64,000 nt of DNA, taken from the NCBI RefSeq assembly GCF_002798405.1, contig NZ_PGGV01000038.1, positions 62,001-126,000 of the forward strand, read 5' to 3'. Below, piece by piece: positions 1-64,000 of this stretch. Made by a program: the position numbers and the translations under genes. Position 1 is the first letter of the stretch. Each line of letters begins with the position of its first letter. This DNA is from Glycomyces xiaoerkulensis. Lineage in GTDB: Bacteria > Actinomycetota > Actinomycetes > Mycobacteriales > Micromonosporaceae. The notes beneath the pieces were generated by a model. The model worked only from the letters and a program-made list of their open reading frames with translations, was not told the DNA's origin and made no database searches.

Positions 1-1065
1 GAACCTGAACTCGACCACGTCGCCGTCTCGCATAACGTAATCCTTGCCCTCCATGCGGACCTTGCCGGCCGACTTCGCCGCCTGGAGCGTCCCGGCCTCC
101 ATCAGGTCGTCGTAGGAGACGATCTCGGCCTTGATGAAGCCGCGCTGGAAATCGGTGTGGATCTCCCCGGCCGCCTCGGGGGCGGTGGCGCCCTTCCGGA
201 TCGTCCACGCCCGGCTCTCCTTGGGGCCGGCGGTCAGGTAGGTCTGGAGTCCGAGCGTGGAGAAGCCGACCCCGGCCAGCCGGTCGAGGCCCGGCTCGGT
301 CTGGCCGGTCGACTCCAGCATCTCGCGGGACTCCTCGGGCTCCAGGTCCACCAGCTCGGACTCGAACTTGGCGTCGAGGATGACCGCCTCGGCGGGGGCC
401 ACCGTCTCGCGGAGCTTCGCGGCCAGCTCCTCGTCGCCCACCTGGTCCTCGTCCACGTTGAACACGTAGATGAACGGCTTGGCGGTGAGCAGGTGCAGGT
501 CCTGCAGCAGCTCGGTGTCGAGCCCGGCGGAGAAGACGGTCCGGCCCGAGTCGAGGACGTCGCGGGCCTCCTGGACGGCCTTGACCTTGGGCTGCTTGGT
601 CTTGTCGACCCGCGCCTCCTTCTCCAGGCGCGTGAGGACCTTGTCGATGGTCTGGAGGTCGGCGAGGATCAGCTCGGTGTTGACCGTCTCGATGTCGTCG
701 GGCGGGGAGATCGTGCCGTCGACGTGGGTGACGTTGTCGTCCTCGAAGACGCGGACTACCTGGGCGATCGCCGAGCATTCGCGGATGTTCGACAGGAACT
801 GGTTGCCCTTGCCCGCACCCTCGGAGGCGCCCTTGACCAGGCCGGCGATGTCGAGGAACGTGACGGTCGCCGGGATCAGCTTCTCGGAGTCGTACATCTC
901 GGCCAGCTTCGGCAGCCGGTCGTCCGGGACGGCCACCACGCCGACGTTCGGCTCGATGGTGGCGAACGGGTAGTTCGCCGACAGGATGTCCGCACGGGTC
1001 AGGGCGTTGAACAGGGTGCTCTTGCCGACGTTGGGCAATCCGACGATGCCGATGCTGAGTTTCAC
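1..1065 (-). CDS. ychF: Ribosome-binding GTPase/ATPase YchF (3' end cut by window)
   Basis: P-loop NTPase of the YchF/Ola1 family, which binds ribosomes and tunes translation under stress. The visible 355 codons run from a GTG start and leave the window in frame. The P-loop GLPNVGKST and the switch-II region (DIAGLVKGASEGAGKG) lie in the N-terminal domain, followed by the helical insertion, and the visible end reads YVMRDGDVVEFRF, the end of the TGS domain, so only a few residues and the stop are missing. No Shine-Dalgarno precedes the GTG; a TAGGCT box (1074-1079) sits 8 bases upstream, suggesting a leaderless mRNA. Family assignment is firm. Confidence 0.93.
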   Translation of the reverse strand, partial: MKLSIGIVGLPNVGKSTLFNALTRADILSANYPFATIEPNVGVVAVPDDRLPKLAEMYDSEKLIPATVTFLDIAGLVKGASEGAGKGNQFLSNIRECSAIAQVVRVFEDDNVTHVDGTISPPDDIETVNTELILADLQTIDKVLTRLEKEARVDKTKQPKVKAVQEARDVLDSGRTVFSAGLDTELLQDLHLLTAKPFIYVFNVDEDQVGDEELAAKLRETVAPAEAVILDAKFESELVDLEPEESREMLESTGQTEPGLDRLAGVGFSTLGLQTYLTAGPKESRAWTIRKGATAPEAAGEIHTDFQRGFIKAEIVSYDDLMEAGTLQAAKSAGKVRMEGKDYVMRDGDVVEFRF

Positions 1066-1124
1066 GGGAACCAAGCCTAGCCGCAGCGGTCCCGGACCGG
1101 CGACGCCGCGTCGCCCGAACCGGC

Positions 1125-1535
1125 TCAGGCAGTCAGCAGGCCGACCCCGAGGGTCAGGGTTCCGGCCGCCAGCCCGGCGGCCCCGATCCACAGCAGCCCG
1201 ATCAGGCCGTTGGGCTTCTCGACCTCCCGACCCGCCGAGGACAGGAAGAACCCGGCCGACATGAAGATCGCCGCGAACGGCACCCCGGCGCGGGCGATCC
1301 ATCCGGCGAAGCCGGTCAGGCCCGTGGCGTCGGCCAGGACCAGGCACACCAGCCCCAGCGTGACGAGCATCCCGGCGTGCGCGTGCCCGGCGCGGGCGAA
1401 GGTCTTCTGGAAGTCGGTCATCGGCACCTTGCCGCGCACGATCGCCAGCAGGAAGGTCCCGCCGATCTCGATGGTGATGACGGTGAGCAGGACGATCCCG
1501 GCGATGATGCGGGAGGAGTCGCTGAGTTCGAGCAT
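1125..1535 (-). CDS. Small four-helix membrane protein controlled by divergent TetR
   Basis: A 136-residue integral membrane protein with predicted helices at about residues 10-32, 53-72, 82-101 and 110-134. A His-rich HAHAG motif (51-55) opens the second helix. The ATG at 1535 is chosen because GAAAGG lies six bases upstream; a longer reading frame to 1583 would run through the operator. It is divergent from a TetR-family gene, and its -35 (TTGACA, 1597-1592) and -10 (TATCTT, 1574-1569; 17-base spacer) overlap both TetR-type operators, so repression by the neighbour is likely. I do not recognise the family and assign no function. Confidence 0.75.
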   Translation of the reverse strand: MLELSDSSRIIAGIVLLTVITIEIGGTFLLAIVRGKVPMTDFQKTFARAGHAHAGMLVTLGLVCLVLADATGLTGFAGWIARAGVPFAAIFMSAGFFLSSAGREVEKPNGLIGLLWIGAAGLAAGTLTLGVGLLTA

Positions 1536-1557
1536 GGTGGGCCTTTCGGATCGCGGG

Positions 1558-1597
1558 TTGACACTGTCAAGATAGCGCGTCAACTTGACAGTGTCAA
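1558..1597. promoter_or_regulatory. Twin palindromic operators with divergent promoters
   Basis: Two 13-base palindromes, TTGACACTGTCAA (1558-1570) and TTGACAGTGTCAA (1585-1597), are reverse complements of each other. The right one contains the -35 hexamers of both divergent genes: TTGACA (1585-1590) with TATGGT (1607-1612) for the TetR gene, and TTGACA (1597-1592) with TATCTT (1574-1569) for the membrane protein. The left one covers the start region of the leftward promoter. Autorepression plus control of the neighbour is inferred. Confidence 0.8.
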
Positions 1598-1618
1598 GAT
1601 TTGCGGTATGGTTCCCCG

Positions 1619-2182
1619 GTGAGCAGCACCTACCACCACGGCGACCTGCGCCGGGCCCTCATCGACGCCGCGGTCGAGGCGATCGCGGAGACCGGCCCCA
1701 GCGCGCTGAGCCTGCGGGCGGCCGCGAAGCGCGCCGGCGTCTCGCACTCGGCCCCCGCCCACCACTTCGGGGACAAGGCGGGCCTGCTCACCGCCGTCGC
1801 CGTCCAAGGCTACGAGCGCTTCGCCGACACCCTGGAGCGGTCCTGGCGGCGGACCGGCGACTTCATCGAGGTCGGCGCCGCCTACCTGCGCTTCGCGATC
1901 GACCACCGCGCCTACTTCGAGACGATGTTCCGGCCCGAGCTGCTCCACGAGGAGGACCCGGACCTGGTGCGCGGCCGGGAACGGGCCCGGCGCATCCTCT
2001 ACCTCGGCTCGGCCCCCGCCGAGGAGGGCGTGCTCTACGACCGGCGGGCGCTGGCGGCCTGGTCGCTGGTCCACGGGCTGTCCAGCCTGCTGGTGTCGGG
2101 GAACTTCCCGCCCGAGCTCGCCGCCGACCCGGAGGCGGCCTTCAGGGCCGTCGCGGCCGGACTCGGCGAACTGCGCGGTTGA
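1619..2182 (+). CDS. TetR/AcrR-family transcriptional regulator
   Basis: A 187-residue DNA-binding repressor. The helix-turn-helix spans about residues 10-50, including SLRAAAKRAGVSHSAPAHHF, and the C-terminal ligand-binding helices resemble the WHG-type TetR C-terminal domain. The GTG at 1619 is preferred over upstream in-frame codons because protein similarity begins there (MSSTYHHGDLR) and TATGGT ends exactly six bases before it, the leaderless pattern seen repeatedly in this window. It is divergent from the small membrane protein with shared operators. The ligand is unknown; efflux or membrane stress would be typical. Confidence 0.88.
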   Translation: MSSTYHHGDLRRALIDAAVEAIAETGPSALSLRAAAKRAGVSHSAPAHHFGDKAGLLTAVAVQGYERFADTLERSWRRTGDFIEVGAAYLRFAIDHRAYFETMFRPELLHEEDPDLVRGRERARRILYLGSAPAEEGVLYDRRALAAWSLVHGLSSLLVSGNFPPELAADPEAAFRAVAAGLGELRG

Positions 2183-2202
2183 GCGCGGGCGCTCCGGAAG
2201 GC

Positions 2203-2970
2203 TCAGGCCCGCTCGCCCTTCTTGCCCTTGCGGAAGATCTTGCGGCCCAGCCACACCAGCGGGTCGTAGCGGTCGCCCGCCACGCGCTCCTTCATCGGGA
2301 TGATCGCGTTGTCGGTGATATGGATGTTCTCCGGGCAGACCTCGGTGCAGCACTTGGTGATGTTGCAGTAGCCGAGGCCCTGCTCGTCCTGGGCCATGTC
2401 CTGGCGGTCGTCCCGCGCGTCCAGGGGGTGCATGTCGAGCTCGGCGGCCCGGATGAACATCCGCGGCCCCGAGAACGGGGGCTTGTTCTCCTCGTGGTCC
2501 CGCACCACGTGGCAGGTGTTCTGGCACAGGAAGCACTCGATGCACTTGCGGAACTCCTGGCTCCGCTCCACGTCGACCTGCTGCATCCGGTAGTCGCCGG
2601 GCTTGACCCCGGCGGGCGGCTTGAACGCGGGCATCTCGCGCGCCTTCTCGTAGTTGAACGAGACGTCGCAGACCAGATCCCGCACGACCGGGAACGTCCG
2701 CAGCGGCGTGACGGTCACGTCCTCACCCTCGTCGAACAGGTTCATCCGCGTCATGCACATCAGCCGCGGCATCCCGTTCACCTCGGCCGAGCACGAACCG
2801 CACTTGCCGGCTTTGCAGTTCCAACGCACCGCCAGGTCGGGGGCCTGCTCGGCCTGGATGCGGTGGATGACGTCGAGGATGACCTCGCCCTCGTTGACCT
2901 CCACCTCGAACTCCGCGAAGTCGCCGCCGTCGGCGTCGCCCCGCCATACTCGGAAGGTCCGTGTGCTCAT
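2203..2970 (-). CDS. sdhB: Succinate dehydrogenase iron-sulfur subunit
   Basis: Electron-transfer subunit (255 residues) of an Sdh1-type succinate dehydrogenase. An N-terminal ferredoxin domain carries CKAGKCGSC plus a later Cys for [2Fe-2S]; the C-terminal domain has CIECFLCQNTC and CTEVCP for the [4Fe-4S] and [3Fe-4S] clusters. The start overlaps the sdhA stop by four bases (ATGA), implying translational coupling. Length and motifs match mycobacterial Rv0247c rather than the enteric enzyme. It passes electrons from the flavoprotein to the membrane anchor, presumably to menaquinone. Confidence 0.93.
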   Translation of the reverse strand: MSTRTFRVWRGDADGGDFAEFEVEVNEGEVILDVIHRIQAEQAPDLAVRWNCKAGKCGSCSAEVNGMPRLMCMTRMNLFDEGEDVTVTPLRTFPVVRDLVCDVSFNYEKAREMPAFKPPAGVKPGDYRMQQVDVERSQEFRKCIECFLCQNTCHVVRDHEENKPPFSGPRMFIRAAELDMHPLDARDDRQDMAQDEQGLGYCNITKCCTEVCPENIHITDNAIIPMKERVAGDRYDPLVWLGRKIFRKGKKGERA

Positions 2971-4892
2971 TCGGCCTCCTCCTTTCCTTCCTCGCCCGAC
3001 GCGGTCTCCGCCTCGCTCCGGTACTCATCGGGGGTCATGTACTTGCCGAGCTCGCCGGGCTCGAACAGGCCCAGCAGCTCCTCCGGCATCGCCGGCACCG
3101 GGCGGCGCCGCAGCCGCACCTCGCCGTCCTCGAGGGCCTCGACCAGATTGAGCTTGCGCCACTGCGGGTCCATGCCCGGAGCGTCCTCTCGCGTGTGGCC
3201 GCCGCGCGACTCGTCGCGCTCGAGAGCGGCCCTGGCGGTCGCCACCGAGCACAGCCACATGTTGTGCAGATCCAGCGCCAGGTGCCAGCCGGGGTTGTAG
3301 GCCCTGCCGCCGATCGCGGTGACGTTGTCGATCCGCGGGCGCAGCTCCTCGAGGTCGCCGAGGGCCTCCTCGAGCTCGGCGGCGCGGCGGATGATCCCGA
3401 CCAGGCGGCCGTTGACCGCCTGGAGCGCGGCCTGGAGCTGATAGGGGTTCTCGCCGTCGTTGTCGAACGGCCGCAGCGCGGCCGCCATCGCCGACTCGAT
3501 CTCACCGTCGGTCACCTTGACCGCCCCGGCACGGGAGGCGTGCCCGGCGGCGAACTCGCCGGCCCGCTTGCCGAACACCAGCAGGTCCGACAGTGAGTTG
3601 CCGCCCAACCGGTTCGAGCCGTGCATGCCGCCGGAGACCTCGCCGGCGGCGAACAGGCCGTCCACCTTGGAGGCGGTGGTCTCGGCGTCGACCTCCACCC
3701 CGCCCATGATGTAGTGGCAGGTAGGACCCACCTCCATCGGCTCGGCGGTGATGTCGACGTCGGCCAGCTCCTTGAACTGGTGGTACATCGACGGCAGCTT
3801 CTTCATGATGAATTCGGCGCTCCGCCGGGAGGCGATGTCGAGGTAGACCCCGCCGTTCTCGGTGCCCCGACCGGCCTTGACCTCGGAATTGATCGCCCGC
3901 GCCACCTCGTCGCGCGGCAGCAGCTCGGGCGGGCGCCGGTTGTTGTCGGGGTCGGAGTACCAGCGGTCGGCCTCTTCGGGGGTGTCGGCGTACTGGGCCT
4001 TGAACACCTCGGGGATGTATTCGAACATGAACCGTCGGCCCTCGGAGTTCTTCAGCACCCCGCCGTCTCCGCGGACCGACTCGGTGACCAGGATGCCCCG
4101 GACCGACGCCGGCCAGACCATGCCGGTCGGGTGGAACTGGATGAACTCCATGTTGATCAGGCTCGCCCCGGCCTTGAGGGCCAGCGCGTGCCCGTCTCCG
4201 GTGTACTCCCAGGAATTCGAGGTGACCTTGAACGACCGGCCGATGCCGCCGGTGGCCAGCACTACCGAGGGCGCCTCGACGGCCAGGAACGCGCCGGTGT
4301 CGCGGCGGTAGCCGAAGGCGCCCTTGACCGCGCCGTCCTCCAGGATCAGCTCGGTCATGGTCGTCTCGTCGATGACCTTCAGCATGGACTCGTACCGGCC
4401 GGACTCGGCCTTGTCCTCCTGCTGCATCGAGACCAGCTTCTGCTGGAGCGTGCGGATCAGCTCCAGGCCGGTGCGGTCGCCCACGTGCGCCAGGCGGGGA
4501 TATTCGTGCCCGCCGAAGTTGCGCTGGCTGATCTTGCCCTCGGCGGTGCGGTCGAACAGCGCCCCGTAGGTCTCCAGCTCCCAGATCCGGTCGGGCGCCT
4601 CTTGGGCGTGGAGTTCGGCCATCCGGTAGTTGTTGAGGAACTTGCCGCCGCGCATGGTGTCGCGGAAGTGGACCTTCCAGCCGTCGCCCGGGTTGACGTT
4701 GCCCATCGCCGCGGCCGCGCCGCCCTCGGCCATCACCGTGTGCGCCTTGCCGAACAGTGACTTGGAGACGACGATGACCGATTTTCCGGCGAGGCGGGCC
4801 TCGACCGCGGCGCGGAGTCCGGCCCCGCCGGCGCCGATGATGAGCACGTCGCAGGCGAGCCGCTCGACTTCATCCACAGTGGTTTCGCTCAT
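2967..4892 (-). CDS. sdhA: Succinate dehydrogenase flavoprotein subunit
   Basis: Catalytic flavoprotein (641 residues) oxidising succinate to fumarate. The N terminus has the FAD dinucleotide fold GAGGAGLRAAVEA, then AHTVMAEGGAAAAMG, whose His is the expected covalent FAD attachment site. The capping domain and a conserved C-terminal region including HGSNRLGGNSLSDLL follow. An AAGGCAG Shine-Dalgarno precedes the ATG. It sits between sdhC (24 bases upstream) and sdhB (four-base overlap). Length and order match the mycobacterial Sdh1 operon (Rv0249c-Rv0248c-Rv0247c). Confidence 0.94.
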   Translation of the reverse strand: MSETTVDEVERLACDVLIIGAGGAGLRAAVEARLAGKSVIVVSKSLFGKAHTVMAEGGAAAAMGNVNPGDGWKVHFRDTMRGGKFLNNYRMAELHAQEAPDRIWELETYGALFDRTAEGKISQRNFGGHEYPRLAHVGDRTGLELIRTLQQKLVSMQQEDKAESGRYESMLKVIDETTMTELILEDGAVKGAFGYRRDTGAFLAVEAPSVVLATGGIGRSFKVTSNSWEYTGDGHALALKAGASLINMEFIQFHPTGMVWPASVRGILVTESVRGDGGVLKNSEGRRFMFEYIPEVFKAQYADTPEEADRWYSDPDNNRRPPELLPRDEVARAINSEVKAGRGTENGGVYLDIASRRSAEFIMKKLPSMYHQFKELADVDITAEPMEVGPTCHYIMGGVEVDAETTASKVDGLFAAGEVSGGMHGSNRLGGNSLSDLLVFGKRAGEFAAGHASRAGAVKVTDGEIESAMAAALRPFDNDGENPYQLQAALQAVNGRLVGIIRRAAELEEALGDLEELRPRIDNVTAIGGRAYNPGWHLALDLHNMWLCSVATARAALERDESRGGHTREDAPGMDPQWRKLNLVEALEDGEVRLRRRPVPAMPEELLGLFEPGELGKYMTPDEYRSEAETASGEEGKEEAE

Positions 4893-4916
4893 GAGTCTGC
4901 CTTAGTTGAAGCGGTG

Positions 4917-5723
4917 CTAATTGATGAACCGGAGGTCGGCGATCATCCCGGACGCGACGGCCATGACGTAGAAGTCGGTGAGCGCCAGGGAGGCCAGTGT
5001 GATCCAGGCCCACATCATGTGCCGGTTGTTGAGGACGGTCACGAACGACCACAGGCGGTAGCGGATCGGGTTCTTCGAGAAGTGGCGCAGCCGCCCGCCC
5101 ATCACGTGGCGGCAGGAGTGGCAGCCGAGGGTGTAGCACCACAGCAGCACGACGTTGGCCACCAGCACGAGGTTGCCGAGGCCGAACCCGAAGCCCGCCG
5201 GCGACTGGAAGGCCAGGATCGCGTCGTAGGTGTTGATCACCGAGATGAGGAACGCCGCGTAGAAGAAGTAGCGGTGGAAGTTCTGCAGGATCAGCGGGAA
5301 GCGGGTCTCGCCGGTGTAGCGGGCGTGCCCGTCGGGGACGGCGCAGGCGGGCGGCGAGAGCCAGAACGACCGGTAGTAGGCCTTGCGGTAGTAGTAGCAG
5401 GTGAGCCGGAACGCCAGCAGGAACGGCAGACTCAGCGCCGCGTAGGGGATGAGCGGGTGGTCCGGCAGGATACGTCCGAAGTGGGCCGAGTCGGGGATGC
5501 AGCCGTCGGAGATGCACGGCGAGTAGAACGGCGTCAGGTAGTGGTAGTCGGCCGCCCAGTAGTCGCCCTGGTAGAACACGCGGAAGGTCGCGTAGGCGAC
5601 CCAGGCGGTAATGCCGATGACGGTGAGCACCGGCCCGCGCATCCAACGGTCGGTCCGGAGGTTGCGCGCGCTGATCGACGCGCGCGGCGGAGAGGAGACG
5701 TCGGTGTCGTCGGTCGTGGTCAT
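4917..5723 (-). CDS. sdhC: Succinate dehydrogenase membrane anchor (Sdh1 type)
   Basis: A 268-residue polytopic anchor, first gene of sdhCAB. About five hydrophobic helices are visible. It is rich in Cys and His: C70, C75, C109, C127, C196, C201, H202, C204, H206 and H235, including the cluster LGCHSCRH at 199-206. Mycobacterial Sdh1 anchors are reported to hold a membrane-embedded Rieske-type [2Fe-2S] cluster; this Cys/His set is compatible but which residues bind metal is inference. The ATG at 5723 follows GAAGGGG by seven bases; a longer frame to 5804 lacks such a site. Confidence 0.85.
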   Translation of the reverse strand: MTTTDDTDVSSPPRASISARNLRTDRWMRGPVLTVIGITAWVAYATFRVFYQGDYWAADYHYLTPFYSPCISDGCIPDSAHFGRILPDHPLIPYAALSLPFLLAFRLTCYYYRKAYYRSFWLSPPACAVPDGHARYTGETRFPLILQNFHRYFFYAAFLISVINTYDAILAFQSPAGFGFGLGNLVLVANVVLLWCYTLGCHSCRHVMGGRLRHFSKNPIRYRLWSFVTVLNNRHMMWAWITLASLALTDFYVMAVASGMIADLRFIN

Positions 5724-5921
5724 CTGCGCCCCTTCGCGCGAGAACTCGGACAAGGCGGGCGTGGCCGCTCGCTCAGCGCAGGATAACGCCATCGACCGCA
5801 CCACGGGCCATGGGGTTGGTCACAAACGCGAGCAATGCTCTGATCTGGTCGGTAGCGTTCGGAGTTTCCCCTGGGGCGAGAGTCGGCGAGTGCCGCATTC
5901 GGCCGCGGTTACCCTTGGCGC

Positions 5922-6803
5922 ATGAGCGAACGCGGCATCGTCTTCGTCCACGCCCATCCCGACGACGAGACCGTCGGCACCGGCGCCACCGTCGCCCACT
6001 ACGCCGCCCGGCCCGACGCTCGCGTCACCATCGTCACCTGCACCCTCGGCGAAGAGGGTGAGGTCCGCGTGCCCGAGCTGGCGATGCTCGCCGCCGACCG
6101 GGCCGACCAGCTCGGCGGCTTCCGCTACTGGGAATGCCGCGAGGCCACCGCGGCGCTCGGGGTCGACGACCTCGTCTTCCTCGGCGGCATCGGCCGCTGG
6201 CGCGACTCCGGCATGATGGGCACGCCCTCCAACCACCACCCCCGGGCGTTCTGGCGGGCCGAGGTCGACGAGGCCGCCGGGCTCCTGGTCGAGGTCCTCC
6301 GCGACCGCCGCCCCGAAGTCCTGGTCACCTACGACCCCGACGGCTTCTACGGCCACCCCGACCACATCCAGGCCCACCGGGTGGCGATGCGCGGCGCCGA
6401 GCTCGCCGCCGACGGCACCTGGCGGCCCGATCTCGGGGCCGCCCACGACATCCGCAAGATCTACTGGACCACCGTCCCCGGAAGCGTGCTCGCCGAACAC
6501 TTCGAAGAGTTCAAGCACGCCACCGACAACCCGTTCGAAGGCGTCGCCTCGGTCGAGGAGCTGCCCTTCGGGGTCCCCGACGAGGAGGTCGACGCCTGCG
6601 TCGCCGGCGACAGGGAGGCCGCCGAGCGGAAGCTGGCGGCCATGCGCGCCCACCGCACCCAGATCGCCGCCGGCGACTGGCTGAGCGTGCTCGGCGAGCG
6701 GCTCGGGGCCGAGGCGTTCGGCGCCGAGCACTACCGGCTGGTCAAAGGCGAGCGCGGCCCCGGCTCGGGCCCCCACCGATGGGAGACCGACCTGCTGGCC
6801 TGA
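5922..6803 (+). CDS. mshB: Mycothiol biosynthesis deacetylase MshB
   Basis: LmbE/PIG-L zinc deacetylase (293 residues) removing acetate from GlcNAc-inositol in mycothiol synthesis. The zinc and catalytic motif AHPDDE lies near the N terminus, and [10 protein letters not shown] supplies the later His ligands. Length and the [20 protein letters not shown] start resemble MshB more than the amidase Mca, a distinct copy of which lies at 49.7-50.6 kb. TACCCT (5910-5915) is six bases before the ATG with no Shine-Dalgarno, so the transcript is probably leaderless. It diverges from sdhCAB. Confidence 0.87.
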
Positions 6804-6944
6804 GCGATCGGGATTGGTCCGGCCGGCAGCGGGTATCCGCCGCCGCGTCCGTTTCGCCGACACCCGTACGGCGGGCGCGGCATCATGAAGACCCGGGAGA
6901 TGACGCCCGGCCGCCGTCAGCGCGGCCGCAGGAGGACCGACGCG

Positions 6945-7607
6945 ATGGATTACTGGACCCAGCTCGGGCTGCTGGTGCTGGCCTTGGGCCTCGGCATCCT
7001 GGTGGGGGCCGAGCGCGAATACCAGGGCAAGGCCGCCGGGATGCGGACGCACGCCCTGATCGCGGCCGGTGCGGCGCTGTTCGTCACCGCCGGCCGCTGG
7101 GGGTTCGACCTCCCGGTGGAGGCCCCGGGCGTCGACCCCGCCCGCGTGGCCGCGCAGGTGGTGGCCGGCATCGGCTTCCTCGGTGCCGGCGTGATCTTCT
7201 TCCACCGCAACATCGTCCACGGGATGACCACGGCGGCCTCGATCTGGATGACCACCGCCATCGCGATGGCCTGCGCCGCCGGACTGCCGTGGCTGGCGGC
7301 CACCGTGACCGCGCTGCACCTGCTGGTGGTGGCCGGCCTGAACCCGGTCGAGCGGGCCATCGGCCGCCACGCCCGCCACATCGGGCGGCTCCATCTGGTC
7401 TACAGCTCGACCACCGCCCTGACCCAGGCCCTGGCGACGTGCACCGAGGAGGGCTTCACCGTCACCGAGATCAGTCCGGAGCGCGGCCGGGAGGACCACG
7501 AGCGCAGCACCACCCTCACCCTCCACGGTCGCGGTTCGGTCGCCGACCTCACCAGCCACCTCACCCGGACCTCCGGAATCGTGGGCGTCACGTTTGAGGA
7601 CCTCTGA
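6945..7607 (+). CDS. MgtC/SapB-family membrane protein
   Basis: A 220-residue MgtC/SapB-family protein. The family signature (ERE...GKAAG.RTHALI..GAALF) starts near residue 24, followed by helices with GIGFLGAGVIF and GMTTAASIW, and a soluble C-terminal ACT-like domain from about residue 145. The ATG at 6945 is preferred because AGGAGG (6930-6935) precedes it; the upstream in-frame ATG at 6885 would add a basic, non-membrane stretch. MgtC homologues affect growth in low magnesium and membrane potential; the role here is inferred from family only. Confidence 0.85.
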   Translation: MDYWTQLGLLVLALGLGILVGAEREYQGKAAGMRTHALIAAGAALFVTAGRWGFDLPVEAPGVDPARVAAQVVAGIGFLGAGVIFFHRNIVHGMTTAASIWMTTAIAMACAAGLPWLAATVTALHLLVVAGLNPVERAIGRHARHIGRLHLVYSSTTALTQALATCTEEGFTVTEISPERGREDHERSTTLTLHGRGSVADLTSHLTRTSGIVGVTFEDL

Positions 7608-7662
7608 AGCGGGGAAGACCGGCCCCACGCGAAGGAAAGGGTGCGCCGGAGGAGGGCATCGG

Positions 7663-7736
7663 CGCGCCAGGCAGGATTCGAACCTGCGACCGTCGGATTA
7701 GAAGTCCGGTGCTCTATCCAGCTGAGCTACTGGCGC
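7663..7736 (-). tRNA. tRNA-Arg (anticodon TCT)
   Basis: Read on the minus strand it folds as a cloverleaf: acceptor GCGCCAG pairs with CTGGCGC, D arm GCTC/GAGC, anticodon loop CTTCTAA giving TCT, and T arm GCAGG-TTCGAAT-CCTGC. The discriminator is G and CCA is not encoded. It is 74 bases long. Confidence 0.95.
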
Positions 7737-8118
7737 CCGGCGGGGTCGCATAACGGACGCCGCGCCAGCGCAAGGATACCCGCTGGGAGCGAACACACGG
7801 GTACGGGGCGTCGGAAGAACACCCCAAACGATTCTTCGCGACGCCCCGGAATTGCTGACCCAACTCAATCAGTAGTCCGCCTTGCCCTGAGTGTCAAGCA
7901 CCATGTGGCGGGTTGTCGCCAAGTTGTTACCAATGGCCGGGTTGGGAGTTGCCGATGACGTACTCGAGATGCATTGGGGCCAGGCGTTGTTCGAGGTAGA
8001 CCGCATCGGCCGTTCCACTGTGCAAGCGGTTGGGGGCACCGCCGCCGCCCCGCGCCGCGCGGCCACGTCCCGGTGCCGCTGTGTCACACTTGCCCCATAC
8101 GATCCGTGAGGAGCGGCC
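7737..8118. other. Intergenic region with one strong hairpin
   Basis: No convincing gene lies here; the short frames have low third-position GC unlike their neighbours. A long imperfect hairpin is present: GGGGCGTCGGAAGAA (7805-7819) and TTCTTCGCGACGCCCC (7832-7847) pair with a single bulged base. It has no T tract, so it is either a processing or leader structure upstream of the minus-strand tRNA or a weak terminator. The region ends with GAGGAG just before the next ATG. Confidence 0.5.
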
Positions 8119-9129
8119 ATGTCCGACCAGCAGCCACCCACCCCGGAACAACCGGCCGAATCGCAGCAGACGCCCCGGGAACCCACGGTCCTGCGCGGCA
8201 TTTCCACCCGTGCGTGGGAACACCCCGCCGACCGGGGCGCCCTGGTCGCCCTGCGCGAACTGCGCGGCTTCGACGTCGTGATGCGCAAGCTATCCGGAAT
8301 GCTCTCCGAGCGCGCCATTCGCCTGATGTTCCTCGGCTCGGCCATCAAGGTCGACCGCCACCAGTACTCGCGCGTCTACGACGCCTACCTGAACGTCGCA
8401 GCCGTCCTCGACGTCGCCGAGAGCGACCTCCCCGACCTGTACGTCGCCCGCAACCCCGACCTGTTCGGGATGTGCATCGGGATCGACAATCCGCTCATCG
8501 TGATCGGATCGGGCTCGCTCGACATGCTCGACGAGAGCGAACTGCGCTTCCTGCTCGCCCATGAACTCGGTCACGCCCTCTCCGGGCACGGCCTCTACCG
8601 GACCCTGCTGATGGTGCTCCTGCGCCTGACCACCTCGGTCGCGTGGATCCCGGTCGGCGCGGTCGGTCTGCGCGTCATCACCGCCGCCCTCAACGAGTGG
8701 CAGCGCAAGTCCGAGCTCTCGGCCGACCGCGCCGGTCTGCTGGCCGTCCAGGACCCGGCCGCGGCCGTCCGCTTCATGGCCAAAATGGCCGGCGGCGGCG
8801 ACCTGTCCGACGTGGATACCGCGGCGTTCCTGGAGCAGGCCAAGGAATACGAGTCCGGAGGCGACCTGCGCGAGAGTTTCCTCAAGCTGGCGCTGCTGGA
8901 ACAGCGCAGCCACGACTTCGCCGTCGCCCGGGCCGCCTCGATCAAGGCCTGGGTCGACGACGGCGAATACCGCGACTACCTGGCCGGCGACTACCCGCGG
9001 CGCGAGGACGACGAAGGCGCCTCGATCTCCGAGGAGGCCAAGGCCGCCGCGAAATCCTACAAAGACGTATTCGAAACCTCGGGCGACCCGCTGGCGAAGC
9101 TGCTGCGCAAGGTGCGCGACGGCTTCTAA
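8119..9129 (+). CDS. M48-family (HtpX-like) zinc metallopeptidase
   Basis: A 336-residue membrane-associated peptidase. The zinc-binding HELGH lies in LLAHELGHALSGH, and ELSADRAGLL about 60 residues later supplies the third ligand Glu, as in M48 enzymes. One or two hydrophobic helices lie between these motifs (TLLMVLLRLTTSVAWIPVG). GAGGAG precedes the ATG by six to seven bases. The C-terminal 90 residues are charged and probably cytoplasmic. HtpX-like proteins degrade damaged membrane proteins; the substrate here is unknown. Confidence 0.86.
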   Translation: MSDQQPPTPEQPAESQQTPREPTVLRGISTRAWEHPADRGALVALRELRGFDVVMRKLSGMLSERAIRLMFLGSAIKVDRHQYSRVYDAYLNVAAVLDVAESDLPDLYVARNPDLFGMCIGIDNPLIVIGSGSLDMLDESELRFLLAHELGHALSGHGLYRTLLMVLLRLTTSVAWIPVGAVGLRVITAALNEWQRKSELSADRAGLLAVQDPAAAVRFMAKMAGGGDLSDVDTAAFLEQAKEYESGGDLRESFLKLALLEQRSHDFAVARAASIKAWVDDGEYRDYLAGDYPRREDDEGASISEEAKAAAKSYKDVFETSGDPLAKLLRKVRDGF

Positions 9130-9137
9130 AGACGCGG

Positions 9138-10478
9138 TCATCGGGCCAGCCGCTCCAGCAGCAGCGCCTCGGCCGCACAGACCCGCTCGAACATTTCCAG
9201 ATCGAGCGATTCGTTGGGGCCGTGCGGGTTCGAATGCTGGTCCTCCACCCCGGTCACCAGGATCGCCGCCTCCGGGAACAGCTCCTGGAAGGTAGCGATC
9301 ATCGGGATCGAGCCGCCGACCCCGATCTCGACCGGGGCGGTCCCGCCCCACGCCTCGGCGAACGCCTCCCGCGCGGCGTCGAACGCAGGCCCGGTCGTGT
9401 CGATGGCGCACGGATCGCCGACGCCCGAATCGGACGTGACGGCGACCTCGGCCCCCCACGGCGCCCGCCGCCGGAAATGCGCCGCGACCGCCTCGAGCGC
9501 TCTCGAGGCGTCGTCGCCCGGAGCGAGCCGGAACGACACCTTCGCCCGCGCCCTCGGCTGCAGCGCGTTCGCCGCCTCCGCCGCGCCCGGCGCATCGATA
9601 CCCAGGACGGTCGCGGTCGGCTTGGTCCACATCCGCTCGGTCAGCCGCCCGGTCCCGATGAACTCGGCGCCCGGAAGCATCCCGGCCTCGTCCCGCAGCG
9701 CCGCCTCGTCGTAGTCCAGCTCGGGCCCCTCGGCGGAGACCAGACCCTCGACCGCCACGTCGCCGCGCTCGTCGTGCATCGTCGCCAGCAGCCGGCACAG
9801 GGCGGTGAGCGCATCGGGCACCGGGCCGCCGTACAGGCCCGAGTGCAGCGCGCCGCCCAGCAGCGAGACCTCCACATAGGCGTTCAGGACCCCGCGCAGC
9901 GAAGTCGTGAACGCCGGGACCTCGGTCTTCCAGTTCATCGAGTCGGCGATCACCACCACGTCGGCGCTCAGCGCCTCCCGGTGCTCTCGGAGCAGCGCCT
10001 CCAGCGTCGGAGACCCGAACTCCTCCTCGCCTTCGATGAGGAGCTTCACACCCACCGACGGCTTCCCGTCGAACGCGCGCAGCGCCGCCACGTGCGCCAT
10101 CACCCCGGCCTTGTCGTCGGCGGCGCCGCGGCCGTAGAGGCGCCCGGCGCGCTCGACCGGTTCGAACGGGTCGTCCTGCTTCCACAGGGCCGGATCGCCG
10201 ATCGGCTGCACGTCCTGGTGGGCGTACAGCAGCACCGTCGGCCGCCCGGCCGGGGCCGGGAAGTCGGCGAACACGCTCGGCTGGCCCGACTCGTGCCGGA
10301 TCTGCCGGACCTCGGCGGCACCGGCCTCCTCCAGCAGCCGCTGCACCGCGTCGGCGCCCCGGCGGACCGGCTCGTGGTCGAAACCGTCGAAGGCGACCCC
10401 GGGGATCCGAACCAGCCGCTCCAGGTCCGCGCGCACACCCGGCATCGCGTCGCGCACCGCATTCACCACATCGCTCAT
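9138..10478 (-). CDS. M20-family metallodipeptidase
   Basis: A 446-residue cytosolic dipeptidase of the M20 (CNDP/DapE-like) family. Candidate dizinc ligands and catalytic residues are visible: H87 and D89 in AHQDVQ, D121/D122 in GRGAADDKAG, E151-E153 in EGEEEFG, D179, and a C-terminal His in EDQHSNPHGPNE. A dimerisation domain occupies roughly residues 200-310. The ATG at 10478 is chosen; a TTG three codons upstream is less likely. TATCAT (10492-10487) lies eight bases before the start with no Shine-Dalgarno, indicating a leaderless transcript divergent from the SURF1 gene. Confidence 0.87.
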   Translation of the reverse strand: MSDVVNAVRDAMPGVRADLERLVRIPGVAFDGFDHEPVRRGADAVQRLLEEAGAAEVRQIRHESGQPSVFADFPAPAGRPTVLLYAHQDVQPIGDPALWKQDDPFEPVERAGRLYGRGAADDKAGVMAHVAALRAFDGKPSVGVKLLIEGEEEFGSPTLEALLREHREALSADVVVIADSMNWKTEVPAFTTSLRGVLNAYVEVSLLGGALHSGLYGGPVPDALTALCRLLATMHDERGDVAVEGLVSAEGPELDYDEAALRDEAGMLPGAEFIGTGRLTERMWTKPTATVLGIDAPGAAEAANALQPRARAKVSFRLAPGDDASRALEAVAAHFRRRAPWGAEVAVTSDSGVGDPCAIDTTGPAFDAAREAFAEAWGGTAPVEIGVGGSIPMIATFQELFPEAAILVTGVEDQHSNPHGPNESLDLEMFERVCAAEALLLERLAR

Positions 10479-10486
10479 GGAGGCCA

Positions 10487-10507
10487 ATGATAGGCCCGGT
10501 CTACACT
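10487..10507. promoter_or_regulatory. Back-to-back leaderless -10 boxes
   Basis: Only 35 bases separate the divergent dipeptidase and SURF1 starts. TATCAT on the minus strand (10492-10487) and TACACT on the plus strand (10502-10507) sit eight and six bases before their start codons. The two promoters must share or exclude polymerase binding. Confidence 0.6.
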
Positions 10508-10513
10508 CGCTCC

Positions 10514-11293
10514 GTGTTCCAACGATTCGGGTTCCTGACCTCGGCGCGCTGGCTGGGGTTGACGGCCGCGGCGATCGTCGTGGTGGTGGTCTGCACGCTG
10601 CTGGCCCAGTGGCAGTGGGGCCGCGCCGAAGAGCGCGCCGAAGCCAACGCCCGGATCGACGCCGACGGCGCCCCCGCCGCGCTGGAGGAGGTCCTCCCGG
10701 CCGGGTCGGCGCTCGACGACCAGGACCGCTGGACGCTCGTCGAAGCCACCGGCGCCTACGACACCGACCACGAGATCGTGCTGCGGGCCCGGACCAACGA
10801 CGGCGTCAACGGCTACGAGTTCGCCACTCCACTGGTCCTCGGCGACGGCACCGCGCTGCTGGTCGTCCGCGGCTTCATCGCCTCCGACGGCTCCGGTTCG
10901 GCCCCCGACCACCCGCCCGCGCCGTCCGGTGAGGTCACCGTGGTCGGGCGCCTCTACGAGAGCGAACCGGCCGCCGGGCGGGTCGACGCCGAAGCCGGGG
11001 CCGTCAGAGCCCGGCGCCTGAGCATCGACCGGCTCGCCGAGCACCTCGGCGACTACGAGCTGCGCGCGGCCTGGATCGGCGAGGCCGAGCCCGCCGACGG
11101 GTTCACCGCGCTGGAGACGCCGTCGTTCCGCGCCTGGCAGAACTACTCCTACGCCGTCCAGTGGGCCCTGTTCGCCGCGCTCGTCCCGCTCGGCTGGGTC
11201 GTCCTGATCCGCCGCGAGCTGCGCGGCGAGCCCGACGGCCCCGTCGGGCGGGGCGTCAATCGCCGAACTGGATCGCATTCGACGGCGCGTTGA
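10514..11293 (+). CDS. SURF1-family cytochrome oxidase assembly protein
   Basis: A 259-residue SURF1-like protein, a membrane factor for haem-copper oxidase maturation. An N-terminal helix ends in the conserved LAQWQWGR motif (about residues 25-33), a periplasmic domain follows with the family-typical NYSYAVQWALFA, and a second helix lies near the C terminus. The GTG at 10514 is chosen because TACACT ends six bases before it and similarity begins there; an ATG at 10487 would extend into the divergent promoter. Its end overlaps the convergent penicillin-binding protein gene by 38 bases. Confidence 0.85.
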   Translation: MFQRFGFLTSARWLGLTAAAIVVVVVCTLLAQWQWGRAEERAEANARIDADGAPAALEEVLPAGSALDDQDRWTLVEATGAYDTDHEIVLRARTNDGVNGYEFATPLVLGDGTALLVVRGFIASDGSGSAPDHPPAPSGEVTVVGRLYESEPAAGRVDAEAGAVRARRLSIDRLAEHLGDYELRAAWIGEAEPADGFTALETPSFRAWQNYSYAVQWALFAALVPLGWVVLIRRELRGEPDGPVGRGVNRRTGSHSTAR

Positions 11294-13430
11294 AGTCTTC
11301 GACCGGTTCGTCCTCCAACGCGTCCTTGAGGATGTTCCCGACCGTCTCCTTCGAGACCGAAGAGTTCCCCCGGCCGACCGCGTTGTGGATGTAATCCGGG
11401 TCGGCCATGAACGCCCCCACCGTCAGCTGCGGCGTGTAGCCCAGGAACCACGAGGTCCGGTTGTTGTCGGTGGTCCCGGACTTGCCGGCGACCGGGCGCC
11501 CGAGGATCTCGCCGACGTTCCGCGAGGTGCCCCAGGGGCCGCAGTCGGTGCCTTCGCGCTGCGTCTCGGTCACGCACCGGCCCGCGTCGGTCGCGGCACG
11601 CGCGATGTCCTCATCGATCTCCTGGTGGCAGCGCGGCTCGGTCACGTTCAGCTCCTGGCCGTGCGCGTCGATCACCCTGGTGACCGGCAGCGGCTCGCAG
11701 TACTGCCCCTCGCCGGCGAGGGTGTTGAACACGTTGGTCATCTCGATCGGCTGCACGTCGGAGACGCCGAGCGTGAACGGCCCCCAGCCGGCGCGGCGCT
11801 CCTCCGAGGCGTAGTAGGCGTCGCCCTCGCTGCGCCACTCCAGACCCATCCGCTCGGCCATCTCGACGGCCTTGTCCGCGCCGACCCGGTCGATCAACTG
11901 TGCGAAGTAAGTGTTGACCGACATGCCGAAGCCCGACCACATGTTGCGGTTCCCGGCCATCGACGCCGATCCGTTCTTCGGGCACCAGCGCCCGCCGCAG
12001 GAGGTGGTCGCCGACACGAAGCTCGTCGTCACCCGGTGCGGGGAGTCGATGTCGTAGTCGAGCGGATAGCCCTCGTCCAAAGCCGCGAGCAAGGTGAACA
12101 CCTTGAACGTCGACCCGGCCTGGTAGCCGCCGGTGTCGCCGCCGCCCAGCACCGGGTTGACGGTGTTGGGGTAGTTGCCCTTGCGGTCGTCGATCGACGG
12201 GTTCGAATGGGGTCCGTTGTCCGACTGGTCGTACGAGAACGACCGGTTCAGGCCGAGGCCCTTGATGCGCCCGGTGCCCGGCTCCATCACCACCGCGCCG
12301 TGGGCCAGCGGGTTGCTCTGGTCCTTGGCGTCGTTGACGGTGCCGTTGGCGATCTTCTGGATGTCCGGGTCGAGGCTGGTGATGATCGTGTAACCGCCCT
12401 GGCGAAGCTCGCGCTCCCGGTCGCCCGGGGTCTCGCCGAAGGCGTCCTGCTCGCGCCACCAGCGCCGGAAGATGTCGCAGAAGAACCCGAACTCGGTCGA
12501 GGTGCCGTCGATGACGATGCACGAGTTCGGCGGGTTGTACACGTCGAGCTCGATCGGCGTGCCGCGGACCTCCGAGGCGTCGCCCCGCGAGAGGTAGTCG
12601 GTCTGGACCATGCGGTCCAGCACCCAGTTGCGGCGGCCCAGCGCCGCCGTCTGGTCCGAGGTGACCGGGTCGTACGACGAGGGCGCCTGCACCAGGCCGG
12701 CCAGCAGCGCCGCTTCATCGAGCTCCAGCTCCGAAGGGTGCTTGGAGAAGTACACCTGGCTGGCGGCGAAGATGCCGTATGCGTTGTGCCCGAAGTAGGC
12801 CTGGTTGAGGTAGCGCTCGAGGATCTCGTCCTTGGTGAGCTGCTCCTCCAGGGCCATCGCGAGCCGGGCCTCGCGGAGCTTGCGCGAGACGGTCTGCTCG
12901 GTGGCGTCGATGACCTCCTCGATGGAGTCGGCGTTGAGGCGCAGCGCGCCGCGCACGTACTGCATGGTGATCGTCGAAGCGCCCTGCCGGACCTCGCCGG
13001 AGGTCTGGTTCGCGACCGCCGCGCGCACGATGCCGCGGTAGTCGATCCCGTTGTGGTCGTAGAAGCGGGTGTCCTCGGCGGCCACCATCGCCTGCCGCAT
13101 CACCGGCGAGACCTCGTCGAGGGTGACCGGGCGCCGGAATTCGTCGTAGAACATGCTGATGAGGGTCTCGCCGTCGGAGGCGTAGACGTACGACGTCAGC
13201 GGCGGATCGGTGTCGGCGACCTCCTCCGAGAGCGTGTCGATCCTGTCGAAGCCCGCCTTGGCGCTCAGTCCGGCCATTGCCACCAGGGGGAACACCAGCG
13301 CCGCTATCCCCAGTCCGCACAGCAGACTGGTGCGTAGCAGGGCGGAGACCCCGTCGGCGTAGCGGCTCGCATTGCCGGGGCCTACGGAGCCGACGCCGGT
13401 CATCTGTCGGTGGCGGGGTCGATTGCGCAT
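11256..13430 (-). CDS. Class A penicillin-binding protein (transglycosylase/transpeptidase)
   Basis: A 724-residue bifunctional cell-wall synthase. A signal-anchor helix lies at about residues 31-55. The GT51 transglycosylase has EDTRFYDHNGID (119-130) and GASTITMQ (150-157). The transpeptidase domain has STFK with nucleophile S440, SVN (504-506) and KSGT (650-653). Extra Cys residues at 304, 318, 478 and 483 suggest disulfides outside the membrane. TAGGCT (13442-13437) lies exactly six bases before the ATG, so the transcript is probably leaderless. Homologous to the mycobacterial PonA group. Confidence 0.92.
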   Translation of the reverse strand: MRNRPRHRQMTGVGSVGPGNASRYADGVSALLRTSLLCGLGIAALVFPLVAMAGLSAKAGFDRIDTLSEEVADTDPPLTSYVYASDGETLISMFYDEFRRPVTLDEVSPVMRQAMVAAEDTRFYDHNGIDYRGIVRAAVANQTSGEVRQGASTITMQYVRGALRLNADSIEEVIDATEQTVSRKLREARLAMALEEQLTKDEILERYLNQAYFGHNAYGIFAASQVYFSKHPSELELDEAALLAGLVQAPSSYDPVTSDQTAALGRRNWVLDRMVQTDYLSRGDASEVRGTPIELDVYNPPNSCIVIDGTSTEFGFFCDIFRRWWREQDAFGETPGDRERELRQGGYTIITSLDPDIQKIANGTVNDAKDQSNPLAHGAVVMEPGTGRIKGLGLNRSFSYDQSDNGPHSNPSIDDRKGNYPNTVNPVLGGGDTGGYQAGSTFKVFTLLAALDEGYPLDYDIDSPHRVTTSFVSATTSCGGRWCPKNGSASMAGNRNMWSGFGMSVNTYFAQLIDRVGADKAVEMAERMGLEWRSEGDAYYASEERRAGWGPFTLGVSDVQPIEMTNVFNTLAGEGQYCEPLPVTRVIDAHGQELNVTEPRCHQEIDEDIARAATDAGRCVTETQREGTDCGPWGTSRNVGEILGRPVAGKSGTTDNNRTSWFLGYTPQLTVGAFMADPDYIHNAVGRGNSSVSKETVGNILKDALEDEPVEDFNAPSNAIQFGD

Positions 13431-13654
13431 ATATATAGCCTAGGCCACATGCGCGACGTGAAGAATGGAAAACGCTCTGCATTCTGCATTGCGTTGTCTA
13501 AGGCGCGCTTAAGGACACGGACGGGTCATCACTCCCGCACCGCCCGCATCGACGGCGATACGTAACAGCCCCGCAATGCGCCGGTTAGATGTGTGCGACG
13601 AACCGTGCCTACTCTTGCACACAGTCCCGAGAGAAGCACGCTAGGGAGGCGGAC

Positions 13655-14872
13655 GTGTCGGTCTACGAGGTAGGGCTGCGACTGCGCGGCAAGACCGTGC
13701 TGGTCGTCGGCGGCGGCACCATCGCCGCCAGGCGCGTCCCCCGGCTGCTCGACGCCGGCGCGCGCGTGAGGCTGGTCGCCCCCGAAGCCACCGCCACGCT
13801 CGGCGACCTGGCCGCCTCCGGCGAGCTCCGGTGGGAGCGGCGCGGCTGGCGGCCCGGGGACGGAGCCGACGCTTGGTTCGTGCTGGCCGCCACCGACGAC
13901 CCCGAGGTCAACGCCGCCGTCGCGGCCGAGGCCGAGGCCGGCCGCGTCTGGTGCGTCCGCGCCGACGACGCCGGGTCCTCCGACGCCTGGACGCTCGCTG
14001 CCACCGAGTTCGACGGTGTCGGCGTCGGCGTCTCCGCCTCCGGCGACCCGGTCCGCGCGGCCGGCGTCCGCGACGCCATCGCGGCTCTGCTGCGCAGCGG
14101 CGAGCTCGACGTCCCCCGAGGCCGCTCGTCGCGGCGGCCGGTCGGCGTCGCGCTCATCGGCGCCGGTCCCGGCGACGCCGACCTGATCACCTTGCGCGGG
14201 CTCGAACTGCTCCGGCGGGCCGAGGTGGTCGTCTCCGACCGGCTCGCACCGCAGGAGCTGCTCGACCTGCTCAGCGACGAGGTCGAACTCGTCGACGCCG
14301 CGAAGCTCCCGTACGGGCGCCACACCGTCCAGGAGCAGATCAACGAGGTCATGGTCGAGCGGGCGCTGGCCGGCAAGTTCGTGGTGCGCCTCAAGGGAGG
14401 CGACGGCTTCGTGTTCGGCCGGGGCGCCGAGGAGCTCGACGCCTGCCTGGAGGCCGGTGTGCCGGTCCAGATCGTCCCGGGCGTCTCCTCGTCCATCGCC
14501 GGGCCCGCCGCGGCCGGTATCAGCGTCACCGAGCGCGGTGTGGTCCACGACTTCACCGTCGTCACCGGCCACGTGCCGCCGGACGACCCCAAGAGCCGCG
14601 TCAACTGGGCCGCGCTCGGCCAGTCCCACGGCACCCTGGTGATGCTGATGGCGGTCAAGAACCGCGCGGCCATCGCCGAGGCCCTCATCGCGAACGGGCG
14701 CGACCCGCGCGATCCGGTGCGCATTGTGGAGAACGCCACGACCAAGAACCAGACGATCCGCTCCTGCTCCCTCGCCGAACTCGGTGCGGCCGAGGCCCAC
14801 CACCCGGCCGTGATCGTCGTGGGAGCGGTCGCCGGCCGCCGCCGCGCATTACTCCAAAGTAACCTGACTTAA
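13655..14872 (+). CDS. cysG: Siroheme synthase (precorrin-2 dehydrogenase/uroporphyrinogen methyltransferase)
   Basis: A 405-residue bifunctional enzyme turning uroporphyrinogen III toward siroheme, the cofactor of sulfite and nitrite reductases. The N-terminal NAD-binding half begins VLVVGGGTIAARRV; the C-terminal methyltransferase starts near residue 160 with VALIGAGPGDADLITLRG and contains RLKGGDGFVFGRG. The length equals the mycobacterial form. AGGGAGG precedes the GTG by five bases, so the in-frame extension to 13589 is rejected. The 220 bases upstream hold no other gene. Confidence 0.92.
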   Translation: MSVYEVGLRLRGKTVLVVGGGTIAARRVPRLLDAGARVRLVAPEATATLGDLAASGELRWERRGWRPGDGADAWFVLAATDDPEVNAAVAAEAEAGRVWCVRADDAGSSDAWTLAATEFDGVGVGVSASGDPVRAAGVRDAIAALLRSGELDVPRGRSSRRPVGVALIGAGPGDADLITLRGLELLRRAEVVVSDRLAPQELLDLLSDEVELVDAAKLPYGRHTVQEQINEVMVERALAGKFVVRLKGGDGFVFGRGAEELDACLEAGVPVQIVPGVSSSIAGPAAAGISVTERGVVHDFTVVTGHVPPDDPKSRVNWAALGQSHGTLVMLMAVKNRAAIAEALIANGRDPRDPVRIVENATTKNQTIRSCSLAELGAAEAHHPAVIVVGAVAGRRRALLQSNLT

Positions 14873-14958
14873 GCCACTCTCGGGTCACCCACGTTCGAGA
14901 TCTTTCTGTGACATTGCGACCCTGGTACGGGTTGCGCGAGCCGATTAGGCTCAACGGC

Positions 14959-15027
14959 GTGTGTCGATCCTCCAGGATCCCCCGCAAACCCCCTGGAGGC
15001 GACTACCCCCGCGCTCTAGCGCCCTGA
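14959..15027 (+). CDS. Possible 22-codon leaderless leader ORF
   Basis: TAGGCT (14946-14951) is followed after seven bases by GTG and a 22-codon frame (VCRSSRIPRKPPGGDYPRAL plus AP) ending 27 bases before the FN3-protein start. The spacing equals that of leaderless genes in this window. Its RNA can form two mutually exclusive hairpins: GATCCT/AGGATC (14966-14979) or CCTCCAGG/CCTGGAGG (14969-14976 with 14992-14999). Translation could affect the downstream operon, attenuator fashion. No homology is recognised. Confidence 0.35.
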   Translation: MCRSSRIPRKPPGGDYPRALAP

Positions 15028-15054
15028 CCATCCCAATATGAGGAACTGTCTGCG

Positions 15055-17673
15055 ATGACCACCATCAACTCCGACGCCCGGCGCCTCAACGTCAAGGGTC
15101 TGCTGATTGCGGTGGGCCTGCCCGTGGTGTTGGTCGGCGCGTTGGTCGCCACGCTGCTCGGTACCGGGGCGTTCTCCCGTGACAATCAGGGCGAGGACGC
15201 CAGCATGTGGCTGTGGACCACGCCGGCCGGTGAGATCGCCCGCGTCAACGGGCTGACCGCGGCCACCGACGCCCGGTTCGAGATCACCGACGCGGCGGGC
15301 AACCCGGTCCAGATCGAGCAGACCGACACGCACCTGCTGCTGCGCAACATCGCCACCGGTGAGGTGTCGGCGGTGGACCTGTCCACGCTGTCGCTGACCG
15401 GCTCGGCCGAGACCGCCCCCGGCGAGGGGGTGCGCCTGGCGCTCCACGACGATGGCGCGTTCATCGTCGATCAGGTGCAGGGCAAGGTCAATCAGGTCGA
15501 TCCGTCGACGCTGGAGCCGGTGGGTGAGGCGCTGTCGTTCCCGGCGGGCCTGACCGGCGGTGCCTTCGATGCCGAGGGGAAGCTGTGGGTCGGAGTGCCC
15601 GGCGAGGGCACGGTGGTCGAGATCGAGCCGGGCGAAACCGGTGCCCGGACCCTGGCGACGAAGGCGGTGGCCGAACCGCGCCAGGAGCTGTCGTTGACCG
15701 TGCTGGGCGACGGGGTGGCGGTGCTCAACAAGACCGTGCATCGGATGACGACGCTGCGGTCGGACGGACGGATCCATGAGGCCGACATCGAGCTGCTGGG
15801 GCCGTCGGAGACGCCGGAGACCAGTCCGGGGACGGTGGCGGCGGTGACGGTCACCGATCCGCCCTCGGTGGTGACCGTCGACGACGACCAGGCCACGTCG
15901 TTCGATATCGGGGCGACGCCGTCCTCGACGCTGGGGGCGGCGATGGAGTTCCACGAGCGGGTGTACGTGCCCGACGGCACGAACGGCCTGGTGTGGGTCT
16001 ACGACCTGGACGGCACCGAGTTGGAGCGGATCGAGATCGATTCGGGCGGGGGACCGGTCGAGCTGTACCACTCGGGTGACACCTTGTTCGCCAACGCGGT
16101 GAACACGAATCAGGCCGTGGTGGTCTCGGCCGACGGGCAGGCCCGCATGGCCGAGAAGGACCGCGACGACATCCTCGGCGGCAACGCGCCGCCCGACGAC
16201 GAGGACGAGGACTCCGGCGAAGGCGAAGAGGGAGACGAGGGCGACGACGGCGGCCAGGAGGAAGGCCCGCCCGGCGCGGTGGCCAACCTCGCCGGCACCG
16301 CCGGCGACGGCCTGATCAACCTGTCGTGGGACGCGGCTCCGAACAACGGCTCCGCGCTGACCAAGTACGTCATCGAAGGCGCCGGCCAGTCCTGGGAGAT
16401 CGCCCCCAATCAGCGGATCCTCGAGATAGGCGAGCTCGACAACGGCGAGCCCTACACCTTCACCGTGACCGCCCACAACGCCCACGGCGCCGGCGACACG
16501 GCGACCTCGCCGTCGATAACGCCCTCCGCCGAGGTACCCGACCCGGTCGGCAGCGTCGAGGCCGTCGCCAACCCGGACGGCACGGTCGAAGTCACCTGGG
16601 ACGAGGCCGACGGCCAGGGCAACGACGTGACCGGCTACCAGGTCGAGGCCGTCAACGGCGACGGAGAGCGCGCGGTGGTCGGCGAAGCCGACGGCACGAG
16701 CCTCACCGTCGCCGACGGCGAGCTGACCTACGGCACCCAATACGCCTTCTCGGTCACGACACTCGCCGCCGAAGCCGCCGCCGAGCCGTCGGAACCGTCG
16801 GACCCGGTGACGCCGTTCAACGTCCCGGACGCCCCGGGCGACCTGCTCGCCCAGACCGCCCAGGACGCGGCCGGATCGATCGACGTCACCTGGAGTCAGC
16901 CCAGGCGCAACGGCCGCGCGATCGAGAAGTACATCGTGACCGCCGGCGGCCAGACCAAGGAGGTCTCGAACCAGGCCGAGGTCCGCATGGACGGCTTCGC
17001 CGACGGCCAGAACGTGCAGGTCAGCGTGGTCGCCGTGAACGAGGCCGGCGAATCCGAGCCGGCCACCGGCACCTCGAACACCATGGAGCCGCCGACCGTC
17101 CAGGTCTCGGGCAACTCGTCGACGGCCACCTCGATCACGGTCAACATGACCTACGACGACGGCGGCGGCGACGTGACCTGCACGCTTATCCGCGGCAACA
17201 AGCTGAACGTGGCCAAAGGTTCATGCGACAGCCTCACCGAAAACGGCCTGCGCGCCTCGTCGGACTACACCTACAAGGTCCGGATCGCGAACGCCGCCGG
17301 GCGCTCGAGCACGAACAACTTCGGCCTCTCCACCAACAACATTCGGGGTGAGGTCTACTTCGGGTGCGACGTGGACGTGGACAACAACTACTGCGACTCG
17401 GTCGACGGCGTCGGCCTGTACGACAACGCCCAGAGGAACGGCTCTCCCGCCCGAACGGTCAATACCGGAGACCGCTTCCGAGCCGTATGCTGGACCACCG
17501 GACCGAGGATCAAACCCCGAGGCCAGGAGTCGGACGGCTACGTCGACTACCACGAGGGCAAGAACGCCACCAACAAGCAGATCCTGCTCGGCAACGACCT
17601 GTACATACCGTTCGCCTGGTTCAACATCGACGGGGTCGGCAAGAACTCGGTCGGGAACGTACCCCAGTGTTAA
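15055..17673 (+). CDS. Membrane-anchored protein with fibronectin type III repeats
   Basis: An 872-residue protein with a short cytoplasmic N terminus, one membrane helix (about 15-37) and a large external part. Residues 50-375 form repeated beta segments that could be a propeller; a Gly/Asp/Glu-rich acidic linker follows (about 380-402), then three or four FN3-like domains (about 403-760) and a unique C-terminal domain with paired Cys. It opens an operon with MoxR, DUF58 and transglutaminase-like genes, an arrangement common in Actinobacteria. Scaffold or adhesion functions are inference. GAGGAA lies about ten bases before the ATG. Confidence 0.75.
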   Translation: MTTINSDARRLNVKGLLIAVGLPVVLVGALVATLLGTGAFSRDNQGEDASMWLWTTPAGEIARVNGLTAATDARFEITDAAGNPVQIEQTDTHLLLRNIATGEVSAVDLSTLSLTGSAETAPGEGVRLALHDDGAFIVDQVQGKVNQVDPSTLEPVGEALSFPAGLTGGAFDAEGKLWVGVPGEGTVVEIEPGETGARTLATKAVAEPRQELSLTVLGDGVAVLNKTVHRMTTLRSDGRIHEADIELLGPSETPETSPGTVAAVTVTDPPSVVTVDDDQATSFDIGATPSSTLGAAMEFHERVYVPDGTNGLVWVYDLDGTELERIEIDSGGGPVELYHSGDTLFANAVNTNQAVVVSADGQARMAEKDRDDILGGNAPPDDEDEDSGEGEEGDEGDDGGQEEGPPGAVANLAGTAGDGLINLSWDAAPNNGSALTKYVIEGAGQSWEIAPNQRILEIGELDNGEPYTFTVTAHNAHGAGDTATSPSITPSAEVPDPVGSVEAVANPDGTVEVTWDEADGQGNDVTGYQVEAVNGDGERAVVGEADGTSLTVADGELTYGTQYAFSVTTLAAEAAAEPSEPSDPVTPFNVPDAPGDLLAQTAQDAAGSIDVTWSQPRRNGRAIEKYIVTAGGQTKEVSNQAEVRMDGFADGQNVQVSVVAVNEAGESEPATGTSNTMEPPTVQVSGNSSTATSITVNMTYDDGGGDVTCTLIRGNKLNVAKGSCDSLTENGLRASSDYTYKVRIANAAGRSSTNNFGLSTNNIRGEVYFGCDVDVDNNYCDSVDGVGLYDNAQRNGSPARTVNTGDRFRAVCWTTGPRIKPRGQESDGYVDYHEGKNATNKQILLGNDLYIPFAWFNIDGVGKNSVGNVPQC

Positions 17674-17689
17674 GTAGGAAGCGACGAGA

Positions 17690-18715
17690 ATGCAGGACAC
17701 CGAGCAGACCCATCCGCTGCAGGCGCCCCGGCAGGCGCAGCAGCAGGTCACGCTCAACGCCGGGCAGGCCGAGGCGTTCGCCGCCACGTTCGAGCGCCTC
17801 GCCGCCGCGGTGGACACGGTCGTGCTCGGCAAGCCCGAAGTCGTGCGCCTGGCACTGACGGCCATGTTCGCCGAGGGCCACATCCTCCTGGAGGACGTGC
17901 CCGGCACCGGGAAGACGACGCTGGCCCGCGCGATGGCCTCGGCGGTCTCGGGCCAGTGGCGCCGCATCCAGTTCACCCCCGACCTCCTGCCCTCCGACGT
18001 CTCCGGCGTCACCATCTTCAACCAGTCCTCGGGCGGCTTCGAGTTCCACCCGGGGCCGGTCTTCGCCAACATCGTCATCGCCGACGAGATCAACCGGGCC
18101 AGCCCGAAGACCCAGTCAGCGCTGCTCGAGGTCATGGAGGAGGGCCGTGTCACCGTCGACGGGCAGCCGCATCAGGTGCCCTCCCCGTTCGTCGTCGTGG
18201 CCACCCAGAACCCGGTCGAGATGGACGGCACCTACCGCCTGCCCGAGGCCCAGCTCGACCGGTTCCTGGTGAAACTGTCGGTCGGCTATCCGGTGGAGGC
18301 CGCCGAGATCGAGGTCCTGCGCGGCACCCACCAGCGGTCGGCCGACGCCGTCCCCGCCGTGGTCGACACCGACACCGTCGCCCAGATGGCCGAGATCGCC
18401 AAGTACGTCTACATCGCCGAACCGCTCTACGCCTACCTGGTGCAACTGGCGCAGGCCACCCGGCAGCACCCGCAGGTCGCCGTCGGCGTCAGCCCGCGCG
18501 GACTGATCGCCCTGACCCGCGCGGCCTCGGTCTACGCCCTCTCCCAAGGCCGGACCTACATCATCCCCGAAGACGTCAAGGCCCTCGCCGAGCCGGTCTT
18601 CGGACACCGCATCCAACTCGCCCCCGACGCGGCCATGCGCGGCGCCAGCGGCCCCGCGGTCGTGGCCGACGTCTTCGATCAGGTCCCCGTCCCGCTGCCC
18701 GCCTCGGCGGCATGA
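17690..18715 (+). CDS. MoxR-family AAA+ ATPase
   Basis: A 341-residue AAA+ chaperone of the MoxR family. Walker A is PGTGKTT (71-77), Walker B is IVIADE (128-133), and the sensor region AIL-type C-terminal helical lid follows. MoxR ATPases act with vWA or DUF58 partners, often in maturation of secreted or metal-containing complexes. It begins 16 bases after the FN3 gene and its stop overlaps the DUF58 start by four bases, so the genes are translationally coupled. The client is unknown; the two flanking operon proteins are the obvious candidates. Confidence 0.9.
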   Translation: MQDTEQTHPLQAPRQAQQQVTLNAGQAEAFAATFERLAAAVDTVVLGKPEVVRLALTAMFAEGHILLEDVPGTGKTTLARAMASAVSGQWRRIQFTPDLLPSDVSGVTIFNQSSGGFEFHPGPVFANIVIADEINRASPKTQSALLEVMEEGRVTVDGQPHQVPSPFVVVATQNPVEMDGTYRLPEAQLDRFLVKLSVGYPVEAAEIEVLRGTHQRSADAVPAVVDTDTVAQMAEIAKYVYIAEPLYAYLVQLAQATRQHPQVAVGVSPRGLIALTRAASVYALSQGRTYIIPEDVKALAEPVFGHRIQLAPDAAMRGASGPAVVADVFDQVPVPLPASAA

Positions 18716-19887
18716 ACCGGCTGGACTCCCTACGCTCGCTGCCGATCACCGGGCGGGGCGTGGGGCTGGCCGCCGCCGCGGTCGCCCTCGCAACGGCCGG
18801 CTGGAGCTGGGGCTACCCCGAACTGGTCGCCTTCGGCACCGCGGCCGGGACCGCCTGCGTCGCCGCCGTCTCGGTCATCGCCGCCAAGCCGCGCCTGGAG
18901 GTCGACCGCGGCCTCGCGCCCGACCGCGTCTCGGTCGGCGATTCGGCGACGGTCGCCCTGGAAGTGCGCAACACCGGGCGCTGGCGCTCGGTCAACGCGC
19001 GCGCCGTCGACGTCTACGGCGGGCCCACCCACGCCGCCAGGCGGGTCGCCGTGCCGCTGTCGCGCCTGCGCCCCGGCCGGACGGCGAACGCCTCCTACCC
19101 GATCCCGACCGAGCGGCGCGGCATCGTCGACGTCGGCCCGCTCGGCATCGGCAAGCGCGACCTCCTCGGCCTGGCCGCCACCGCCGGATCCTTCGGCCCC
19201 GCCTCCCGGCTGTGGGTCCACCCGCGGCTGTGGACCCTCGCCCGCACCCCCGACGGCCTCGCCCGCTCCCTAGAAGGCACCGCCGACAAGGTCGAGCAGG
19301 GGTCGCTGACGTTCCACTCCCTGCGGGAGTACGTCGTCGGCGACGAGCTGCGCCACGTCCATTGGCGGACCTCGGCGCGCATCGGCCAGCTCATGGTCAA
19401 AGAGCACGTCGACACCTCGGTGCCGACGGTCGCGATCGCGCTCGACGACCGCCCCGAAGGCTGGCCCGACCCCGATTCCTTCGAGACCGCCTGCGAGGCC
19501 GCCTACTCGGTCCTGACCGCCTGCTTCCGCGCCGAATACCACGCGGCCCTGGTCACCGCCTCCGGCAGCGCCATCTCCGGGGCGGGCCGCGACGCCTACG
19601 GCGACCAGTTGGCCGAGCTCGAGTGCGACGCGACCGACTCGCTCGACGCCTTCATCGCGCGTCTCCAGGGAGGCCGCTTCGGCGACACCCTCGTCTGGAT
19701 CACGGGGGTCGAACCGCCGACCGCCCGACTGGCCGCCCTCAAACGGGCCTATCCGGTCGTCGTCGCCGTCCACCTCGCCCCCGACCTGGACTCCTCCGCC
19801 ACCCTCCAGGGCGGCCTGCCCTTCCTCCGCGCCGCGAACGGCGAGCAGTTCGCCTCGGCCTGGGACGGCGGTGGCGCCTCCCTATGA
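18712..19887 (+). CDS. DUF58 membrane protein, MoxR partner
   Basis: A 391-residue protein with two N-terminal hydrophobic helices (about 15-60), a beta-rich middle and a DUF58/vWA-like C-terminal domain. The signature SLREYVVGDELRHVHWRTSA lies near residue 203. The ATG at 18712 overlaps the moxR stop (ATGA), and the gene overlaps the transglutaminase-like gene by four bases. A much longer open frame upstream lies antiparallel to moxR codon structure and is rejected. The conserved pairing indicates a physical partner of the ATPase. Confidence 0.87.
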   Translation: MNRLDSLRSLPITGRGVGLAAAAVALATAGWSWGYPELVAFGTAAGTACVAAVSVIAAKPRLEVDRGLAPDRVSVGDSATVALEVRNTGRWRSVNARAVDVYGGPTHAARRVAVPLSRLRPGRTANASYPIPTERRGIVDVGPLGIGKRDLLGLAATAGSFGPASRLWVHPRLWTLARTPDGLARSLEGTADKVEQGSLTFHSLREYVVGDELRHVHWRTSARIGQLMVKEHVDTSVPTVAIALDDRPEGWPDPDSFETACEAAYSVLTACFRAEYHAALVTASGSAISGAGRDAYGDQLAELECDATDSLDAFIARLQGGRFGDTLVWITGVEPPTARLAALKRAYPVVVAVHLAPDLDSSATLQGGLPFLRAANGEQFASAWDGGGASL

Positions 19888-22010
19888 GACCCACCCGCTA
19901 CCGGATCCGCGTCGCCGCCGTCGCCGCCAGCCTGACGCTGCTGAGCGCGCTGGCGGGGTCCGTCGCCGCCCGCGTTTACCACGGCCCGACCCTCACCGCG
20001 CTCGTCGCCGGTGCCGCCCTGGCCGCCTTCGGGATCGGGTTCGCGCTGCGCAACCGGCCCACCTGGCTCGCCGGGACCGCCTCCACCTGGGGCCTGGCCG
20101 CCTACCTGGTCGGCGCGTTCGTCCTCACCGCCGACGGAACCCGGCCGCTGCCCCAGATGGTCGTCGACTCGGTCGTCAACGCCGTCCCGCGCACGCTGAC
20201 CGCGCTCATTCCCGTCGAGCCCGCCCCCGACACGGTCGGCGTCCCGATCTTCCTGACCTGGATCGCCGCGGGTCTGGCCTGCGAATTCGCGATCCGGTAC
20301 GGCCGCACCCTCCTCGGGTGCCTGCCGCCGACGCTGCTGTACGCGGCCGGGCTGTACCTGGTCGGCCCCAACGCCGGCCCCGTCATCGCGGTCGCCGTCG
20401 CCTACTGCCTCCTGGCCGGGGCCGCGCTGGCGGTCACCTCGGCGCCGCCGAGCAAGCGCCCGGACCGCGACGCCGAGGTCGACGGCGGCCCGGCGAAGCC
20501 CAAGGCGACCGTCCTCGGCTCGATCGTCGGGGCGGCGGTCCTGCTGGTCGCCGTCGCCGCGCTCGCCCCGCTCGCGCTCGGTCTGGTCGAGTCCAGCCCC
20601 GACGACCCGCGTGAGCTGGTCGAGCCGCCGCAGCTCACCGACATCGACATCAACCCGCTCTCGCGCATCGCCGAATGGGCCAAGCGGCCCGACCAGGAGC
20701 TGTTCCGCGCCCGGCTCGACGGCGACGCCTGGATGCGGCTGGCCGTGCTCACCGAGTACGACGGCGTCACCTGGCAGGCCGGCGGCGACTTCCGCACCGC
20801 CGGCTCGGTGCTGCCGGCCTCGGGCGACGGCGATTTCACCGCCGAGGTGGAGATCATCGAACTGGGCGGCAAGCTGGTCCCGGCCGTGGCCGACCCCGCC
20901 ACCGTCTCCGACCTCCCGGTCGCGATCAACCTGCACACCCGCTGCCTGCTCACCCCCGACGGGCTGGCGACCGGCGACCGCTACAGCGTCGGCTCCGACC
21001 CGCTCACCGTCGACACCGAGGCCGCCGCCGGCGCCCGCCCGGATCTGTCCGAGCCGGTCAGCGTCGCGATACCGCCGAACACGCCGGAGATCATGACGAT
21101 GATCGCCGAGTACATCACCGCCACCTACGACACGCCGCACGAGCGCGCCGAGGGACTGGCCGCCTTCCTGTCCGAGCACTACGCCTTCGATCCGGAGGCC
21201 GGAGCCGGCCACGACTACCCGACGCTCGAGTACTTCCTGGAGGCGCCGCTGGAGGCCGGCGGCCAGCGCGGCACCAGCGAGCACTTCGCCGCCGCGTACG
21301 CGATGATCGGCCGGCTGGTCGGACTGCCGACCCGCGTCGTGATCGGTTTCGAGGTCCCCGGTGGGGAGTCGACGGTCACCGCCGGCCAGGGCCTGGCCTG
21401 GCCCGAGGTCTCCTTCGACGGGGTCGGCTGGGTCCGCTTCGACCCCATGCCGGTCGACGGCGCGACGCCGGTGCCGCCGCAGGAGACCCTGGAGCAGTTG
21501 GAGGAGTCGGAGGAGCCGACCGATGACGGCGGCGGCGACGACGGCGCCGAAGACTACAACGACCCGGCGCTCGAGGACGACGACGGCGACTTCGACGGCG
21601 AATCGGACCTCGAGGACGGCCGCATCCCGTGGTGGGCGTGGTGGGCGCTGGCGGCTTCGGTCCTCGCCTCGGTGCCGTTGGTGTCCAAGGCGCGCCGGCG
21701 GCTGCGGCGGCGCCGGCGGCTGCGGAGGGGGACGCCGGCGCAGCGGGTGGCCGGGGCGTGGGCCGAGGTGCTCGACGCCGCGGCCCGTGCCGGGGTCAAA
21801 GTGGGGGCGTGCGCCAACGCCGAGGAGGCCGCCGATCGGGTCGCGGCGTTGGAGGCCGACATCGCGGGGCTTCCGGCATTGGTGAACCGGGCGGCGTTCG
21901 CGCCCGGGTCGGTGGGGGAGGACGACGCGGAGGCGGCCGCGGGGATCGCGCTGTCGTTCGAAAGGCGAGTGAGAGCACGGGTGCGGCGGTGGAAGAGGGT
22001 CTTGACTTGA
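19884..22010 (+). CDS. Transglutaminase-like membrane protein lacking catalytic residues
   Basis: A 708-residue protein with about six N-terminal helices (residues 10-235), an external transglutaminase-like domain (about 395-525), an acidic linker (535-580), another helix and a basic cytoplasmic tail. It aligns with TgpA/DUF3488 proteins, but where active enzymes have G-x-C-E-H it reads GTSEHF (S465), and where they have HAW it reads LAW (L504); only the Asp of FDPMP (D520) remains. It is therefore probably not a Cys transglutaminase. The start overlaps DUF58 by four bases (ATGA). Confidence 0.82.
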   Translation: MRPTRYRIRVAAVAASLTLLSALAGSVAARVYHGPTLTALVAGAALAAFGIGFALRNRPTWLAGTASTWGLAAYLVGAFVLTADGTRPLPQMVVDSVVNAVPRTLTALIPVEPAPDTVGVPIFLTWIAAGLACEFAIRYGRTLLGCLPPTLLYAAGLYLVGPNAGPVIAVAVAYCLLAGAALAVTSAPPSKRPDRDAEVDGGPAKPKATVLGSIVGAAVLLVAVAALAPLALGLVESSPDDPRELVEPPQLTDIDINPLSRIAEWAKRPDQELFRARLDGDAWMRLAVLTEYDGVTWQAGGDFRTAGSVLPASGDGDFTAEVEIIELGGKLVPAVADPATVSDLPVAINLHTRCLLTPDGLATGDRYSVGSDPLTVDTEAAAGARPDLSEPVSVAIPPNTPEIMTMIAEYITATYDTPHERAEGLAAFLSEHYAFDPEAGAGHDYPTLEYFLEAPLEAGGQRGTSEHFAAAYAMIGRLVGLPTRVVIGFEVPGGESTVTAGQGLAWPEVSFDGVGWVRFDPMPVDGATPVPPQETLEQLEESEEPTDDGGGDDGAEDYNDPALEDDDGDFDGESDLEDGRIPWWAWWALAASVLASVPLVSKARRRLRRRRRLRRGTPAQRVAGAWAEVLDAAARAGVKVGACANAEEAADRVAALEADIAGLPALVNRAAFAPGSVGEDDAEAAAGIALSFERRVRARVRRWKRVLT

Positions 22011-22043
22011 CGACTGCGCGCCAGTGACCGGAATGCCAACGGA

Positions 22044-22057
22044 ATGTAACGTTACAT
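22044..22057. promoter_or_regulatory. Perfect palindrome ATGTAACGTTACAT
   Basis: A perfect 14-base palindrome with an AACGTT core lies 33 bases after the transglutaminase-like stop and 47 bases before the DivIVA-type gene. It looks like a dimeric repressor or activator site (LacI-like core). The next gene has CAGACT (22091-22096) seven bases before its ATG. Confidence 0.5.
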
Positions 22058-22103
22058 GTGGCCCGACACGTCTGGGTGCTGAAGACCTGGCAGACTGTGA
22101 TGC

Positions 22104-22316
22104 ATGGAGAACCCCTTCTTCTCTGTCCGGTTGCGCGGATACGACCGAGGCCAAGTCGACCGAGCGGTCGCTCGCATTCGCAAGGCTATGGAGGTCGGCG
22201 CACCCCCGCACCCCGACTCGCTCGACAATCTCGGCTTCCAGATGACCTTGCGCGGATACGACACCGGGGAGGTGGACGAGTACTTCACCGAAGTCGCCCG
22301 TTCGCTTCGCAGTTGA
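22104..22316 (+). CDS. Mini DivIVA-type protein with two repeats
   Basis: A 70-residue protein made of two copies of the DivIVA-type N-terminal motif: VRLRGYDRGQVDRAVARI (8-25) and MTLRGYDTGEVDEYFTEV (47-64). In DivIVA/Wag31 this motif directs pole or septum binding. There is no coiled-coil tail, so it cannot oligomerise like full-length DivIVA. A CAGACT box seven bases before the ATG suggests a leaderless start. The function is unknown; an adaptor at growing poles is inference from the motif. Confidence 0.72.
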   Translation: MENPFFSVRLRGYDRGQVDRAVARIRKAMEVGAPPHPDSLDNLGFQMTLRGYDTGEVDEYFTEVARSLRS

Positions 22317-22354
22317 CCCCGCCCCCGTCTCCATTGAGCGGCTAGGCTGGTGGG

Positions 22355-22855
22355 GTGACCGCTCAGGACCCTTACCGACCCCAGATGCAGCCCCCGCCGC
22401 CTCAGCCCGCCTACGGCGGCCCCCAGCCGTACCCGCAGCAGCAGCCCTTCCCTCCGGGACCGGGGTACGCGCTGCACTCGGTCCAGTGGCCGCAGGCGGC
22501 GTTCCACCAGGGCCCGCCCACGATCGACGGCTTCCCGCTGGCGCAGCCGCGGCTCAAGCCGATCCCGTCGGGTCCGGCGATCGGGTCGCTGGTGGCCGGC
22601 ATCGGCGGGACGCTGGGAGCGCTGCCGGGTCTGCTGTTCGCGGCCCTCAGCCCGTGGGCGGGCTTGACGTTCTTCACGCTCGCGGCGCTGCTCGGCGGCG
22701 GGTCGATCCTGCTGGCGGTGTACTCGAAGCGGCAGATCCGGTCCGCCGGCGGCGGGATCTCGGGCCGGGGGGTGGCCACGTCCGGCCTGATCCTCGGCAT
22801 CGTGGCGGCTGTGCTGGCGGGGCTGGCGCTGCTGATCGCCCTGCTCACGCTCTGA
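22355..22855 (+). CDS. Proline-rich two-helix membrane protein (DUF4190-like)
   Basis: A 166-residue protein with a proline/glutamine-rich cytoplasmic N terminus (residues 1-65) and two long hydrophobic helices (about 74-122 and 139-164) separated by a basic loop, the layout of DUF4190 proteins. The start is GTG, with TAGGCT (22343-22348) exactly six bases before it and no Shine-Dalgarno, so the mRNA is probably leaderless. No enzymatic motif is visible. Family assignment is moderate; function is unknown. Confidence 0.7.
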   Translation: MTAQDPYRPQMQPPPPQPAYGGPQPYPQQQPFPPGPGYALHSVQWPQAAFHQGPPTIDGFPLAQPRLKPIPSGPAIGSLVAGIGGTLGALPGLLFAALSPWAGLTFFTLAALLGGGSILLAVYSKRQIRSAGGGISGRGVATSGLILGIVAAVLAGLALLIALLTL

Positions 22856-22955
22856 GGCGGGCGCGCGGTGCGGCGGTCGGGCCGCCGCGATCCGGGGACG
22901 TCCGTGATTCCGCGGAACAAATGCCTCTAAGTTGGACCGAAAGTATGATGCCGGC

Positions 22956-23369
22956 ATGGAAGCTGAGGAACGAGCGGCCGTGATCGACGGGCTGGCGCTG
23001 ACCTACCTGCCCGATGGGCTGGGCTCGGCGTCGGATTTCGAGTTCGAGTGGGGCGGGGTCGCCTTCATGCAGCGGGTGTGGGAGGCCGAGGTCGAACCGG
23101 GCGTGTGGCGGGTCGACCTGCAGGTCCAGGTGATGCGCGGGGACCGGCTGGCCGACCGGGAGGCGCTGCGCGGGTTCTGGGTCGAGTACCACGAGAAGGA
23201 CGGCGACTGGTCGGGCGAGCCGTTCGGCGACGACGGCTTCGCGGGCCCGCGCGAGGTGGCGCTGCTCATCGAGCCCGGCCTGGCCGCGGAGGTGCGCGAC
23301 CCGTTCGAGCGCCGGGGTATGGACGAGATCGAGCGGACGGCCCGGGGACTGCGCCTGATCGAGTTGTGA
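22956..23369 (+). CDS. Uncharacterised 137-residue protein
   Basis: A soluble, acidic protein with no recognised domain, signal or membrane helix. It alternates amphipathic strands and Trp/Phe-rich segments (FEFEWGGVAFMQRVWEAEV), suggesting a small alpha/beta fold. The ATG at 22956 is chosen because TATGAT (22944-22949) lies exactly six bases before it; an in-frame codon at 22932 would sit upstream of that promoter. It is convergent with the sugar kinase, stops seven bases apart. No function is assigned. Confidence 0.6.
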   Translation: MEAEERAAVIDGLALTYLPDGLGSASDFEFEWGGVAFMQRVWEAEVEPGVWRVDLQVQVMRGDRLADREALRGFWVEYHEKDGDWSGEPFGDDGFAGPREVALLIEPGLAAEVRDPFERRGMDEIERTARGLRLIEL

Positions 23370-23376
23370 CCGCCGG

Positions 23377-24294
23377 TCAGCGCAGCTCCGAGCGCCGGGG
23401 CGGGTTCGCCCCCGCGCGGGAGCAGGTGATCGCGGCGACCTCGGAGGCGAACTCGACCGCCGCCGCGGCCTCGGCGCCGCTGAGGCGGTCCAGGCCCTCG
23501 GGGGCGAGCCGGCCGGCGCGGCCGAGCCAGTCGAGCAGGGCGCCGCTGAAGGAGTCGCCGGCCCCGACGGTGTCGGCCATGCGGGCCGGACGCGCCGGTA
23601 CCGCGATCTCCTCGTCGGCGCACCACACGAGCGAGCCCTCGGCGCCGCGGGTGACGACCACCAGCTTCCGTCCGGCCCGCATCCAGCCGCGCGCCAGTTC
23701 GGCCGGGTCGGTGCCGGGCCAGATCCACGCCAGGTCCTCGTCCGAGACCTTCACGATCGAGCTGAAGTCGAGCCAGCGGGTCAGGCGGAGCCGGTACGAC
23801 TCCCGGTCCCCCAGGAGCGCGGAGCGCACGTTCGGGTCCAGGCTCACCGTGGTCGAACCGCTCAGCCCGTCGAGCCAGTGTTCGACCACCGGTCCGCCCG
23901 GGTCGAGCGCCAGGCCGAGCGAGCCGGCGTGCACGGCCTCGAGCTCGGGGGCCGCGGGCAGTTCGCCGGCGGTCCACTGCCAGTCGGCGGTGCCGTTCAC
24001 GTGGAATGAGTATTCGGCCCCGCCTTCGGGTCCGACCGAGACGATGGCCAGGCTGCTCGGTTCGGCGGCGGTCACGGCCCAGTGCAAGTCGACGCCCGAG
24101 CCGGCCAAGTGCTCCCTCAGCAGCCGCCCGAACGCGTCGGACGACAGCCTCCCCAGGAAGGCGACGTCGGATTCCAAGCGGCCCAAGGTGAGCGCGACGT
24201 TCATCGGGCTGCCGCCGGGGTGGGCGACGGGGCGGCGGGGGTCGGCGGCGGGCACTTCGAGGTCGATCAGGGCCTCACCGATCACACCGATCAT
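23377..24294 (-). CDS. PfkB-family carbohydrate kinase
   Basis: A 305-residue ribokinase-superfamily sugar kinase, probably fructokinase-like. The N terminus begins VIGEALIDLE with the substrate motif GGSPMNVALTLGRL near residues 27-40; the C-terminal anion-hole and catalytic motif is DTVGAGDSFSGALLDWLG. ATP-dependent phosphorylation of a hexose is inferred. The ATG at 24294 has a GGGAAAGG Shine-Dalgarno; a longer open frame to 24699 is antisense to the next gene and rejected. No transporter or isomerase gene is adjacent to fix the substrate. Confidence 0.88.
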   Translation of the reverse strand: MIGVIGEALIDLEVPAADPRRPVAHPGGSPMNVALTLGRLESDVAFLGRLSSDAFGRLLREHLAGSGVDLHWAVTAAEPSSLAIVSVGPEGGAEYSFHVNGTADWQWTAGELPAAPELEAVHAGSLGLALDPGGPVVEHWLDGLSGSTTVSLDPNVRSALLGDRESYRLRLTRWLDFSSIVKVSDEDLAWIWPGTDPAELARGWMRAGRKLVVVTRGAEGSLVWCADEEIAVPARPARMADTVGAGDSFSGALLDWLGRAGRLAPEGLDRLSGAEAAAAVEFASEVAAITCSRAGANPPRRSELR

Positions 24295-24406
24295 GCGCAC
24301 CAACCTTTCCCGGTTCCGGACAACGCGAACATCGTATTCGCCCGCACGCCCGCCCCGGCCGACGGCCCCATGAGCGGCACGCGGCGGCTGTGGGACCATC
24401 GCACAG

Positions 24407-27400
24407 GTGCGATTCCATGCCGATCTGCATATCCACTCCAAGTACTCCCGCGCCTGCAGCAAGGACTGCGACCTCGAACATCTGGCGTGGTGGGCCCGGC
24501 GCAAGGGCATCACCCTGGTGGGCACCGGCGACTTCACCCACCCGGCCTGGTACGACCACCTGCGCGAGAGCCTCGTGCCGGCCGAGCCCGGCCTGTTCCG
24601 GCTGCGCGAGGACCTCGACGCCGACATCGTCCGCCGCCTCCCGCCGAACCTGGCCGAGCGTCCCGTGCGGTTCATGCTGTCGGTCGAGATCTCCACCATC
24701 TACAAGCACGGCGACCGCACCCGGAAGATCCACCACCTGATCTACATGCCCGATCTGGACTCGGCGGCCGAGTTCAACCGCCGGCTCGCCAAGATCGGCA
24801 ACATCGCCTCCGACGGCCGGCCCATCCTGGGCCTGGACTCGCGGGACCTGCTGGAGATCGCGCTCGAGAGCGGCGCAGGCGGCTACCTGGTCCCCGCGCA
24901 CGTGTGGACGCCCTGGTTCGCCGTGCTCGGTTCGAAGGCCGGGTTCGACCGGATCGAGGACTGCTACCGCGACCTGTCCGACCACATCTTCGCGCTGGAG
25001 ACCGGCCTGTCGAGCGACCCGGCGATGAACTGGCGGGTGTCCGGTCTCGACCGGTATCGGCTGGTGAGCAATTCGGACGCCCACTCGCCGCCGATGCTGG
25101 GCCGGGAGACGACGCTGTTCGACACCGACCTGGACTACTACGCGATCCGGCGCGCGCTGGAGACCGGCGCCGGCCACGCCGGTTCGGTGGAGTTCTTCCC
25201 CGAGGAGGGCAAGTACCACGTCGACGGCCACCGCAAGTGCGGGATGCGCTTGGAGCCGAACGAGACCCGCGGGCTCGGAGGCAGGTGCCCCGAGTGCGGC
25301 AAGCCGGTCACGGTCGGCGTGCTCAGCCGCGTAGAGGACCTCGCCGACCGCCCCGAGGGCGCCCGCGCCGACGGCGCGGCGGACTTCAAGAGCCTGGTGC
25401 CGCTGCCGGAGATCGTCAGCGAGATCGTAGGCACCGGCCCGAAGAGCAAGAAGGTCCGCACCGAGATCGACCGGCTCACCGCCGGGCTCGGCCCGGAACT
25501 GTCGATCCTGGAGGACGCGCCGGTCGACGAGGTGAAGTCGCACTCGCCGCTGCTGGCCGAGGCGGTCGCGCGCCTGCGCGACGGCAAGGTGATCCGCGAG
25601 GCCGGCTACGACGGCGAATACGGCACCGTCCGGATGTTCGAGCCCGGCGAGGTCGCGACGCTGGGCGCCGTGAGCGTCCCCGCCCTGTTCGACGTCGAAC
25701 CGGCCCGGCCCGCAGCCAAGACAGCACCGCGACCGAGAGCCGCTCCCGCCGCGCCCGCCCCGGCGGTGCCGGCCCAGCGGGCCCCGGCCCCGGAACCGAC
25801 CGGATCCCCATTGGACGGGCTCGACCCCGACCAGCGCGCCGCCGCCGAGACGCCGTCCGGTCCGCTGCTCATCGTCGCCGGACCCGGTACCGGCAAGACC
25901 CGCACCCTCACCCACCGCATCGCCCACGCGGTGTCGACCGGAGCGGCCGACCCCGACCGGTGCCTGGCGATCACCTTCACCCGCCGCGCCGCCGAGGAGA
26001 TGGCCGAGCGGCTGGACGCGCTCATGAGCGACCGCACCGGACGCCCGACCGTCGCCACCTTCCACTCCCTCGGCGTCCGCCTACTCCGCGAACAGCACCG
26101 GCCCGCCGGGCTCGCCGCCGACTTCGGCATCGCGGCCGCCGACCGCGCGGCCGGGATCGCCGAGGAGGCCGCCGGAGACCGCAAGCTCGCCGCGAAGGTC
26201 CTGGCCCACCGGTCCCGGCCCGCGGGCGAGGCGCCCGAACCGGACCTGGCCGCCGCGCTCGAGCGCTACGCCGCCCGCCTGCGCGAGCTCGACCTGGTCG
26301 ACTTCGCCGACCTCGTGGCGCTCCCGCCGCGACTGCTCGAGGCCGATCCGGACCTGGCCGCGCACTACCGCGACCGGTACCGCTGGATCGCCGTGGACGA
26401 GTACCAGGACGTCGACGAGCAGCAGTACCGGCTGCTGCGCGCGCTGGCACCCCCGGACGGCGACATCACCGCCATCGGCGACCCCGACCAGGCCATCTAC
26501 CGCTTCCGCGGCGCCGACGTGGGATTCTTCCTGCGGTTCCGGCGGGACTTCCCGGCCGCCCGCACCGTCGAGCTGACCCGCAACTACCGCTCGGGGGCGA
26601 GCATCGTCGCCGGTGCCCTCCAGGTGGTCGAGCCGACCACGCTCGTCCCCGGCCGGGAACTGCGCCCGTTCGGCGGCCACGGCGAGCACCGCATCGAGTC
26701 GTACCGGGCCGCGAGCGAGGTCGACGAGGCGTCGTTCATCGCCCGCCGCATCGACCAGTTGATAGGCGGCACCTCGATGAACTCGTTCGACTCCGGCCGG
26801 GTGCTCGACGACGACTCCGGCGGGCTCGGCCTGTCCGACTTCGCCGTGCTCTACCGCACCGACCGCCAGGCGCAGGCGATCATGGCCGCCCTCGACCGCG
26901 CCGGACTGCCGTTCCAGAAACGCTCGCACGACCGCCTCGCCGACCGACCCGGGGTGCGGGAGCTGCTGGACGAGCTCGCCCTCGTTCCCGCCGACGGCCC
27001 GGCCGGCCCCACCGTCGCCGACCGCCTGCGCCGCGCGGCCGAGACCGTCCTGTCCCGCACCGGCGACGCCGAAGCCGAGACCGGTATCCGCACCGCCGCC
27101 GAGCTGCTCAAGCCTCCGGCCGAACGCTGCGGCGACGACCTCGAGCGCTTCCGGACCGAGCTCGTGCTGGGCCTCGAAGTGGACACGCTCGATCCCCGCG
27201 CCGACCGGATCTCGCTGCTGACCCTGCACGCCTCGAAGGGCCTGGAGTTCCCGGTCGTGTTCATCGCCGGCTGCGAGGACGGCCTGCTGCCGCTCCGCCA
27301 CCCCGGCGAGGACCTCGACGACGAGGCCGTCGCCGAGGAGCGGCGCCTGCTGTTCGTCGGCATGACCCGCGCCCAGCGGCACCTGTGCCTGACCCACGCC

Positions 27401-27538
27401 GCCAAGCGGTCCCGGCGGGGCGTCGAGACCGCCGCGGCCCGCTCGCCGTTCCTGGCCGAACTGAGCCCGGCGGTCCACCGGCGCCACGAATCCGAACCGA
27501 AGCGCCGCAAGCCCCATTACCAGCCCAAACTCATCTAG
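24407..27538 (+). CDS. Endonuclease Q-like PHP nuclease fused to UvrD-type helicase
   Basis: A 1043-residue two-part protein. Residues 1-430 match the EndoQ/YqxK family: PHP motif DLHIHSKYSRACSKD (H8, H10), GTGDFTHPAW (D42), E94, H110, H165, D224 and H226, then a zinc finger with H275, C278, C294 and C297. EndoQ enzymes nick DNA 5' of deaminated bases. A Pro/Ala linker (430-465) joins an SF1 helicase: GPGTGKT (492-498), DEYQD, a GDPDQAIYRFRGAD motif, and TLHASKGLEF with MTRAQ near the end. A fused nick-and-unwind repair enzyme is the obvious reading. The GTG start at 24407 immediately precedes the PHP motif. Confidence 0.88.
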   Translation: MRFHADLHIHSKYSRACSKDCDLEHLAWWARRKGITLVGTGDFTHPAWYDHLRESLVPAEPGLFRLREDLDADIVRRLPPNLAERPVRFMLSVEISTIYKHGDRTRKIHHLIYMPDLDSAAEFNRRLAKIGNIASDGRPILGLDSRDLLEIALESGAGGYLVPAHVWTPWFAVLGSKAGFDRIEDCYRDLSDHIFALETGLSSDPAMNWRVSGLDRYRLVSNSDAHSPPMLGRETTLFDTDLDYYAIRRALETGAGHAGSVEFFPEEGKYHVDGHRKCGMRLEPNETRGLGGRCPECGKPVTVGVLSRVEDLADRPEGARADGAADFKSLVPLPEIVSEIVGTGPKSKKVRTEIDRLTAGLGPELSILEDAPVDEVKSHSPLLAEAVARLRDGKVIREAGYDGEYGTVRMFEPGEVATLGAVSVPALFDVEPARPAAKTAPRPRAAPAAPAPAVPAQRAPAPEPTGSPLDGLDPDQRAAAETPSGPLLIVAGPGTGKTRTLTHRIAHAVSTGAADPDRCLAITFTRRAAEEMAERLDALMSDRTGRPTVATFHSLGVRLLREQHRPAGLAADFGIAAADRAAGIAEEAAGDRKLAAKVLAHRSRPAGEAPEPDLAAALERYAARLRELDLVDFADLVALPPRLLEADPDLAAHYRDRYRWIAVDEYQDVDEQQYRLLRALAPPDGDITAIGDPDQAIYRFRGADVGFFLRFRRDFPAARTVELTRNYRSGASIVAGALQVVEPTTLVPGRELRPFGGHGEHRIESYRAASEVDEASFIARRIDQLIGGTSMNSFDSGRVLDDDSGGLGLSDFAVLYRTDRQAQAIMAALDRAGLPFQKRSHDRLADRPGVRELLDELALVPADGPAGPTVADRLRRAAETVLSRTGDAEAETGIRTAAELLKPPAERCGDDLERFRTELVLGLEVDTLDPRADRISLLTLHASKGLEFPVVFIAGCEDGLLPLRHPGEDLDDEAVAEERRLLFVGMTRAQRHLCLTHAAKRSRRGVETAAARSPFLAELSPAVHRRHESEPKRRKPHYQPKLI

Positions 27539-28412
27539 TACCGGGGCGCATACGGTCGTGCCTCTCCCACCAGGTGAAGCCGACCCGGTATTCCGGTGGT
27601 GTGTTGTCGGGGGCGTGGTTCGCCAGACCGTTCCTGCCGAAGAAGTAGTCGTGCACCTGCGGCTGGGCCGGGCCCGACATGTCGGTGTCCGCCACCGCGA
27701 CCGCGTGGATGTGGTAAGGCCAGTTCCCCTGCGACGGGGTGCGCAGCCAGGCCGCGAAACCGACCTCGCGAAGCGCCTGCACCGTCCTCCACCGCTGCGT
27801 GGTGTTCAAGCCGGAGACGCTGATGTCGACAACGCCGCCGCCGTCGTGCGTGCCGGCCGAGGTGGGGTCCCCTCCCGGGTTGTAGGAGCCCTGCGACAGC
27901 GTGAGGTTCCACGGCACTTCGGCGTCGGCGGCGGCCAGCATGTTCCCGGTCCGGGTGTTGACCCGCTCGCCGCCGTACGAGTCGTTTCTGGAGCCGATGT
28001 AGACCACGCGGTCGACCGTGAATCCCTCCTCCTGGCCGAGCGTGGTCAGCGAGGTCGGTCCGGGCACCCCGTTGGCGTCGATGCCGCTGTAGCCGAGGGC
28101 CCGCTGCCACGCGGCGTAGGCGGCGACGGTCGCGGTCCCGTAATGGCCATCCACATAGGCGGAACTGAGGTGGCCTTTGGCGTTGAGCGCGGTCTCGGCC
28201 ACCTCTACATGCGGTCCGGCGTTCAGGGTGGTCCCCTGCCCGGCTTTGGGCGGGTCGACCATGGCCGCCACGAGGGCCAGCTCCATGTCGACCGGACTCT
28301 GGGCGCTCGCCGGCGCCGCGAACAACTGGGGCAGGGTAGCCGCGCCTGCGGCGGCCAGACCGGTGGTGAGCAGTCGGCGCCGCGAATGCGTCGACGGCCG
28401 GTGATCGTTCAT
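27531..28412 (-). CDS. Tat-exported M15-like peptidoglycan hydrolase with PG-binding domain
   Basis: A 293-residue protein with a twin-arginine signal (SRRRLLTTGLAAAGAATL, about 10-27) cut near APASA. A peptidoglycan-binding type helical domain follows (about 60-127, with YGTATVAAYAAWQ). The C-terminal domain has the H-x6-D...HxH layout of M15-like peptidases: H189, D196, H234, H236. Wall peptide cleavage is inferred. GGAGGA precedes the ATG at 28412 by five to six bases. Its stop overlaps the convergent helicase stop by eight bases, and a terminator separates it from the next upstream gene. Confidence 0.78.
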   Translation of the reverse strand: MNDHRPSTHSRRRLLTTGLAAAGAATLPQLFAAPASAQSPVDMELALVAAMVDPPKAGQGTTLNAGPHVEVAETALNAKGHLSSAYVDGHYGTATVAAYAAWQRALGYSGIDANGVPGPTSLTTLGQEEGFTVDRVVYIGSRNDSYGGERVNTRTGNMLAAADAEVPWNLTLSQGSYNPGGDPTSAGTHDGGGVVDISVSGLNTTQRWRTVQALREVGFAAWLRTPSQGNWPYHIHAVAVADTDMSGPAQPQVHDYFFGRNGLANHAPDNTPPEYRVGFTWWERHDRMRPGTR

Positions 28413-28449
28413 GATGTTCCTCCACATCAAAAGTCCGAATAGGCGGTAA

Positions 28450-28484
28450 GGTCCGCACCGCTTCACCGTGAAGCGATGCGGACC
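28450..28484 (-). terminator. Hairpin between two secreted hydrolase genes
   Basis: Arms 28450-28466 and 28468-28484 pair over 17 bases with one mismatch (C against A). It lies between the stop of the M23-type gene and the Tat-exported gene on the minus strand, so it should end the former's transcript. No strong T tract is present. Confidence 0.65.
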
Positions 28485-28507
28485 GCCCGTCCGGTTCCGT
28501 TGTCGAC

Positions 28508-29428
28508 TCAGCTGAACCGGCAGCAGGGGTTGTAGCCCCTGGCGATCCAGAAGTTGGTCGGAGTCGGATTGGACAGGGTGTAGTCGCCGACGCTCTTGGC
28601 CGCGTGGGTCTGTCGACCCGGACGCATCTCGAAGTGAGTGTGCGAGGCGCCGGAGGAGCTGATGCCCCGCCAGTCCTCCAGGCCGATCCGCTGGCCACTG
28701 GAGATGTGGTCGCCCGCATCAATGCCGTTCAGCGGATTGAGGTGCAGGTAGACGATGGTCCGGTTGAGACTCGAGTTGTAGATCGCCAGGGTGGACAGAC
28801 CCCCTGAGCCCCTCGACCCCTCGCGGACGTTGGTCACCGTTCCCGACAGCAGCGAGTACACGTTGTAGCCGACGCCCCGCTTGATGTCGATGCCCTCGTG
28901 GCGGCCCGAGGTGTTGACGTAGCCGTCGAAGTACGAGGTGACCCTGGCCGACGACGAGTGGTACAGGCGGTATTCCAGGTTGTCGCCGGCATTCCCGCTG
29001 GCGCCGATGCGGTGGCCCGCGTTGTCGTTCTTCAGGTAGGAGCGGAGATTGGCCTTCGCGCCGGGGCTGAAGTTGTCGATCGGTCCCTTGTAGCCGCTGT
29101 TGTAGAAGACCGTGACGTACCTGCCGGTCCGGTTCCAGGCCGAGGCGGCGTTGTTCTTGACGCACTGCCCCTTCCCGTTGCCCGATCCCCTGTACTCGTA
29201 GCAGGTCGGCTGCGACGGGCCGTAGTTGGTGATCGACCCGTCGAAGTCGCTCACCGATCCCTGGTTGTTGCTGTTGTAGTAGAGGCAGAACTCGCCGGAC
29301 TCGCAGATGCCGTTGCGCGCCGTCGCGGCCTGCGCGGGTGAGACCGCGGCGAGCGCGGCTGCGGCGCCCATCAGGACCGCCAGGGCCAGGGCCACTGCAC
29401 CCCGTCGATTCGACTTGATCAATTGCAT
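28508..29428 (-). CDS. Secreted I36-type inhibitor domain fused to M23 peptidase
   Basis: A 306-residue Sec-exported protein (signal to about APAQA, 31-35). Residues 40-155 resemble peptidase inhibitor family I36, with Cys at 42, 48, 76 and 89 and two FYN/YYN-type strands. Residues 165-300 form an M23 endopeptidase with H177 and D181 in HEGID, H229, and H263/H265 in SHTHFEM. Peptidoglycan cross-bridge cleavage is expected; the I36 part could restrain it or bind the wall. AAGGAGA precedes the ATG by five bases. Paired Cys (CC) near the C terminus is unusual. Confidence 0.8.
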   Translation of the reverse strand: MQLIKSNRRGAVALALAVLMGAAAALAAVSPAQAATARNGICESGEFCLYYNSNNQGSVSDFDGSITNYGPSQPTCYEYRGSGNGKGQCVKNNAASAWNRTGRYVTVFYNSGYKGPIDNFSPGAKANLRSYLKNDNAGHRIGASGNAGDNLEYRLYHSSSARVTSYFDGYVNTSGRHEGIDIKRGVGYNVYSLLSGTVTNVREGSRGSGGLSTLAIYNSSLNRTIVYLHLNPLNGIDAGDHISSGQRIGLEDWRGISSSGASHTHFEMRPGRQTHAAKSVGDYTLSNPTPTNFWIARGYNPCCRFS

Positions 29429-29748
29429 GGCTTCTCCTTACGGAGGATTGGATGCTCCGGTGTCGCGGCGGTCGCGAACCTCGAGACCACCGTCGAAAGG
29501 AGTTCGAGTAGCAAGAACTTCCATGCACCGGTTCCGGGTTGTTTCCCAATCCACCCTGTGCGCTTCTGCGGCGCCTGTGCAGTGGTCGGAATCGCCAGGT
29601 CGAACCCGTGGTCAGAACCGACCACCATCGCGGCCGGGTGGTGAGAAGCTGCCACCGTCCGCGGTGTCAAATGTGACAACTTACGAACGTGCCCGCCCGG
29701 GCGTAGAACTGAGAACGAAGCCAGAATGACGTCCGAATGGAGTCAGCA
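29429..29748. other. Divergent intergenic region, hydrolase/peptide locus
   Basis: No gene is seen. The stretch is less GC-rich than the surrounding coding DNA and must hold promoters for both the secreted M23-type gene (leftward) and the peptide-precursor gene (rightward). The rightward promoter and a possible operator are listed separately. Confidence 0.55.
29665..29709 (+). promoter_or_regulatory. Promoter and inverted repeat before peptide gene
   Basis: TGTCA-AATG-TGACA (29665-29678) lies two bases upstream of a -35-like TTACGA (29681-29686), which is 17 bases from TAGAAC (29704-29709). A dyad immediately upstream of -35 is a typical activator position. The resulting leader would be about 35 bases and carries the GGAG ribosome site. 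Confidence 0.45.
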
Positions 29749-29886
29749 ATGCGCAAGTTCACCGCTACTCTCATCGCCGCTTTCATCTCGGCTCTGCTCT
29801 TCATCGCTCCGGCGAGCGCGCCCGGTTCCGAATTCGATTCCGTCCAAGGGGACGGGGACTCGCAGGAATCGAACGACTGGCAGTGA
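29749..29886 (+). CDS. Small secreted peptide precursor (45 residues)
   Basis: A 45-residue precursor: basic start MRKF, a hydrophobic core (TATLIAAFISALLFIA) and a signal-peptidase site after APASA, leaving about 21 residues, PGSEFDSVQGDGDSQESNDW plus Q, with at least six acidic and no basic residues. GGAG lies six bases before the ATG. It is followed within 60 bases by the 91-residue gene and then a convergent TrmB/LuxR-type regulator. A signalling peptide is the inference; there are no Cys, Ser/Thr-rich or RiPP-like features. No homologue is recognised. Confidence 0.6.
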   Translation: MRKFTATLIAAFISALLFIAPASAPGSEFDSVQGDGDSQESNDWQ

Positions 29887-29942
29887 CACCGTCCGATCCC
29901 GGCGACTGCGCCGGGGCCGGAAAGGATGGAAGGCGGCAACGC

Positions 29943-30218
29943 ATGAGGCTGACGATCGTGACCGTCACCGTCGGTTCCGACGCCGTCCTCGACAGGGACG
30001 AACTGGAGCGGGAGCTCTGGAACAACACCTCGGACTCGGACGCGGTCGAGCACATCAGCCTCAAGCCCGGCGTACCGACCTGGAACATCTGCTTCTACAC
30101 GCGGGCCTGGGGAGTCGAGCACGCTGACCGCTCGGGCGATCAACTGGTCAGGAGGACGCTGGCGAGCATGGCCGACCACGGTGCCTGGATCGTGGAGTCG
30201 GTCCGCACCGTCATCTGA
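29943..30218 (+). CDS. Uncharacterised 91-residue protein beside peptide gene
   Basis: A soluble protein with strand-helix alternation (RLTIVTVTVGS, then DRDELERELWN, then a strand and WNICFYTRAWGVEH, then a C-terminal helix), compatible with a small alpha/beta domain. GGAAGG lies nine bases before the ATG. An alternative GTG at 29883 overlaps the peptide stop (GTGA) and would add 20 charged residues; I prefer 29943. It is co-directional with the peptide gene and convergent with the regulator (stops eight bases apart). Function is unknown; a peptide-processing or immunity role is only a guess. Confidence 0.6.
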   Translation: MRLTIVTVTVGSDAVLDRDELERELWNNTSDSDAVEHISLKPGVPTWNICFYTRAWGVEHADRSGDQLVRRTLASMADHGAWIVESVRTVI

Positions 30219-30225
30219 CCACCGG

Positions 30226-31215
30226 TCAGAACAGGTCGTCGGGTTCGATCCAGCCTTCCACGATGGCCTTGGCGCCCAACTGGTATCGGCTCGTCGCCCC
30301 GATCCGGCGTGTGAGGTTGTCCGAGAGCCGGCGGACGGTCCGGACCGACACCTCCATGCGTCTCGCGGCGGAGTTGTCGGTGTGTCCCTGCGCCCAGAGC
30401 CGCAGCACGTGCCGCTCCTGTGCGCTCAGCTCCCCCACTCGACGCGGCCGTGTCCTCGTCAGTGGCGCCGCGTCGGCCCAGACTTCGTGGAAGAGCGACA
30501 CCAGGGCGTGGACGACGACCTCGTTGGTGAGGACCAGTGCGCCGATCCGGCTCTGGGTGAGGCTGATCGGAACGACCACCTGCGTCCGGTCGAGGATGAT
30601 CATGCGAGTCGGGAGCGTGGGCGCGGTGCGGATCTGAGCCCCGAGTTCGATCTCCCAGCGGAGCTTTTCGAGGGTGAACTCGTCGTTGCGGACACTGTCC
30701 AGGAAGACCGTCCTGACTTGTACGCCGCGCCTTAGGACTTCCTCGTCGACGGGTCGGGCCGAGGCCGCGGCGTCCTCGGTCAGCCTGCCGACGGGGTTGA
30801 AGATCAGCTCCTCCTCCGCGCAGTCGGCGACCAGTTCGCCGATCCGCGACCGGATGGCGTCGAGACCGAACACATGCTCCGTAGACGTTTCCCCGCCGCC
30901 GGCCGTCCCTCGCTGCGACAGCATCCGGGCGATCGCCAACCGGCTCCGGTCGATCTCCTGCTGCATCCGGGACACTTCGGTCTGCCGTTCGGACAAGAGC
31001 GCGGAGAGCCCGATTTCCGGCGATACGGGGCGAGGAGTGGGCGATTCGAGGTCCTCGATGAGGGCGGCGTCGGCGAGGGCGTCCAGACTGGCGCGGACGG
31101 CGTCTTCGTCGACCCCCGCGGCGGAGGCCAGGTCGGACACGCGTGCTCCCGGGTCGCCCAGCATGGTCATGTACACCTGCTCTGTGGTGGTGTCGAAACC
31201 GAAGGCTGTCAGCAT
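30226..31215 (-). CDS. TrmB/LuxR-type transcriptional regulator
   Basis: A 329-residue regulator with a TrmB-like N-terminal winged helix (about 1-65, MLTAFGFDTTTEQVYMTMLG), a short coiled coil (about 80-105), a middle effector-like domain (115-240) and a C-terminal LuxR helix-turn-helix beginning LSAQERHVLRLWAQGHTDNS. There is no receiver phosphorylation site, so control is probably by ligand rather than a kinase. GGAGG eight bases before the ATG at 31215 supports that start; a GTG at 31239 is possible. Its convergence with the peptide locus suggests it could sense that peptide (inference). Confidence 0.8.
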   Translation of the reverse strand: MLTAFGFDTTTEQVYMTMLGDPGARVSDLASAAGVDEDAVRASLDALADAALIEDLESPTPRPVSPEIGLSALLSERQTEVSRMQQEIDRSRLAIARMLSQRGTAGGGETSTEHVFGLDAIRSRIGELVADCAEEELIFNPVGRLTEDAAASARPVDEEVLRRGVQVRTVFLDSVRNDEFTLEKLRWEIELGAQIRTAPTLPTRMIILDRTQVVVPISLTQSRIGALVLTNEVVVHALVSLFHEVWADAAPLTRTRPRRVGELSAQERHVLRLWAQGHTDNSAARRMEVSVRTVRRLSDNLTRRIGATSRYQLGAKAIVEGWIEPDDLF

Positions 31216-31558
31216 CGCGGCGGCCTCCACGGGCGGCACAAGGGCGGGGAAGGCGGTCGGCCCTTGTAGACTTATGTAGGTTCTTCACCTGGGAAGATAC
31301 CATTGTGGGACCTCGTTGTACACCATCGCGACCAGGGTCCGCAGAGGCCAGTTCGTGTCGGGGCGCTTGTGGGGCAAGGTTCGACTCACCATGGCCGCCG
31401 GCCTGACTCGCCGTGACGGCGCTGGTCCTCGCCAGCCTGGTACGGAGGGTGTCCACCGAACCGACCGTCCTTCCGCCGCCGAGATCCGGCGGGAACGGAC
31501 GGGGGCGGGGAGGCGAGGAATCCCGCCTTCTCAGTGCCCTCATGTGCCCCTGAGAGCG
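31216..31558. other. Intergenic region upstream of LuxR-type gene
   Basis: No gene is supported; open frames here have no ribosome site and atypical composition. The region upstream of the regulator is relatively AT-rich (31265-31310) and probably holds its promoter, but I cannot choose hexamers with confidence. Confidence 0.45.
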
Positions 31559-31588
31559 TCGTAGCCCCGACCACGGCCGAGGCTACGA
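31559..31588 (-). terminator. Hairpin downstream of tRNA-Glu
   Basis: TCGTAGCC (31559-31566) pairs with GGCTACGA (31581-31588) around a 14-base loop, 16 bases after the tRNA 3' end on the minus strand. It is a probable terminator without a clear T tract. Confidence 0.45.
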
Positions 31589-31604
31589 ACTGCGAATTTA
31601 CCTG

Positions 31605-31677
31605 TACTCCCGAGCGGATTCGAACCGCCGTTTCCGCCTTGAGAGGGCGGCGTCCTAGGCCCCTAGACGACGGGAGC
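31605..31677 (-). tRNA. tRNA-Glu (anticodon CTC)
   Basis: Minus-strand cloverleaf: acceptor GCTCCCG with CGGGAGT (one G-U pair), D arm GTCTAGGGGCCTAGGAC, anticodon stem-loop with CCTCTCA giving CTC, T arm GGCGG-TTCGAAT-CCGCT, discriminator A, no encoded CCA. It is 73 bases and matches bacterial tRNA-Glu closely. Confidence 0.95.
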
Positions 31678-31782
31678 GCGACCTGTGCTTCCGCACCCTG
31701 CGGCGCGGCGACGTCGACAAGCTTACCCGACCGATTCGCAAAGTCGCGAGCGGGATCGGGCATGTGACGCGGCATACGCGAA

Positions 31783-31847
31783 GGCGGGCCGGGCCGGCGC
31801 TGCCGCCCTCGATCGGGCGAACCCCCGTGCGCCGGGCCCGGCCCGCC
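31783..31847 (-). terminator. Long GC hairpin after lipoprotein gene
   Basis: Arms 31783-31800 and 31829-31847 pair over 18 bases with one bulged base. It lies 40 bases after the lipoprotein stop in its direction of transcription and before the tRNA, so it probably isolates the two units. Confidence 0.6.
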
Positions 31848-31886
31848 GAGCGACTCTAACCCGCCTCGCGTCCCGGCACGGCGGGT

Positions 31887-32522
31887 TCAGCCGCCGCTGT
31901 GCTCGCCGCGGCCCGCCAGGTCGTCCAGCCAGGCGCCGTCGACGCCGTCGTGGTAGTCGACGAGTTTGGCGGTGTAGGAGACGTCGCCGACCTCGGCGGT
32001 CACGCGCGCAATCACACCGACGGTGGTCACGCACACCTGGTAGGCGCCGACCGGCGAGCTCGCGGCGCCGGAGACGTCCACGCAGTCGGCCAGCTCACCG
32101 GCCAGGGTCGTGTCCGACAGCTCGGTCGAGGCCGAGGAGTCCTCGGAGACCGCGCTGAGCCAGTCCGCGACCTCCTGGTTCGAAGGCAGCACACCCGCGA
32201 GCTCGACGGTCAGCCACGACGAGAGCGACCCGTCGTCGCCTCCCTCCCAGAACTCGGGCCGATCGTCGACCACGACCACCGCCTCCTCCGCTTCCGGGTC
32301 GACCGCCACGGTCACCGACCGGCCGGTGGCCTCCACCAGGTACTCGGCCGTGTAGGAGTGGTCCTCGCCGTCGGCGAGGCGTTCGCTCAACTCCACCAGG
32401 GCGGCCCGGTCCTCGGCGACCGTCTCGACCTCGTCTCCGCCGTCGTCGGCGCATCCGGCCAGGGCGAGCAGGGCCGCCGCGCCGAGGGCGGCGCAGCCGC
32501 CTCCGGGGTTCTGCATGGGCAT
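31887..32522 (-). CDS. Putative lipoprotein (211 residues)
   Basis: An exported lipoprotein: short N terminus, hydrophobic core and lipobox LALAGC with acylated Cys near residue 24, then an acidic spacer. The mature domain is a mixed alpha/beta region containing VTVAVDPEAEEAVVVVDDRP and two Cys residues that may form a disulfide (about 148 and 164), reminiscent of LppX/LprG-like or anti-sigma-type lipoproteins but not firmly assignable. Two ATGs (32522, 32516) are possible; GGAG lies four and ten bases from them. It stands alone between tRNA-Glu and eno. Confidence 0.72.
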   Translation of the reverse strand: MPMQNPGGGCAALGAAALLALAGCADDGGDEVETVAEDRAALVELSERLADGEDHSYTAEYLVEATGRSVTVAVDPEAEEAVVVVDDRPEFWEGGDDGSLSSWLTVELAGVLPSNQEVADWLSAVSEDSSASTELSDTTLAGELADCVDVSGAASSPVGAYQVCVTTVGVIARVTAEVGDVSYTAKLVDYHDGVDGAWLDDLAGRGEHSGG

Positions 32523-32547
32523 GGGGCTCCATTTCCCGATGAGCTAG

Positions 32548-34080
<1,533 letters not shown>

Positions 34081-34097
34081 GGACGGCCGAAGTCCAC

Positions 34098-34129
34098 TCA
34101 GGCTCCCGCGCTCGGGCGCGGGAGCCTGA
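34098..34129 (+). terminator. Terminator after eno
   Basis: A perfect 14-base stem, 34098-34111 with 34116-34129, closes a TCGG tetraloop 17 bases after the eno stop. GC-rich without a T tract, as is common in this genome. Confidence 0.8.
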
Positions 34130-34158
34130 TCCGCCTCCCCATCCACTAGGCTGAGCGC

Positions 34159-34686
34159 GTGAGCGCCAGCCGACGACCCAACCGCCCCGGAGGACGATCG
34201 ACCGGGCCCGGCCGCACCCGCGCCGCCCGTCGGCCCGCCCCCGGCACCCCGGCCCGACCCAGGGTCAAGCGGGTCCGGGTCCGCGCCCGCACCAAGCTCT
34301 CCCGCCGCGCGGCCGTCATCGCCCTGGTGCTCTCGGCGCTCGCGCTCGCCTACGCCTACCCCCTGCGCACCTACGTCGAGCAGCGCATCGAGATCAACCG
34401 CCTCGAAGCCGCCCAGGAAGACCAGCGCGAACGCCTCGAGGACCTCGAGGCCGAGCGGATCATGTGGGACGACCCCGAATACGTCAAGGCCCAGATCCGC
34501 TCCAGCCTGCTGCTGGTCGAGCCCGGCAAGGAGCTGGTCATCGTTTTCGACGAGGAGGACCCCTCCCGTCAGACCGGCGAGGACGACGAGGCCGAGACCG
34601 ACCTGCCCTGGTACGACGACCTGACGGCTACCTTTGAAGACGCCGACCAGCTCGAACCAGTCGAAACCGAGGAAACAGAGGATTGA
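34159..34686 (+). CDS. Septum formation initiator DivIC/FtsB-like
   Basis: A 175-residue bitopic division protein. A long basic, disordered N terminus (1-45) precedes one membrane helix (about 50-68) and a leucine-zipper coiled coil (EINRLEAAQEDQRERLEDLE, about 78-97), then a conserved region with WDDPEYVKAQIRSSL. The acidic C-terminal tail is disordered. It should join the FtsL/FtsQ-type divisome complex. TAGGCT (34147-34152) lies exactly six bases before the GTG, implying a leaderless transcript. Corresponds in position to mycobacterial Rv1024. Confidence 0.88.
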   Translation: MSASRRPNRPGGRSTGPGRTRAARRPAPGTPARPRVKRVRVRARTKLSRRAAVIALVLSALALAYAYPLRTYVEQRIEINRLEAAQEDQRERLEDLEAERIMWDDPEYVKAQIRSSLLLVEPGKELVIVFDEEDPSRQTGEDDEAETDLPWYDDLTATFEDADQLEPVETEETED

Positions 34687-35216
34687 AACCCGAATCGTGG
34701 CCCCAAACACCTGAGCCGGTGGGAGAGGCCGACGCCGAAGCCGTCTCCGCCCAGATCGGGCGCCCGATCCGCGGAGCCCGGGCCGTGGCGTGGCGCTGCC
34801 CGTGCGGCCGGCCCGCCGTCATCGAGACCGAGCCCCGCCTGCCCGACGGCACGCCGTTCCCCACCACCTACTACCTCACCTGCCCCCGGGCCTGCTCGGC
34901 CGTCGGACGGCTCGAAGGCGGCGGGGCGATGAGGGAGATGAACGAGCGCCTGGAGGAAGACGAGGAGCTCGCCACCGACTACCGGCTCTCGCACCACGAC
35001 TACCTCGGCCGACGGGCCCGGCTCGGCGACGTGCCCGAGATCGACGGGATCTCCGCCGGCGGCATGCCCGACCGCGTCAAATGCCTGCACGCCCTCGCCG
35101 GGCACGCGCTCGCGGCCGGCCCGGGCGTCAACCCGTTCGGCGACGAGACCATCGACCGCCTCCCCGAGTGGTGGCGGCACGGCAACTGCGCGACCGACCA
35201 GGAGGCCGACCGGTGA
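34683..35216 (+). CDS. DUF501-family protein
   Basis: A 177-residue cytosolic protein of unknown function, family DUF501, always found near divIC and ppx in Actinobacteria (Rv1025 position). Visible motifs include IGRPIRGARAVAWRCPCGRP with two Cys, YYLTCPRACSAVGRLE with two more, and CLHALAGHALAAGPG with NPFGD and W near the end. Four Cys and the His could bind metal (inference). It starts at TTG overlapping the divIC stop by four bases, with GAGGA upstream, and overlaps ppx by four bases. Confidence 0.87.
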   Translation: MKPESWPQTPEPVGEADAEAVSAQIGRPIRGARAVAWRCPCGRPAVIETEPRLPDGTPFPTTYYLTCPRACSAVGRLEGGGAMREMNERLEEDEELATDYRLSHHDYLGRRARLGDVPEIDGISAGGMPDRVKCLHALAGHALAAGPGVNPFGDETIDRLPEWWRHGNCATDQEADR

Positions 35217-36151
35217 ACGCCGAGACCGCCGAGCCCCGCCGCGTGGCCGGCATCGACTGCGGCACCAACTCGATCCGTCTGCTCATCGCCGACGTCGACG
35301 CGACCGGCCGCCTGCACGACGTGGTGCGCCGCATGGAGGTCGTCCGGCTGGGCGAGGGCGTCGACGACACCGGCCGTCTCTCGGAGGCCGCGCTCGAGCG
35401 CACGCGCGCCGCGCTGGCCGACTACACCGACCAGATCACCGAGCACGGCGCCGAGGCGGTGCGCATGGTCGCGACCTCGGCGAGCCGCGACGCGGCGAAC
35501 GCCGGCGACTTCACCGCGATGGTGGAGTCGGTCCTGGGCGCGAGCCCGGAGGTGATATCCGGGGACGAGGAGGCCCGGCTGTCGTTCACCGGCGCGGTGG
35601 CGACCCTGCCGGAGCTGGAGGGCCAGCGGCTGCTGGTCGACATCGGCGGCGGCTCGACCGAGTTCGTGCGCGGGGTCGACTCCGAGGTCCTCGACGCCGT
35701 CTCGACCGACGTCGGCTGCGTGCGGATGACCGAGCGCCACCTGCGTTCCGACCCGCCGGCTCCCGGGGAGGTCGAGGCGGCCGTGGCCGACATCCGGTCG
35801 TTCGTGGACCGGGGTCTGGCGGCGGCCGATCCGGATCGGGAGGCCGAGGAGCTGGTGGCGGTGGCGGGCACGGCCACCACGATCGCCGGCATCGGGCTCG
35901 ACCTGCCCGCCTACGACGCCGACGCGATCGACGGGACCCGCCTGGACTACGAGCAGGTGGTCAATGTCACCGCGAAGCTGGTGGCGGCCGACCACGCCGA
36001 GCGCCTGGCGATCCCGGTGATGCATCCGGGCCGCGCCGACGTGATCGTCGGCGGCGCGCTGGTGCTGCGGACCATCATGGAGGACGGCGGACTGAACTCG
36101 GTGCTCGTCAGCGAACACGACATCCTGGACGGCATCACGCTGTCGGCTTGA
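35213..36151 (+). CDS. ppx: Ppx/GppA-type exopolyphosphatase
   Basis: A 312-residue phosphatase of the ASKHA superfamily acting on polyphosphate or pppGpp. Phosphate-binding motif 1 is GIDCGTNSIRLLIADV near residue 13 and motif 2 is LVDIGGGSTEFVRG near residue 143; the adenosine-type motif VAGTATTIAG follows. It is the short actinobacterial form (Rv1026 position), lacking the C-terminal HD domain of GppA. GTGA overlaps the DUF501 stop, so eno-unit genes divIC, DUF501 and ppx form one translationally coupled operon. Confidence 0.9.
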   Translation: MNAETAEPRRVAGIDCGTNSIRLLIADVDATGRLHDVVRRMEVVRLGEGVDDTGRLSEAALERTRAALADYTDQITEHGAEAVRMVATSASRDAANAGDFTAMVESVLGASPEVISGDEEARLSFTGAVATLPELEGQRLLVDIGGGSTEFVRGVDSEVLDAVSTDVGCVRMTERHLRSDPPAPGEVEAAVADIRSFVDRGLAAADPDREAEELVAVAGTATTIAGIGLDLPAYDADAIDGTRLDYEQVVNVTAKLVAADHAERLAIPVMHPGRADVIVGGALVLRTIMEDGGLNSVLVSEHDILDGITLSA

Positions 36152-36211
36152 GTGGCAAGGGGTTCCTAGGGTCGCGAGCGTTCACGACGACCGCACGTCA
36201 AGGAGGACACG

Positions 36212-36706
36212 TTGCGACACTCCCTGCGCCTCACCGCCGCGGCGGGCGCCTGCGCGCTCGCCTTCGGCCTGGCCGCATGCTCCGGGGACGACGAGCCGGC
36301 CGACCCGGACGAGCCCACCGCGACCACCGAGGCCGCCGACACCGGAACGACCGAAGCCACTGAGGACGCCACCGCAGAGGCCACCGAGTCGGCCGAACCC
36401 GAGAGCGACCCCCGCCTGGAGGCGTTCGAAGGGGAGTGGGACGAGGACGTCGAGAAGCTGGGGAGCTCGCTCAGCATCGACGCCGACGGCAACGTCGTCA
36501 TGATGGGCGAAGGCGGCCCCTTCGAGGGCACCATCGTGCTCGGCGACGCCGAGGCCCACCGGCTCGAGCTCACCTCGACCGCAGGCGGCGCCTCGCCGAC
36601 CACGCTCGACTGGGAACTGGAGTACGACCCCGCGGCCGATGCGATCAACGTCGTCGACACCAGGGACGACGGGGTCTACGAGCGGGTCTTCGTGCGCGCC
36701 TTGTAG
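36212..36706 (+). CDS. Putative lipoprotein with Thr/Glu-rich linker
   Basis: A 164-residue exported lipoprotein: lipobox LAFGLAAC (Cys at about 23), then a low-complexity stretch rich in Ala, Thr, Glu and Asp (about 25-65) and a small C-terminal beta domain with a YDPAADAINVVD core, like lipocalin-type small beta proteins but not assignable. It starts at TTG behind a strong AAGGAGG. Its end overlaps the convergent membrane-protein gene by 31 bases. Function is unknown. Confidence 0.7.
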   Translation: MRHSLRLTAAAGACALAFGLAACSGDDEPADPDEPTATTEAADTGTTEATEDATAEATESAEPESDPRLEAFEGEWDEDVEKLGSSLSIDADGNVVMMGEGGPFEGTIVLGDAEAHRLELTSTAGGASPTTLDWELEYDPAADAINVVDTRDDGVYERVFVRAL

Positions 36707-37335
36707 GACGCGGCCCGCCACAGTTCGGCGGCGATCCACAGCGCGCTCACGGTGACCAGCGCCCCCCAAGCGATCCTGGCCGGATGCGGCAGGAAGAAGT
36801 GCGGCAGGTAGAGGGCCATCGCGGTCGCCATCGGCACGGCGCTCCAGCGGCGCACGGCACCCGAGCGCCACACCGCGACCGCGGCCAGGACCGCGGCGGC
36901 CGCGACGAGCGCCAGGCCGGTACCGAACACGGCCAGCGCGGTGGGGTCCATGCGGAAGGCCGCGGCGACCTCGGTCAGCGACGCGTCGCGGTCGGCCACG
37001 GCTCGTTCGCCGATCGCCTTGAGGCCGTATACCTCGGCGCCGTAGTAGGAGATGGTCAGTCCCGAGCCGATGTAGCCGAGGACCGCCGCCGCCGTCGCCG
37101 TACGCTCCTGCCGCGTCCCTTCGAGGAGCCCGCGGAGGGATCCCCAGGCCAGCGGGATGAGGATGAGCCCGGCGATGGCGGCGAGATGGCCGACCGACCA
37201 GCCGGGCGAGGCCCAGGACTCCGCGCCCTCGAGGGTGGTCTGGTCGGCCCGCGGGGAGACGGCTTCGTAGACGGTGAAGAGGACGCCGGCGACGGCCATG
37301 CCGGCGGCGCCGGCGCGGGTGGGGTGGGTGTTCAC
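36676..37335 (-). CDS. Polytopic membrane protein, unknown function
   Basis: A 219-residue membrane protein with about six hydrophobic helices and no catalytic motif. AAGGAG precedes the GTG at 37335 by six bases. It lies 40 bases downstream of the PP2C phosphatase gene in the same direction and may be co-transcribed. Its 3' end overlaps the convergent lipoprotein gene. Weakly similar in layout to DUF998/DUF4386-type proteins; not assigned. Confidence 0.65.
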   Translation of the reverse strand: MNTHPTRAGAAGMAVAGVLFTVYEAVSPRADQTTLEGAESWASPGWSVGHLAAIAGLILIPLAWGSLRGLLEGTRQERTATAAAVLGYIGSGLTISYYGAEVYGLKAIGERAVADRDASLTEVAAAFRMDPTALAVFGTGLALVAAAAVLAAVAVWRSGAVRRWSAVPMATAMALYLPHFFLPHPARIAWGALVTVSALWIAAELWRAASYKARTKTRS

Positions 37336-37375
37336 GATCGCTCCTTCAGGGGGTCGGCTCTGGTGAGGGGCCGGG

Positions 37376-38185
37376 TCAGTTCCGCAGCGCCAGGCCCAGG
37401 GCGATCGCGGCCACGACGAGTACGGCGGCCGCCGTCGCCGCCATCCACGGCCACCGCTTGAACCTCCGGTGCTCGGTCACGTCGCCGACGACCACGGACA
37501 CGTTGTCGGGACCGCCGTTCTCCAGGGCCAGCCGCACGAGCTCGTCGGCCGCCGCCTGCGGCGCGGTGAAGTCCCGCAGCGCCGACTCGATGGCCGCGTC
37601 GTCGACCACGTCGCTGAGCCCGTCCGAGCAGAGCATGTACCGGTCGCCGATCTCGGCCGGCCGCGTCTCGAAGTGCGCCGGCGCCGGATTGGCCTGGAGG
37701 ACCCGGGTGACCACCGACTTGTAGGGGTGGTCCAGTGCCTCGTCGGGGCTGATGGCGCCCTCGTCGACCAGGTGCTGGACGTACGAGTCGTCGACGGTGA
37801 CCTGCACGAAGTCCTCGCCGCGGAGCTGGTAGGCGCGGGAATCGCCGATGTGGACGATGTCGACCGAGTCGTCGCCGAGCCACAGCCCGGTCAGCGTCGT
37901 GGCCATGCCCTCGGACTCGGGGTTCTCCTCGACCGCGGCGCGGATCCTGGCGCGGGCCGATTCCACCACCTCGCCGAGCTCGGCCTCGGGCTCCACCGGG
38001 GGCCGGCGAGCCAGCCGAGTCACCTCGGCGATGGTCACCCCGCTGGCCACTTCCCCGGCCGCCGCGCCGCCGACGCCGTCGGCCACCGCGAGCAGGCGCC
38101 GCGACGCGAGGTGGGAGTCCTCGTTCAGGTCGCGCACCTTGCCCACGTCGGTGGCGGCGCCGTAGCGCCAGCGTAGTTCGGTCAC
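37376..38185 (-). CDS. PP2C-family Ser/Thr phosphatase with C-terminal anchor
   Basis: A 269-residue metal-dependent phosphatase. Motifs in order: VRDLNEDS near residue 17, VADGVGG (about 35), GMATTLTGLW, HIGDSRAYQL, the LCSDGLSDVV motif (about 187) and ENGGPDNVSVVV. A single C-terminal helix (about 245-266) anchors it, with the catalytic domain cytoplasmic. It should reverse phosphorylation by Ser/Thr kinases; the divergent kinase at 38500 is the natural partner. The GTG start has no good Shine-Dalgarno. PstP-like, though without PstP's external domain. Confidence 0.9.
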   Translation of the reverse strand: MTELRWRYGAATDVGKVRDLNEDSHLASRRLLAVADGVGGAAAGEVASGVTIAEVTRLARRPPVEPEAELGEVVESARARIRAAVEENPESEGMATTLTGLWLGDDSVDIVHIGDSRAYQLRGEDFVQVTVDDSYVQHLVDEGAISPDEALDHPYKSVVTRVLQANPAPAHFETRPAEIGDRYMLCSDGLSDVVDDAAIESALRDFTAPQAAADELVRLALENGGPDNVSVVVGDVTEHRRFKRWPWMAATAAAVLVVAAIALGLALRN

Positions 38186-38266
38186 AAGCGATCACCACTG
38201 AGGTCGCACCGGGTTCCGGCATCCTGTTTGAAGCATGGCCGTTCGAGGGACATGGGCGCAAGTGTA

Positions 38267-38282
38267 GTGGTTGGCCAACCAC
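38267..38282. promoter_or_regulatory. Perfect palindrome GTGGTTGGCCAACCAC
   Basis: A perfect 16-base palindrome between the divergent phosphatase and kinase genes, 82 bases upstream of the phosphatase start. It is a good candidate for a dimeric regulator site controlling one or both genes. Perfect symmetry this long is unlikely by chance. Confidence 0.5.
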
Positions 38283-38470
38283 GAGAGGCGAGCGTGGATT
38301 TCGGCCCGCCACCGCCGTTTGCGCGGTTTCGGCCCCGCCGGACCGCTCGCTGCGGCTCCGCGATCGGTGTATCCCGGGATCGTGCCACGCTCGGCTCCGC
38401 TGCCTGACCTGCCTCGATACCGCATTTACATTGGGATGGACAGGGCCGCGCCGGCCCGTGAGGAGCCGCC

Positions 38471-38503
38471 ATGAACGTCCGCACCCGGAGTGAACGCCGA
38501 TGA
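38471..38503 (+). CDS. Ten-codon leader ORF overlapping kinase start
   Basis: ATG at 38471 follows GAGGAG by about six bases and encodes MNVRTRSERR, ending at a TGA that overlaps the kinase ATG (ATGA). The kinase lacks its own well-spaced ribosome site, so its translation is probably coupled to this leader. Half the residues after Met are basic. Alternatively the kinase could use the internal GGAG (38486-38489), ten bases before its ATG. Confidence 0.45.
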   Translation: MNVRTRSERR

Positions 38504-39795
38504 ACACCCTGGCCGACCGCTTCGTCCTCGAGAGCGAGATCGCCCGCGGGGCCGTGGGCGTGGTGTGGCGCGGTACGGACCGCGTCACCGGCCGGTCGGT
38601 CGCCGTCAAGTTCCTCCGCGAGGAGCTGCGCGGCGATCCGGCCGTCGTCGAGAGTTTCTTCGCCGAGGCCGAAGTCCTGGGCGCCATCGATCACCCCGGG
38701 GTGGTCGAGGTGCGGGACTTCGTCCACACTGACTCGGTGCTGGCCGTCGTGCTCGAACTCATCGACGGTCTCGACCTGCGCGAACACCTCCGGATCCACG
38801 GTCCGCTCCCGGCGGCCGAGGCCGCCGCGCGCTGCGCCTCGGCCGCCGAGACCCTCGCCGCGGTCCACCGCGCGGGCTTCCTCCACGGCGACGTCAAGCC
38901 CGGCAACCTCATGCTCGACGGCGACGACGGCGCCAAGTTCATCGACTTCGGCATCGCCCGCGCCGCCGAGTCCACCTCGCTGCCCTCGCACGGCACCCCC
39001 GAATACACCGCGCCAGAGGTCGCCTCCGGCGCCTCGGCGTGCCCCGGGATCGACAACTACGCCCTCGGCCTGGTGCTGTACGAGGCCCTCACCGGCCGCA
39101 GCGCCTACCGCGGCGGGTCCATAACCGACGTGCTCGACCGGCATCTGACCCGGATCCCGGTCAAGCCCGCGGCCGTGGACCCCGAGCTGTGGGCGGTGGT
39201 CGAGACCCTCCTCTCGCTCGACCCGGAGCGGCGCGGCGACCTCGACCGGATCGCCGCCGAACTGCGCCGCCTGGCCCCGGGCCTGGCCGACCGGGCCACC
39301 GCCCCGATCGAGCCGGAGCTGCGCGACCGCCACGAGGCCTCGGCGGTCGCCCACTCACCGGTCACCCCGCCGGCTCCCGGGCCGCGCGCCGAAGACGTCC
39401 GCGAGCGCGCCCGGCCCGGACGCCGGCACCTGCTGCCGGTCGGCGCCGGGGCGCTCGGCCTGGCCGCCGCCGTCGCCTTCGTGTTCTTCGCCCTGCCCGG
39501 CGGCGGGAGCGGTGAGGGCGAGAACGTGGCCGATCCGCCGACCGCCGAGGCCTCCGAGTCGCCGGACGAACCGGACAAGCCGACCGCGGAGGCCTCCGAA
39601 GAGCCCGACGGCGGTCCCTCCGAGACCGACGGTCCGGAAGGCCCCGGGACGGATAGTGGCACTCCCGGGGCCGAAACGGATGATTTGTCTGATTCGGAGG
39701 GCGGTGGGAACGCGCCCGACGAGTCCAATGAGGGCGCCCCAGTCGACCAGATGCCCGGTTCCGACGTCATCGGTTCGCCACTGCCGGGCAACTGA
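38500..39795 (+). CDS. Eukaryotic-type Ser/Thr protein kinase
   Basis: A 431-residue membrane kinase. The Gly-rich loop is ARGAVGVVWRG (15-25), the ATP Lys is K37, E58 lies in helix C, the catalytic loop is HGDVKPGN (129-136; HGD replaces HRD but D131 is kept) and the metal motif is DFG (149-151), followed by GTPEYTAPE. A transmembrane helix (about 310-332) precedes an extracellular low-complexity tail rich in Glu, Asp, Ser and Pro with no sensor domain. It is divergent from a PP2C phosphatase and starts inside a leader-peptide stop. Confidence 0.93.
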   Translation: MNTLADRFVLESEIARGAVGVVWRGTDRVTGRSVAVKFLREELRGDPAVVESFFAEAEVLGAIDHPGVVEVRDFVHTDSVLAVVLELIDGLDLREHLRIHGPLPAAEAAARCASAAETLAAVHRAGFLHGDVKPGNLMLDGDDGAKFIDFGIARAAESTSLPSHGTPEYTAPEVASGASACPGIDNYALGLVLYEALTGRSAYRGGSITDVLDRHLTRIPVKPAAVDPELWAVVETLLSLDPERRGDLDRIAAELRRLAPGLADRATAPIEPELRDRHEASAVAHSPVTPPAPGPRAEDVRERARPGRRHLLPVGAGALGLAAAVAFVFFALPGGGSGEGENVADPPTAEASESPDEPDKPTAEASEEPDGGPSETDGPEGPGTDSGTPGAETDDLSDSEGGGNAPDESNEGAPVDQMPGSDVIGSPLPGN

Positions 39796-40011
39796 ATGCG
39801 ATGGCGACAGTCGATAATGCTCCGTAATCGACGAGCGACACTGGGTCTTGCGAAACTATGGGGCGATCGGGATCACACCTCTGGAATTCTCTGAACAGGT
39901 GTTGGATCCATGCCGCGTCTTGTAGCCCTTTCAGAAGCCTTGCAACGAATCCGATACGGGCCCTACTGCGATGTATAGGTGACGACCAGTCGACACATTG
40001 GAGTCGTCCAC

Positions 40012-40040
40012 TTGTCAGGACAGTCTCCACATGGCATCCT
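40012..40040 (+). promoter_or_regulatory. PadR-gene promoter
   Basis: TTGTCA (40012-40017), 17 bases, CATCCT (40035-40040), then seven bases to the ATG: a well-spaced vegetative promoter giving a leaderless mRNA. The preceding 250 bases hold no gene. Confidence 0.6.
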
Positions 40041-40047
40041 ATCCGTC

Positions 40048-40557
40048 ATGGCAGGAAAAGAACTGAACGCAACCTCGGCGGCATTGCTGGGCTTGCTACA
40101 CGAAGGTCCAATGACCGGCGGCCAACTCATGGCGGAGGCTACTCGACGCCTCGGTCCGTACTGGACCATGACGCGCTCGCAGGTCTATCGCGAACTCCCG
40201 GCTCTCGCCGAAGCGGGTCTGGTCCGCGTCGGCAAGCCCGGGCCGCGCGCTTCGGTGCCGTACACGATCAGCGCCAACGGCAAGCGCGCCTTCACCCGCT
40301 GGCTGAACGAGCCGGCCCGCATCGGGCAGCTCCGCGACCCGGTGGCACTGCGAACGGCGTTCATCGACTACATGGCGGCCGACACCGCCGACGACATGTA
40401 CGCCGACGCCACCGAGCAGCACCAGGAGGCCATGGCCGAGGCTCGTGCCGCGGCCAAGGACTACGCCAGCGAGGACCCGGGGGCCGCGGCCGCGATGGAA
40501 TTCGCGGTCGGCTACCACCGGTCGTCCCTCAACTGGATCAAGAAGCGCGTCTCCTAG
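40048..40557 (+). CDS. PadR-family transcriptional regulator
   Basis: A 169-residue repressor with an N-terminal winged helix (about 8-85) containing ALLGLLHEGPMTGGQLMAEA and TRSQVYRELPALAEAGLV, followed by a helical C-terminal dimerisation domain (about 95-169). The ATG at 40048 is supported by the promoter placed seven bases upstream; frames extending to 39979 would cross it. PadR proteins usually autoregulate and control a neighbouring transporter or stress gene; no obvious target is adjacent. The inducer is unknown. Confidence 0.85.
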   Translation: MAGKELNATSAALLGLLHEGPMTGGQLMAEATRRLGPYWTMTRSQVYRELPALAEAGLVRVGKPGPRASVPYTISANGKRAFTRWLNEPARIGQLRDPVALRTAFIDYMAADTADDMYADATEQHQEAMAEARAAAKDYASEDPGAAAAMEFAVGYHRSSLNWIKKRVS

Positions 40558-40679
40558 CTTCAAGCACTGGGGGCCGTGCGCCGCACTTTCCGAGACGATC
40601 GCGAAACGGGACGCGTGCCACACATCGGTTCGGCGTCCCGTTTCGTATGAGCACGAATACAGGCGTATCCTGATCCGTT

Positions 40680-41792
<1,113 letters not shown>

Positions 41793-41992
41793 CGCCGGCC
41801 TCCGCACGAGGCGTCCGGCCCTCACCGGAACTCCGGTTGGACCGCCTGACCGCCCCGGCTTCGGCTGTTCGGGTGAAATCGCGTCGTGACCCGCGCACGG
41901 GCGGGACAAATGGGCTGTAAGTGCCACGGTATGCCACGCATGTACTGGAGCCGCTCGAGCGGGCGGGGCCCCAGGCGGCTAGACTCCGGCTC

Positions 41993-42673
41993 GTGATTCA
42001 GCTCGAGGGCGTAACCAAGCACTACCCCCGGTCGAACCGTCCGTCGGTGGAGGACATCAACGTCTACATCGACAAAGGGGAGTTCGTCTTCTTCATCGGT
42101 CCGACCGGCGCGGGGAAGTCCACGATCATCAAGCTGCTGCTGCGCGAGGAGGTGCCCGACAAGGGCAAGATCCGCGTCGCCGAGAAGGACGTGGCGAAGC
42201 TGCGACGCTGGAAGGTCCCCGCCTACCGGCGCACGATCGGCTGCGTCTTCCAGGACTTCCGGCTGCTGCCGAACCGCACCGCCGCCGAGAACGTCGCCTT
42301 CGCGCTGGAGGTCATCGGCAAGCCGCGGTCGGTGGCCCGCCGGGTCGTGCCCGAGGTGCTCGAGCTGGTGGGTCTCGGCGGCAAGGAGCACCGCTATCCG
42401 CACGAGCTCTCCGGCGGCGAGCAGCAGCGCGTGGCCGTGGCGCGCGCCTTCGTCAACCGACCGCTCATGCTGCTGGCCGACGAGCCCACCGGTAACCTCG
42501 ACCCGGACACGTCCATCGAGATCATGCGGCTCCTCGACCGCATCAGCCGGACCGGTACGACCATCGTCATGGTCACGCACGACTCCAACATCGTGAACCA
42601 GATGCGCCGTCGGGTCATCGAGATCGAGAACGGCCAGATCGTCCGCGACCAGGCTCGCGGCGTCTACGGCTAA
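41993..42673 (+). CDS. ftsE: Cell division ATP-binding protein FtsE
   Basis: A 226-residue ABC ATPase pairing with FtsX to drive peptidoglycan hydrolases at the septum. Walker A is GPTGAGKST (about 36-44), the Q loop is in FQDFRLLPN, the signature is [14 protein letters not shown] and Walker B is [11 protein letters not shown], followed by the switch His in VTHD. TAGACT (41980-41985) lies seven bases before the GTG at 41993, implying a leaderless start; the upstream in-frame ATG at 41921 is rejected. ftsX follows after 23 bases. Confidence 0.95.
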
Positions 42674-42696
42674 GCGGAAGGCGGAGAACAGAGCAC

Positions 42697-43572
42697 ATGC
42701 GCGCGAAATACGTGATGTCCGAGGTCTTCCTCGGACTGTGGCGCAACATCTCCATGACGGTCGCCATGATCATCACCATGGCGGTGTCGCTGACCATGCT
42801 GGGTGCGGCCCTGCTCCTCTACAACCAGGTCGACGTGATCGAGGAGTACTACCAGACCAACCTCGAGGTCGTCATCTACCTGGACCGCGACGTCTCCGAG
42901 GAGATGACCACGCAGATCGACTCCGAGCTGAAGTCGCATCCGCTGGTCGAGCAGGTCCAGTTCGAGTCGCAGGACCAGGCCTGGGAGAGGTTCCAGGAGA
43001 CGTTCGAGGAGTCGCCCGACCTGGTCGCCTCGGTCGACGCCGAGGTGCTTCCGCCGGCGTTCCGCATCAAGATGAAGGACATCGACGACGCCGAGGAGCT
43101 GATCGGCGAGTTCGCCGACCGCGAGGGCGTCTACCAGGCCACGAACCAGAAGGAGATCCTCCAGCAGGTCTTCGACATCCTCGGCGGGGCCCAGCGGCTC
43201 ACCCTCATCATCGCCCTCGTCCAGGGTGTGGCGGCGCTGATGCTGGTCGCCAACACCATCCAGGTCGCCGCCTACTCGCGGCGCCGCGAGGTCGCGATCA
43301 TGAAGCTCGTCGGCGCTCCCAACTGGTTCGTGCAGGCCCCGTTCGTCATGGAGGCGGTCTTCGCCGGCGTCATCGGCGCGCTGTTCGCCTTCGGCACCCT
43401 GGTGGCGGCCAAGATCTTCGTCATCGACGGCCAGTTCCAGAACCTGTTCAGCCTCATGCCGCCGGTCGAATGGAACTCGGTGCTGCTCCTGCTGCCGATC
43501 CTCGCGGCCATCGCGGCGGTCATCTCCGCCGTTACCGCCTGGATCACGCTCCGGTTCAACATCCGGGTCTAA
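42697..43572 (+). CDS. ftsX: Cell division membrane protein FtsX
   Basis: A 291-residue protein with the FtsX layout: a cytoplasmic N terminus, one helix (about 22-44), an extracellular domain (45-165) for contacting a hydrolase partner, then three helices at about 175-200, 220-250 and 262-285. AYSRRREVAIMKLVGAPNWFV is the conserved FtsE-contact loop. It transmits FtsE ATPase strokes across the membrane to a coiled-coil M23 hydrolase, and exactly such a gene follows. A GGAG lies about 11 bases before the ATG. Confidence 0.94.
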   Translation: MRAKYVMSEVFLGLWRNISMTVAMIITMAVSLTMLGAALLLYNQVDVIEEYYQTNLEVVIYLDRDVSEEMTTQIDSELKSHPLVEQVQFESQDQAWERFQETFEESPDLVASVDAEVLPPAFRIKMKDIDDAEELIGEFADREGVYQATNQKEILQQVFDILGGAQRLTLIIALVQGVAALMLVANTIQVAAYSRRREVAIMKLVGAPNWFVQAPFVMEAVFAGVIGALFAFGTLVAAKIFVIDGQFQNLFSLMPPVEWNSVLLLLPILAAIAAVISAVTAWITLRFNIRV

Positions 43573-43603
43573 CTCACCCGAACGGCGTATAAAAGCGCGA
43601 AAT

Positions 43604-43639
43604 ACCCGAATCTCTGTCGCCGATCGACTAGATTCGGGT
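43604..43639. promoter_or_regulatory. Inverted repeat spanning hydrolase promoter
   Basis: ACCCGAATCT (43604-43613) and AGATTCGGGT (43630-43639) are a perfect ten-base inverted repeat. The right arm contains the putative -10 TAGATT (43629-43634) eight bases before the hydrolase ATG, and the left arm covers the -35 position. It could be an operator, or an RNA hairpin ending the ftsEX transcript. Confidence 0.5.
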
Positions 43640-43642
43640 GCC

Positions 43643-44881
43643 ATGAAGCGGATCGGCGTGCTGCTCGCGGCCCTGCTCCTGGCGGGGACCGCGGGCGGCC
43701 CCGCCTCCGGGCAGCCCTCCCAGGACGAGCTCGACGAGGTGGAACGCGAGAAGGCCCGCATGGCTTCGCTGCTGGAGGACGCGACCGAAGAGGTCCGCGA
43801 GGCCGGTCAGGTGCTGGCCGAGACCGAGGCGCTGCTCCCCGGCGCCGAGGACGCCGTCGACCGGGCCGAGGGCCGCGTCGCCGCCGCCGAGGTCGAGGCC
43901 GCGCAGGCCCAGCGCGAGGCCGAGGCCGCCCGAGAGGCGCTCGAAGAGGCCCAGGAGGCGTACGACGAGGCCGCCGAGGTGGTCGAGGAGGCCCGCGAGG
44001 CCCGGGCGTCGACCTTCACCGCCACCTACCGCGGCGCCGAGCTGCTCACCGTGGACGCCATCCTCGCCTCCGACGACACCTCGCAGGCCCTCGACCGGAT
44101 GACCTACCTCGAGTTCATGATGGAGGGCAGGAACACCGCGGTCGAGGACGTCACCCTCAAAAGGCGAGAGGCCTCCAACGCCGAGAACACCGCCGCGGCC
44201 GCCGAAGCCGAGGCAGCCGAGGCCGAAGCCGCGGCCGAGGAGGCGCTGGCCGAGGCCGAGACCCGCTACGCCGAGGCCGAGGCCGCCCGCGCGGAGGTCG
44301 AAGGGCTCATCGCCGAACAGAGCGAGGCGCTCGCCGTCGCCGAGTCCGCCGAATCCGAGGTCGCCGCCCAGTACGAGGAACTGGAGGAGCAGTCGGAGGA
44401 GCTGGCCGCCGAGCTCCGCGCGGCGGGCTCGTCCTCCGGTGGCTCCTCCGGAGGGCCGTCGGGCGGCGGTTCGAGCTCGGGGTCCGGCTTCGCCCAGCCG
44501 GTCGACGGCTGGAAGTCCTCCGACTTCGGCTGGCGGACCCACCCGATCTACGGCACCTCGCGCTTCCACGGCGGGACCGACTTCGCCGCCGGCCACGGGG
44601 CCGCGATCTACGCCGCCGACTCCGGGACGGTGGTCTATTCGGGCTGGAACGGCGGGTACGGGATGCTCACCTGCGTCGGCCACGGCGGCGGCACGTCGAC
44701 CTGCTACGCCCACCAGTCGAGCATCTACGTGGCGACCGGGGAGCGGGTGGGCCGCGGCCAGCGGATCGGCGCGGTCGGCTCGACCGGGTCCTCCACCGGC
44801 GCCCACCTGCACTTCGAGGTCCGGATCAACGGCGAGCGGGTCGATCCGCTCGGCTATCTGCCCTCCTGCCTGTGCCGGTGA
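43643..44881 (+). CDS. Coiled-coil M23 peptidoglycan hydrolase, FtsEX partner
   Basis: A 412-residue exported protein: signal peptide (about 1-23), a long Ala/Glu-rich coiled coil in two parts (about 26-118 and 165-255) around a central helical segment, a Gly/Ser linker (258-285), and a C-terminal M23 endopeptidase with HGGTDFA and HLHFEV. This is the EnvC/RipC/CwlO-type design in which FtsX rearranges the coiled coil to free the enzyme. Location directly after ftsX supports it. Starts 70 bases after ftsX with its own possible promoter. Confidence 0.9.
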   Translation: MKRIGVLLAALLLAGTAGGPASGQPSQDELDEVEREKARMASLLEDATEEVREAGQVLAETEALLPGAEDAVDRAEGRVAAAEVEAAQAQREAEAAREALEEAQEAYDEAAEVVEEAREARASTFTATYRGAELLTVDAILASDDTSQALDRMTYLEFMMEGRNTAVEDVTLKRREASNAENTAAAAEAEAAEAEAAAEEALAEAETRYAEAEAARAEVEGLIAEQSEALAVAESAESEVAAQYEELEEQSEELAAELRAAGSSSGGSSGGPSGGGSSSGSGFAQPVDGWKSSDFGWRTHPIYGTSRFHGGTDFAAGHGAAIYAADSGTVVYSGWNGGYGMLTCVGHGGGTSTCYAHQSSIYVATGERVGRGQRIGAVGSTGSSTGAHLHFEVRINGERVDPLGYLPSCLCR

Positions 44882-44939
44882 GAGCACCCGGAGCCGAATC
44901 AGCGTCGACATACGCGCGTTCGATCACTAATATTGCCGC

Positions 44940-45443
44940 GTGTCCAAGAAGAAGAAGTCGAAGGCCGAGCACTCCGGCCCCGAGCGCACGGTCGTGACCA
45001 CCAACCGCAAGGCCAGGTACGACTACGACATCCTGGACACCTACGAGGCGGGCCTGGTGCTGTCCGGGACCGAGGTCAAGGCGCTGCGCCAGGGCCGGGG
45101 CAACATAGTCGACGCCTACGCCGAGGTCTACAACGGCGAGGCCCGGGTCCACAACCTCCACATCCCGGAGTACGACTACGGGACGTGGACGAACCACCCG
45201 CCCCGCCGCATCAGGAAGCTCCTGCTGCACCGCCGCGAGATCGACAAGCTCGGCGGCAAGCTCGGCGAGGCGGGCCTCACCCTGGTGCCGCTGTCGGTGT
45301 ACTTCCAGAACGGCTGGGCGAAGATGGAGCTGGGGCTGGCCCGGGGCCGCAAGGCCTACGACAAGCGCCAGGCCATCGCCAAGCGCGAGGCCGATCGCGA
45401 GATCCGGCGGGCGCTGGGCCGGGCCGCCAAGCGCGGCGGCTAG
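44940..45443 (+). CDS. smpB: SsrA-binding protein SmpB
   Basis: A 167-residue RNA-binding partner of tmRNA that rescues stalled ribosomes. The canonical order is visible: [35 protein letters not shown] and the C-terminal basic tail beginning [17 protein letters not shown], which becomes helical in the mRNA channel. TAATAT (44928-44933) lies six bases before the GTG, so the mRNA is probably leaderless. Its partner ssrA lies 82 bases downstream. Confidence 0.96.
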
Positions 45444-45469
45444 CGGGAATATCCGGTGTCCGCGGCCCG

Positions 45470-45499
45470 TTGGACTGGGCTAGAATCATCGCATACAAC
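45470..45499 (+). promoter_or_regulatory. Probable ssrA promoter
   Basis: TTGGAC (45470-45475), 18 bases, TACAAC (45494-45499), about 26 bases before the mature tmRNA 5' end, leaving a short leader for RNase P. TAGAAT at 45481 is an alternative -10 but has no matching -35. Confidence 0.5.
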
Positions 45500-45525
45500 T
45501 GAACAGAGGTTTCCCACCTCGACCC

Positions 45526-45894
45526 GGGGCTGATCGGTTTCGACTCCGTGTGTTGATGTGAGGGAAGCGGGCCGAGGAAGCCAACGCTGTCTCGTTAACC
45601 AACGTTGGAAACCAATAAGTGCCAACGCAAAGCGCACTGACTTCTCCCTCGCTGCCTAAGCGACGGTGAAGTTGCCGCACCGGAAGCGCGTCCGTTCCGG
45701 ACCCGCGGCATCAGCTAGGACGCTGGGTCGACGACTTGGCCGCTGGGTCGTCGCACGACATCTTCGGCGGCTAGAGCCCGTCTCACCGACTCGTCCGCGT
45801 GATCGGTGGGGCTCGATAAAAGGCACAGCGGACTGCGCCCGGAGAAGTCTCACAGAAGCAGCGGAGGACCAGGGTTCGATTCCCTGCAGCTCCA
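45526..45894 (+). ncRNA. ssrA: Transfer-messenger RNA
   Basis: The 5' end GGGGCTGATCGGTTTCGAC and the 3' T-arm with GGTTCGATTCCCTGCAGCTCCA form the tRNA-like domain: GGGGCTG pairs with CAGCTCC and the discriminator is A, CCA not encoded. The tag frame at 45621-45659 reads ANAKRTDFSLAA and ends in TAA. Pseudoknot stems fill the rest. It tags stalled nascent chains for proteolysis with SmpB. Length is about 369 bases. Confidence 0.95.
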
Positions 45895-45907
45895 CTGATT
45901 CGGACAT

Positions 45908-45951
45908 AACGCGTGTGAGCGGCCATCGCAGGATGGCCGCTCACACGCGTT
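45908..45951 (+). terminator. Terminator after ssrA
   Basis: A perfect 20-base stem (45908-45927 with 45932-45951) around a GCAG loop, 14 bases after the tmRNA. It is the strongest hairpin in the window. Confidence 0.9.
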
Positions 45952-46040
45952 CCGGGGCGAATCCGGCCGGGGCCGCTCCCCGAAACCCGGTGATCTGAGG
46001 CACTACGGCCCCGCGGCCGGGGGAGGTCGTAGGAAGATGG

Positions 46041-46064
46041 TGGTCGGTACACCGATTCCGACCA
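46041..46064. promoter_or_regulatory. Dyad before aldo/keto reductase gene
   Basis: TGGTCGG (46041-46047) and CCGACCA (46058-46064) form a perfect seven-base inverted repeat ending 13 bases before the ATG, with a nested TCGG-TACA-CCGA. It may be an operator or a translation-limiting hairpin, since no Shine-Dalgarno is seen. Confidence 0.4.
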
Positions 46065-46077
46065 GACGGGTTCCGCC

Positions 46078-46917
46078 ATGGCACCGACGACCGCACCCAC
46101 CGTCACCCTGCTCCACGGCGCGGCGATGCCGCGGATCGGCCTCGGCACCTGGCCGATGGACGACGCCGAGGCCGAACGCGTGGTGGCCGACGCCTTCCAG
46201 GACGGCTACCGCCTGGTCGACACCGCCGAGAACTACGGCAACGAGCGCGGCGTCGGCCGCGGGGTCAAGGCCTCCGGCATCCCGCGCGACGAGGTCTTCG
46301 TGACCACCAAGTTCAACAAGCGCTGGCACGGTGTCGAAGCGGCCGCCGAGGCATGCGAGCGCAGCCTCGACCGGCTCGGCCTCGACTACGTCGACCTGCT
46401 GCTCATCCACTGGCCGAATCCCGACCAGGACCGCTACGTCGAGGCGTTCCAGGGGCTGATCCGGCTGCTGGAGCAGGGCGCGGTGAAGGCGATCGGCACC
46501 TCGAACTTCAAGCCCGCCCACCTCGACCGCGTCATCGCCGAGGCCGGGCGGGCCCCCGACGTCAACCAGATCCAGCTCAGCCCGCTCACCACGCGCGATG
46601 CGGCCCGCGATTACCACGCCGAGCACGGCATCGTCACCCAGTCGTGGTCCCCGATCGGCGGCCAGGGCGCCGACGTCCTGCGCCGTCCGGTGGTCGAGGC
46701 GCTCGCCGAGCGCTACGGGCGGACTCCGGCCCAGATCGTGCTGCGCTGGCACCTCGAACTCGGTCTGACCGCCGTGCCCAAATCCAGCCGTCCCGAGCGG
46801 TTCCGCCGGAACCTCGAGGTGTTCGACTTCTCGCTGTCGGCCGAGGACGTGGCGTCGCTGTCCGAGCTCGACGAGGGGGAGGCCTCCGCGGCCGACTCCG
46901 ACAAGTTCGGTCACTGA
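46078..46917 (+). CDS. Aldo/keto reductase
   Basis: A 279-residue NADPH-dependent oxidoreductase of the AKR5-type TIM-barrel family. The catalytic tetrad is visible: Asp in LVDTAENYGNE, its Tyr four residues on, Lys in VTTKF and His in LLIHWPNPD. The cofactor-binding SNF and PKSSRPERFRRN motifs are present. It probably reduces small keto or aldehyde compounds, as in the 2,5-diketogluconate reductase group. Single gene between the tmRNA terminator and the esterase. Confidence 0.9.
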   Translation: MAPTTAPTVTLLHGAAMPRIGLGTWPMDDAEAERVVADAFQDGYRLVDTAENYGNERGVGRGVKASGIPRDEVFVTTKFNKRWHGVEAAAEACERSLDRLGLDYVDLLLIHWPNPDQDRYVEAFQGLIRLLEQGAVKAIGTSNFKPAHLDRVIAEAGRAPDVNQIQLSPLTTRDAARDYHAEHGIVTQSWSPIGGQGADVLRRPVVEALAERYGRTPAQIVLRWHLELGLTAVPKSSRPERFRRNLEVFDFSLSAEDVASLSELDEGEASAADSDKFGH

Positions 46918-46963
46918 CCTCACTGGAGGCCCGTTCCCGGTCACGCTGCGCGAGAACGGAATA

Positions 46964-46977
46964 TGGGAGCGCTTGCC
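46964..46977 (+). promoter_or_regulatory. CebR-like operator half-match
   Basis: TGGGAGCGCTTGCC matches the first ten bases of the CebR/CelR cellobiose-repressor box TGGGAGCGCTCCCA known from Streptomyces and Thermobifida. It lies about 170 bases before a secreted esterase with a cellulose-binding module, beside an AT-rich stretch (46978-47003) that may be the promoter. Confidence 0.4.
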
Positions 46978-47148
46978 TATAGATATCAATCGATATAAAC
47001 TATGGGGACCCTCACGCGGCTTCCACCGAAAGCCCGAGCCTGAGTGGTCCCCGATCGGCGACGCCGCGGGCGCGGCACCCCCTCGCCCCGCCCTCGAACC
47101 CCCGGCGCCGCCGGCGGACCCGCCCCTGACCGAGATGAGGAAAAACCC

Positions 47149-48423
47149 ATGTCATCCACGATCAGATTGCGGCGCACCGCTGTCGCAGCAGTGACGGCCC
47201 TGCTGGTCGTCGCCGCCGCACTCGTCGCCGTCCTCCAGTCGAAACCGGCCGAAGCCGCGGAGCTGACCCGGGTCGGCGACTTCGGCGACAACCCCGGCGA
47301 CCTCGAGATGTACCTCTACGTCCCCGACAACGTCGCGCCCGAACCCGGCCTCCTGGTCGCGGTGCACTACTGCACCGGCACCGGCCCGGCCTTCCACGAC
47401 GGAACCCGGTACGCCGAACTCTCCGAACAGTACGGATACATCGTCGTCTACCCGTCGGTCACCCGCAGCAGCCAGTGCTTCGACGTCGCCTCCCCCGAAT
47501 CGCTGTCCGGCACCGGCGGCGACTCCGTCAGCATCAAGTCGATGGTCGACCACGTCCTGGCCGAATACGGTGCCGACCCCGACCGCGTCTACGCCACCGG
47601 CGTCTCCTCCGGCGCGATGATGACCAATGTCCTGCTCGGGGTCTACCCCGCCGTCTTCGCGGCCGGATCGGCCTACGCCGGCGTCCCCTACACCTGCTTC
47701 GCCACCGGAGGCGGCTCGGAGTGGAACTCCGAATGCGCCGACGGCGAGGTCGACCGCACCCCGCAGCAGTGGGGCGACGAGGTCCGCGACGCCAACCCCG
47801 GCTACAACGGCCCCTGGCCGCGCATGCAGACCTGGCACGGCACCGAGGACGAGACGCTCGCGTACCCCAACTTCAACGAGCAGATCGAGCAGTGGACCGA
47901 CGTCCACGGCACCGACCAGAACCCCGACCGGACCGACGCCCCGCAGTCGAACTGGACCCGCACCCGCTACGGCGGCACCGGCGGACAGGCCCCGGTCGAG
48001 GCGATCAGCATGCAGGGCACGCCCCACAACCTCCCGGTCCAGGAGACCGAAACGCTGCGGTTCCTCGGACTCGACACCGAACCGCCCGACGAGGCGACCA
48101 CCACCCCGCCCCGGACCACCGGCCCGCCGCCCGGCGGCGGCTGCTCGGCGGTGATCGAGGTGGTCAACGACTGGGGTTCGGGCTGGCAGGCCGACGTGTC
48201 GGTCACCGGGCCCGCCGACGGGTGGACGCTGGGCTGGACCTGGCCGGGAGACCAGGGCATCAGCAGCTCCTGGAACGCCCGGATCAGCGAATCCGAAGCG
48301 TCGGTGACCGCCTCCGATGTCGGCTGGAACGGCACCATCGCCTCCGGCCGGACCCGGCAGGTGTTCGGCTTCATCGGCAGTGGCCCGGCGACCGAACCCG
48401 CGGTCACCTGCACCGCCGCTTAG
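47149..48423 (+). CDS. Secreted PHB-depolymerase-type esterase with CBM2
   Basis: A 424-residue secreted esterase, probably acting on acetyl or feruloyl groups of plant xylan. A Sec signal (about 1-38, ending AEA) precedes an alpha/beta-hydrolase of the PHB depolymerase/feruloyl esterase family with nucleophile motif GVSSGAM and a catalytic His in GTPHNLP. A Thr/Pro linker (about 315-330) leads to a family 2 cellulose-binding module starting CSAVIEVVNDWGSGWQADV. GAGGA lies about nine bases before the ATG at 47149. Confidence 0.88.
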   Translation: MSSTIRLRRTAVAAVTALLVVAAALVAVLQSKPAEAAELTRVGDFGDNPGDLEMYLYVPDNVAPEPGLLVAVHYCTGTGPAFHDGTRYAELSEQYGYIVVYPSVTRSSQCFDVASPESLSGTGGDSVSIKSMVDHVLAEYGADPDRVYATGVSSGAMMTNVLLGVYPAVFAAGSAYAGVPYTCFATGGGSEWNSECADGEVDRTPQQWGDEVRDANPGYNGPWPRMQTWHGTEDETLAYPNFNEQIEQWTDVHGTDQNPDRTDAPQSNWTRTRYGGTGGQAPVEAISMQGTPHNLPVQETETLRFLGLDTEPPDEATTTPPRTTGPPPGGGCSAVIEVVNDWGSGWQADVSVTGPADGWTLGWTWPGDQGISSSWNARISESEASVTASDVGWNGTIASGRTRQVFGFIGSGPATEPAVTCTAA

Positions 48424-48438
48424 GGACCCCGACGGCCC

Positions 48439-48480
48439 GCGGTGCCGGTGGCCGCACCGATCTCCGGCCACCGGCACCGC
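48439..48480 (+). terminator. Terminator after esterase gene
   Basis: A perfect 15-base stem, 48439-48453 with 48466-48480, around a 12-base loop, 16 bases after the stop. No T tract. Confidence 0.78.
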
Positions 48481-48530
48481 ACTCCCGCGTTTCCAAGATG
48501 GAACGCCGATTCAGTTCGTAGTATCACTAC

Positions 48531-48974
48531 ATGCACACGCTGCTGGTGGTCCTGCACGTCCTGGTAGTCGTCGCGGTCGTCGGCCCGGCGATGCTGACGC
48601 CGTGGCTCGGCGAACGCGCGCTCCGGGCCCGCGACGGGGCGGCGGTGCACGCCGCCGGGCGCCGCACCATGCTGTTCAACGCGCTCACCCTGCTCGCCGC
48701 CGTGCTCGGCATCCTGGTGACGTCCACAAGCGATGACTACGCCTTCTCCGACCCGTGGCTGATCATCGCCTCGACCCTCTACGTCATAGCCGTGGTCAAC
48801 GGCGCGGCCCTGATCCCGAGCACGCTCGCGCGGATCGGCAAGGACCTCCAGGACGCGGACGGGGTGCTCGACGGCGAGGTGCTGGAGCAGCATCGGGGCC
48901 GGCTGCTCGCGCTGGCGGGGCTGAACCTGGTCTTCTACTCGGTGGTCATCATCCTGATGGCCTGGCGCCCTTGA
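48531..48974 (+). CDS. Four-helix membrane protein (DUF2269-like)
   Basis: A 147-residue integral membrane protein with about four helices (3-24, 47-66, 74-98, 126-145), the predicted layout of DUF2269. The N terminus MHTLLVVLHVLVVVAVVGPA resembles that family. TAGTAT (48519-48524) lies exactly six bases before the ATG with no Shine-Dalgarno. Its stop is three bases from the convergent yqgE stop. Function is unknown. Confidence 0.68.
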   Translation: MHTLLVVLHVLVVVAVVGPAMLTPWLGERALRARDGAAVHAAGRRTMLFNALTLLAAVLGILVTSTSDDYAFSDPWLIIASTLYVIAVVNGAALIPSTLARIGKDLQDADGVLDGEVLEQHRGRLLALAGLNLVFYSVVIILMAWRP

Positions 48975-48977
48975 GGA

Positions 48978-49562
48978 TCAATTGAGGCTGGGGTCGGACG
49001 GGTACTGAGCGACGGCCGCGAGCAGCCCGCCCTGGCGCCGCCACACCATCGACCACAGGTCTTCGGGGTTCTCCGAGAAGGGATCGGTCGGGAGTGCGTC
49101 GAAGACCATCCAGGCCCCCGCATCTATTTCGGACTCCAACTGCCCGGGGACCCAGCCGGCGTATCCGGCGAAGACCCGCATGCCCTCCAGCAGGTCGCCG
49201 ACCTCCTCGGGGTCGCGCGACAGGTCGAGGGTGCCGAGCCGGCCCAGCACCGGCCGGAACGCGTCCGACGCGGGGGCTTCGGCCTTGCTCCAGCCCAGCG
49301 CGATGGCGGCCTCCGGCTGCACCGGACCGCCTTCGAACAGTACGGCGGGGTCGCCCGCCAGCCCGCCCCAGTCGCCGAGGACGTCGGCCACCGGCATCTC
49401 GGTGGCGCGGTTGAGGACCACCCCCAGCACCCCGTCGGATTCGTGTCCGACTCCGATGACGACGGTCCGGTCGAAATTGGGGTCTTGCAGCGTTGGCGTG
49501 GCGACGAGGAGACTTCCGACGAACGATCTGGTTCGCGCCGGTGAAGTTTCGCGACTGACCAT
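48978..49562 (-). CDS. YqgE/AlgH-family protein
   Basis: A 194-residue cytosolic protein of the YqgE/AlgH (DUF179) family. Conserved segments: GSLLVATPTLQDPNFDRTVV (near residue 17), GVLGVVLNRATEMPV and FAGYAGWVPGQLESEI. AlgH affects transcription in Pseudomonas, but the biochemical role is unknown. GGAGGTGGAGCC ends at the ATG at 49562; an upstream in-frame codon at 49658 is poorly supported. Downstream of mca by 175 bases. Confidence 0.87.
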   Translation of the reverse strand: MVSRETSPARTRSFVGSLLVATPTLQDPNFDRTVVIGVGHESDGVLGVVLNRATEMPVADVLGDWGGLAGDPAVLFEGGPVQPEAAIALGWSKAEAPASDAFRPVLGRLGTLDLSRDPEEVGDLLEGMRVFAGYAGWVPGQLESEIDAGAWMVFDALPTDPFSENPEDLWSMVWRRQGGLLAAVAQYPSDPSLN

Positions 49563-49737
49563 GGCTCCACCTCCGTTCTGCGGCCGCTGCCGAGACTCGC
49601 GCGAGGCCCAATTGGCACGGTATCTCGCGGCAGCGTGCTTGCAACAACGTTCCCGCACTTTCCGAGGAAATACACCGTGGTGTCAGGAGCCCGACAGTTT
49701 ATCCCTAACGGATCGTGCGGCAAGGAGATACGCAGAG

Positions 49738-50616
49738 TCAGCGGAGTCCCGCGAACAGGTCGTCTTCGGGCAGGGTCGAAGGCACGTGGGAATCGACCAG
49801 TTCGTAGTCCTCGGTCGGCCACGCCCGCTGCTGGATCTCGCCGGGCACCGCGAACCAGAACCCCTCGGGGTCGACCTGGGTGGCGTGCGCCTTGAGCGCC
49901 GCGTCGCGGACCGGGAAGTACTCGGCGCACTCGACGCGCGTGGTGACCCGCTCGCTCTTGTCGCGGGCCCAGTCGCCGTCGAGCCAGGCGCCGTACGGCG
50001 ACTCGAGGCCGGCCTCGAGCAGGGCGTAGTGCATCGCCTCGATGCGGGCCTTGCCGAACGAGTGGCCGTAGTACAGCTTGAGTGGCTGCCAGGCCTCGCC
50101 GCGGTCGGGGTAGCGGTCGGGGTCGCCGGCGGCGCCGAAGGCCTCGATCGAGACTTCGTGGCACTTGACGTGGTCGGGGTGCGGGTAGCCGCCCTCCTCG
50201 TCGTAGGTGGTGACCACGTGCGGGCGGTAGGAGCGCATGATCTCGACCAGCGGCGCGGCGGCCTTCTCGGTCGGGACCAGATAGAAGGCGTCCTCGGGCA
50301 GCGGGATGTCCGAGCCGGGCAGCCAGCCGTCGGGGAGCCCGGAGTCGACGAAGCCGAGCCAGTGCTGCTCGACGCCGAGGATCTCGCGGGCCCGCGCCAT
50401 CTCCTCGTTCCGGATCCGCGGGAGGTCCGCCTGCACCTCGGGGCGGTCCATCTTGGGGTTGAGGACGTCCCCGCGCTCACCGCCGGTGCAGGTGACCACC
50501 AGGACTTCTATTCCTTCTCGGGAGTAGCGGGCCATCGTGGCGGCGCCTTTGCTCGATTCGTCGTCGGGGTGGGCGTGCACGCACATCAGGCGCAGGCTGC
50601 TGGTCGGGTGGGACAC
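49738..50616 (-). CDS. mca: Mycothiol S-conjugate amidase
   Basis: A 292-residue LmbE-type zinc amidase that cleaves mycothiol conjugates of toxins and drugs to a mercapturic acid plus GlcN-Ins for export. AHPDDESSKGA near the N terminus and YPHPDHVKCHEV carry the zinc ligands; TGGERGDVLN and YGHSF are Mca-type. It differs from the MshB copy at 5.9 kb. It is divergent from a DUF4307 gene with greA beyond, the same order as Rv1082-Rv1081c-Rv1080c apart from strand. Confidence 0.92.
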   Translation of the reverse strand: MSHPTSSLRLMCVHAHPDDESSKGAATMARYSREGIEVLVVTCTGGERGDVLNPKMDRPEVQADLPRIRNEEMARAREILGVEQHWLGFVDSGLPDGWLPGSDIPLPEDAFYLVPTEKAAAPLVEIMRSYRPHVVTTYDEEGGYPHPDHVKCHEVSIEAFGAAGDPDRYPDRGEAWQPLKLYYGHSFGKARIEAMHYALLEAGLESPYGAWLDGDWARDKSERVTTRVECAEYFPVRDAALKAHATQVDPEGFWFAVPGEIQQRAWPTEDYELVDSHVPSTLPEDDLFAGLR

Positions 50617-50779
50617 GGCGTTCTGACCTCACAGGTTGGGTGTCTCGCGTCGGCGATGTGGCGGTCTCGCAGCCGACGCGTACCGAATGCAGGTTGTCGG
50701 CTCTGGCATTCTGTGCAACGATACTCGATAATTGATTCTTCCCCGACCGACCGACGAGTCACGGCTAGAGAGCGGCCCG

Positions 50780-51220
50780 ATGAACGAGACCTTGACCACG
50801 GACGGGTCTGCGCCCGAAACGGGCGCCGTGGCCTACCCGCCCGGTCGCTACGGTCGCCGCCGTGAACCGCGCCGACGCCGCCCTGCCGTGGTCGCGGCGT
50901 TGACGGTCGCGGTGGTCGCCGCCGGCCTGGTCGCCGCCCTGCGCCTGGGCGATCTCTACGGGGGCGACTACTCGCCGCGGCTGCTCGCCTACGACACCTC
51001 GGTCCCGGGGCAGGTGACGATCAGCTTCGAAGTCTATAAGCCGGCCGGTGAGGGCGCGGTCTGCCTGGTCAGATCCCGCGACTTCAGCGGGGCCGAGATC
51101 GGCAGCGCGGAGGTGCCGATCCCGGCCGACGAACGGACCCGGGTCGAGACCGCCTACACCCTGGCGGTGACGGGGGATCCCAACACCGGCGAAGTCCCGC
51201 GGTGCCGGCAGGCGGACTGA
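50780..51220 (+). CDS. DUF4307-family membrane protein
   Basis: A 146-residue bitopic protein with a disordered, Arg-rich N terminus (YGRRREPRRRRPAVV, about 25-39), one helix (about 38-58) and an external beta-sandwich-like domain (70-146) with two Cys near its middle and end. Members neighbour mca and greA across Actinobacteria; the function is unknown. The ATG at 50780 follows GAGAG. A terminator separates it from greA. Confidence 0.8.
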   Translation: MNETLTTDGSAPETGAVAYPPGRYGRRREPRRRRPAVVAALTVAVVAAGLVAALRLGDLYGGDYSPRLLAYDTSVPGQVTISFEVYKPAGEGAVCLVRSRDFSGAEIGSAEVPIPADERTRVETAYTLAVTGDPNTGEVPRCRQAD

Positions 51221-51233
51221 TCATCTGGCTTCG

Positions 51234-51266
51234 GCCCGCCGCACCGTTCCCGGTCGGCGGGCTTTT
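51234..51266 (+). terminator. Rho-independent terminator before greA
   Basis: GCCCGCCG (51234-51241) pairs with CGGCGGGC (51255-51262), followed by TTTT. A classical hairpin with T tract, ending the DUF4307 transcript. Confidence 0.82.
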
Positions 51267-51335
51267 CGCTACTCACAGGCTGCTACGCAGCATCGCTTCA
51301 GAGCACGGATCGCAACATTCGGAGGATTTGGACAT

Positions 51336-51830
51336 ATGGCTACTGACAGCAACCAGAGCACCTGGCTGACCCAGGAGGCCTACGATCGGCTCAAGGGCGA
51401 GATGGACGAGCTCATCGCGAACCGCCCCGTCATGGCCGCCGAGATCAACGCCCGCCGGGAGGAGGGCGACCTCCGTGAGAACGGCGGCTACCACGCCGCC
51501 AAGGAGGAGCAGGGCAAGCAGGAGGGGCGCATCCGCCAGCTCGAGGACCTGCTGCGCAACGCGAAGGTGGGCGAGGCCGGTGCCAGCGACGTGATCCAGA
51601 TCGGCACCGTGGTCACCGTCGCCTTCGACGGCGACCCCGACGACGCCGAGAAGTTCCTCCTGGGCTCGCGCGAGATCGGCGCGACGACGGACCTGACCGT
51701 CTACAGCCCCGATTCGGCCCTGGGCGAGGCCATCCTGGGCCACAAGGAGGGCGACACGGTCTCCTACCAGGCGCCGGGCGGGATGGAGCTGTCGGTGAAG
51801 ATCATCGGCACCGAATCCTTCGCAGCCTAG
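51336..51830 (+). CDS. greA: Transcription elongation factor GreA
   Basis: A 164-residue factor that rescues backtracked RNA polymerase by stimulating transcript cleavage. The N-terminal coiled-coil hairpin (about 8-80) includes WLTQEAYDRLKGEMDELIA and the acidic tip motif RREEGDLRENGGY; the C-terminal FKBP-like domain has ISPDSALGEAILGHKEGD-type strands (here YSPDSALGEAILGHKEGD). GGAGG lies ten bases before the ATG. Its own terminator follows. Confidence 0.96.
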   Translation: MATDSNQSTWLTQEAYDRLKGEMDELIANRPVMAAEINARREEGDLRENGGYHAAKEEQGKQEGRIRQLEDLLRNAKVGEAGASDVIQIGTVVTVAFDGDPDDAEKFLLGSREIGATTDLTVYSPDSALGEAILGHKEGDTVSYQAPGGMELSVKIIGTESFAA

Positions 51831-51837
51831 ACCGGTT

Positions 51838-51862
51838 CCGGCGCCCGGAGTGCGGGCGCCGG
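51838..51862 (+). terminator. Terminator after greA
   Basis: A perfect ten-base stem, 51838-51847 with 51853-51862, closes a GAGTG loop eight bases after the greA stop. It lies 56 bases short of the convergent ABC ATPase stop. Confidence 0.75.
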
Positions 51863-51918
51863 CCGGCCGATCCCCGAAGCGGTCGAGGTGCCCTCAGCAG
51901 GCCCCTCGGCCGCTTTTC

Positions 51919-53193
51919 TCAAGCCCGCTGGGTCCAGCCGACGTCGATGCGCTTGCCGAACTTGTCGAAGTAGTGCAGCGCGTCCATGTGGACCGCCGCG
52001 GTGATCGGCTGGCCGGCCGAGATGGGGATGTGCGGGGGCAGCCGGAAGACCAGGTCGGCAGGCTTGCGGATGGGGCCGGTGTCCTCTTGGCGGGGCTCGC
52101 TGGAGGGGGCGCCGAAGCCGGAGAACAGGCCGGTCAGCCGCCGGCGCGGCTTGGAGCCGTTCTTGGCCAGGTCGGGCTTGTCGCCGATCCCGTCGGGCAC
52201 GATCGCGGTCGCGCCGACGTCGAGGAACACGAGGGTCTCGTGGCCGTGGTGCTCGTAGAACCGCACCCGGCCCTGCAGCGACTGGCCGGGCTGGCCCTCG
52301 GCGACCGGCGCGAGGGCCTCGGCGCGGCAGCCCACCACGATGTTCTCGCCGTGGTAGCGGGCGACCGCCCGCCCGCGCAGATCGTGCCAGGGCAGCCGCA
52401 GCTCCTGGTCGCCGAATTCGAGTGCGACGTAACGGTCGAGGTAGACGTTGACGCGGGCCTCGAGCAGGTTCATGCGGGGGGTGCCGAGGAACGCGGCGAC
52501 GTACATGGTCGCCGGCCGCTCGTAGACCTCGTCGGGGGTCCCCACGTCCTGGAGCACGCCCTTGCGCAGGACGGCCACGCGGTCGGCCATCGTGAGGGCC
52601 TCGGTCTGGTCGTGGGTGACGTAGAGGGTGGTGGAGTCGTGGCGGCGCACGAGGGAGGAGATCTCGGTGCGCAGCTCGGCCCTGAGTCCAATATCGAGGT
52701 TCGACAGCGGCTCGTCCATGAGGAACAGCTTCGGGCGCCGCACCAGGGCCCGGCCCATTGCCACGCGCTGCTGCTGACCGCCGGAGAGTTGTCCGGGTTT
52801 GCGTTCGAGCAGATCGCTGATGCCCAATGCCCCCGCCATATCACCGACCGCTTCGGTGACGGGTCGGGAACCGTTCCTTTTGCCGAGTTTCAAAGGGAAT
52901 CCGATGTTTTCGCCCACGGACATATGGGGATAAAGCGCAAATGTCTGGAAGATCATCGCTGCATTGCGCTCGCGCGGGGGCAGATCATTGGCGTACGCGC
53001 CGTCGAGGAGGATGTCACCGTCGCTCGGCGCCTCCAGTCCGGCCACCATTCGCAGCACGGTCGACTTGCCGCACCCCGAGGGACCGAGAAGCACCAGGAA
53101 CTCCCCGTGGTTGACTTCCAGATTCAAAGAGTCCACGGCCAGGGTATCGCCGGGGAACACCTTCGAGACGTTCTTCAGCGTGACAGCAGTCAC
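51919..53193 (-). CDS. Sugar ABC transporter ATPase (MsiK/UgpC-like), orphan
   Basis: A 424-residue ABC ATPase of the MalK/MsmK/UgpC branch. Walker A is GPSGCGKST, the signature LSGGQQQRVAMGRA, Walker B LFLMDEPLSNLD and the switch His is in VTHDQTEALT. The C-terminal TOBE/MalK regulatory domain (about 240-424) carries an unusual charged insertion near residues 335-370 (KNGSKPRRRLTG). No permease or binding protein is adjacent, as for streptomycete MsiK, which energises several sugar importers; that shared role is inferred. GGAG lies six bases before the GTG. Confidence 0.88.
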   Translation of the reverse strand: MTAVTLKNVSKVFPGDTLAVDSLNLEVNHGEFLVLLGPSGCGKSTVLRMVAGLEAPSDGDILLDGAYANDLPPRERNAAMIFQTFALYPHMSVGENIGFPLKLGKRNGSRPVTEAVGDMAGALGISDLLERKPGQLSGGQQQRVAMGRALVRRPKLFLMDEPLSNLDIGLRAELRTEISSLVRRHDSTTLYVTHDQTEALTMADRVAVLRKGVLQDVGTPDEVYERPATMYVAAFLGTPRMNLLEARVNVYLDRYVALEFGDQELRLPWHDLRGRAVARYHGENIVVGCRAEALAPVAEGQPGQSLQGRVRFYEHHGHETLVFLDVGATAIVPDGIGDKPDLAKNGSKPRRRLTGLFSGFGAPSSEPRQEDTGPIRKPADLVFRLPPHIPISAGQPITAAVHMDALHYFDKFGKRIDVGWTQRA

Positions 53194-53652
53194 CGTTTAC
53201 TCCAGGGGTTCAAAGGGGACCGGTGGTTTGTGTTCGCCAAGTGAAACGGATTCATCGACGAGGTTTACTAGGCGTAGCTTAAGCCTTGCTACCGCAGTAA
53301 GTGTCAGGGGCCACCCTTATCGCTGCGGGTGAACCGAGAGCCACGGAAGGTGTCTCCTTCCGCGTTACCGTTCCGGGGCGGTCGCCCGGTGGTAACCGGG
53401 CGGTCATTCTGAGTATCGTAACCGGTTTCAAGGATCGATGCACACCTTGAGCAGGGCCGCGCGAGAAATTCGTTTCCCATCGGCCCGACTCGCCGCCCGA
53501 TCGGCCACGAAAACGCGCGCCCAAGTGGTCGACTATAACCGAATCACCCAATGTCACTGCAACCCAATCAAAACAGCGACCATTGCAGCCCGATGCCGAA
53601 ACCGCCGCCGCGCCGCGGGCCGCCCGGGTCGCCCGCGACCTACGATCGAGGC
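53194..53652. other. Divergent region with long structured leader
   Basis: Holds promoters for the ABC ATPase (minus) and ilvA (plus). A minus-strand TATAGT (53540-53535) would give an ATPase leader of about 330 bases containing two clear hairpins: CGGAAGG/CCTTCCG (53344-53362) and CGCCCGGT/ACCGGGCG (53383-53402). A palindromic AACCGGTT near 53423 is another candidate site. The long leader is unusual in this window, where many genes are leaderless. TACGAT (53641-53646) serves ilvA. Confidence 0.5.
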
Positions 53653-54867
53653 GTGACCGAGCTCGTTTCACTCGACGACATCCGCGCCGCCGCGGCCGCC
53701 CTCGAAGGCGTAGTCAGGCGCACCCCCATGGAGCCCGCCCGCGACCCGGTGCTGGCGGGCGTCCACCTCAAGTGCGAGAACCTCCAGAGAGCGGGCTCGT
53801 TCAAGATCCGCGGGGCCTACATGCGGGTCTCGCGCCTCAGCCCCCGTCAGCGCGAGCGCGGTGTCGTGGCCGCCAGCGCCGGCAACCACGCCCAAGGCGT
53901 CGCCCTGGCCGCCTCCACGCTCGGCGCCCGCGCCACCGTCTTCATGCCCGCCGGCGCCCCGCTGCCCAAGGTCGCCGCCACCAAGGGCTACGGCGCCGAG
54001 GTCGTACTCGGCGGCCACACCGTCGACGAGGCCCTCCGGGACGCCCACCGCTTCGCCGAGGAGACCGGTGCGACCCTGATCCACCCGTTCGACCACCGCG
54101 ACATCGTCGCCGGGCAGGGCACGATCGCCCTGGAGATCCTCGAGCAGGTGCCCGAGACCGGCACGATCGTCGCCTCGGTCGGGGGCGGGGGACTGGCCGC
54201 CGGCGTCGCCGCCGCCGCGAAGCAACTCCGGCCCGACGTCCGGATCATCGGCGTCCAGGCCGAGGGCGCCGCCGCCTACCCCGACTCGCTCGCGGCAGGC
54301 AGGCCGGTGCGACTGGACAAGATGCAGACCATCGCCGACGGCATCGCGGTCGGCAAGCCCGGCGAGGTCCCCTTCGCCCACGTCGCCGACCTGGTCGACG
54401 AGATCGCCACCGTGACCGAAGAGGACATCAGCCGCGCCCTGCTCTCCCTGCTGGAGCGCAACAAACTCGTAGTCGAACCGGCCGGCGGGGTCGCCTACGC
54501 CGCCCTCCTCAACTGCTCGATCGCCTTCGACGCCCCCGCGGTCGCGGTGCTCTCGGGCGGCAACATCGACCCGCTGCTGCTGATGCGGCTGATCGAGCAC
54601 GGCCTGGCCGCCTCCGGCCGGTTCCTGCGCTGCAACCTCCGCTGCCGCGACCGGCCCGGCACGCTCGCCTCGGTACTCCAGCTCGTGGGCACCCGCGGCG
54701 GCAACATCGTCGACGTCTACCACCAGCGCTCCGACCCGCGCCTGTCGGTCGGGGAAGTCTCAGTGGACCTCTCGATCGAGACCCGGGGCCCCGAACACGC
54801 CGCCGAAATCGTTGCGGCCCTGCGCGACGCCGACTACTTTTTGACGGTGGCCGGCTCTAGCATCTGA
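53653..54867 (+). CDS. ilvA: Threonine ammonia-lyase
   Basis: A 404-residue PLP enzyme deaminating threonine to 2-oxobutyrate, the entry to isoleucine. The PLP Lys lies in GSFKIRGAYMR near residue 55, the Ser/Gly phosphate loop in SVGGGGLAAGV, and a C-terminal ACT-type domain (about 325-404, RDRPGTLASVLQLVG) suggests the regulated or catabolic form. TACGAT lies six bases before the GTG at 53653; the extension to 53551 is rejected. ung follows after three bases. Confidence 0.92.
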   Translation: MTELVSLDDIRAAAAALEGVVRRTPMEPARDPVLAGVHLKCENLQRAGSFKIRGAYMRVSRLSPRQRERGVVAASAGNHAQGVALAASTLGARATVFMPAGAPLPKVAATKGYGAEVVLGGHTVDEALRDAHRFAEETGATLIHPFDHRDIVAGQGTIALEILEQVPETGTIVASVGGGGLAAGVAAAAKQLRPDVRIIGVQAEGAAAYPDSLAAGRPVRLDKMQTIADGIAVGKPGEVPFAHVADLVDEIATVTEEDISRALLSLLERNKLVVEPAGGVAYAALLNCSIAFDAPAVAVLSGGNIDPLLLMRLIEHGLAASGRFLRCNLRCRDRPGTLASVLQLVGTRGGNIVDVYHQRSDPRLSVGEVSVDLSIETRGPEHAAEIVAALRDADYFLTVAGSSI

Positions 54868-54870
54868 CCC

Positions 54871-55581
54871 ATGCAGAAAAATCTCGAGGAACTGGTCGAA
54901 CCCGGCTGGGCCAAGGCCCTCGCCCCCGTCGCGGACGAGGTGGCGAGGATGGGGGAGTTCCTGCGACAGGAGGTCGCCGACGGCCGCAGGTACCTGCCCG
55001 CCGCCGAACACATCCTGCGCGCCTTCCAGCAGCCGTTCGACGAGGTCAAGGTCATCATCGTCGGCCAGGACCCCTATCCCACGCCCGGCCACGCCGTCGG
55101 GCTCTCCTTCGCGGTCGCGCCGCACGTGCGGCCCCTGCCCAAGAGCCTGGTCAACATCTTCAACGAGTACCGCGACGACCTCGACCTCCCGCTGCCGGCC
55201 GACGGCGACCTCACCCCGTGGGCCGAGCGGGGCGTGCTGCTGCTCAACCGGTCCCTGAGCGTCCGGCCCGGCAAGCCCGCCTCGCACCGCGGCAAGGGCT
55301 GGGAGACCGTGACCGATCAGGCCGTCAAGGCCCTCGCCGAACGCGGCGGCCCCTGCGTGGCGATCCTGTGGGGCGCCGACGCCCGCAAGCTGGCGCCGCT
55401 CCTCGGTTCCGTCCCCCGCATCGAGTCGCCCCATCCCTCGCCGATGAGCGCGAGCCGCGGCTTCTTCGGCTCCCGGCCCTTCAGCCGCGCCAACCGGCTC
55501 CTGGTCGAGCAGGGGGGTGAGCCCGTCGACTGGAGGCTCCCGGCCCTGCAGGAGGCCGGAGGCGCCCGGTTACCGTGGTAG
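54871..55581 (+). CDS. ung: Uracil-DNA glycosylase
   Basis: A 236-residue family 1 UDG removing uracil from DNA. The catalytic water-activating motif [18 protein letters not shown] contains the key Asp, and the Leu-loop motif reads [21 protein letters not shown]; the residue that intercalates into the helix (Leu in most enzymes) is Met here. TAGCAT (54858-54863) inside the end of ilvA lies seven bases before the ATG, so it may have its own leaderless promoter as well as read-through. Confidence 0.95.
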
Positions 55582-55583
55582 GC

Positions 55584-55814
55584 GTGGAGTTCCTGGCACA
55601 AGAATTCGGACCGGACCGCGACCAGGCGATGGCCGGCCCGCTCGGGCTGTTCATCACCCTGCTGCTGGTGGTCGTGACGATCATGCTCGTCCGCGGCATG
55701 AACAAGCACGTCCGCCGGCTCAATCGGCGCCTCGACCGCGAAGCCGCGCTCAACGCCGACGCGGAGCCCGCCGAGGGCCCGAGCGAGGGCGGCCCCGGTC
55801 CCGACCGAGCCTAG
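55584..55814 (+). CDS. Small bitopic membrane protein
   Basis: A 76-residue protein with an amphipathic N terminus, one membrane helix (about 18-38), a basic helical segment (KHVRRLNRRLDRE) and an acidic Gly/Pro tail. TACCGT (55571-55576) lies seven bases before the GTG at 55584, inside the end of ung. It precedes a small zinc-finger-like gene by 11 bases. Function is unknown; the family is seen beside ung in actinomycetes. Confidence 0.68.
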   Translation: MEFLAQEFGPDRDQAMAGPLGLFITLLLVVVTIMLVRGMNKHVRRLNRRLDREAALNADAEPAEGPSEGGPGPDRA

Positions 55815-55825
55815 GAACCGGACCG

Positions 55826-56107
55826 ATGCCCCGCAAGAACCGCCGCCTGCGCGAACCGGACCGCCGGCGCTCCACCCCGATGGAACGGCACCTGGTCGAC
55901 GGCCCCGACGGCCGCTACCAGGTCCGCCGCATCACCGCCTCCGGAGCCGAGAAGACCTACCGCTGCCCCGGCTGCGACCACGTGATCCGGCCCGGCACCC
56001 CGCACGTGGTGGCCTGGCCCGACGACGGCGGCGGCGACGACCGGCGCCACTGGCACACCGGCTGCTGGAACGCCCGGGACCGGCGCAGGCCGGGGCACTA
56101 CCGCTAG
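55826..56107 (+). CDS. Small CxxC protein, possible zinc binding
   Basis: A 93-residue, Arg-rich protein. C47 and C50 (YRCPGCD) with H77 and C80 (HTGCW) form a CxxC...HxxC set suited to one zinc ion. The segment RHLVDGPDGRYQVRRITASG precedes it. Homologues in Streptomyces are sometimes labelled ATP/GTP-binding, which I cannot support from the sequence. It follows the small membrane protein by 11 bases and the alpha/beta hydrolase follows after 27 bases. Confidence 0.68.
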   Translation: MPRKNRRLREPDRRRSTPMERHLVDGPDGRYQVRRITASGAEKTYRCPGCDHVIRPGTPHVVAWPDDGGGDDRRHWHTGCWNARDRRRPGHYR

Positions 56108-56134
56108 ACGGCTCGCTGAGCCATAATTCACGCC

Positions 56135-56926
56135 GTGGCCGTAATCAGATCAGCTAGCATGCTCCCCGCCCGCCGGGAGCCGATCACCCTCCAGACCGCC
56201 GACGGGTTGAACCTCGTGGCCGAACTGGCGCTCCCCGAGCACACCGAACCGCGGGCGACCATCATCTGCGTCCATCCGCTGCCCACCCACGGCGGCATGA
56301 TGGACTCCCACGTCTTCCGGAAGGCCGCCTGGCGCCTGCCCGCGCTGGCCCAGATGGCGGTGCTGCGCTTCAACACCCGCGGCACCGAGTCCCAGCAGGG
56401 CCGGAGCGAGGGCGGGTTCGACGACGGCGTGGGCGAGCGCTTCGACCTCGCCGCCGCCGTGGAGTACACCGAGTTCGCCGAGTTGCCGCGCCCGTGGCTG
56501 GTCGGGTGGTCCTTCGGCACCGACCTCACCTTGAAGTACGGGCTCGAACCGGGCGTGGAGGGCGCGATCCTCATGTCGCCGCCGCTGCGCTACGCCGCCG
56601 CCGGCGACCTGGCGCGCTGGGACGCCGACGGCCGTCCGCTCCTGGCCCTGATCCCCGAGACCGACGACTACCTCCGGTACCCCGAGGCCCGGGAGCGGTT
56701 CGCCGCGGTCGGGCAGGCCGAGGTCGCCGAGATCGGCGGCTGCGGGCACCTGTGGGTCGGCAAGGCCGAGGAGGCACTCGACCGGATCGTCGGCCGCATC
56801 CTGCCCGACCGCGCCCCGCTCCCGCGCGAGTGGGACGGCCCGATGGAACGCGGCGACACCTCCGCCTACGCCGACAAGACCGTGGCCGCCTTCGGCGGGT
56901 TCCTGCCGAAGCCGGAGGAAGGCTAG
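56135..56926 (+). CDS. Alpha/beta hydrolase
   Basis: A 263-residue serine hydrolase of unknown substrate. The nucleophile elbow is GWSFG (about 122-126), the oxyanion-like HPLPTHGG follows strand 3 (VHPLPTHGGMMDSHVF), and the C-terminal catalytic His is likely in GGCGHLWVG. Resembles the dienelactone/OsmC-associated small hydrolases. The GTG at 56135 is supported by CATAAT seven bases upstream. Its end overlaps the convergent pseudokinase stop by four bases. Confidence 0.82.
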   Translation: MAVIRSASMLPARREPITLQTADGLNLVAELALPEHTEPRATIICVHPLPTHGGMMDSHVFRKAAWRLPALAQMAVLRFNTRGTESQQGRSEGGFDDGVGERFDLAAAVEYTEFAELPRPWLVGWSFGTDLTLKYGLEPGVEGAILMSPPLRYAAAGDLARWDADGRPLLALIPETDDYLRYPEARERFAAVGQAEVAEIGGCGHLWVGKAEEALDRIVGRILPDRAPLPREWDGPMERGDTSAYADKTVAAFGGFLPKPEEG

Positions 56927-58221
56927 GCGCAGTCGAGGAAGGCGCTGATGCTGTCGGGCAGCGCCGCATCGTCGCAGTCGGTGACCTGCACCAGTTCGTC
57001 GCCCTCGATGCGCCAGGCGAGCCGCTGCGTCGCCGAGCCGTCGCCGCCCGAACCGCCCGGACGGTCGACGGTGGCGGCCACGAAGTCGTCGTCGGCGCAC
57101 CAACTGTCGAGCACCCTGCCCTCGGCGAGCTGCTCGTCGATGCGCCCGTCCAGGGTGTCGGGGTCGGAACAGACCGAGGCGGCGGCCGGATTGGTGGCGG
57201 CGTAGGTCGCGAGCGCGGCCCCGCCCAGCAGCGCCCCCGTCAGCGCCACCCCCGCCGAAGCGGTGGCGATCTTGCGCAGCCGCGGGCGCAGCCCCCGCCG
57301 GGACCGCTGGGGCCGGTAGGGGGCCAGTTCGGTCGACATCGAGACGGTGACCGGTCGCAGCTCCCGCCGCCGCAGCAGCCCGGTGGCGACGCCGGAGTAC
57401 TTGTAGCCGGGGGCGCGCAGCCCGGCCAGGTCGAGCCGGGTGAGCTGCTCGCGCAGGCCGTCGGCGGTGGGGCGCCGCCGCGGATCGGGGCTCAGGGCGG
57501 CCCCGATGACGTCGGTGAGCTCGGTGTCGACCCCGGGGATGTGCGGCACGGGCGCGGCCCGCAGGAGCGGATCGGCGATGTCCTCCCGGCCGGAGCGGAC
57601 CCACGGCAGCCGGCCGCCGAGCGCGGCGTACAGGACGGTGGCCAGCGCGTACACGTCGCCGGCCGGGCTGGCGGCGACCTCGCCGGCGACCGCGGCGTCG
57701 AGGTGCTCGGGCGCGGTGTACGGGCTGGGCGGCAGCGGCGCGGCCAGGACCGGCGCGGTCACGTCGTACGAGGTGAGCTGGAGGATCCGGCCGGTTCCGA
57801 CCAGGATGTGCCCGGGCTGGATGGCGCCGTGGATGAGGCCGGCCCGGTGGTAGACGGTGACGGCGTCGCTGAGGGAGACCCCGAGCGCGCGGACCTGTCC
57901 GGGCGGCATCGCGCCCTCCTGCTCCAGCAGGTCGGCGAGGGTGCGACGGGTCGCGCCCACGGCGAGGTAAGGTCGTCCGTTCTCGGTGAGTCCGACCGCG
58001 CCGCACGGGGACAGATGGGGGTGCGCGGCCAGGCCGGTGAGCTTGGAGGCCCATTCGAGGAAGACTTCGCGGCGGGATCCGTCGACGCGCTCGTGGGCGA
58101 CGGTCACGCACAGCAGGGTGGTGGGGTCCGAGGAGACGGTCCCGCTGAAGACGCTGCAAACCGGGTCGCGATGCAGTAAACGGTCCACGGTGGCGGCGCC
58201 GACGGTCGTCGTGCTCTTCAT
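56923..58221 (-). CDS. Membrane pseudokinase with external Cys domain
   Basis: A 432-residue protein folded like a Ser/Thr kinase but degenerate. The ATP-Lys position in LLCVTVAHE has no Lys, the catalytic loop is HGAIQPGHIL (131-140) with Ala133 for the Asp, and DFG is replaced by SYDV (151-154); only APE (170-172) is kept. A basic juxtamembrane segment and a helix (about 318-343) lead to an external domain with Cys at 351, 375, 416 and 431, suitable for two disulfides. AGGGAGGTGACC before the ATG at 58221 fixes the start; the extension to 58536 is rejected. Confidence 0.8.
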   Translation of the reverse strand: MKSTTTVGAATVDRLLHRDPVCSVFSGTVSSDPTTLLCVTVAHERVDGSRREVFLEWASKLTGLAAHPHLSPCGAVGLTENGRPYLAVGATRRTLADLLEQEGAMPPGQVRALGVSLSDAVTVYHRAGLIHGAIQPGHILVGTGRILQLTSYDVTAPVLAAPLPPSPYTAPEHLDAAVAGEVAASPAGDVYALATVLYAALGGRLPWVRSGREDIADPLLRAAPVPHIPGVDTELTDVIGAALSPDPRRRPTADGLREQLTRLDLAGLRAPGYKYSGVATGLLRRRELRPVTVSMSTELAPYRPQRSRRGLRPRLRKIATASAGVALTGALLGGAALATYAATNPAAASVCSDPDTLDGRIDEQLAEGRVLDSWCADDDFVAATVDRPGGSGGDGSATQRLAWRIEGDELVQVTDCDDAALPDSISAFLDCA

Positions 58222-58565
58222 GGTCACCTCCCTCGCGCGGTTGTCTGACTGGGTAGCGTGCTTTGCCACCAAATGTGAGGCTATCCCATCTGAACGGGCG
58301 AGCGGTAGTCGGCCGTGGGTATGTGGCACGAACCGGTGGTGCCGTTGCCACCGCATGTGAGAAGCCGTGCGAGTATGGTGCCGGATGTGTCCGCGGGGAT
58401 TCAAGTGTCGGTTTTCAACGAATGACGAGTGCAACGATTCGGACACGAGACCCGGCCGGTGTTGACGCTTGTGGAAAAACGTTGAAGCATCGATGACGTC
58501 TTGATCCCAGGGAAATCGTGGTCTGGTAACGATCACATTGCCCGGTACGAAGGAGTGCTATTTAC
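58222..58565. other. Divergent intergenic region before sugar transporter
   Basis: No gene is seen. TTGACG (58462-58467) and a nearby AACGTT-centred stretch could be the transporter promoter and a LacI-type site, and TGGTAACGATCACA (58525-58538) is a second imperfect dyad; none is strong. GGAG precedes the transporter ATG by about ten bases. Confidence 0.4.
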
Positions 58566-59669
58566 ATGAACGTCATTCCACGGCGTCTCTTCGTCGGCCT
58601 CGCCGGTGCTGCGGTGCTGTCCCTCAGTGCCACCGCCTGTGCCTCCGGCGACGGCGACTCCGGCGGCGACGGTGAAGGCGGCGACGGCGGCGGCCGCGTC
58701 GGCATCGCCATGCCCACCCAGACCTCGGAGCGCTGGATCGACGACGGCAACAACCTGGTCGACGAGTTCGAGGAGGCCGGCTTCGAGACCGACCTCCAGT
58801 TCGCCGGTGACGACGTCGGTACGCAGGTCGACCAGATCGAGAACATGGTCACCCAGGGCGCAGACGTCCTGGTCATCGCCGCTATCGACAACCAATCCCT
58901 CAACGGCGTGCTGGCCCAGGCGAAGGCCGAGGACGTCACGGTCATCGCCTACGACCGCCTGATCCGCGAGACCGAGGACGTGGACTACTACGCGACCTTC
59001 GACAACTTCCAGGTCGGCGTGCTCCAGGCCCAGTCGGTCCTCGACGGCCTGGACGTCGAGAACGAAGACGGCCCGTTCAACATCGAGCTGTTCGCCGGCT
59101 CGCTCGACGACAACAACGCCTTCTTCTTCTTCGACGGCGCCATGTCGGTCCTCCAGCCGCTGATCGACGACGGCACGCTCGTGGTCACGTCCGGCGAGAC
59201 CGACATCGAGACCGTCGCCACCGAGCGTTGGGACGGCGAGCTCGCGCAGAGCCGCATGGACAACCTGCTGAGCACGCACTACTCCGATGAGCAGGTCGAC
59301 GCCGTGCTGTCGCCCTACGACGGCATCAGCCGCGGCATCATCGCCTCGCTGGAGAGCAACGGCTACGACTCCGACGACCTGCCGGTCGTCTCCGGCCAGG
59401 ACGCCGAGGTCGCCTCGGTCCAGATGATCATCGAGGGCCGCCAGACGGCCACGATCTTCAAGGACACCCGCGACCTGGCCTCGGTCACCGTGGAGATGGT
59501 CGTCGACGTCCTCAACGGCGAAGAGCCCGAGGTCACCGACACCGAGACCTACGACAACGGTGTGAAGGTCGTCCCGTCCAACCTGCTGACCCCGCACATT
59601 GTGACCGTCGAGAACTACGAGGAAATGCTGGTCGACTCCGGCTACATCGACGCCTCCGAGCTCGAGTAG
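58566..59669 (+). CDS. Sugar-binding lipoprotein (ChvE/XylF-like)
   Basis: A 367-residue periplasmic-binding-type lipoprotein: signal with lipobox LSATAC (Cys near 21), a Gly/Asp-rich linker, then a type 1 solute-binding domain. ChvE/XylF-like features include [33 protein letters not shown] and [16 protein letters not shown]. It captures a monosaccharide such as xylose, arabinose or galactose for the ABC importer that follows; the sugar cannot be told. A hairpin after the gene probably sets its expression above that of the membrane parts. Confidence 0.9.
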
Positions 59670-59700
59670 CCACCGCCGCGACCGGCGCGAGCCCCTCGAA

Positions 59701-59728
59701 GGGGCGCCCCGCTCAGGCGGGGCGCCCC
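59701..59728 (+). other. Intra-operon hairpin after binding-protein gene
   Basis: A perfect 12-base stem, 59701-59712 with 59717-59728, around a TCAG loop between the binding protein and ATPase genes. It has no T tract and is more likely a partial terminator or 3' stabiliser giving excess binding protein. Confidence 0.65.
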
Positions 59729-59773
59729 CGAAACCTCTCTTCTGAGCAGCCTCATTGCAAATAGGACCAAGTC

Positions 59774-61321
59774 ATGTCTGAAGACATCCTCCGGATGCGG
59801 GGGATCACCAAGCGATTCCCGGGCGTGCTCGCGCTCGACGACGTCGACATGCGGGTCGAGCGGGCCACCATCCACGCGCTCGTGGGTGAGAACGGAGCCG
59901 GCAAGTCGACGCTGATGAAGATCCTCTCCGGGGTCTACCCGCACGGGGAATTCGAAGGCGACATCGAACTCGAGGGCCGTCCCGCCCGCTTCCGCGGCAT
60001 CCAGGACTCCGAGAACGCCGGCGTCGCGATCATCCACCAAGAACTCGCCCTCGTGCCCGAACTGTCCATCGCCGAGAACATCTTCCTCGGCAACGAACAA
60101 GCCCAGCGCGGCGTCATCTCCTGGAACCGCACCAACTCCGTCGCGGTCGAGCTCATGGCCAAGGTCGGGCTCTCCGACAGCCCGCGCGAACTGGTCGAGA
60201 ACATCGGCGTCGGCAAGCAGCAGCTCGTCGAGATCGCCAAGGCCCTGTCCAAGCAGGTCAAAGTCCTCATCCTCGACGAGCCCACCGCCGCCCTCAACGA
60301 GTCCGACTCCCGGAACCTGCTGAACCTGCTCCGGGCGCTGCGGGACGAGGGCGTCACCTGCATCCTCATCTCGCACAAGCTCGGCGAGGTGCTCTCGGTG
60401 GCCGAGTCGATCACCGTCCTGCGCGACGGCAAGACCATCGAGACCCTCGACAACGAGACCGACGAGGTCGACGAGGACCGGCTCATCAAGTCCATGGTCG
60501 GCCGCGACCTCGAGCACCGCTTCCCGCCGCACCGGCCCGAGGTCGGCGAGGTCTTCTTCCAGGTCAAGGACTGGACGGTCCACCACCCGGAGCACCGCGA
60601 ACGCATCGTCGTCCACGGCGCCGAACTGTCGGTCGCCCGCGGCGAGGTCGTGGGCCTGGCCGGGCTCATGGGCGCCGGGCGCACCGAATTCGCCATGAGC
60701 GTGTTCGGCCGCGCCTGGGGCAGCCACATCCAGGGCGAGATCCACCTCGACGGCAAGAAGCTGCGCCTCCACAGCGTCGCCGACGCCATCGACGCCGGCC
60801 TCGCCTACGCCACCGAGGACCGGAAGCAGTACGGCCTCCACCTCGACTACGACCTGCGCCAGAACTTCACGCTCGCCGGCATCCGCCAGGTCTCCAAGGC
60901 CGGCGTGGTCGACCAGCACCAGGTCACCTCGGTCTCCGAGCGGCTCCGGTCCAGCTTCGGGGTCAAGACCCCCTCGGTGTTCCAGCCCGCCGGCAACCTC
61001 TCGGGAGGCAACCAGCAGAAGGTCGTGCTCGGCAAGTGGGTCTTCACCGAGCCCGAGCTGCTGATCCTCGACGAGCCGACCCGAGGCATCGACGTCGGCG
61101 CGAAATACGAGATCTACGAGCTGATCCACGAACTGGTCGACCAGGGCAAGGGGGTCCTCATGATCTCCTCCGAGCTGCCCGAACTGCTCGGCATGTGCGA
61201 CCGGATCTACGCCATGAGCGCCGGCCACATCACCGGCCAAGTCGACCGCGAGACCGCCACCCAGGAGGAACTGATGCGCTTGATGACACTCGAGACCGCC
61301 AAGGGAGGAGTGGAACTGTGA
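59774..61321 (+). CDS. Sugar ABC transporter ATPase with two nucleotide domains
   Basis: A 515-residue double ABC ATPase of the GguA/XylG/MmsA group. Domain 1 has Walker [10 protein letters not shown] (about 38-46), an unusual signature region [15 protein letters not shown] and DEPTAAL; domain 2 has a degenerate Walker A (GLMGAGRTE), [12 protein letters not shown] and DEPTRGID, the usual asymmetry of this group. It drives monosaccharide import. The stop overlaps the permease start (GTGA). Confidence 0.93.
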
Positions 61322-62628
61322 GCATGCTCAGAGGCGTCGTCGACGCCGTGCGCGGGGCGAACCTGCGCCAGTACGGCATGATCATCGCCCTGGTGTTCAT
61401 CATGCTGCTCTTCCAGGTCTTGGAGGTCATGAAGCTCGACCAGAACTTCCTGACCCCGCGCAACATCACCAACGCGATCGTCCAGAACTCGTTCATCCTG
61501 ATCCTCGCGATCGGGGTCATGCTGGTCATCGTCAACGGCCACATCGACCTGTCGGTCGGCTCGGTCCTGGCCTTCACCGGCGCCGTATCGGCCATCGCCC
61601 TGTCCGACTGGGGCCTGCCGTGGTACCTCGCCGTGCTCGCCGCCATCGGCACCGGCGCCCTCATCGGCGTATGGCAGGGGTTCTGGATCGCCTACGTCCG
61701 AATACCGGCGTTCATCGTGACCCTCGCCGGCATGCTGCTCTTCCGCGGCCTGACCCTCTGGGCCCTGGAGGCCCAGACCATCTCCATCCGCTCCGAGGAA
61801 TTCCGGATGCTCGGATCCGGCTACTGGATCCAGGACTCGCAGGTGGCCGGCTACCACCTGCCGACGCTCCTGATCGGCGCCGTCGGGGCCGGGTTCATCA
61901 TCTGGATGCAGTCCGCGGGCCGCCGCAACGCCATCCGCAACCGGATCGACACCGGCTCGCCGGTCGCCTGGGCGGTCAAGACCGTCCTGCTGGCCGCCGC
62001 CACCTTCGGCGGCGCGATGGTCCTGGCCGCCTACCGGGGCCTGCCGGTCATCGGCATCATCCTGGTGGCGCTGGTCATGGCCTACACCTTCGTCGCCAAC
62101 CGGACCGTCTTCGGACGCCACATCTACGCCGGCGGCGGCAACGAGAAGGCGGCCTCGCTCTCGGGCGTCAAGACCAAGCAGACCAGCTTCTGGGTCTTCG
62201 TCAACATGGGCGCGCTGGCCGGCCTGGCCGGCGTGGTCTTCACCGCCCGCCTCCAGTCGGCCACGCCCGACGCCGGCGAGATGTTCGAGCTGCACGCCAT
62301 CGCCTCGGCGTTCATCGGCGGCGCCTCCATGAGCGGCGGCGTCGGCACGATCGTCGGCGCGGTCATCGGCGGTCTGGTCATGGGCGTCATGAACCAGGGC
62401 ATGTCGATCCTGTCGGTCGGCCAGGACCTCCAGAGCGTCATCCTCGGCCTGGTCGTGCTCGCGGCGGTGTTCTTCGACGTGTGGAACAAGAAGCGCTCCT
62501 CCGGGCCGATCGTGGGCACCACCCCCGGCGGCTCCGGCGAGGCCAAGCGCCGCGGCAAGGGCCCGGACGACTCCGGCCCCAGCGGCGACCAGCCGAAGCG
62601 CCCCGACCCGGTCGGCGCCGCCAAGTAG
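61318..62628 (+). CDS. Sugar ABC transporter permease (GguB/XylH-like)
   Basis: A 436-residue permease with about ten helices. The family loop ELQSIAAA-type motif is present as [18 protein letters not shown], and [15 protein letters not shown] lies in helix 3-4. The C-terminal 35 residues are charged and disordered, rich in Lys, Gly and Asp, longer than in most relatives. It overlaps the ATPase by four bases, with AGGGAGGAG before the GTG; an ATG six bases later is possible. Confidence 0.9.
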
Positions 62629-62644
62629 CCGGCCGAGCGCCACG

Positions 62645-62677
62645 AAGGGCCCGCACCGATCACGGTGCGGGCCCTTT
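62645..62677. terminator. Bidirectional terminator, transporter/coiled-coil genes
   Basis: A perfect 14-base stem (62645-62658 with 62663-62676) around ATCA, followed by T on the plus strand and flanked by A on the left. It lies 17 bases after the permease stop and 15 bases from the convergent coiled-coil stop, serving both. Confidence 0.85.
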
Positions 62678-62691
62678 CGCGTGCCTTCGGG

Positions 62692-64000
62692 TCAGGACTT
62701 CGAGGAGGTGACCTTCTCGCTCTTCGACTGCTCGCTCTTCGACTGCTCGGCCTTCGGCTTCTCCTCGGGCTCGTCGTCGGAGCCCGACCTGGCCTGGGCC
62801 TTGAGCTTCTCGGCCTGCTTGTGTGCGGTCGCCAGGATGCCCTCGGCGTCCCGGCTGGCACGCTCCTTCGCCTCCTTGGAGAGCTCCTCGGCCCGCCGCT
62901 TCGCGGTGGCGACGCGCTTCTCGGCCTCGGAGACGACCTTCTCCTGCTCGGACTTGATCTCCTCGGCCTCGCTGTTCGCCCGCTCCAGGACCTTCCGGGC
63001 CTCGGCCTCGGCCTCGGCCATGAGCCGCTCGCGCTCGGTCTCGATCCGCTCGAGCTCCTCGTGGGCCTTGGCGGCCTCGGATTCGGCCCGTTCGCGGTCC
63101 TCCTCGGCCTCGGTGCGCAGCCGATCGGCCTTTTCGGTCGCCTCGGTGGTGATCTGCTCGGCCTCGGCCGCGGCCTCCTTGCGGAGCCGCTCCACCTCGG
63201 TCTGCGTCTCCTCGGAGAGCCGGCGCGCCTCGGCGCCGGCCTGCTCGCGCTCGGCGCGGCTCTTCTCCGCCGCCTCCTCGCGGATCCGCTTGACCTGCCG
63301 CTCGGTCTCCTCCGAGAGCCGCCGTGCGGCGGCCTCGGCCTCCTCGGTGACCTTCCGGGCCCGCTCGTCGGCCTCGGAGGTGAGCTTCTCGGCGCGTTCG
63401 GCCGCTTCGGCGGTCACCGTCTCGGCCTCGGCGGCGGCCTCCTCGACCCGCCGCTGCGCCTCCTGACGCACCCGCTTGGCCTCGTCGCCCGCCTCGGTGC
63501 GAGTGAGGGTCGCCTGGTCGGCGGCCTCCGCCCTGACCCGCGTGGCCTCGTTCTCGGCCTCGGTGCGGACGGTCTGGGCGAACGTCTCGGTCTCCTGCTT
63601 GAACCGCTCCAGGTTCTCCACCGTCTCGGTGCGCATCTCGTGCAGCTCGTCTTCGAGCTCGGTTCGCCTGCGCTCGGCTTCGGCCTCGGCCTCGGCGGCG
63701 ATCCGTTCGGCCTTCTCGGTCGCCTCGGCGATCTCCCGCTCGGCCTCGACCGCGGCGTCGTCCTTGAGCTGCTGGGCCTCCGTCCGCAGGCGCTCCACGT
63801 GAGCGACCAGTTGCCGGGTCTGCTCGTCGGCGGCGGCCCGCTTGTTCTCGGCGTCCTGCTCGGCCTCGGCCACCAGGGCCGCGGCCCGCTCGTTGGCCTG
63901 GTCCACCAGCGCTTGGGCCTCTCGTGCCCGCTTGTTCATCTCGGCGTCGATGATCGCCCGCCGGTCGGCCTCGGCCTTCTCGGCCGCGGCCCGCCGCGCC
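62692..64000 (-). CDS. Long coiled-coil protein, Scy/FilP-like (5' end outside window)
   Basis: At least 436 residues, still open at the window edge, so the N terminus is missing; a Met at 63939 is internal. Nearly the whole visible part is an uninterrupted, charged coiled coil of Glu/Ala/Arg heptads with repeated segments such as EEAERL and ARKVTEEAEAAARRLSEE. The C terminus is a low-complexity tail with three SEQSK/KSEQ-type repeats. This is the composition of streptomycete Scy and FilP polarity cytoskeletal proteins, often mislabelled cellulose-binding. Assignment by composition only. Confidence 0.7.
   Translation of the reverse strand, partial: ARRAAAEKAEADRRAIIDAEMNKRAREAQALVDQANERAAALVAEAEQDAENKRAAADEQTRQLVAHVERLRTEAQQLKDDAAVEAEREIAEATEKAERIAAEAEAEAERRRTELEDELHEMRTETVENLERFKQETETFAQTVRTEAENEATRVRAEAADQATLTRTEAGDEAKRVRQEAQRRVEEAAAEAETVTAEAAERAEKLTSEADERARKVTEEAEAAARRLSEETERQVKRIREEAAEKSRAEREQAGAEARRLSEETQTEVERLRKEAAAEAEQITTEATEKADRLRTEAEEDRERAESEAAKAHEELERIETERERLMAEAEAEARKVLERANSEAEEIKSEQEKVVSEAEKRVATAKRRAEELSKEAKERASRDAEGILATAHKQAEKLKAQARSGSDDEPEEKPKAEQSKSEQSKSEKVTSSKS

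Follow-up and report, generated by a model that had tools for sequence, protein, structure and literature searches.

An EndoQ-type nuclease joined to a UvrD-family helicase in several bacterial phyla, with a probable clamp-binding tail

Architecture of the fusion and its nuclease half

The window analyzed here, a 64,000-nucleotide stretch of a Glycomyces xiaoerkulensis contig (NZ_PGGV01000038.1), encodes a single chain in which an EndoQ-type nuclease is followed by a UvrD-family helicase. The following features were identified:

24407..27538, + strand: EndoQ-UvrD fusion gene, 1043 aa, GTG start, unbroken reading frame
24407..25642, + strand: EndoQ-type nuclease core, residues 1-412, with PHP metal site and zinc-binding domain
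25229..25297, + strand: probable zinc-binding residues H275, C278, C294 and C297, from the PfuEndoQ alignment
25643..25813, + strand: linker, residues 413-469, disordered at 423-460 (pLDDT < 50)
25685-25693, + strand: "LFD" motif near the start of the linker
25814..27496, + strand: UvrD/PcrA-type SF1A helicase, residues 470-1030 (approximately), motifs kept
26762..26833, + strand: 2A-domain insert, residues 786-809, with the fusion consensus signature GG..F.S.DSGR; absent from PcrA and E. coli UvrD when aligned
26954..27211, + strand: shortened 2B region, residues 850-935, judged by length against PcrA
27521..27535, + strand: sliding-clamp-like C-terminal motif QPKLI, residues 1039-1043 (family consensus QLxL followed by F, L or I)
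54871-55581: separate Ung (PF03167 match)

The AlphaFold model of the 1043-aa fusion (mean pLDDT 86.4, pTM 0.58) was matched by Foldseek to UvrD (2is1, E 1.4e-43) and to PfuEndoQ (5zb8, E 4.2e-31, TMt 0.87). Together with the PfuEndoQ, Pfam and PcrA matches described below, this bears out the original prediction of the two enzymes in one chain, and the Ung that it had placed at 54.9 kb is also present. Of the best 80 loci from named genome records, 75 carry the fused frame, with eight groups represented, and we therefore conclude that the fusion in the window is a genuine protein architecture and not an assembly artefact. Between anchor columns the linker measures 47-155 aa in 52 aligned fusions, and 72 of 115 fused frames carry LF[DEPSA] within it.

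Residues 4-412 align to residues 4-384 (of 400) of PfuEndoQ (5zb8, E 2.9e-51), and H8, H10, E94, H109, H165, G200, S202, D224, H226, C278, C294 and C297 are kept. We take H8, H10, D224 and H226 to be PHP ligands (Pfu counterparts H8, H10, D193 and H195). E94, H109 and H165 correspond to Pfu E76, H84 and H139, which are essential, with the E76A, H84A and H139A substitutions each destroying activity; G200 and S202 correspond to Pfu G169 and S171, which together with H139 are the residues of the base pocket (PMC8307549). No catalytic ligand is missing in the alignment, so the full PHP metal set that had been predicted stands. The zinc finger does not stand as it had been described, the first zinc Cys of PfuEndoQ being His (H275) in the window.

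We surveyed these positions in 76 fused and 16 stand-alone bacterial EndoQ rows, thinned from 141 loci. H10, E94, H109, D224 and H226 are invariant, as are the pocket residues H165, G200 and S202, while H8 is replaced in two fused rows and one stand-alone row. The first zinc position is His in 75/76 fused and 16/16 stand-alone rows. His is a usual zinc ligand, and we therefore file the nuclease half as "EndoQ-type"; strict EndoQ membership awaits an assay. Four C-terminal Cys have been proposed as an EndoQ signature (PMC4357722); the fusion of the window does not have this signature and shows H-C-C-C instead.

The NCBIfam model TIGR00375 scores 158.4 bits, below its curated cut-off of 326.6, and by this score the fusion is kept out of TIGR00375. 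Stand-alone bacterial EndoQ of this family, as in Bacillus, has the same nuclease core and no helicase (B. subtilis gave a TIGR00375 match as a control). The objection that the nearest relatives might be TIGR00375 proteins devoid of EndoQ activity does not hold: the B. subtilis homologue showed EndoQ-like activity in what is reported as a preliminary experiment (PMC4357722), and B. pumilus EndoQ is active (PMC6202378). With Pyrococcus and Thermococcus EndoQ (PfuEndoQ structures 5zb8, 7k30) the fusion shares the PHP site, base-pocket residues, zinc domain, overall fold and, probably, a clamp-binding C terminus. These archaeal enzymes are about 420 aa long, carry a PIP box for PCNA and have no helicase, whereas the fusion differs from PfuEndoQ in the His for the first zinc Cys, a longer E94-H109 stretch and the helicase added after the nuclease. 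The EndoQ half is probably a nickase that cuts next to chemically altered bases.

Helicase half and C-terminal tail

The second half had been predicted to be a complete SF1 helicase, and all SF1A motifs (Q, I, Ia, II, III, IV, V and VI) were indeed found within residues 470-1030 (approximately) and are kept in all 52 aligned fusions. Pfam matches cover residues 472-716 (UvrD-helicase, E 2.4e-64) and, as the best stretch for UvrD_C, 911-998 (E 1.5e-31); the comparison of this half with PcrA gave E 1.5e-74. None of the NCBIfam equivalog cut-offs was reached (PcrA 369 bits vs 911.2, UvrD 292.7 vs 1144.45, Rep 303.5 vs 951.45). The SF1A motifs and the core fold are shared with PcrA, UvrD and Rep, but the fusion has an EndoQ in front, a clamp-like tail at its end, a conserved 2A insert (20-25 aa in 51/52 fusions, 43 aa in one) and a 2B region about half the length of that of PcrA (64-121 aa in the 52 fusions vs about 165, counted in the alignment). 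Removal of 2B activates the Rep monomer (PMC13238157).

The fused proteins commonly end in Q-x-x-[LIMV]-hydrophobic with at most one residue after the motif. Among fused proteins that end at a stop of their own, 71 of 76 have this tail, compared to 8 of 5158 other stop-to-stop frames; its QLxL form was found in 66/76 compared to 0/5158. In the five misses, the motif lies a few residues inside (L075, L089), further inside (L017) or closes the ORF of the next frame (L041, L088). At two split loci (L087, L090), the UvrD ORFs adjoining the EndoQ ORFs end in QLTLF and QLSLF. The Q and the fourth-place L of the motif are present in 52/52 aligned fusions.

The consensus of clamp motifs is of the QLxLF type (PMC4549789). 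A C-terminal PIP box binds TkoEndoQ to PCNA (KD 55 nM), which stimulates the enzyme; the same work points out clamp motifs in bacterial EndoQ (PMC4858679). We propose that the tail of the fusion family probably serves to hook these proteins to the replication clamp. In the window, the tail reads QPKLI, which retains Q1 and L4 and otherwise departs from the consensus, and is a weak copy of the motif.

Distribution of the fusion and of deoxyinosine glycosylase

The fusion is spread over several bacterial phyla, beyond this genome. The distribution within the genus is patchy (5/22), and three Glycomyces species have EndoQ alone at the same site, next to the same two neighbor genes as in the window. 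Some lineages with EndoQ have no helicase or tail, so the motor can be dispensed with there; some appear to have lost the helicase. Five deep-branching stand-alone EndoQs (L015, L153-L156) end in clamp-like motifs. A single origin of the fusion is not settled: the fused label takes 10 changes on the EndoQ tree, which covers the nuclease half only and places PfuEndoQ on a very long branch. A conserved operon partner was not supported either, the 14 largest neighbor clusters being found in 14-26 loci each (of 84), all of them in Micromonosporaceae records plus two genomes from the window's own family. From crude ORF calls in GC-rich DNA, without a family scan, none of these 14 clusters could be recognized as a repair gene. 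The multi-phylum spread, the C-terminal clamp motif, the short 2B and the hypoxanthine-leaning genome distribution go beyond the original prediction.

Among the sampled Cyanobacteriota genomes of at most 2.3 Mb, 12 of the 31 that lack EndoQ carry a DNA-deoxyinosine glycosylase (TIGR04274), compared to 0 of the 32 that have EndoQ (P = 5e-5 with seven unresolved genomes left out; P = 0.063 if all seven carried the glycosylase). An independent-pairs test of this exclusion gave a median P of 0.125, short of significance. All 12 matches exceed the TIGR04274 cut-off, and 19/31 of the EndoQ-negative small genomes are also without the glycosylase. A frame of fused length is present in 29 of the 39 EndoQ-positive Cyanobacteriota genomes, and the exclusion bears on EndoQ rather than on the fusion.

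ORFs around the glycosylase match EndoQ loci more often than those of control regions (32/170 vs 12/244). At least two genes common to one EndoQ locus were found at 6/12 glycosylase loci compared to 1/20 controls (P = 0.006; several of the 12 loci resemble one another), and 2/12 have no gene in common with EndoQ loci. An exact in-place swap of EndoQ for glycosylase is unsupported; the data show a shared neighborhood instead.

Each of the 39 sampled Cyanobacteriota genomes with EndoQ also encodes UDG-family proteins. The distribution therefore favors hypoxanthine over uracil, and EndoQ is not the sole route for uracil. A role as a UDG substitute was rejected (UDG-family matches in 145/146 Cyanobacteriota genomes), as was the assignment of a third UDG-family match to Mug, which proved to be TIGR04274. 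Our literature search on hypoxanthine-DNA glycosylase returned nothing.

A proposed clamp-tethered excision enzyme

We consider it rather probable that EndoQ-UvrD is a clamp-tethered enzyme of alternative excision repair, which nicks 5' of deaminated bases and strips the damaged strand. In the order of events that we infer, the PHP/zinc half would flip out the deaminated base, hypoxanthine above all, but possibly also uracil, xanthine or an abasic site, and nick the backbone just 5' of the lesion, leaving a 3'-OH. The SF1A motor with its shortened regulatory 2B would then load on the intact strand and move 3'-5', peeling away the strand that begins with the damaged nucleotide and leaving a gap for repair synthesis. 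The QLxL[F/L/I] tail may keep the enzyme on the beta sliding clamp, as the C-terminal PIP box ties archaeal EndoQ to PCNA. The departure of the window's own tail from the consensus, the EndoQ lineages without a motor and the co-occurrence of UDG-family proteins with EndoQ count against this reading. The original description as a "self-contained repair unit" overreaches, because polymerase, flap removal and ligase would still be required and we found no assay of a fused EndoQ-UvrD protein in the literature. MutL-beta-UvrD mismatch repair, in which UvrD starts to unwind at a nick made in association with the clamp, may be a parallel in how it works, although separate proteins and a mismatch rather than a deaminated base are involved there.

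The 3'-5' polarity of SF1A helicases suits unwinding from a nick, which argues against a different role for the motor, namely that it gives the same nuclease access by clearing proteins or RNA polymerase or by opening the duplex, with the nick left to Pol I. PfuEndoQ cleaves U and Hx in ssDNA (PMC11354406), UvrD-family helicases displace proteins according to published abstracts, and several EndoQ lineages do without a helicase, all of which would fit such a role. However, the 2B subdomain of Rep couples translocation to protein displacement (PMC6158625). The short 2B of the fusion thus speaks mildly against clearing, and overall we regard the access role as unlikely.

PHP domains elsewhere are exonucleases, and this, like the TIGR00375 score far under its cut-off, would agree with a fused PHP half that has lost its lesion specificity and trims helicase-made ends as a general nuclease, similar to AddAB/RecB. 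We consider this improbable, given that none of the 76 fused rows departs at G200, S202 or the catalytic positions, that the zinc ligands are retained apart from the Cys-to-His change, and given the exclusion seen between EndoQ and the deoxyinosine glycosylase. This exclusion and the clamp tail also fit repair better than defense, in which a helicase-nuclease would attack phage DNA containing uracil or hypoxanthine. An antiviral role was proposed earlier for bacterial EndoQ, the patchiness within the genus would suit it, and PADLOC returned helicase models of defense systems for the fusion; however, the 25 PADLOC families listed, of 52, match its helicase part. Moreover, tblastn of the EndoQ half gave no match in 50,697 phage and 72,556 plasmid records, and the three congeners keep EndoQ beside the same two genes. 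Pfam detected no defense family in 10 window proteins including the nearest neighbors (two without any family), and no Gabija or helicase defense partner gene among them (PADLOC was applied to the fusion alone). A defense function has a very slight chance of being correct.

Returning to the clamp-tethered excision enzyme, we put forward a broader proposal more tentatively, as possible but somewhat doubtful: a one-chain machine for deaminated adenine, made of an EndoQ nickase and a 2B-reduced helicase and able to remove hypoxanthine with no glycosylase, may be widespread in bacteria and functionally interchangeable with repair by hypoxanthine-DNA glycosylase, both having been exchanged repeatedly within the same chromosomal neighborhood. 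Our literature searches retrieved no printed description of the EndoQ-UvrD fusion. The papers found treat EndoQ as a largely archaeal enzyme with a number of bacterial examples, and the steps after the nick are proposals there. A built-in helicase in several bacterial phyla gives a hint of what happens once EndoQ has nicked, and the tail hints at attachment to the replication clamp. Through the exclusion with deoxyinosine glycosylase, the biological substrate can be put to the test in mesophilic bacteria.

An EndoQ-like nuclease and a UvrD-type helicase in one frame

The gene at 24407-27538 (+) is an uninterrupted ORF of 1043 aa. Sequence searches aligned residues 1-412 with Endonuclease Q of Pyrococcus (PfuEndoQ, PDB 5zb8), and from residue 470 onward the protein matched PcrA, UvrD and Rep, in agreement with the original prediction of an EndoQ-like nuclease joined to a UvrD-family helicase in one chain. 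AlphaFold modelled both halves well, with disorder in the linker (423-460) and the tail (1031-1043); given a pTM of 0.58, the relative placement of the two halves is not predicted. Foldseek matched one part to UvrD and the other to PfuEndoQ. We conclude that the EndoQ-UvrD fusion is real. Its closest named relative among the matches listed comes from Glycomyces salinus, at 86% over the EndoQ portion, and no description of such a fusion was found in the literature searched. The window also contains the following RNA genes:

7663-7736, minus strand, tRNA gene
31605-31677, minus strand, tRNA gene
45526-45897, plus strand, tmRNA gene

In PMC8307549, PfuEndoQ residues E76, H84 and H139 are described as essential and G169 and S171 as belonging to the pocket. 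All five, located by counting along the alignment of the window protein with PfuEndoQ, are kept in the window and are invariant in the bacterial rows, 76 fused and 16 stand-alone, that remained after 141 loci were thinned (three additional rows were unlabelled); the alignment thus revealed no loss of the PHP ligands equivalent to E76, H84 and H139. H8 differs in three of these rows. The first zinc ligand, Cys in PfuEndoQ, is His in every row except one, which corrects the proposed full zinc finger at one position. Helicase motif residues were mostly invariant among 52 aligned fusions, with the motif I Lys and Thr and the motif II DE present in 52/52.

Distribution and descent of the fusion

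Scanning named genomes yielded at least 585 relatives, of which the best 80 were kept, so that the set leans towards close relatives. EndoQ and helicase share one frame in 75 of these 80 loci; at two others, EndoQ and UvrD occupy distinct, overlapping ORFs, and three are stand-alone. Among the 75, two (L041, L088) are apparently frameshifted inside the helicase and several reach a contig end. The record titles place the fused proteins in Actinomycetota, Planctomycetota, Pseudomonadota, Myxococcota, Verrucomicrobiota, Elusimicrobiota, Binatota and gut Melainabacteria; the fusion is recurrent across several bacterial groups. With the window EndoQ half as query, EndoQ was detected in 7 of 296 Actinomycetota genomes including the window's (five fused, one alone, one cut by a contig end).

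Three further samples were searched with an alignment (A2), each around a centre genome picked for having EndoQ, and frame length served as a proxy for fused versus alone. EndoQ occurred in 19/299 Pseudomonadota (nine frames of at least 1000 aa, nine of 410-514 aa, one partial), 21/149 Planctomycetota (nine full-domain frames >1000 aa, six of 439-538, four distant matches, two partial) and 39/146 Cyanobacteriota genomes (29 frames of at least 949 aa, nine of 418-449, one of 652), although misses are possible, since scoring in the larger samples was capped at 6 to 12 first-look candidates per genome. The best 15 loci of each sample comprised nine fused, five alone and one cut in Pseudomonadota, nine fused and six alone in Planctomycetota, and 12 fused and three split in Cyanobacteriota; the locus sets overlap, nine EndoQ cores each carrying two locus ids. 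Two overlapping ORFs for EndoQ and UvrD were observed at the gut Melainabacteria loci L087 (= L171), L090 (= L170) and L157, and may represent either coupled genes or frameshifts.

Within the window's genus, EndoQ is present in 5/22 genomes. Two carry the fusion (the window and G316), and three carry EndoQ alone, adjoining the two genes that also flank the fusion in the window; beside these three, no helicase remnant was found up to E 10, bar chance-level fragments. In G316, the PfkB neighbour lies on the EndoQ-UvrD contig and one of the two neighbour genes on a separate contig; this gene is present in 22/22 genomes of the genus. In the EndoQ tree, built by a quick method that left 42/96 inner branches open, most stand-alone rows nest within fused ones, as expected if the helicase was lost, and five deep stand-alones (L015, L153-L156) branch outside. 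These five end in a clamp-like motif, and nested stand-alones having a stop are without one. In a simple scenario, the helicase would have been inserted between an EndoQ core and its clamp tail, the alternative being a new origin of the tail. Three rows from Elusimicrobiota and an alphaproteobacterial MAG (L076, L078, L095) fall inside the gut Melainabacteria clade with support of 100, which suggests transfer between gut bacteria.

The clamp-type tail and the helicase motor

A Q-x-x-[LIMV]-hydrophobic motif lies within the last 14 residues of 73/76 fused proteins with their own stop versus 67/5158 other frames, and at the very end or one residue before in 71/76 versus 8/5158, the QLxL form being found in 66/76 versus 0/5158; as the fused rows are related and the background consists of stop-to-stop frames, mostly non-genes, these contrasts are not probabilities, and the spread of the tail over phyla is the stronger argument. 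One record occurs twice, and its removal gives 70/75 for the terminal motif and 66/75 for the QLxL form. QLRL followed by I, L, V or M accounts for 37/76 tails. QLxLF is described as a usually C-terminal clamp motif in PMC4549789, and clamp motifs in bacterial EndoQ are known from PMC4858679; new here is the placement of such a motif at the end of the fused helicase.

The window's genome gave 13 helicase matches including the fusion; among the eight fetched, L002 and L003 have no tail motif and two frames are cut. A short UvrD-like ORF on contig C8 of this genome (L006, 430 aa) ends in a clamp-like EQPRLL. Near the linker start, LF[DEPSA] occurs in 72/115 fused frames (window copy at 25685-25693) and QxxLF in 20/115, perhaps representing a second or ancestral clamp motif.

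SF1A helicases have 3'-5' polarity. Such motion on the intact strand would displace the strand starting with the damaged nucleotide, and would thus be the productive direction. The stretch corresponding to regulatory subdomain 2B (residues 850-935 of the window protein) has 64-121 residues in the fusions versus ~165 in PcrA, as counted in the alignment. PMC13238157 describes 2B as holding back helicase monomers and Rep as activated by 2B deletion. The combination of a short 2B with a nicking half points to an enzyme primed for unwinding.

Relation to DNA glycosylases

UDG-family proteins are present in 145/146 Cyanobacteriota genomes sampled, which rules out EndoQ as a stand-in for UDG. EndoQ-negative genomes of up to 2.3 Mb, a limit fixed only after the data were seen, frequently had one additional, weak UDG-family match. 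Full match lists were obtained for the 31 such genomes and five EndoQ-positive ones, and a DNA-deoxyinosine glycosylase was identified in 12/31, every one above the TIGR04274 cut-off. In 32/39 EndoQ-positive genomes there were strong UDG matches only or, in two genomes, a longer third protein resembling Ung, calls made by score and sequence rather than a one-by-one scan; the other 7/39 had one unlisted match. For the exclusion between glycosylase and EndoQ, Fisher P is 5e-5 leaving out these seven, and would be 0.063 if all seven had the glycosylase. At locus L248 (G920:C1:9900-11200) of an EndoQ-negative genome, not counted as positive, the weak UDG-family match spans two overlapping stretches with a TGA and is possibly a broken glycosylase gene.

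On a shared-UDG tree of 56 genomes (5/39 and 9/31 were omitted, that gene being absent from their listings), the EndoQ label required 16 changes versus a shuffled mean of 17.5 (as low in 130/500), and the glycosylase label 10 versus 11.0 (116/500). The labels are hardly clustered, and common ancestry therefore explains little. Only 6 independent pairs stand on firm branches; none of them ran in the same direction (median P = 0.125).

ORFs matching 25 EndoQ loci made up 32/170 in 12 glycosylase regions versus 12/244 in 20 control regions chosen by us in the same 12 genomes, and at least two ORFs common to one EndoQ locus were found in 6/12 versus 1/20 regions (P = 0.006). In the best case, a five-gene block adjoins EndoQ-UvrD in G836, and in G843 it is separated from the glycosylase by ~1.3 kb; no EndoQ sequence was seen in the 400-aa ORF between the two. 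At least four of the 12 glycosylase loci have neighbours in common with one another. On G839:C10, G793:C3 and G849:C4, from three genomes placed together in the UDG tree, EndoQ and a UDG gene (family 4 on visual inspection) lie ~6-8 kb apart. Inferring function throughout, we propose that EndoQ-UvrD is probably a clamp-held alternative excision-repair enzyme.
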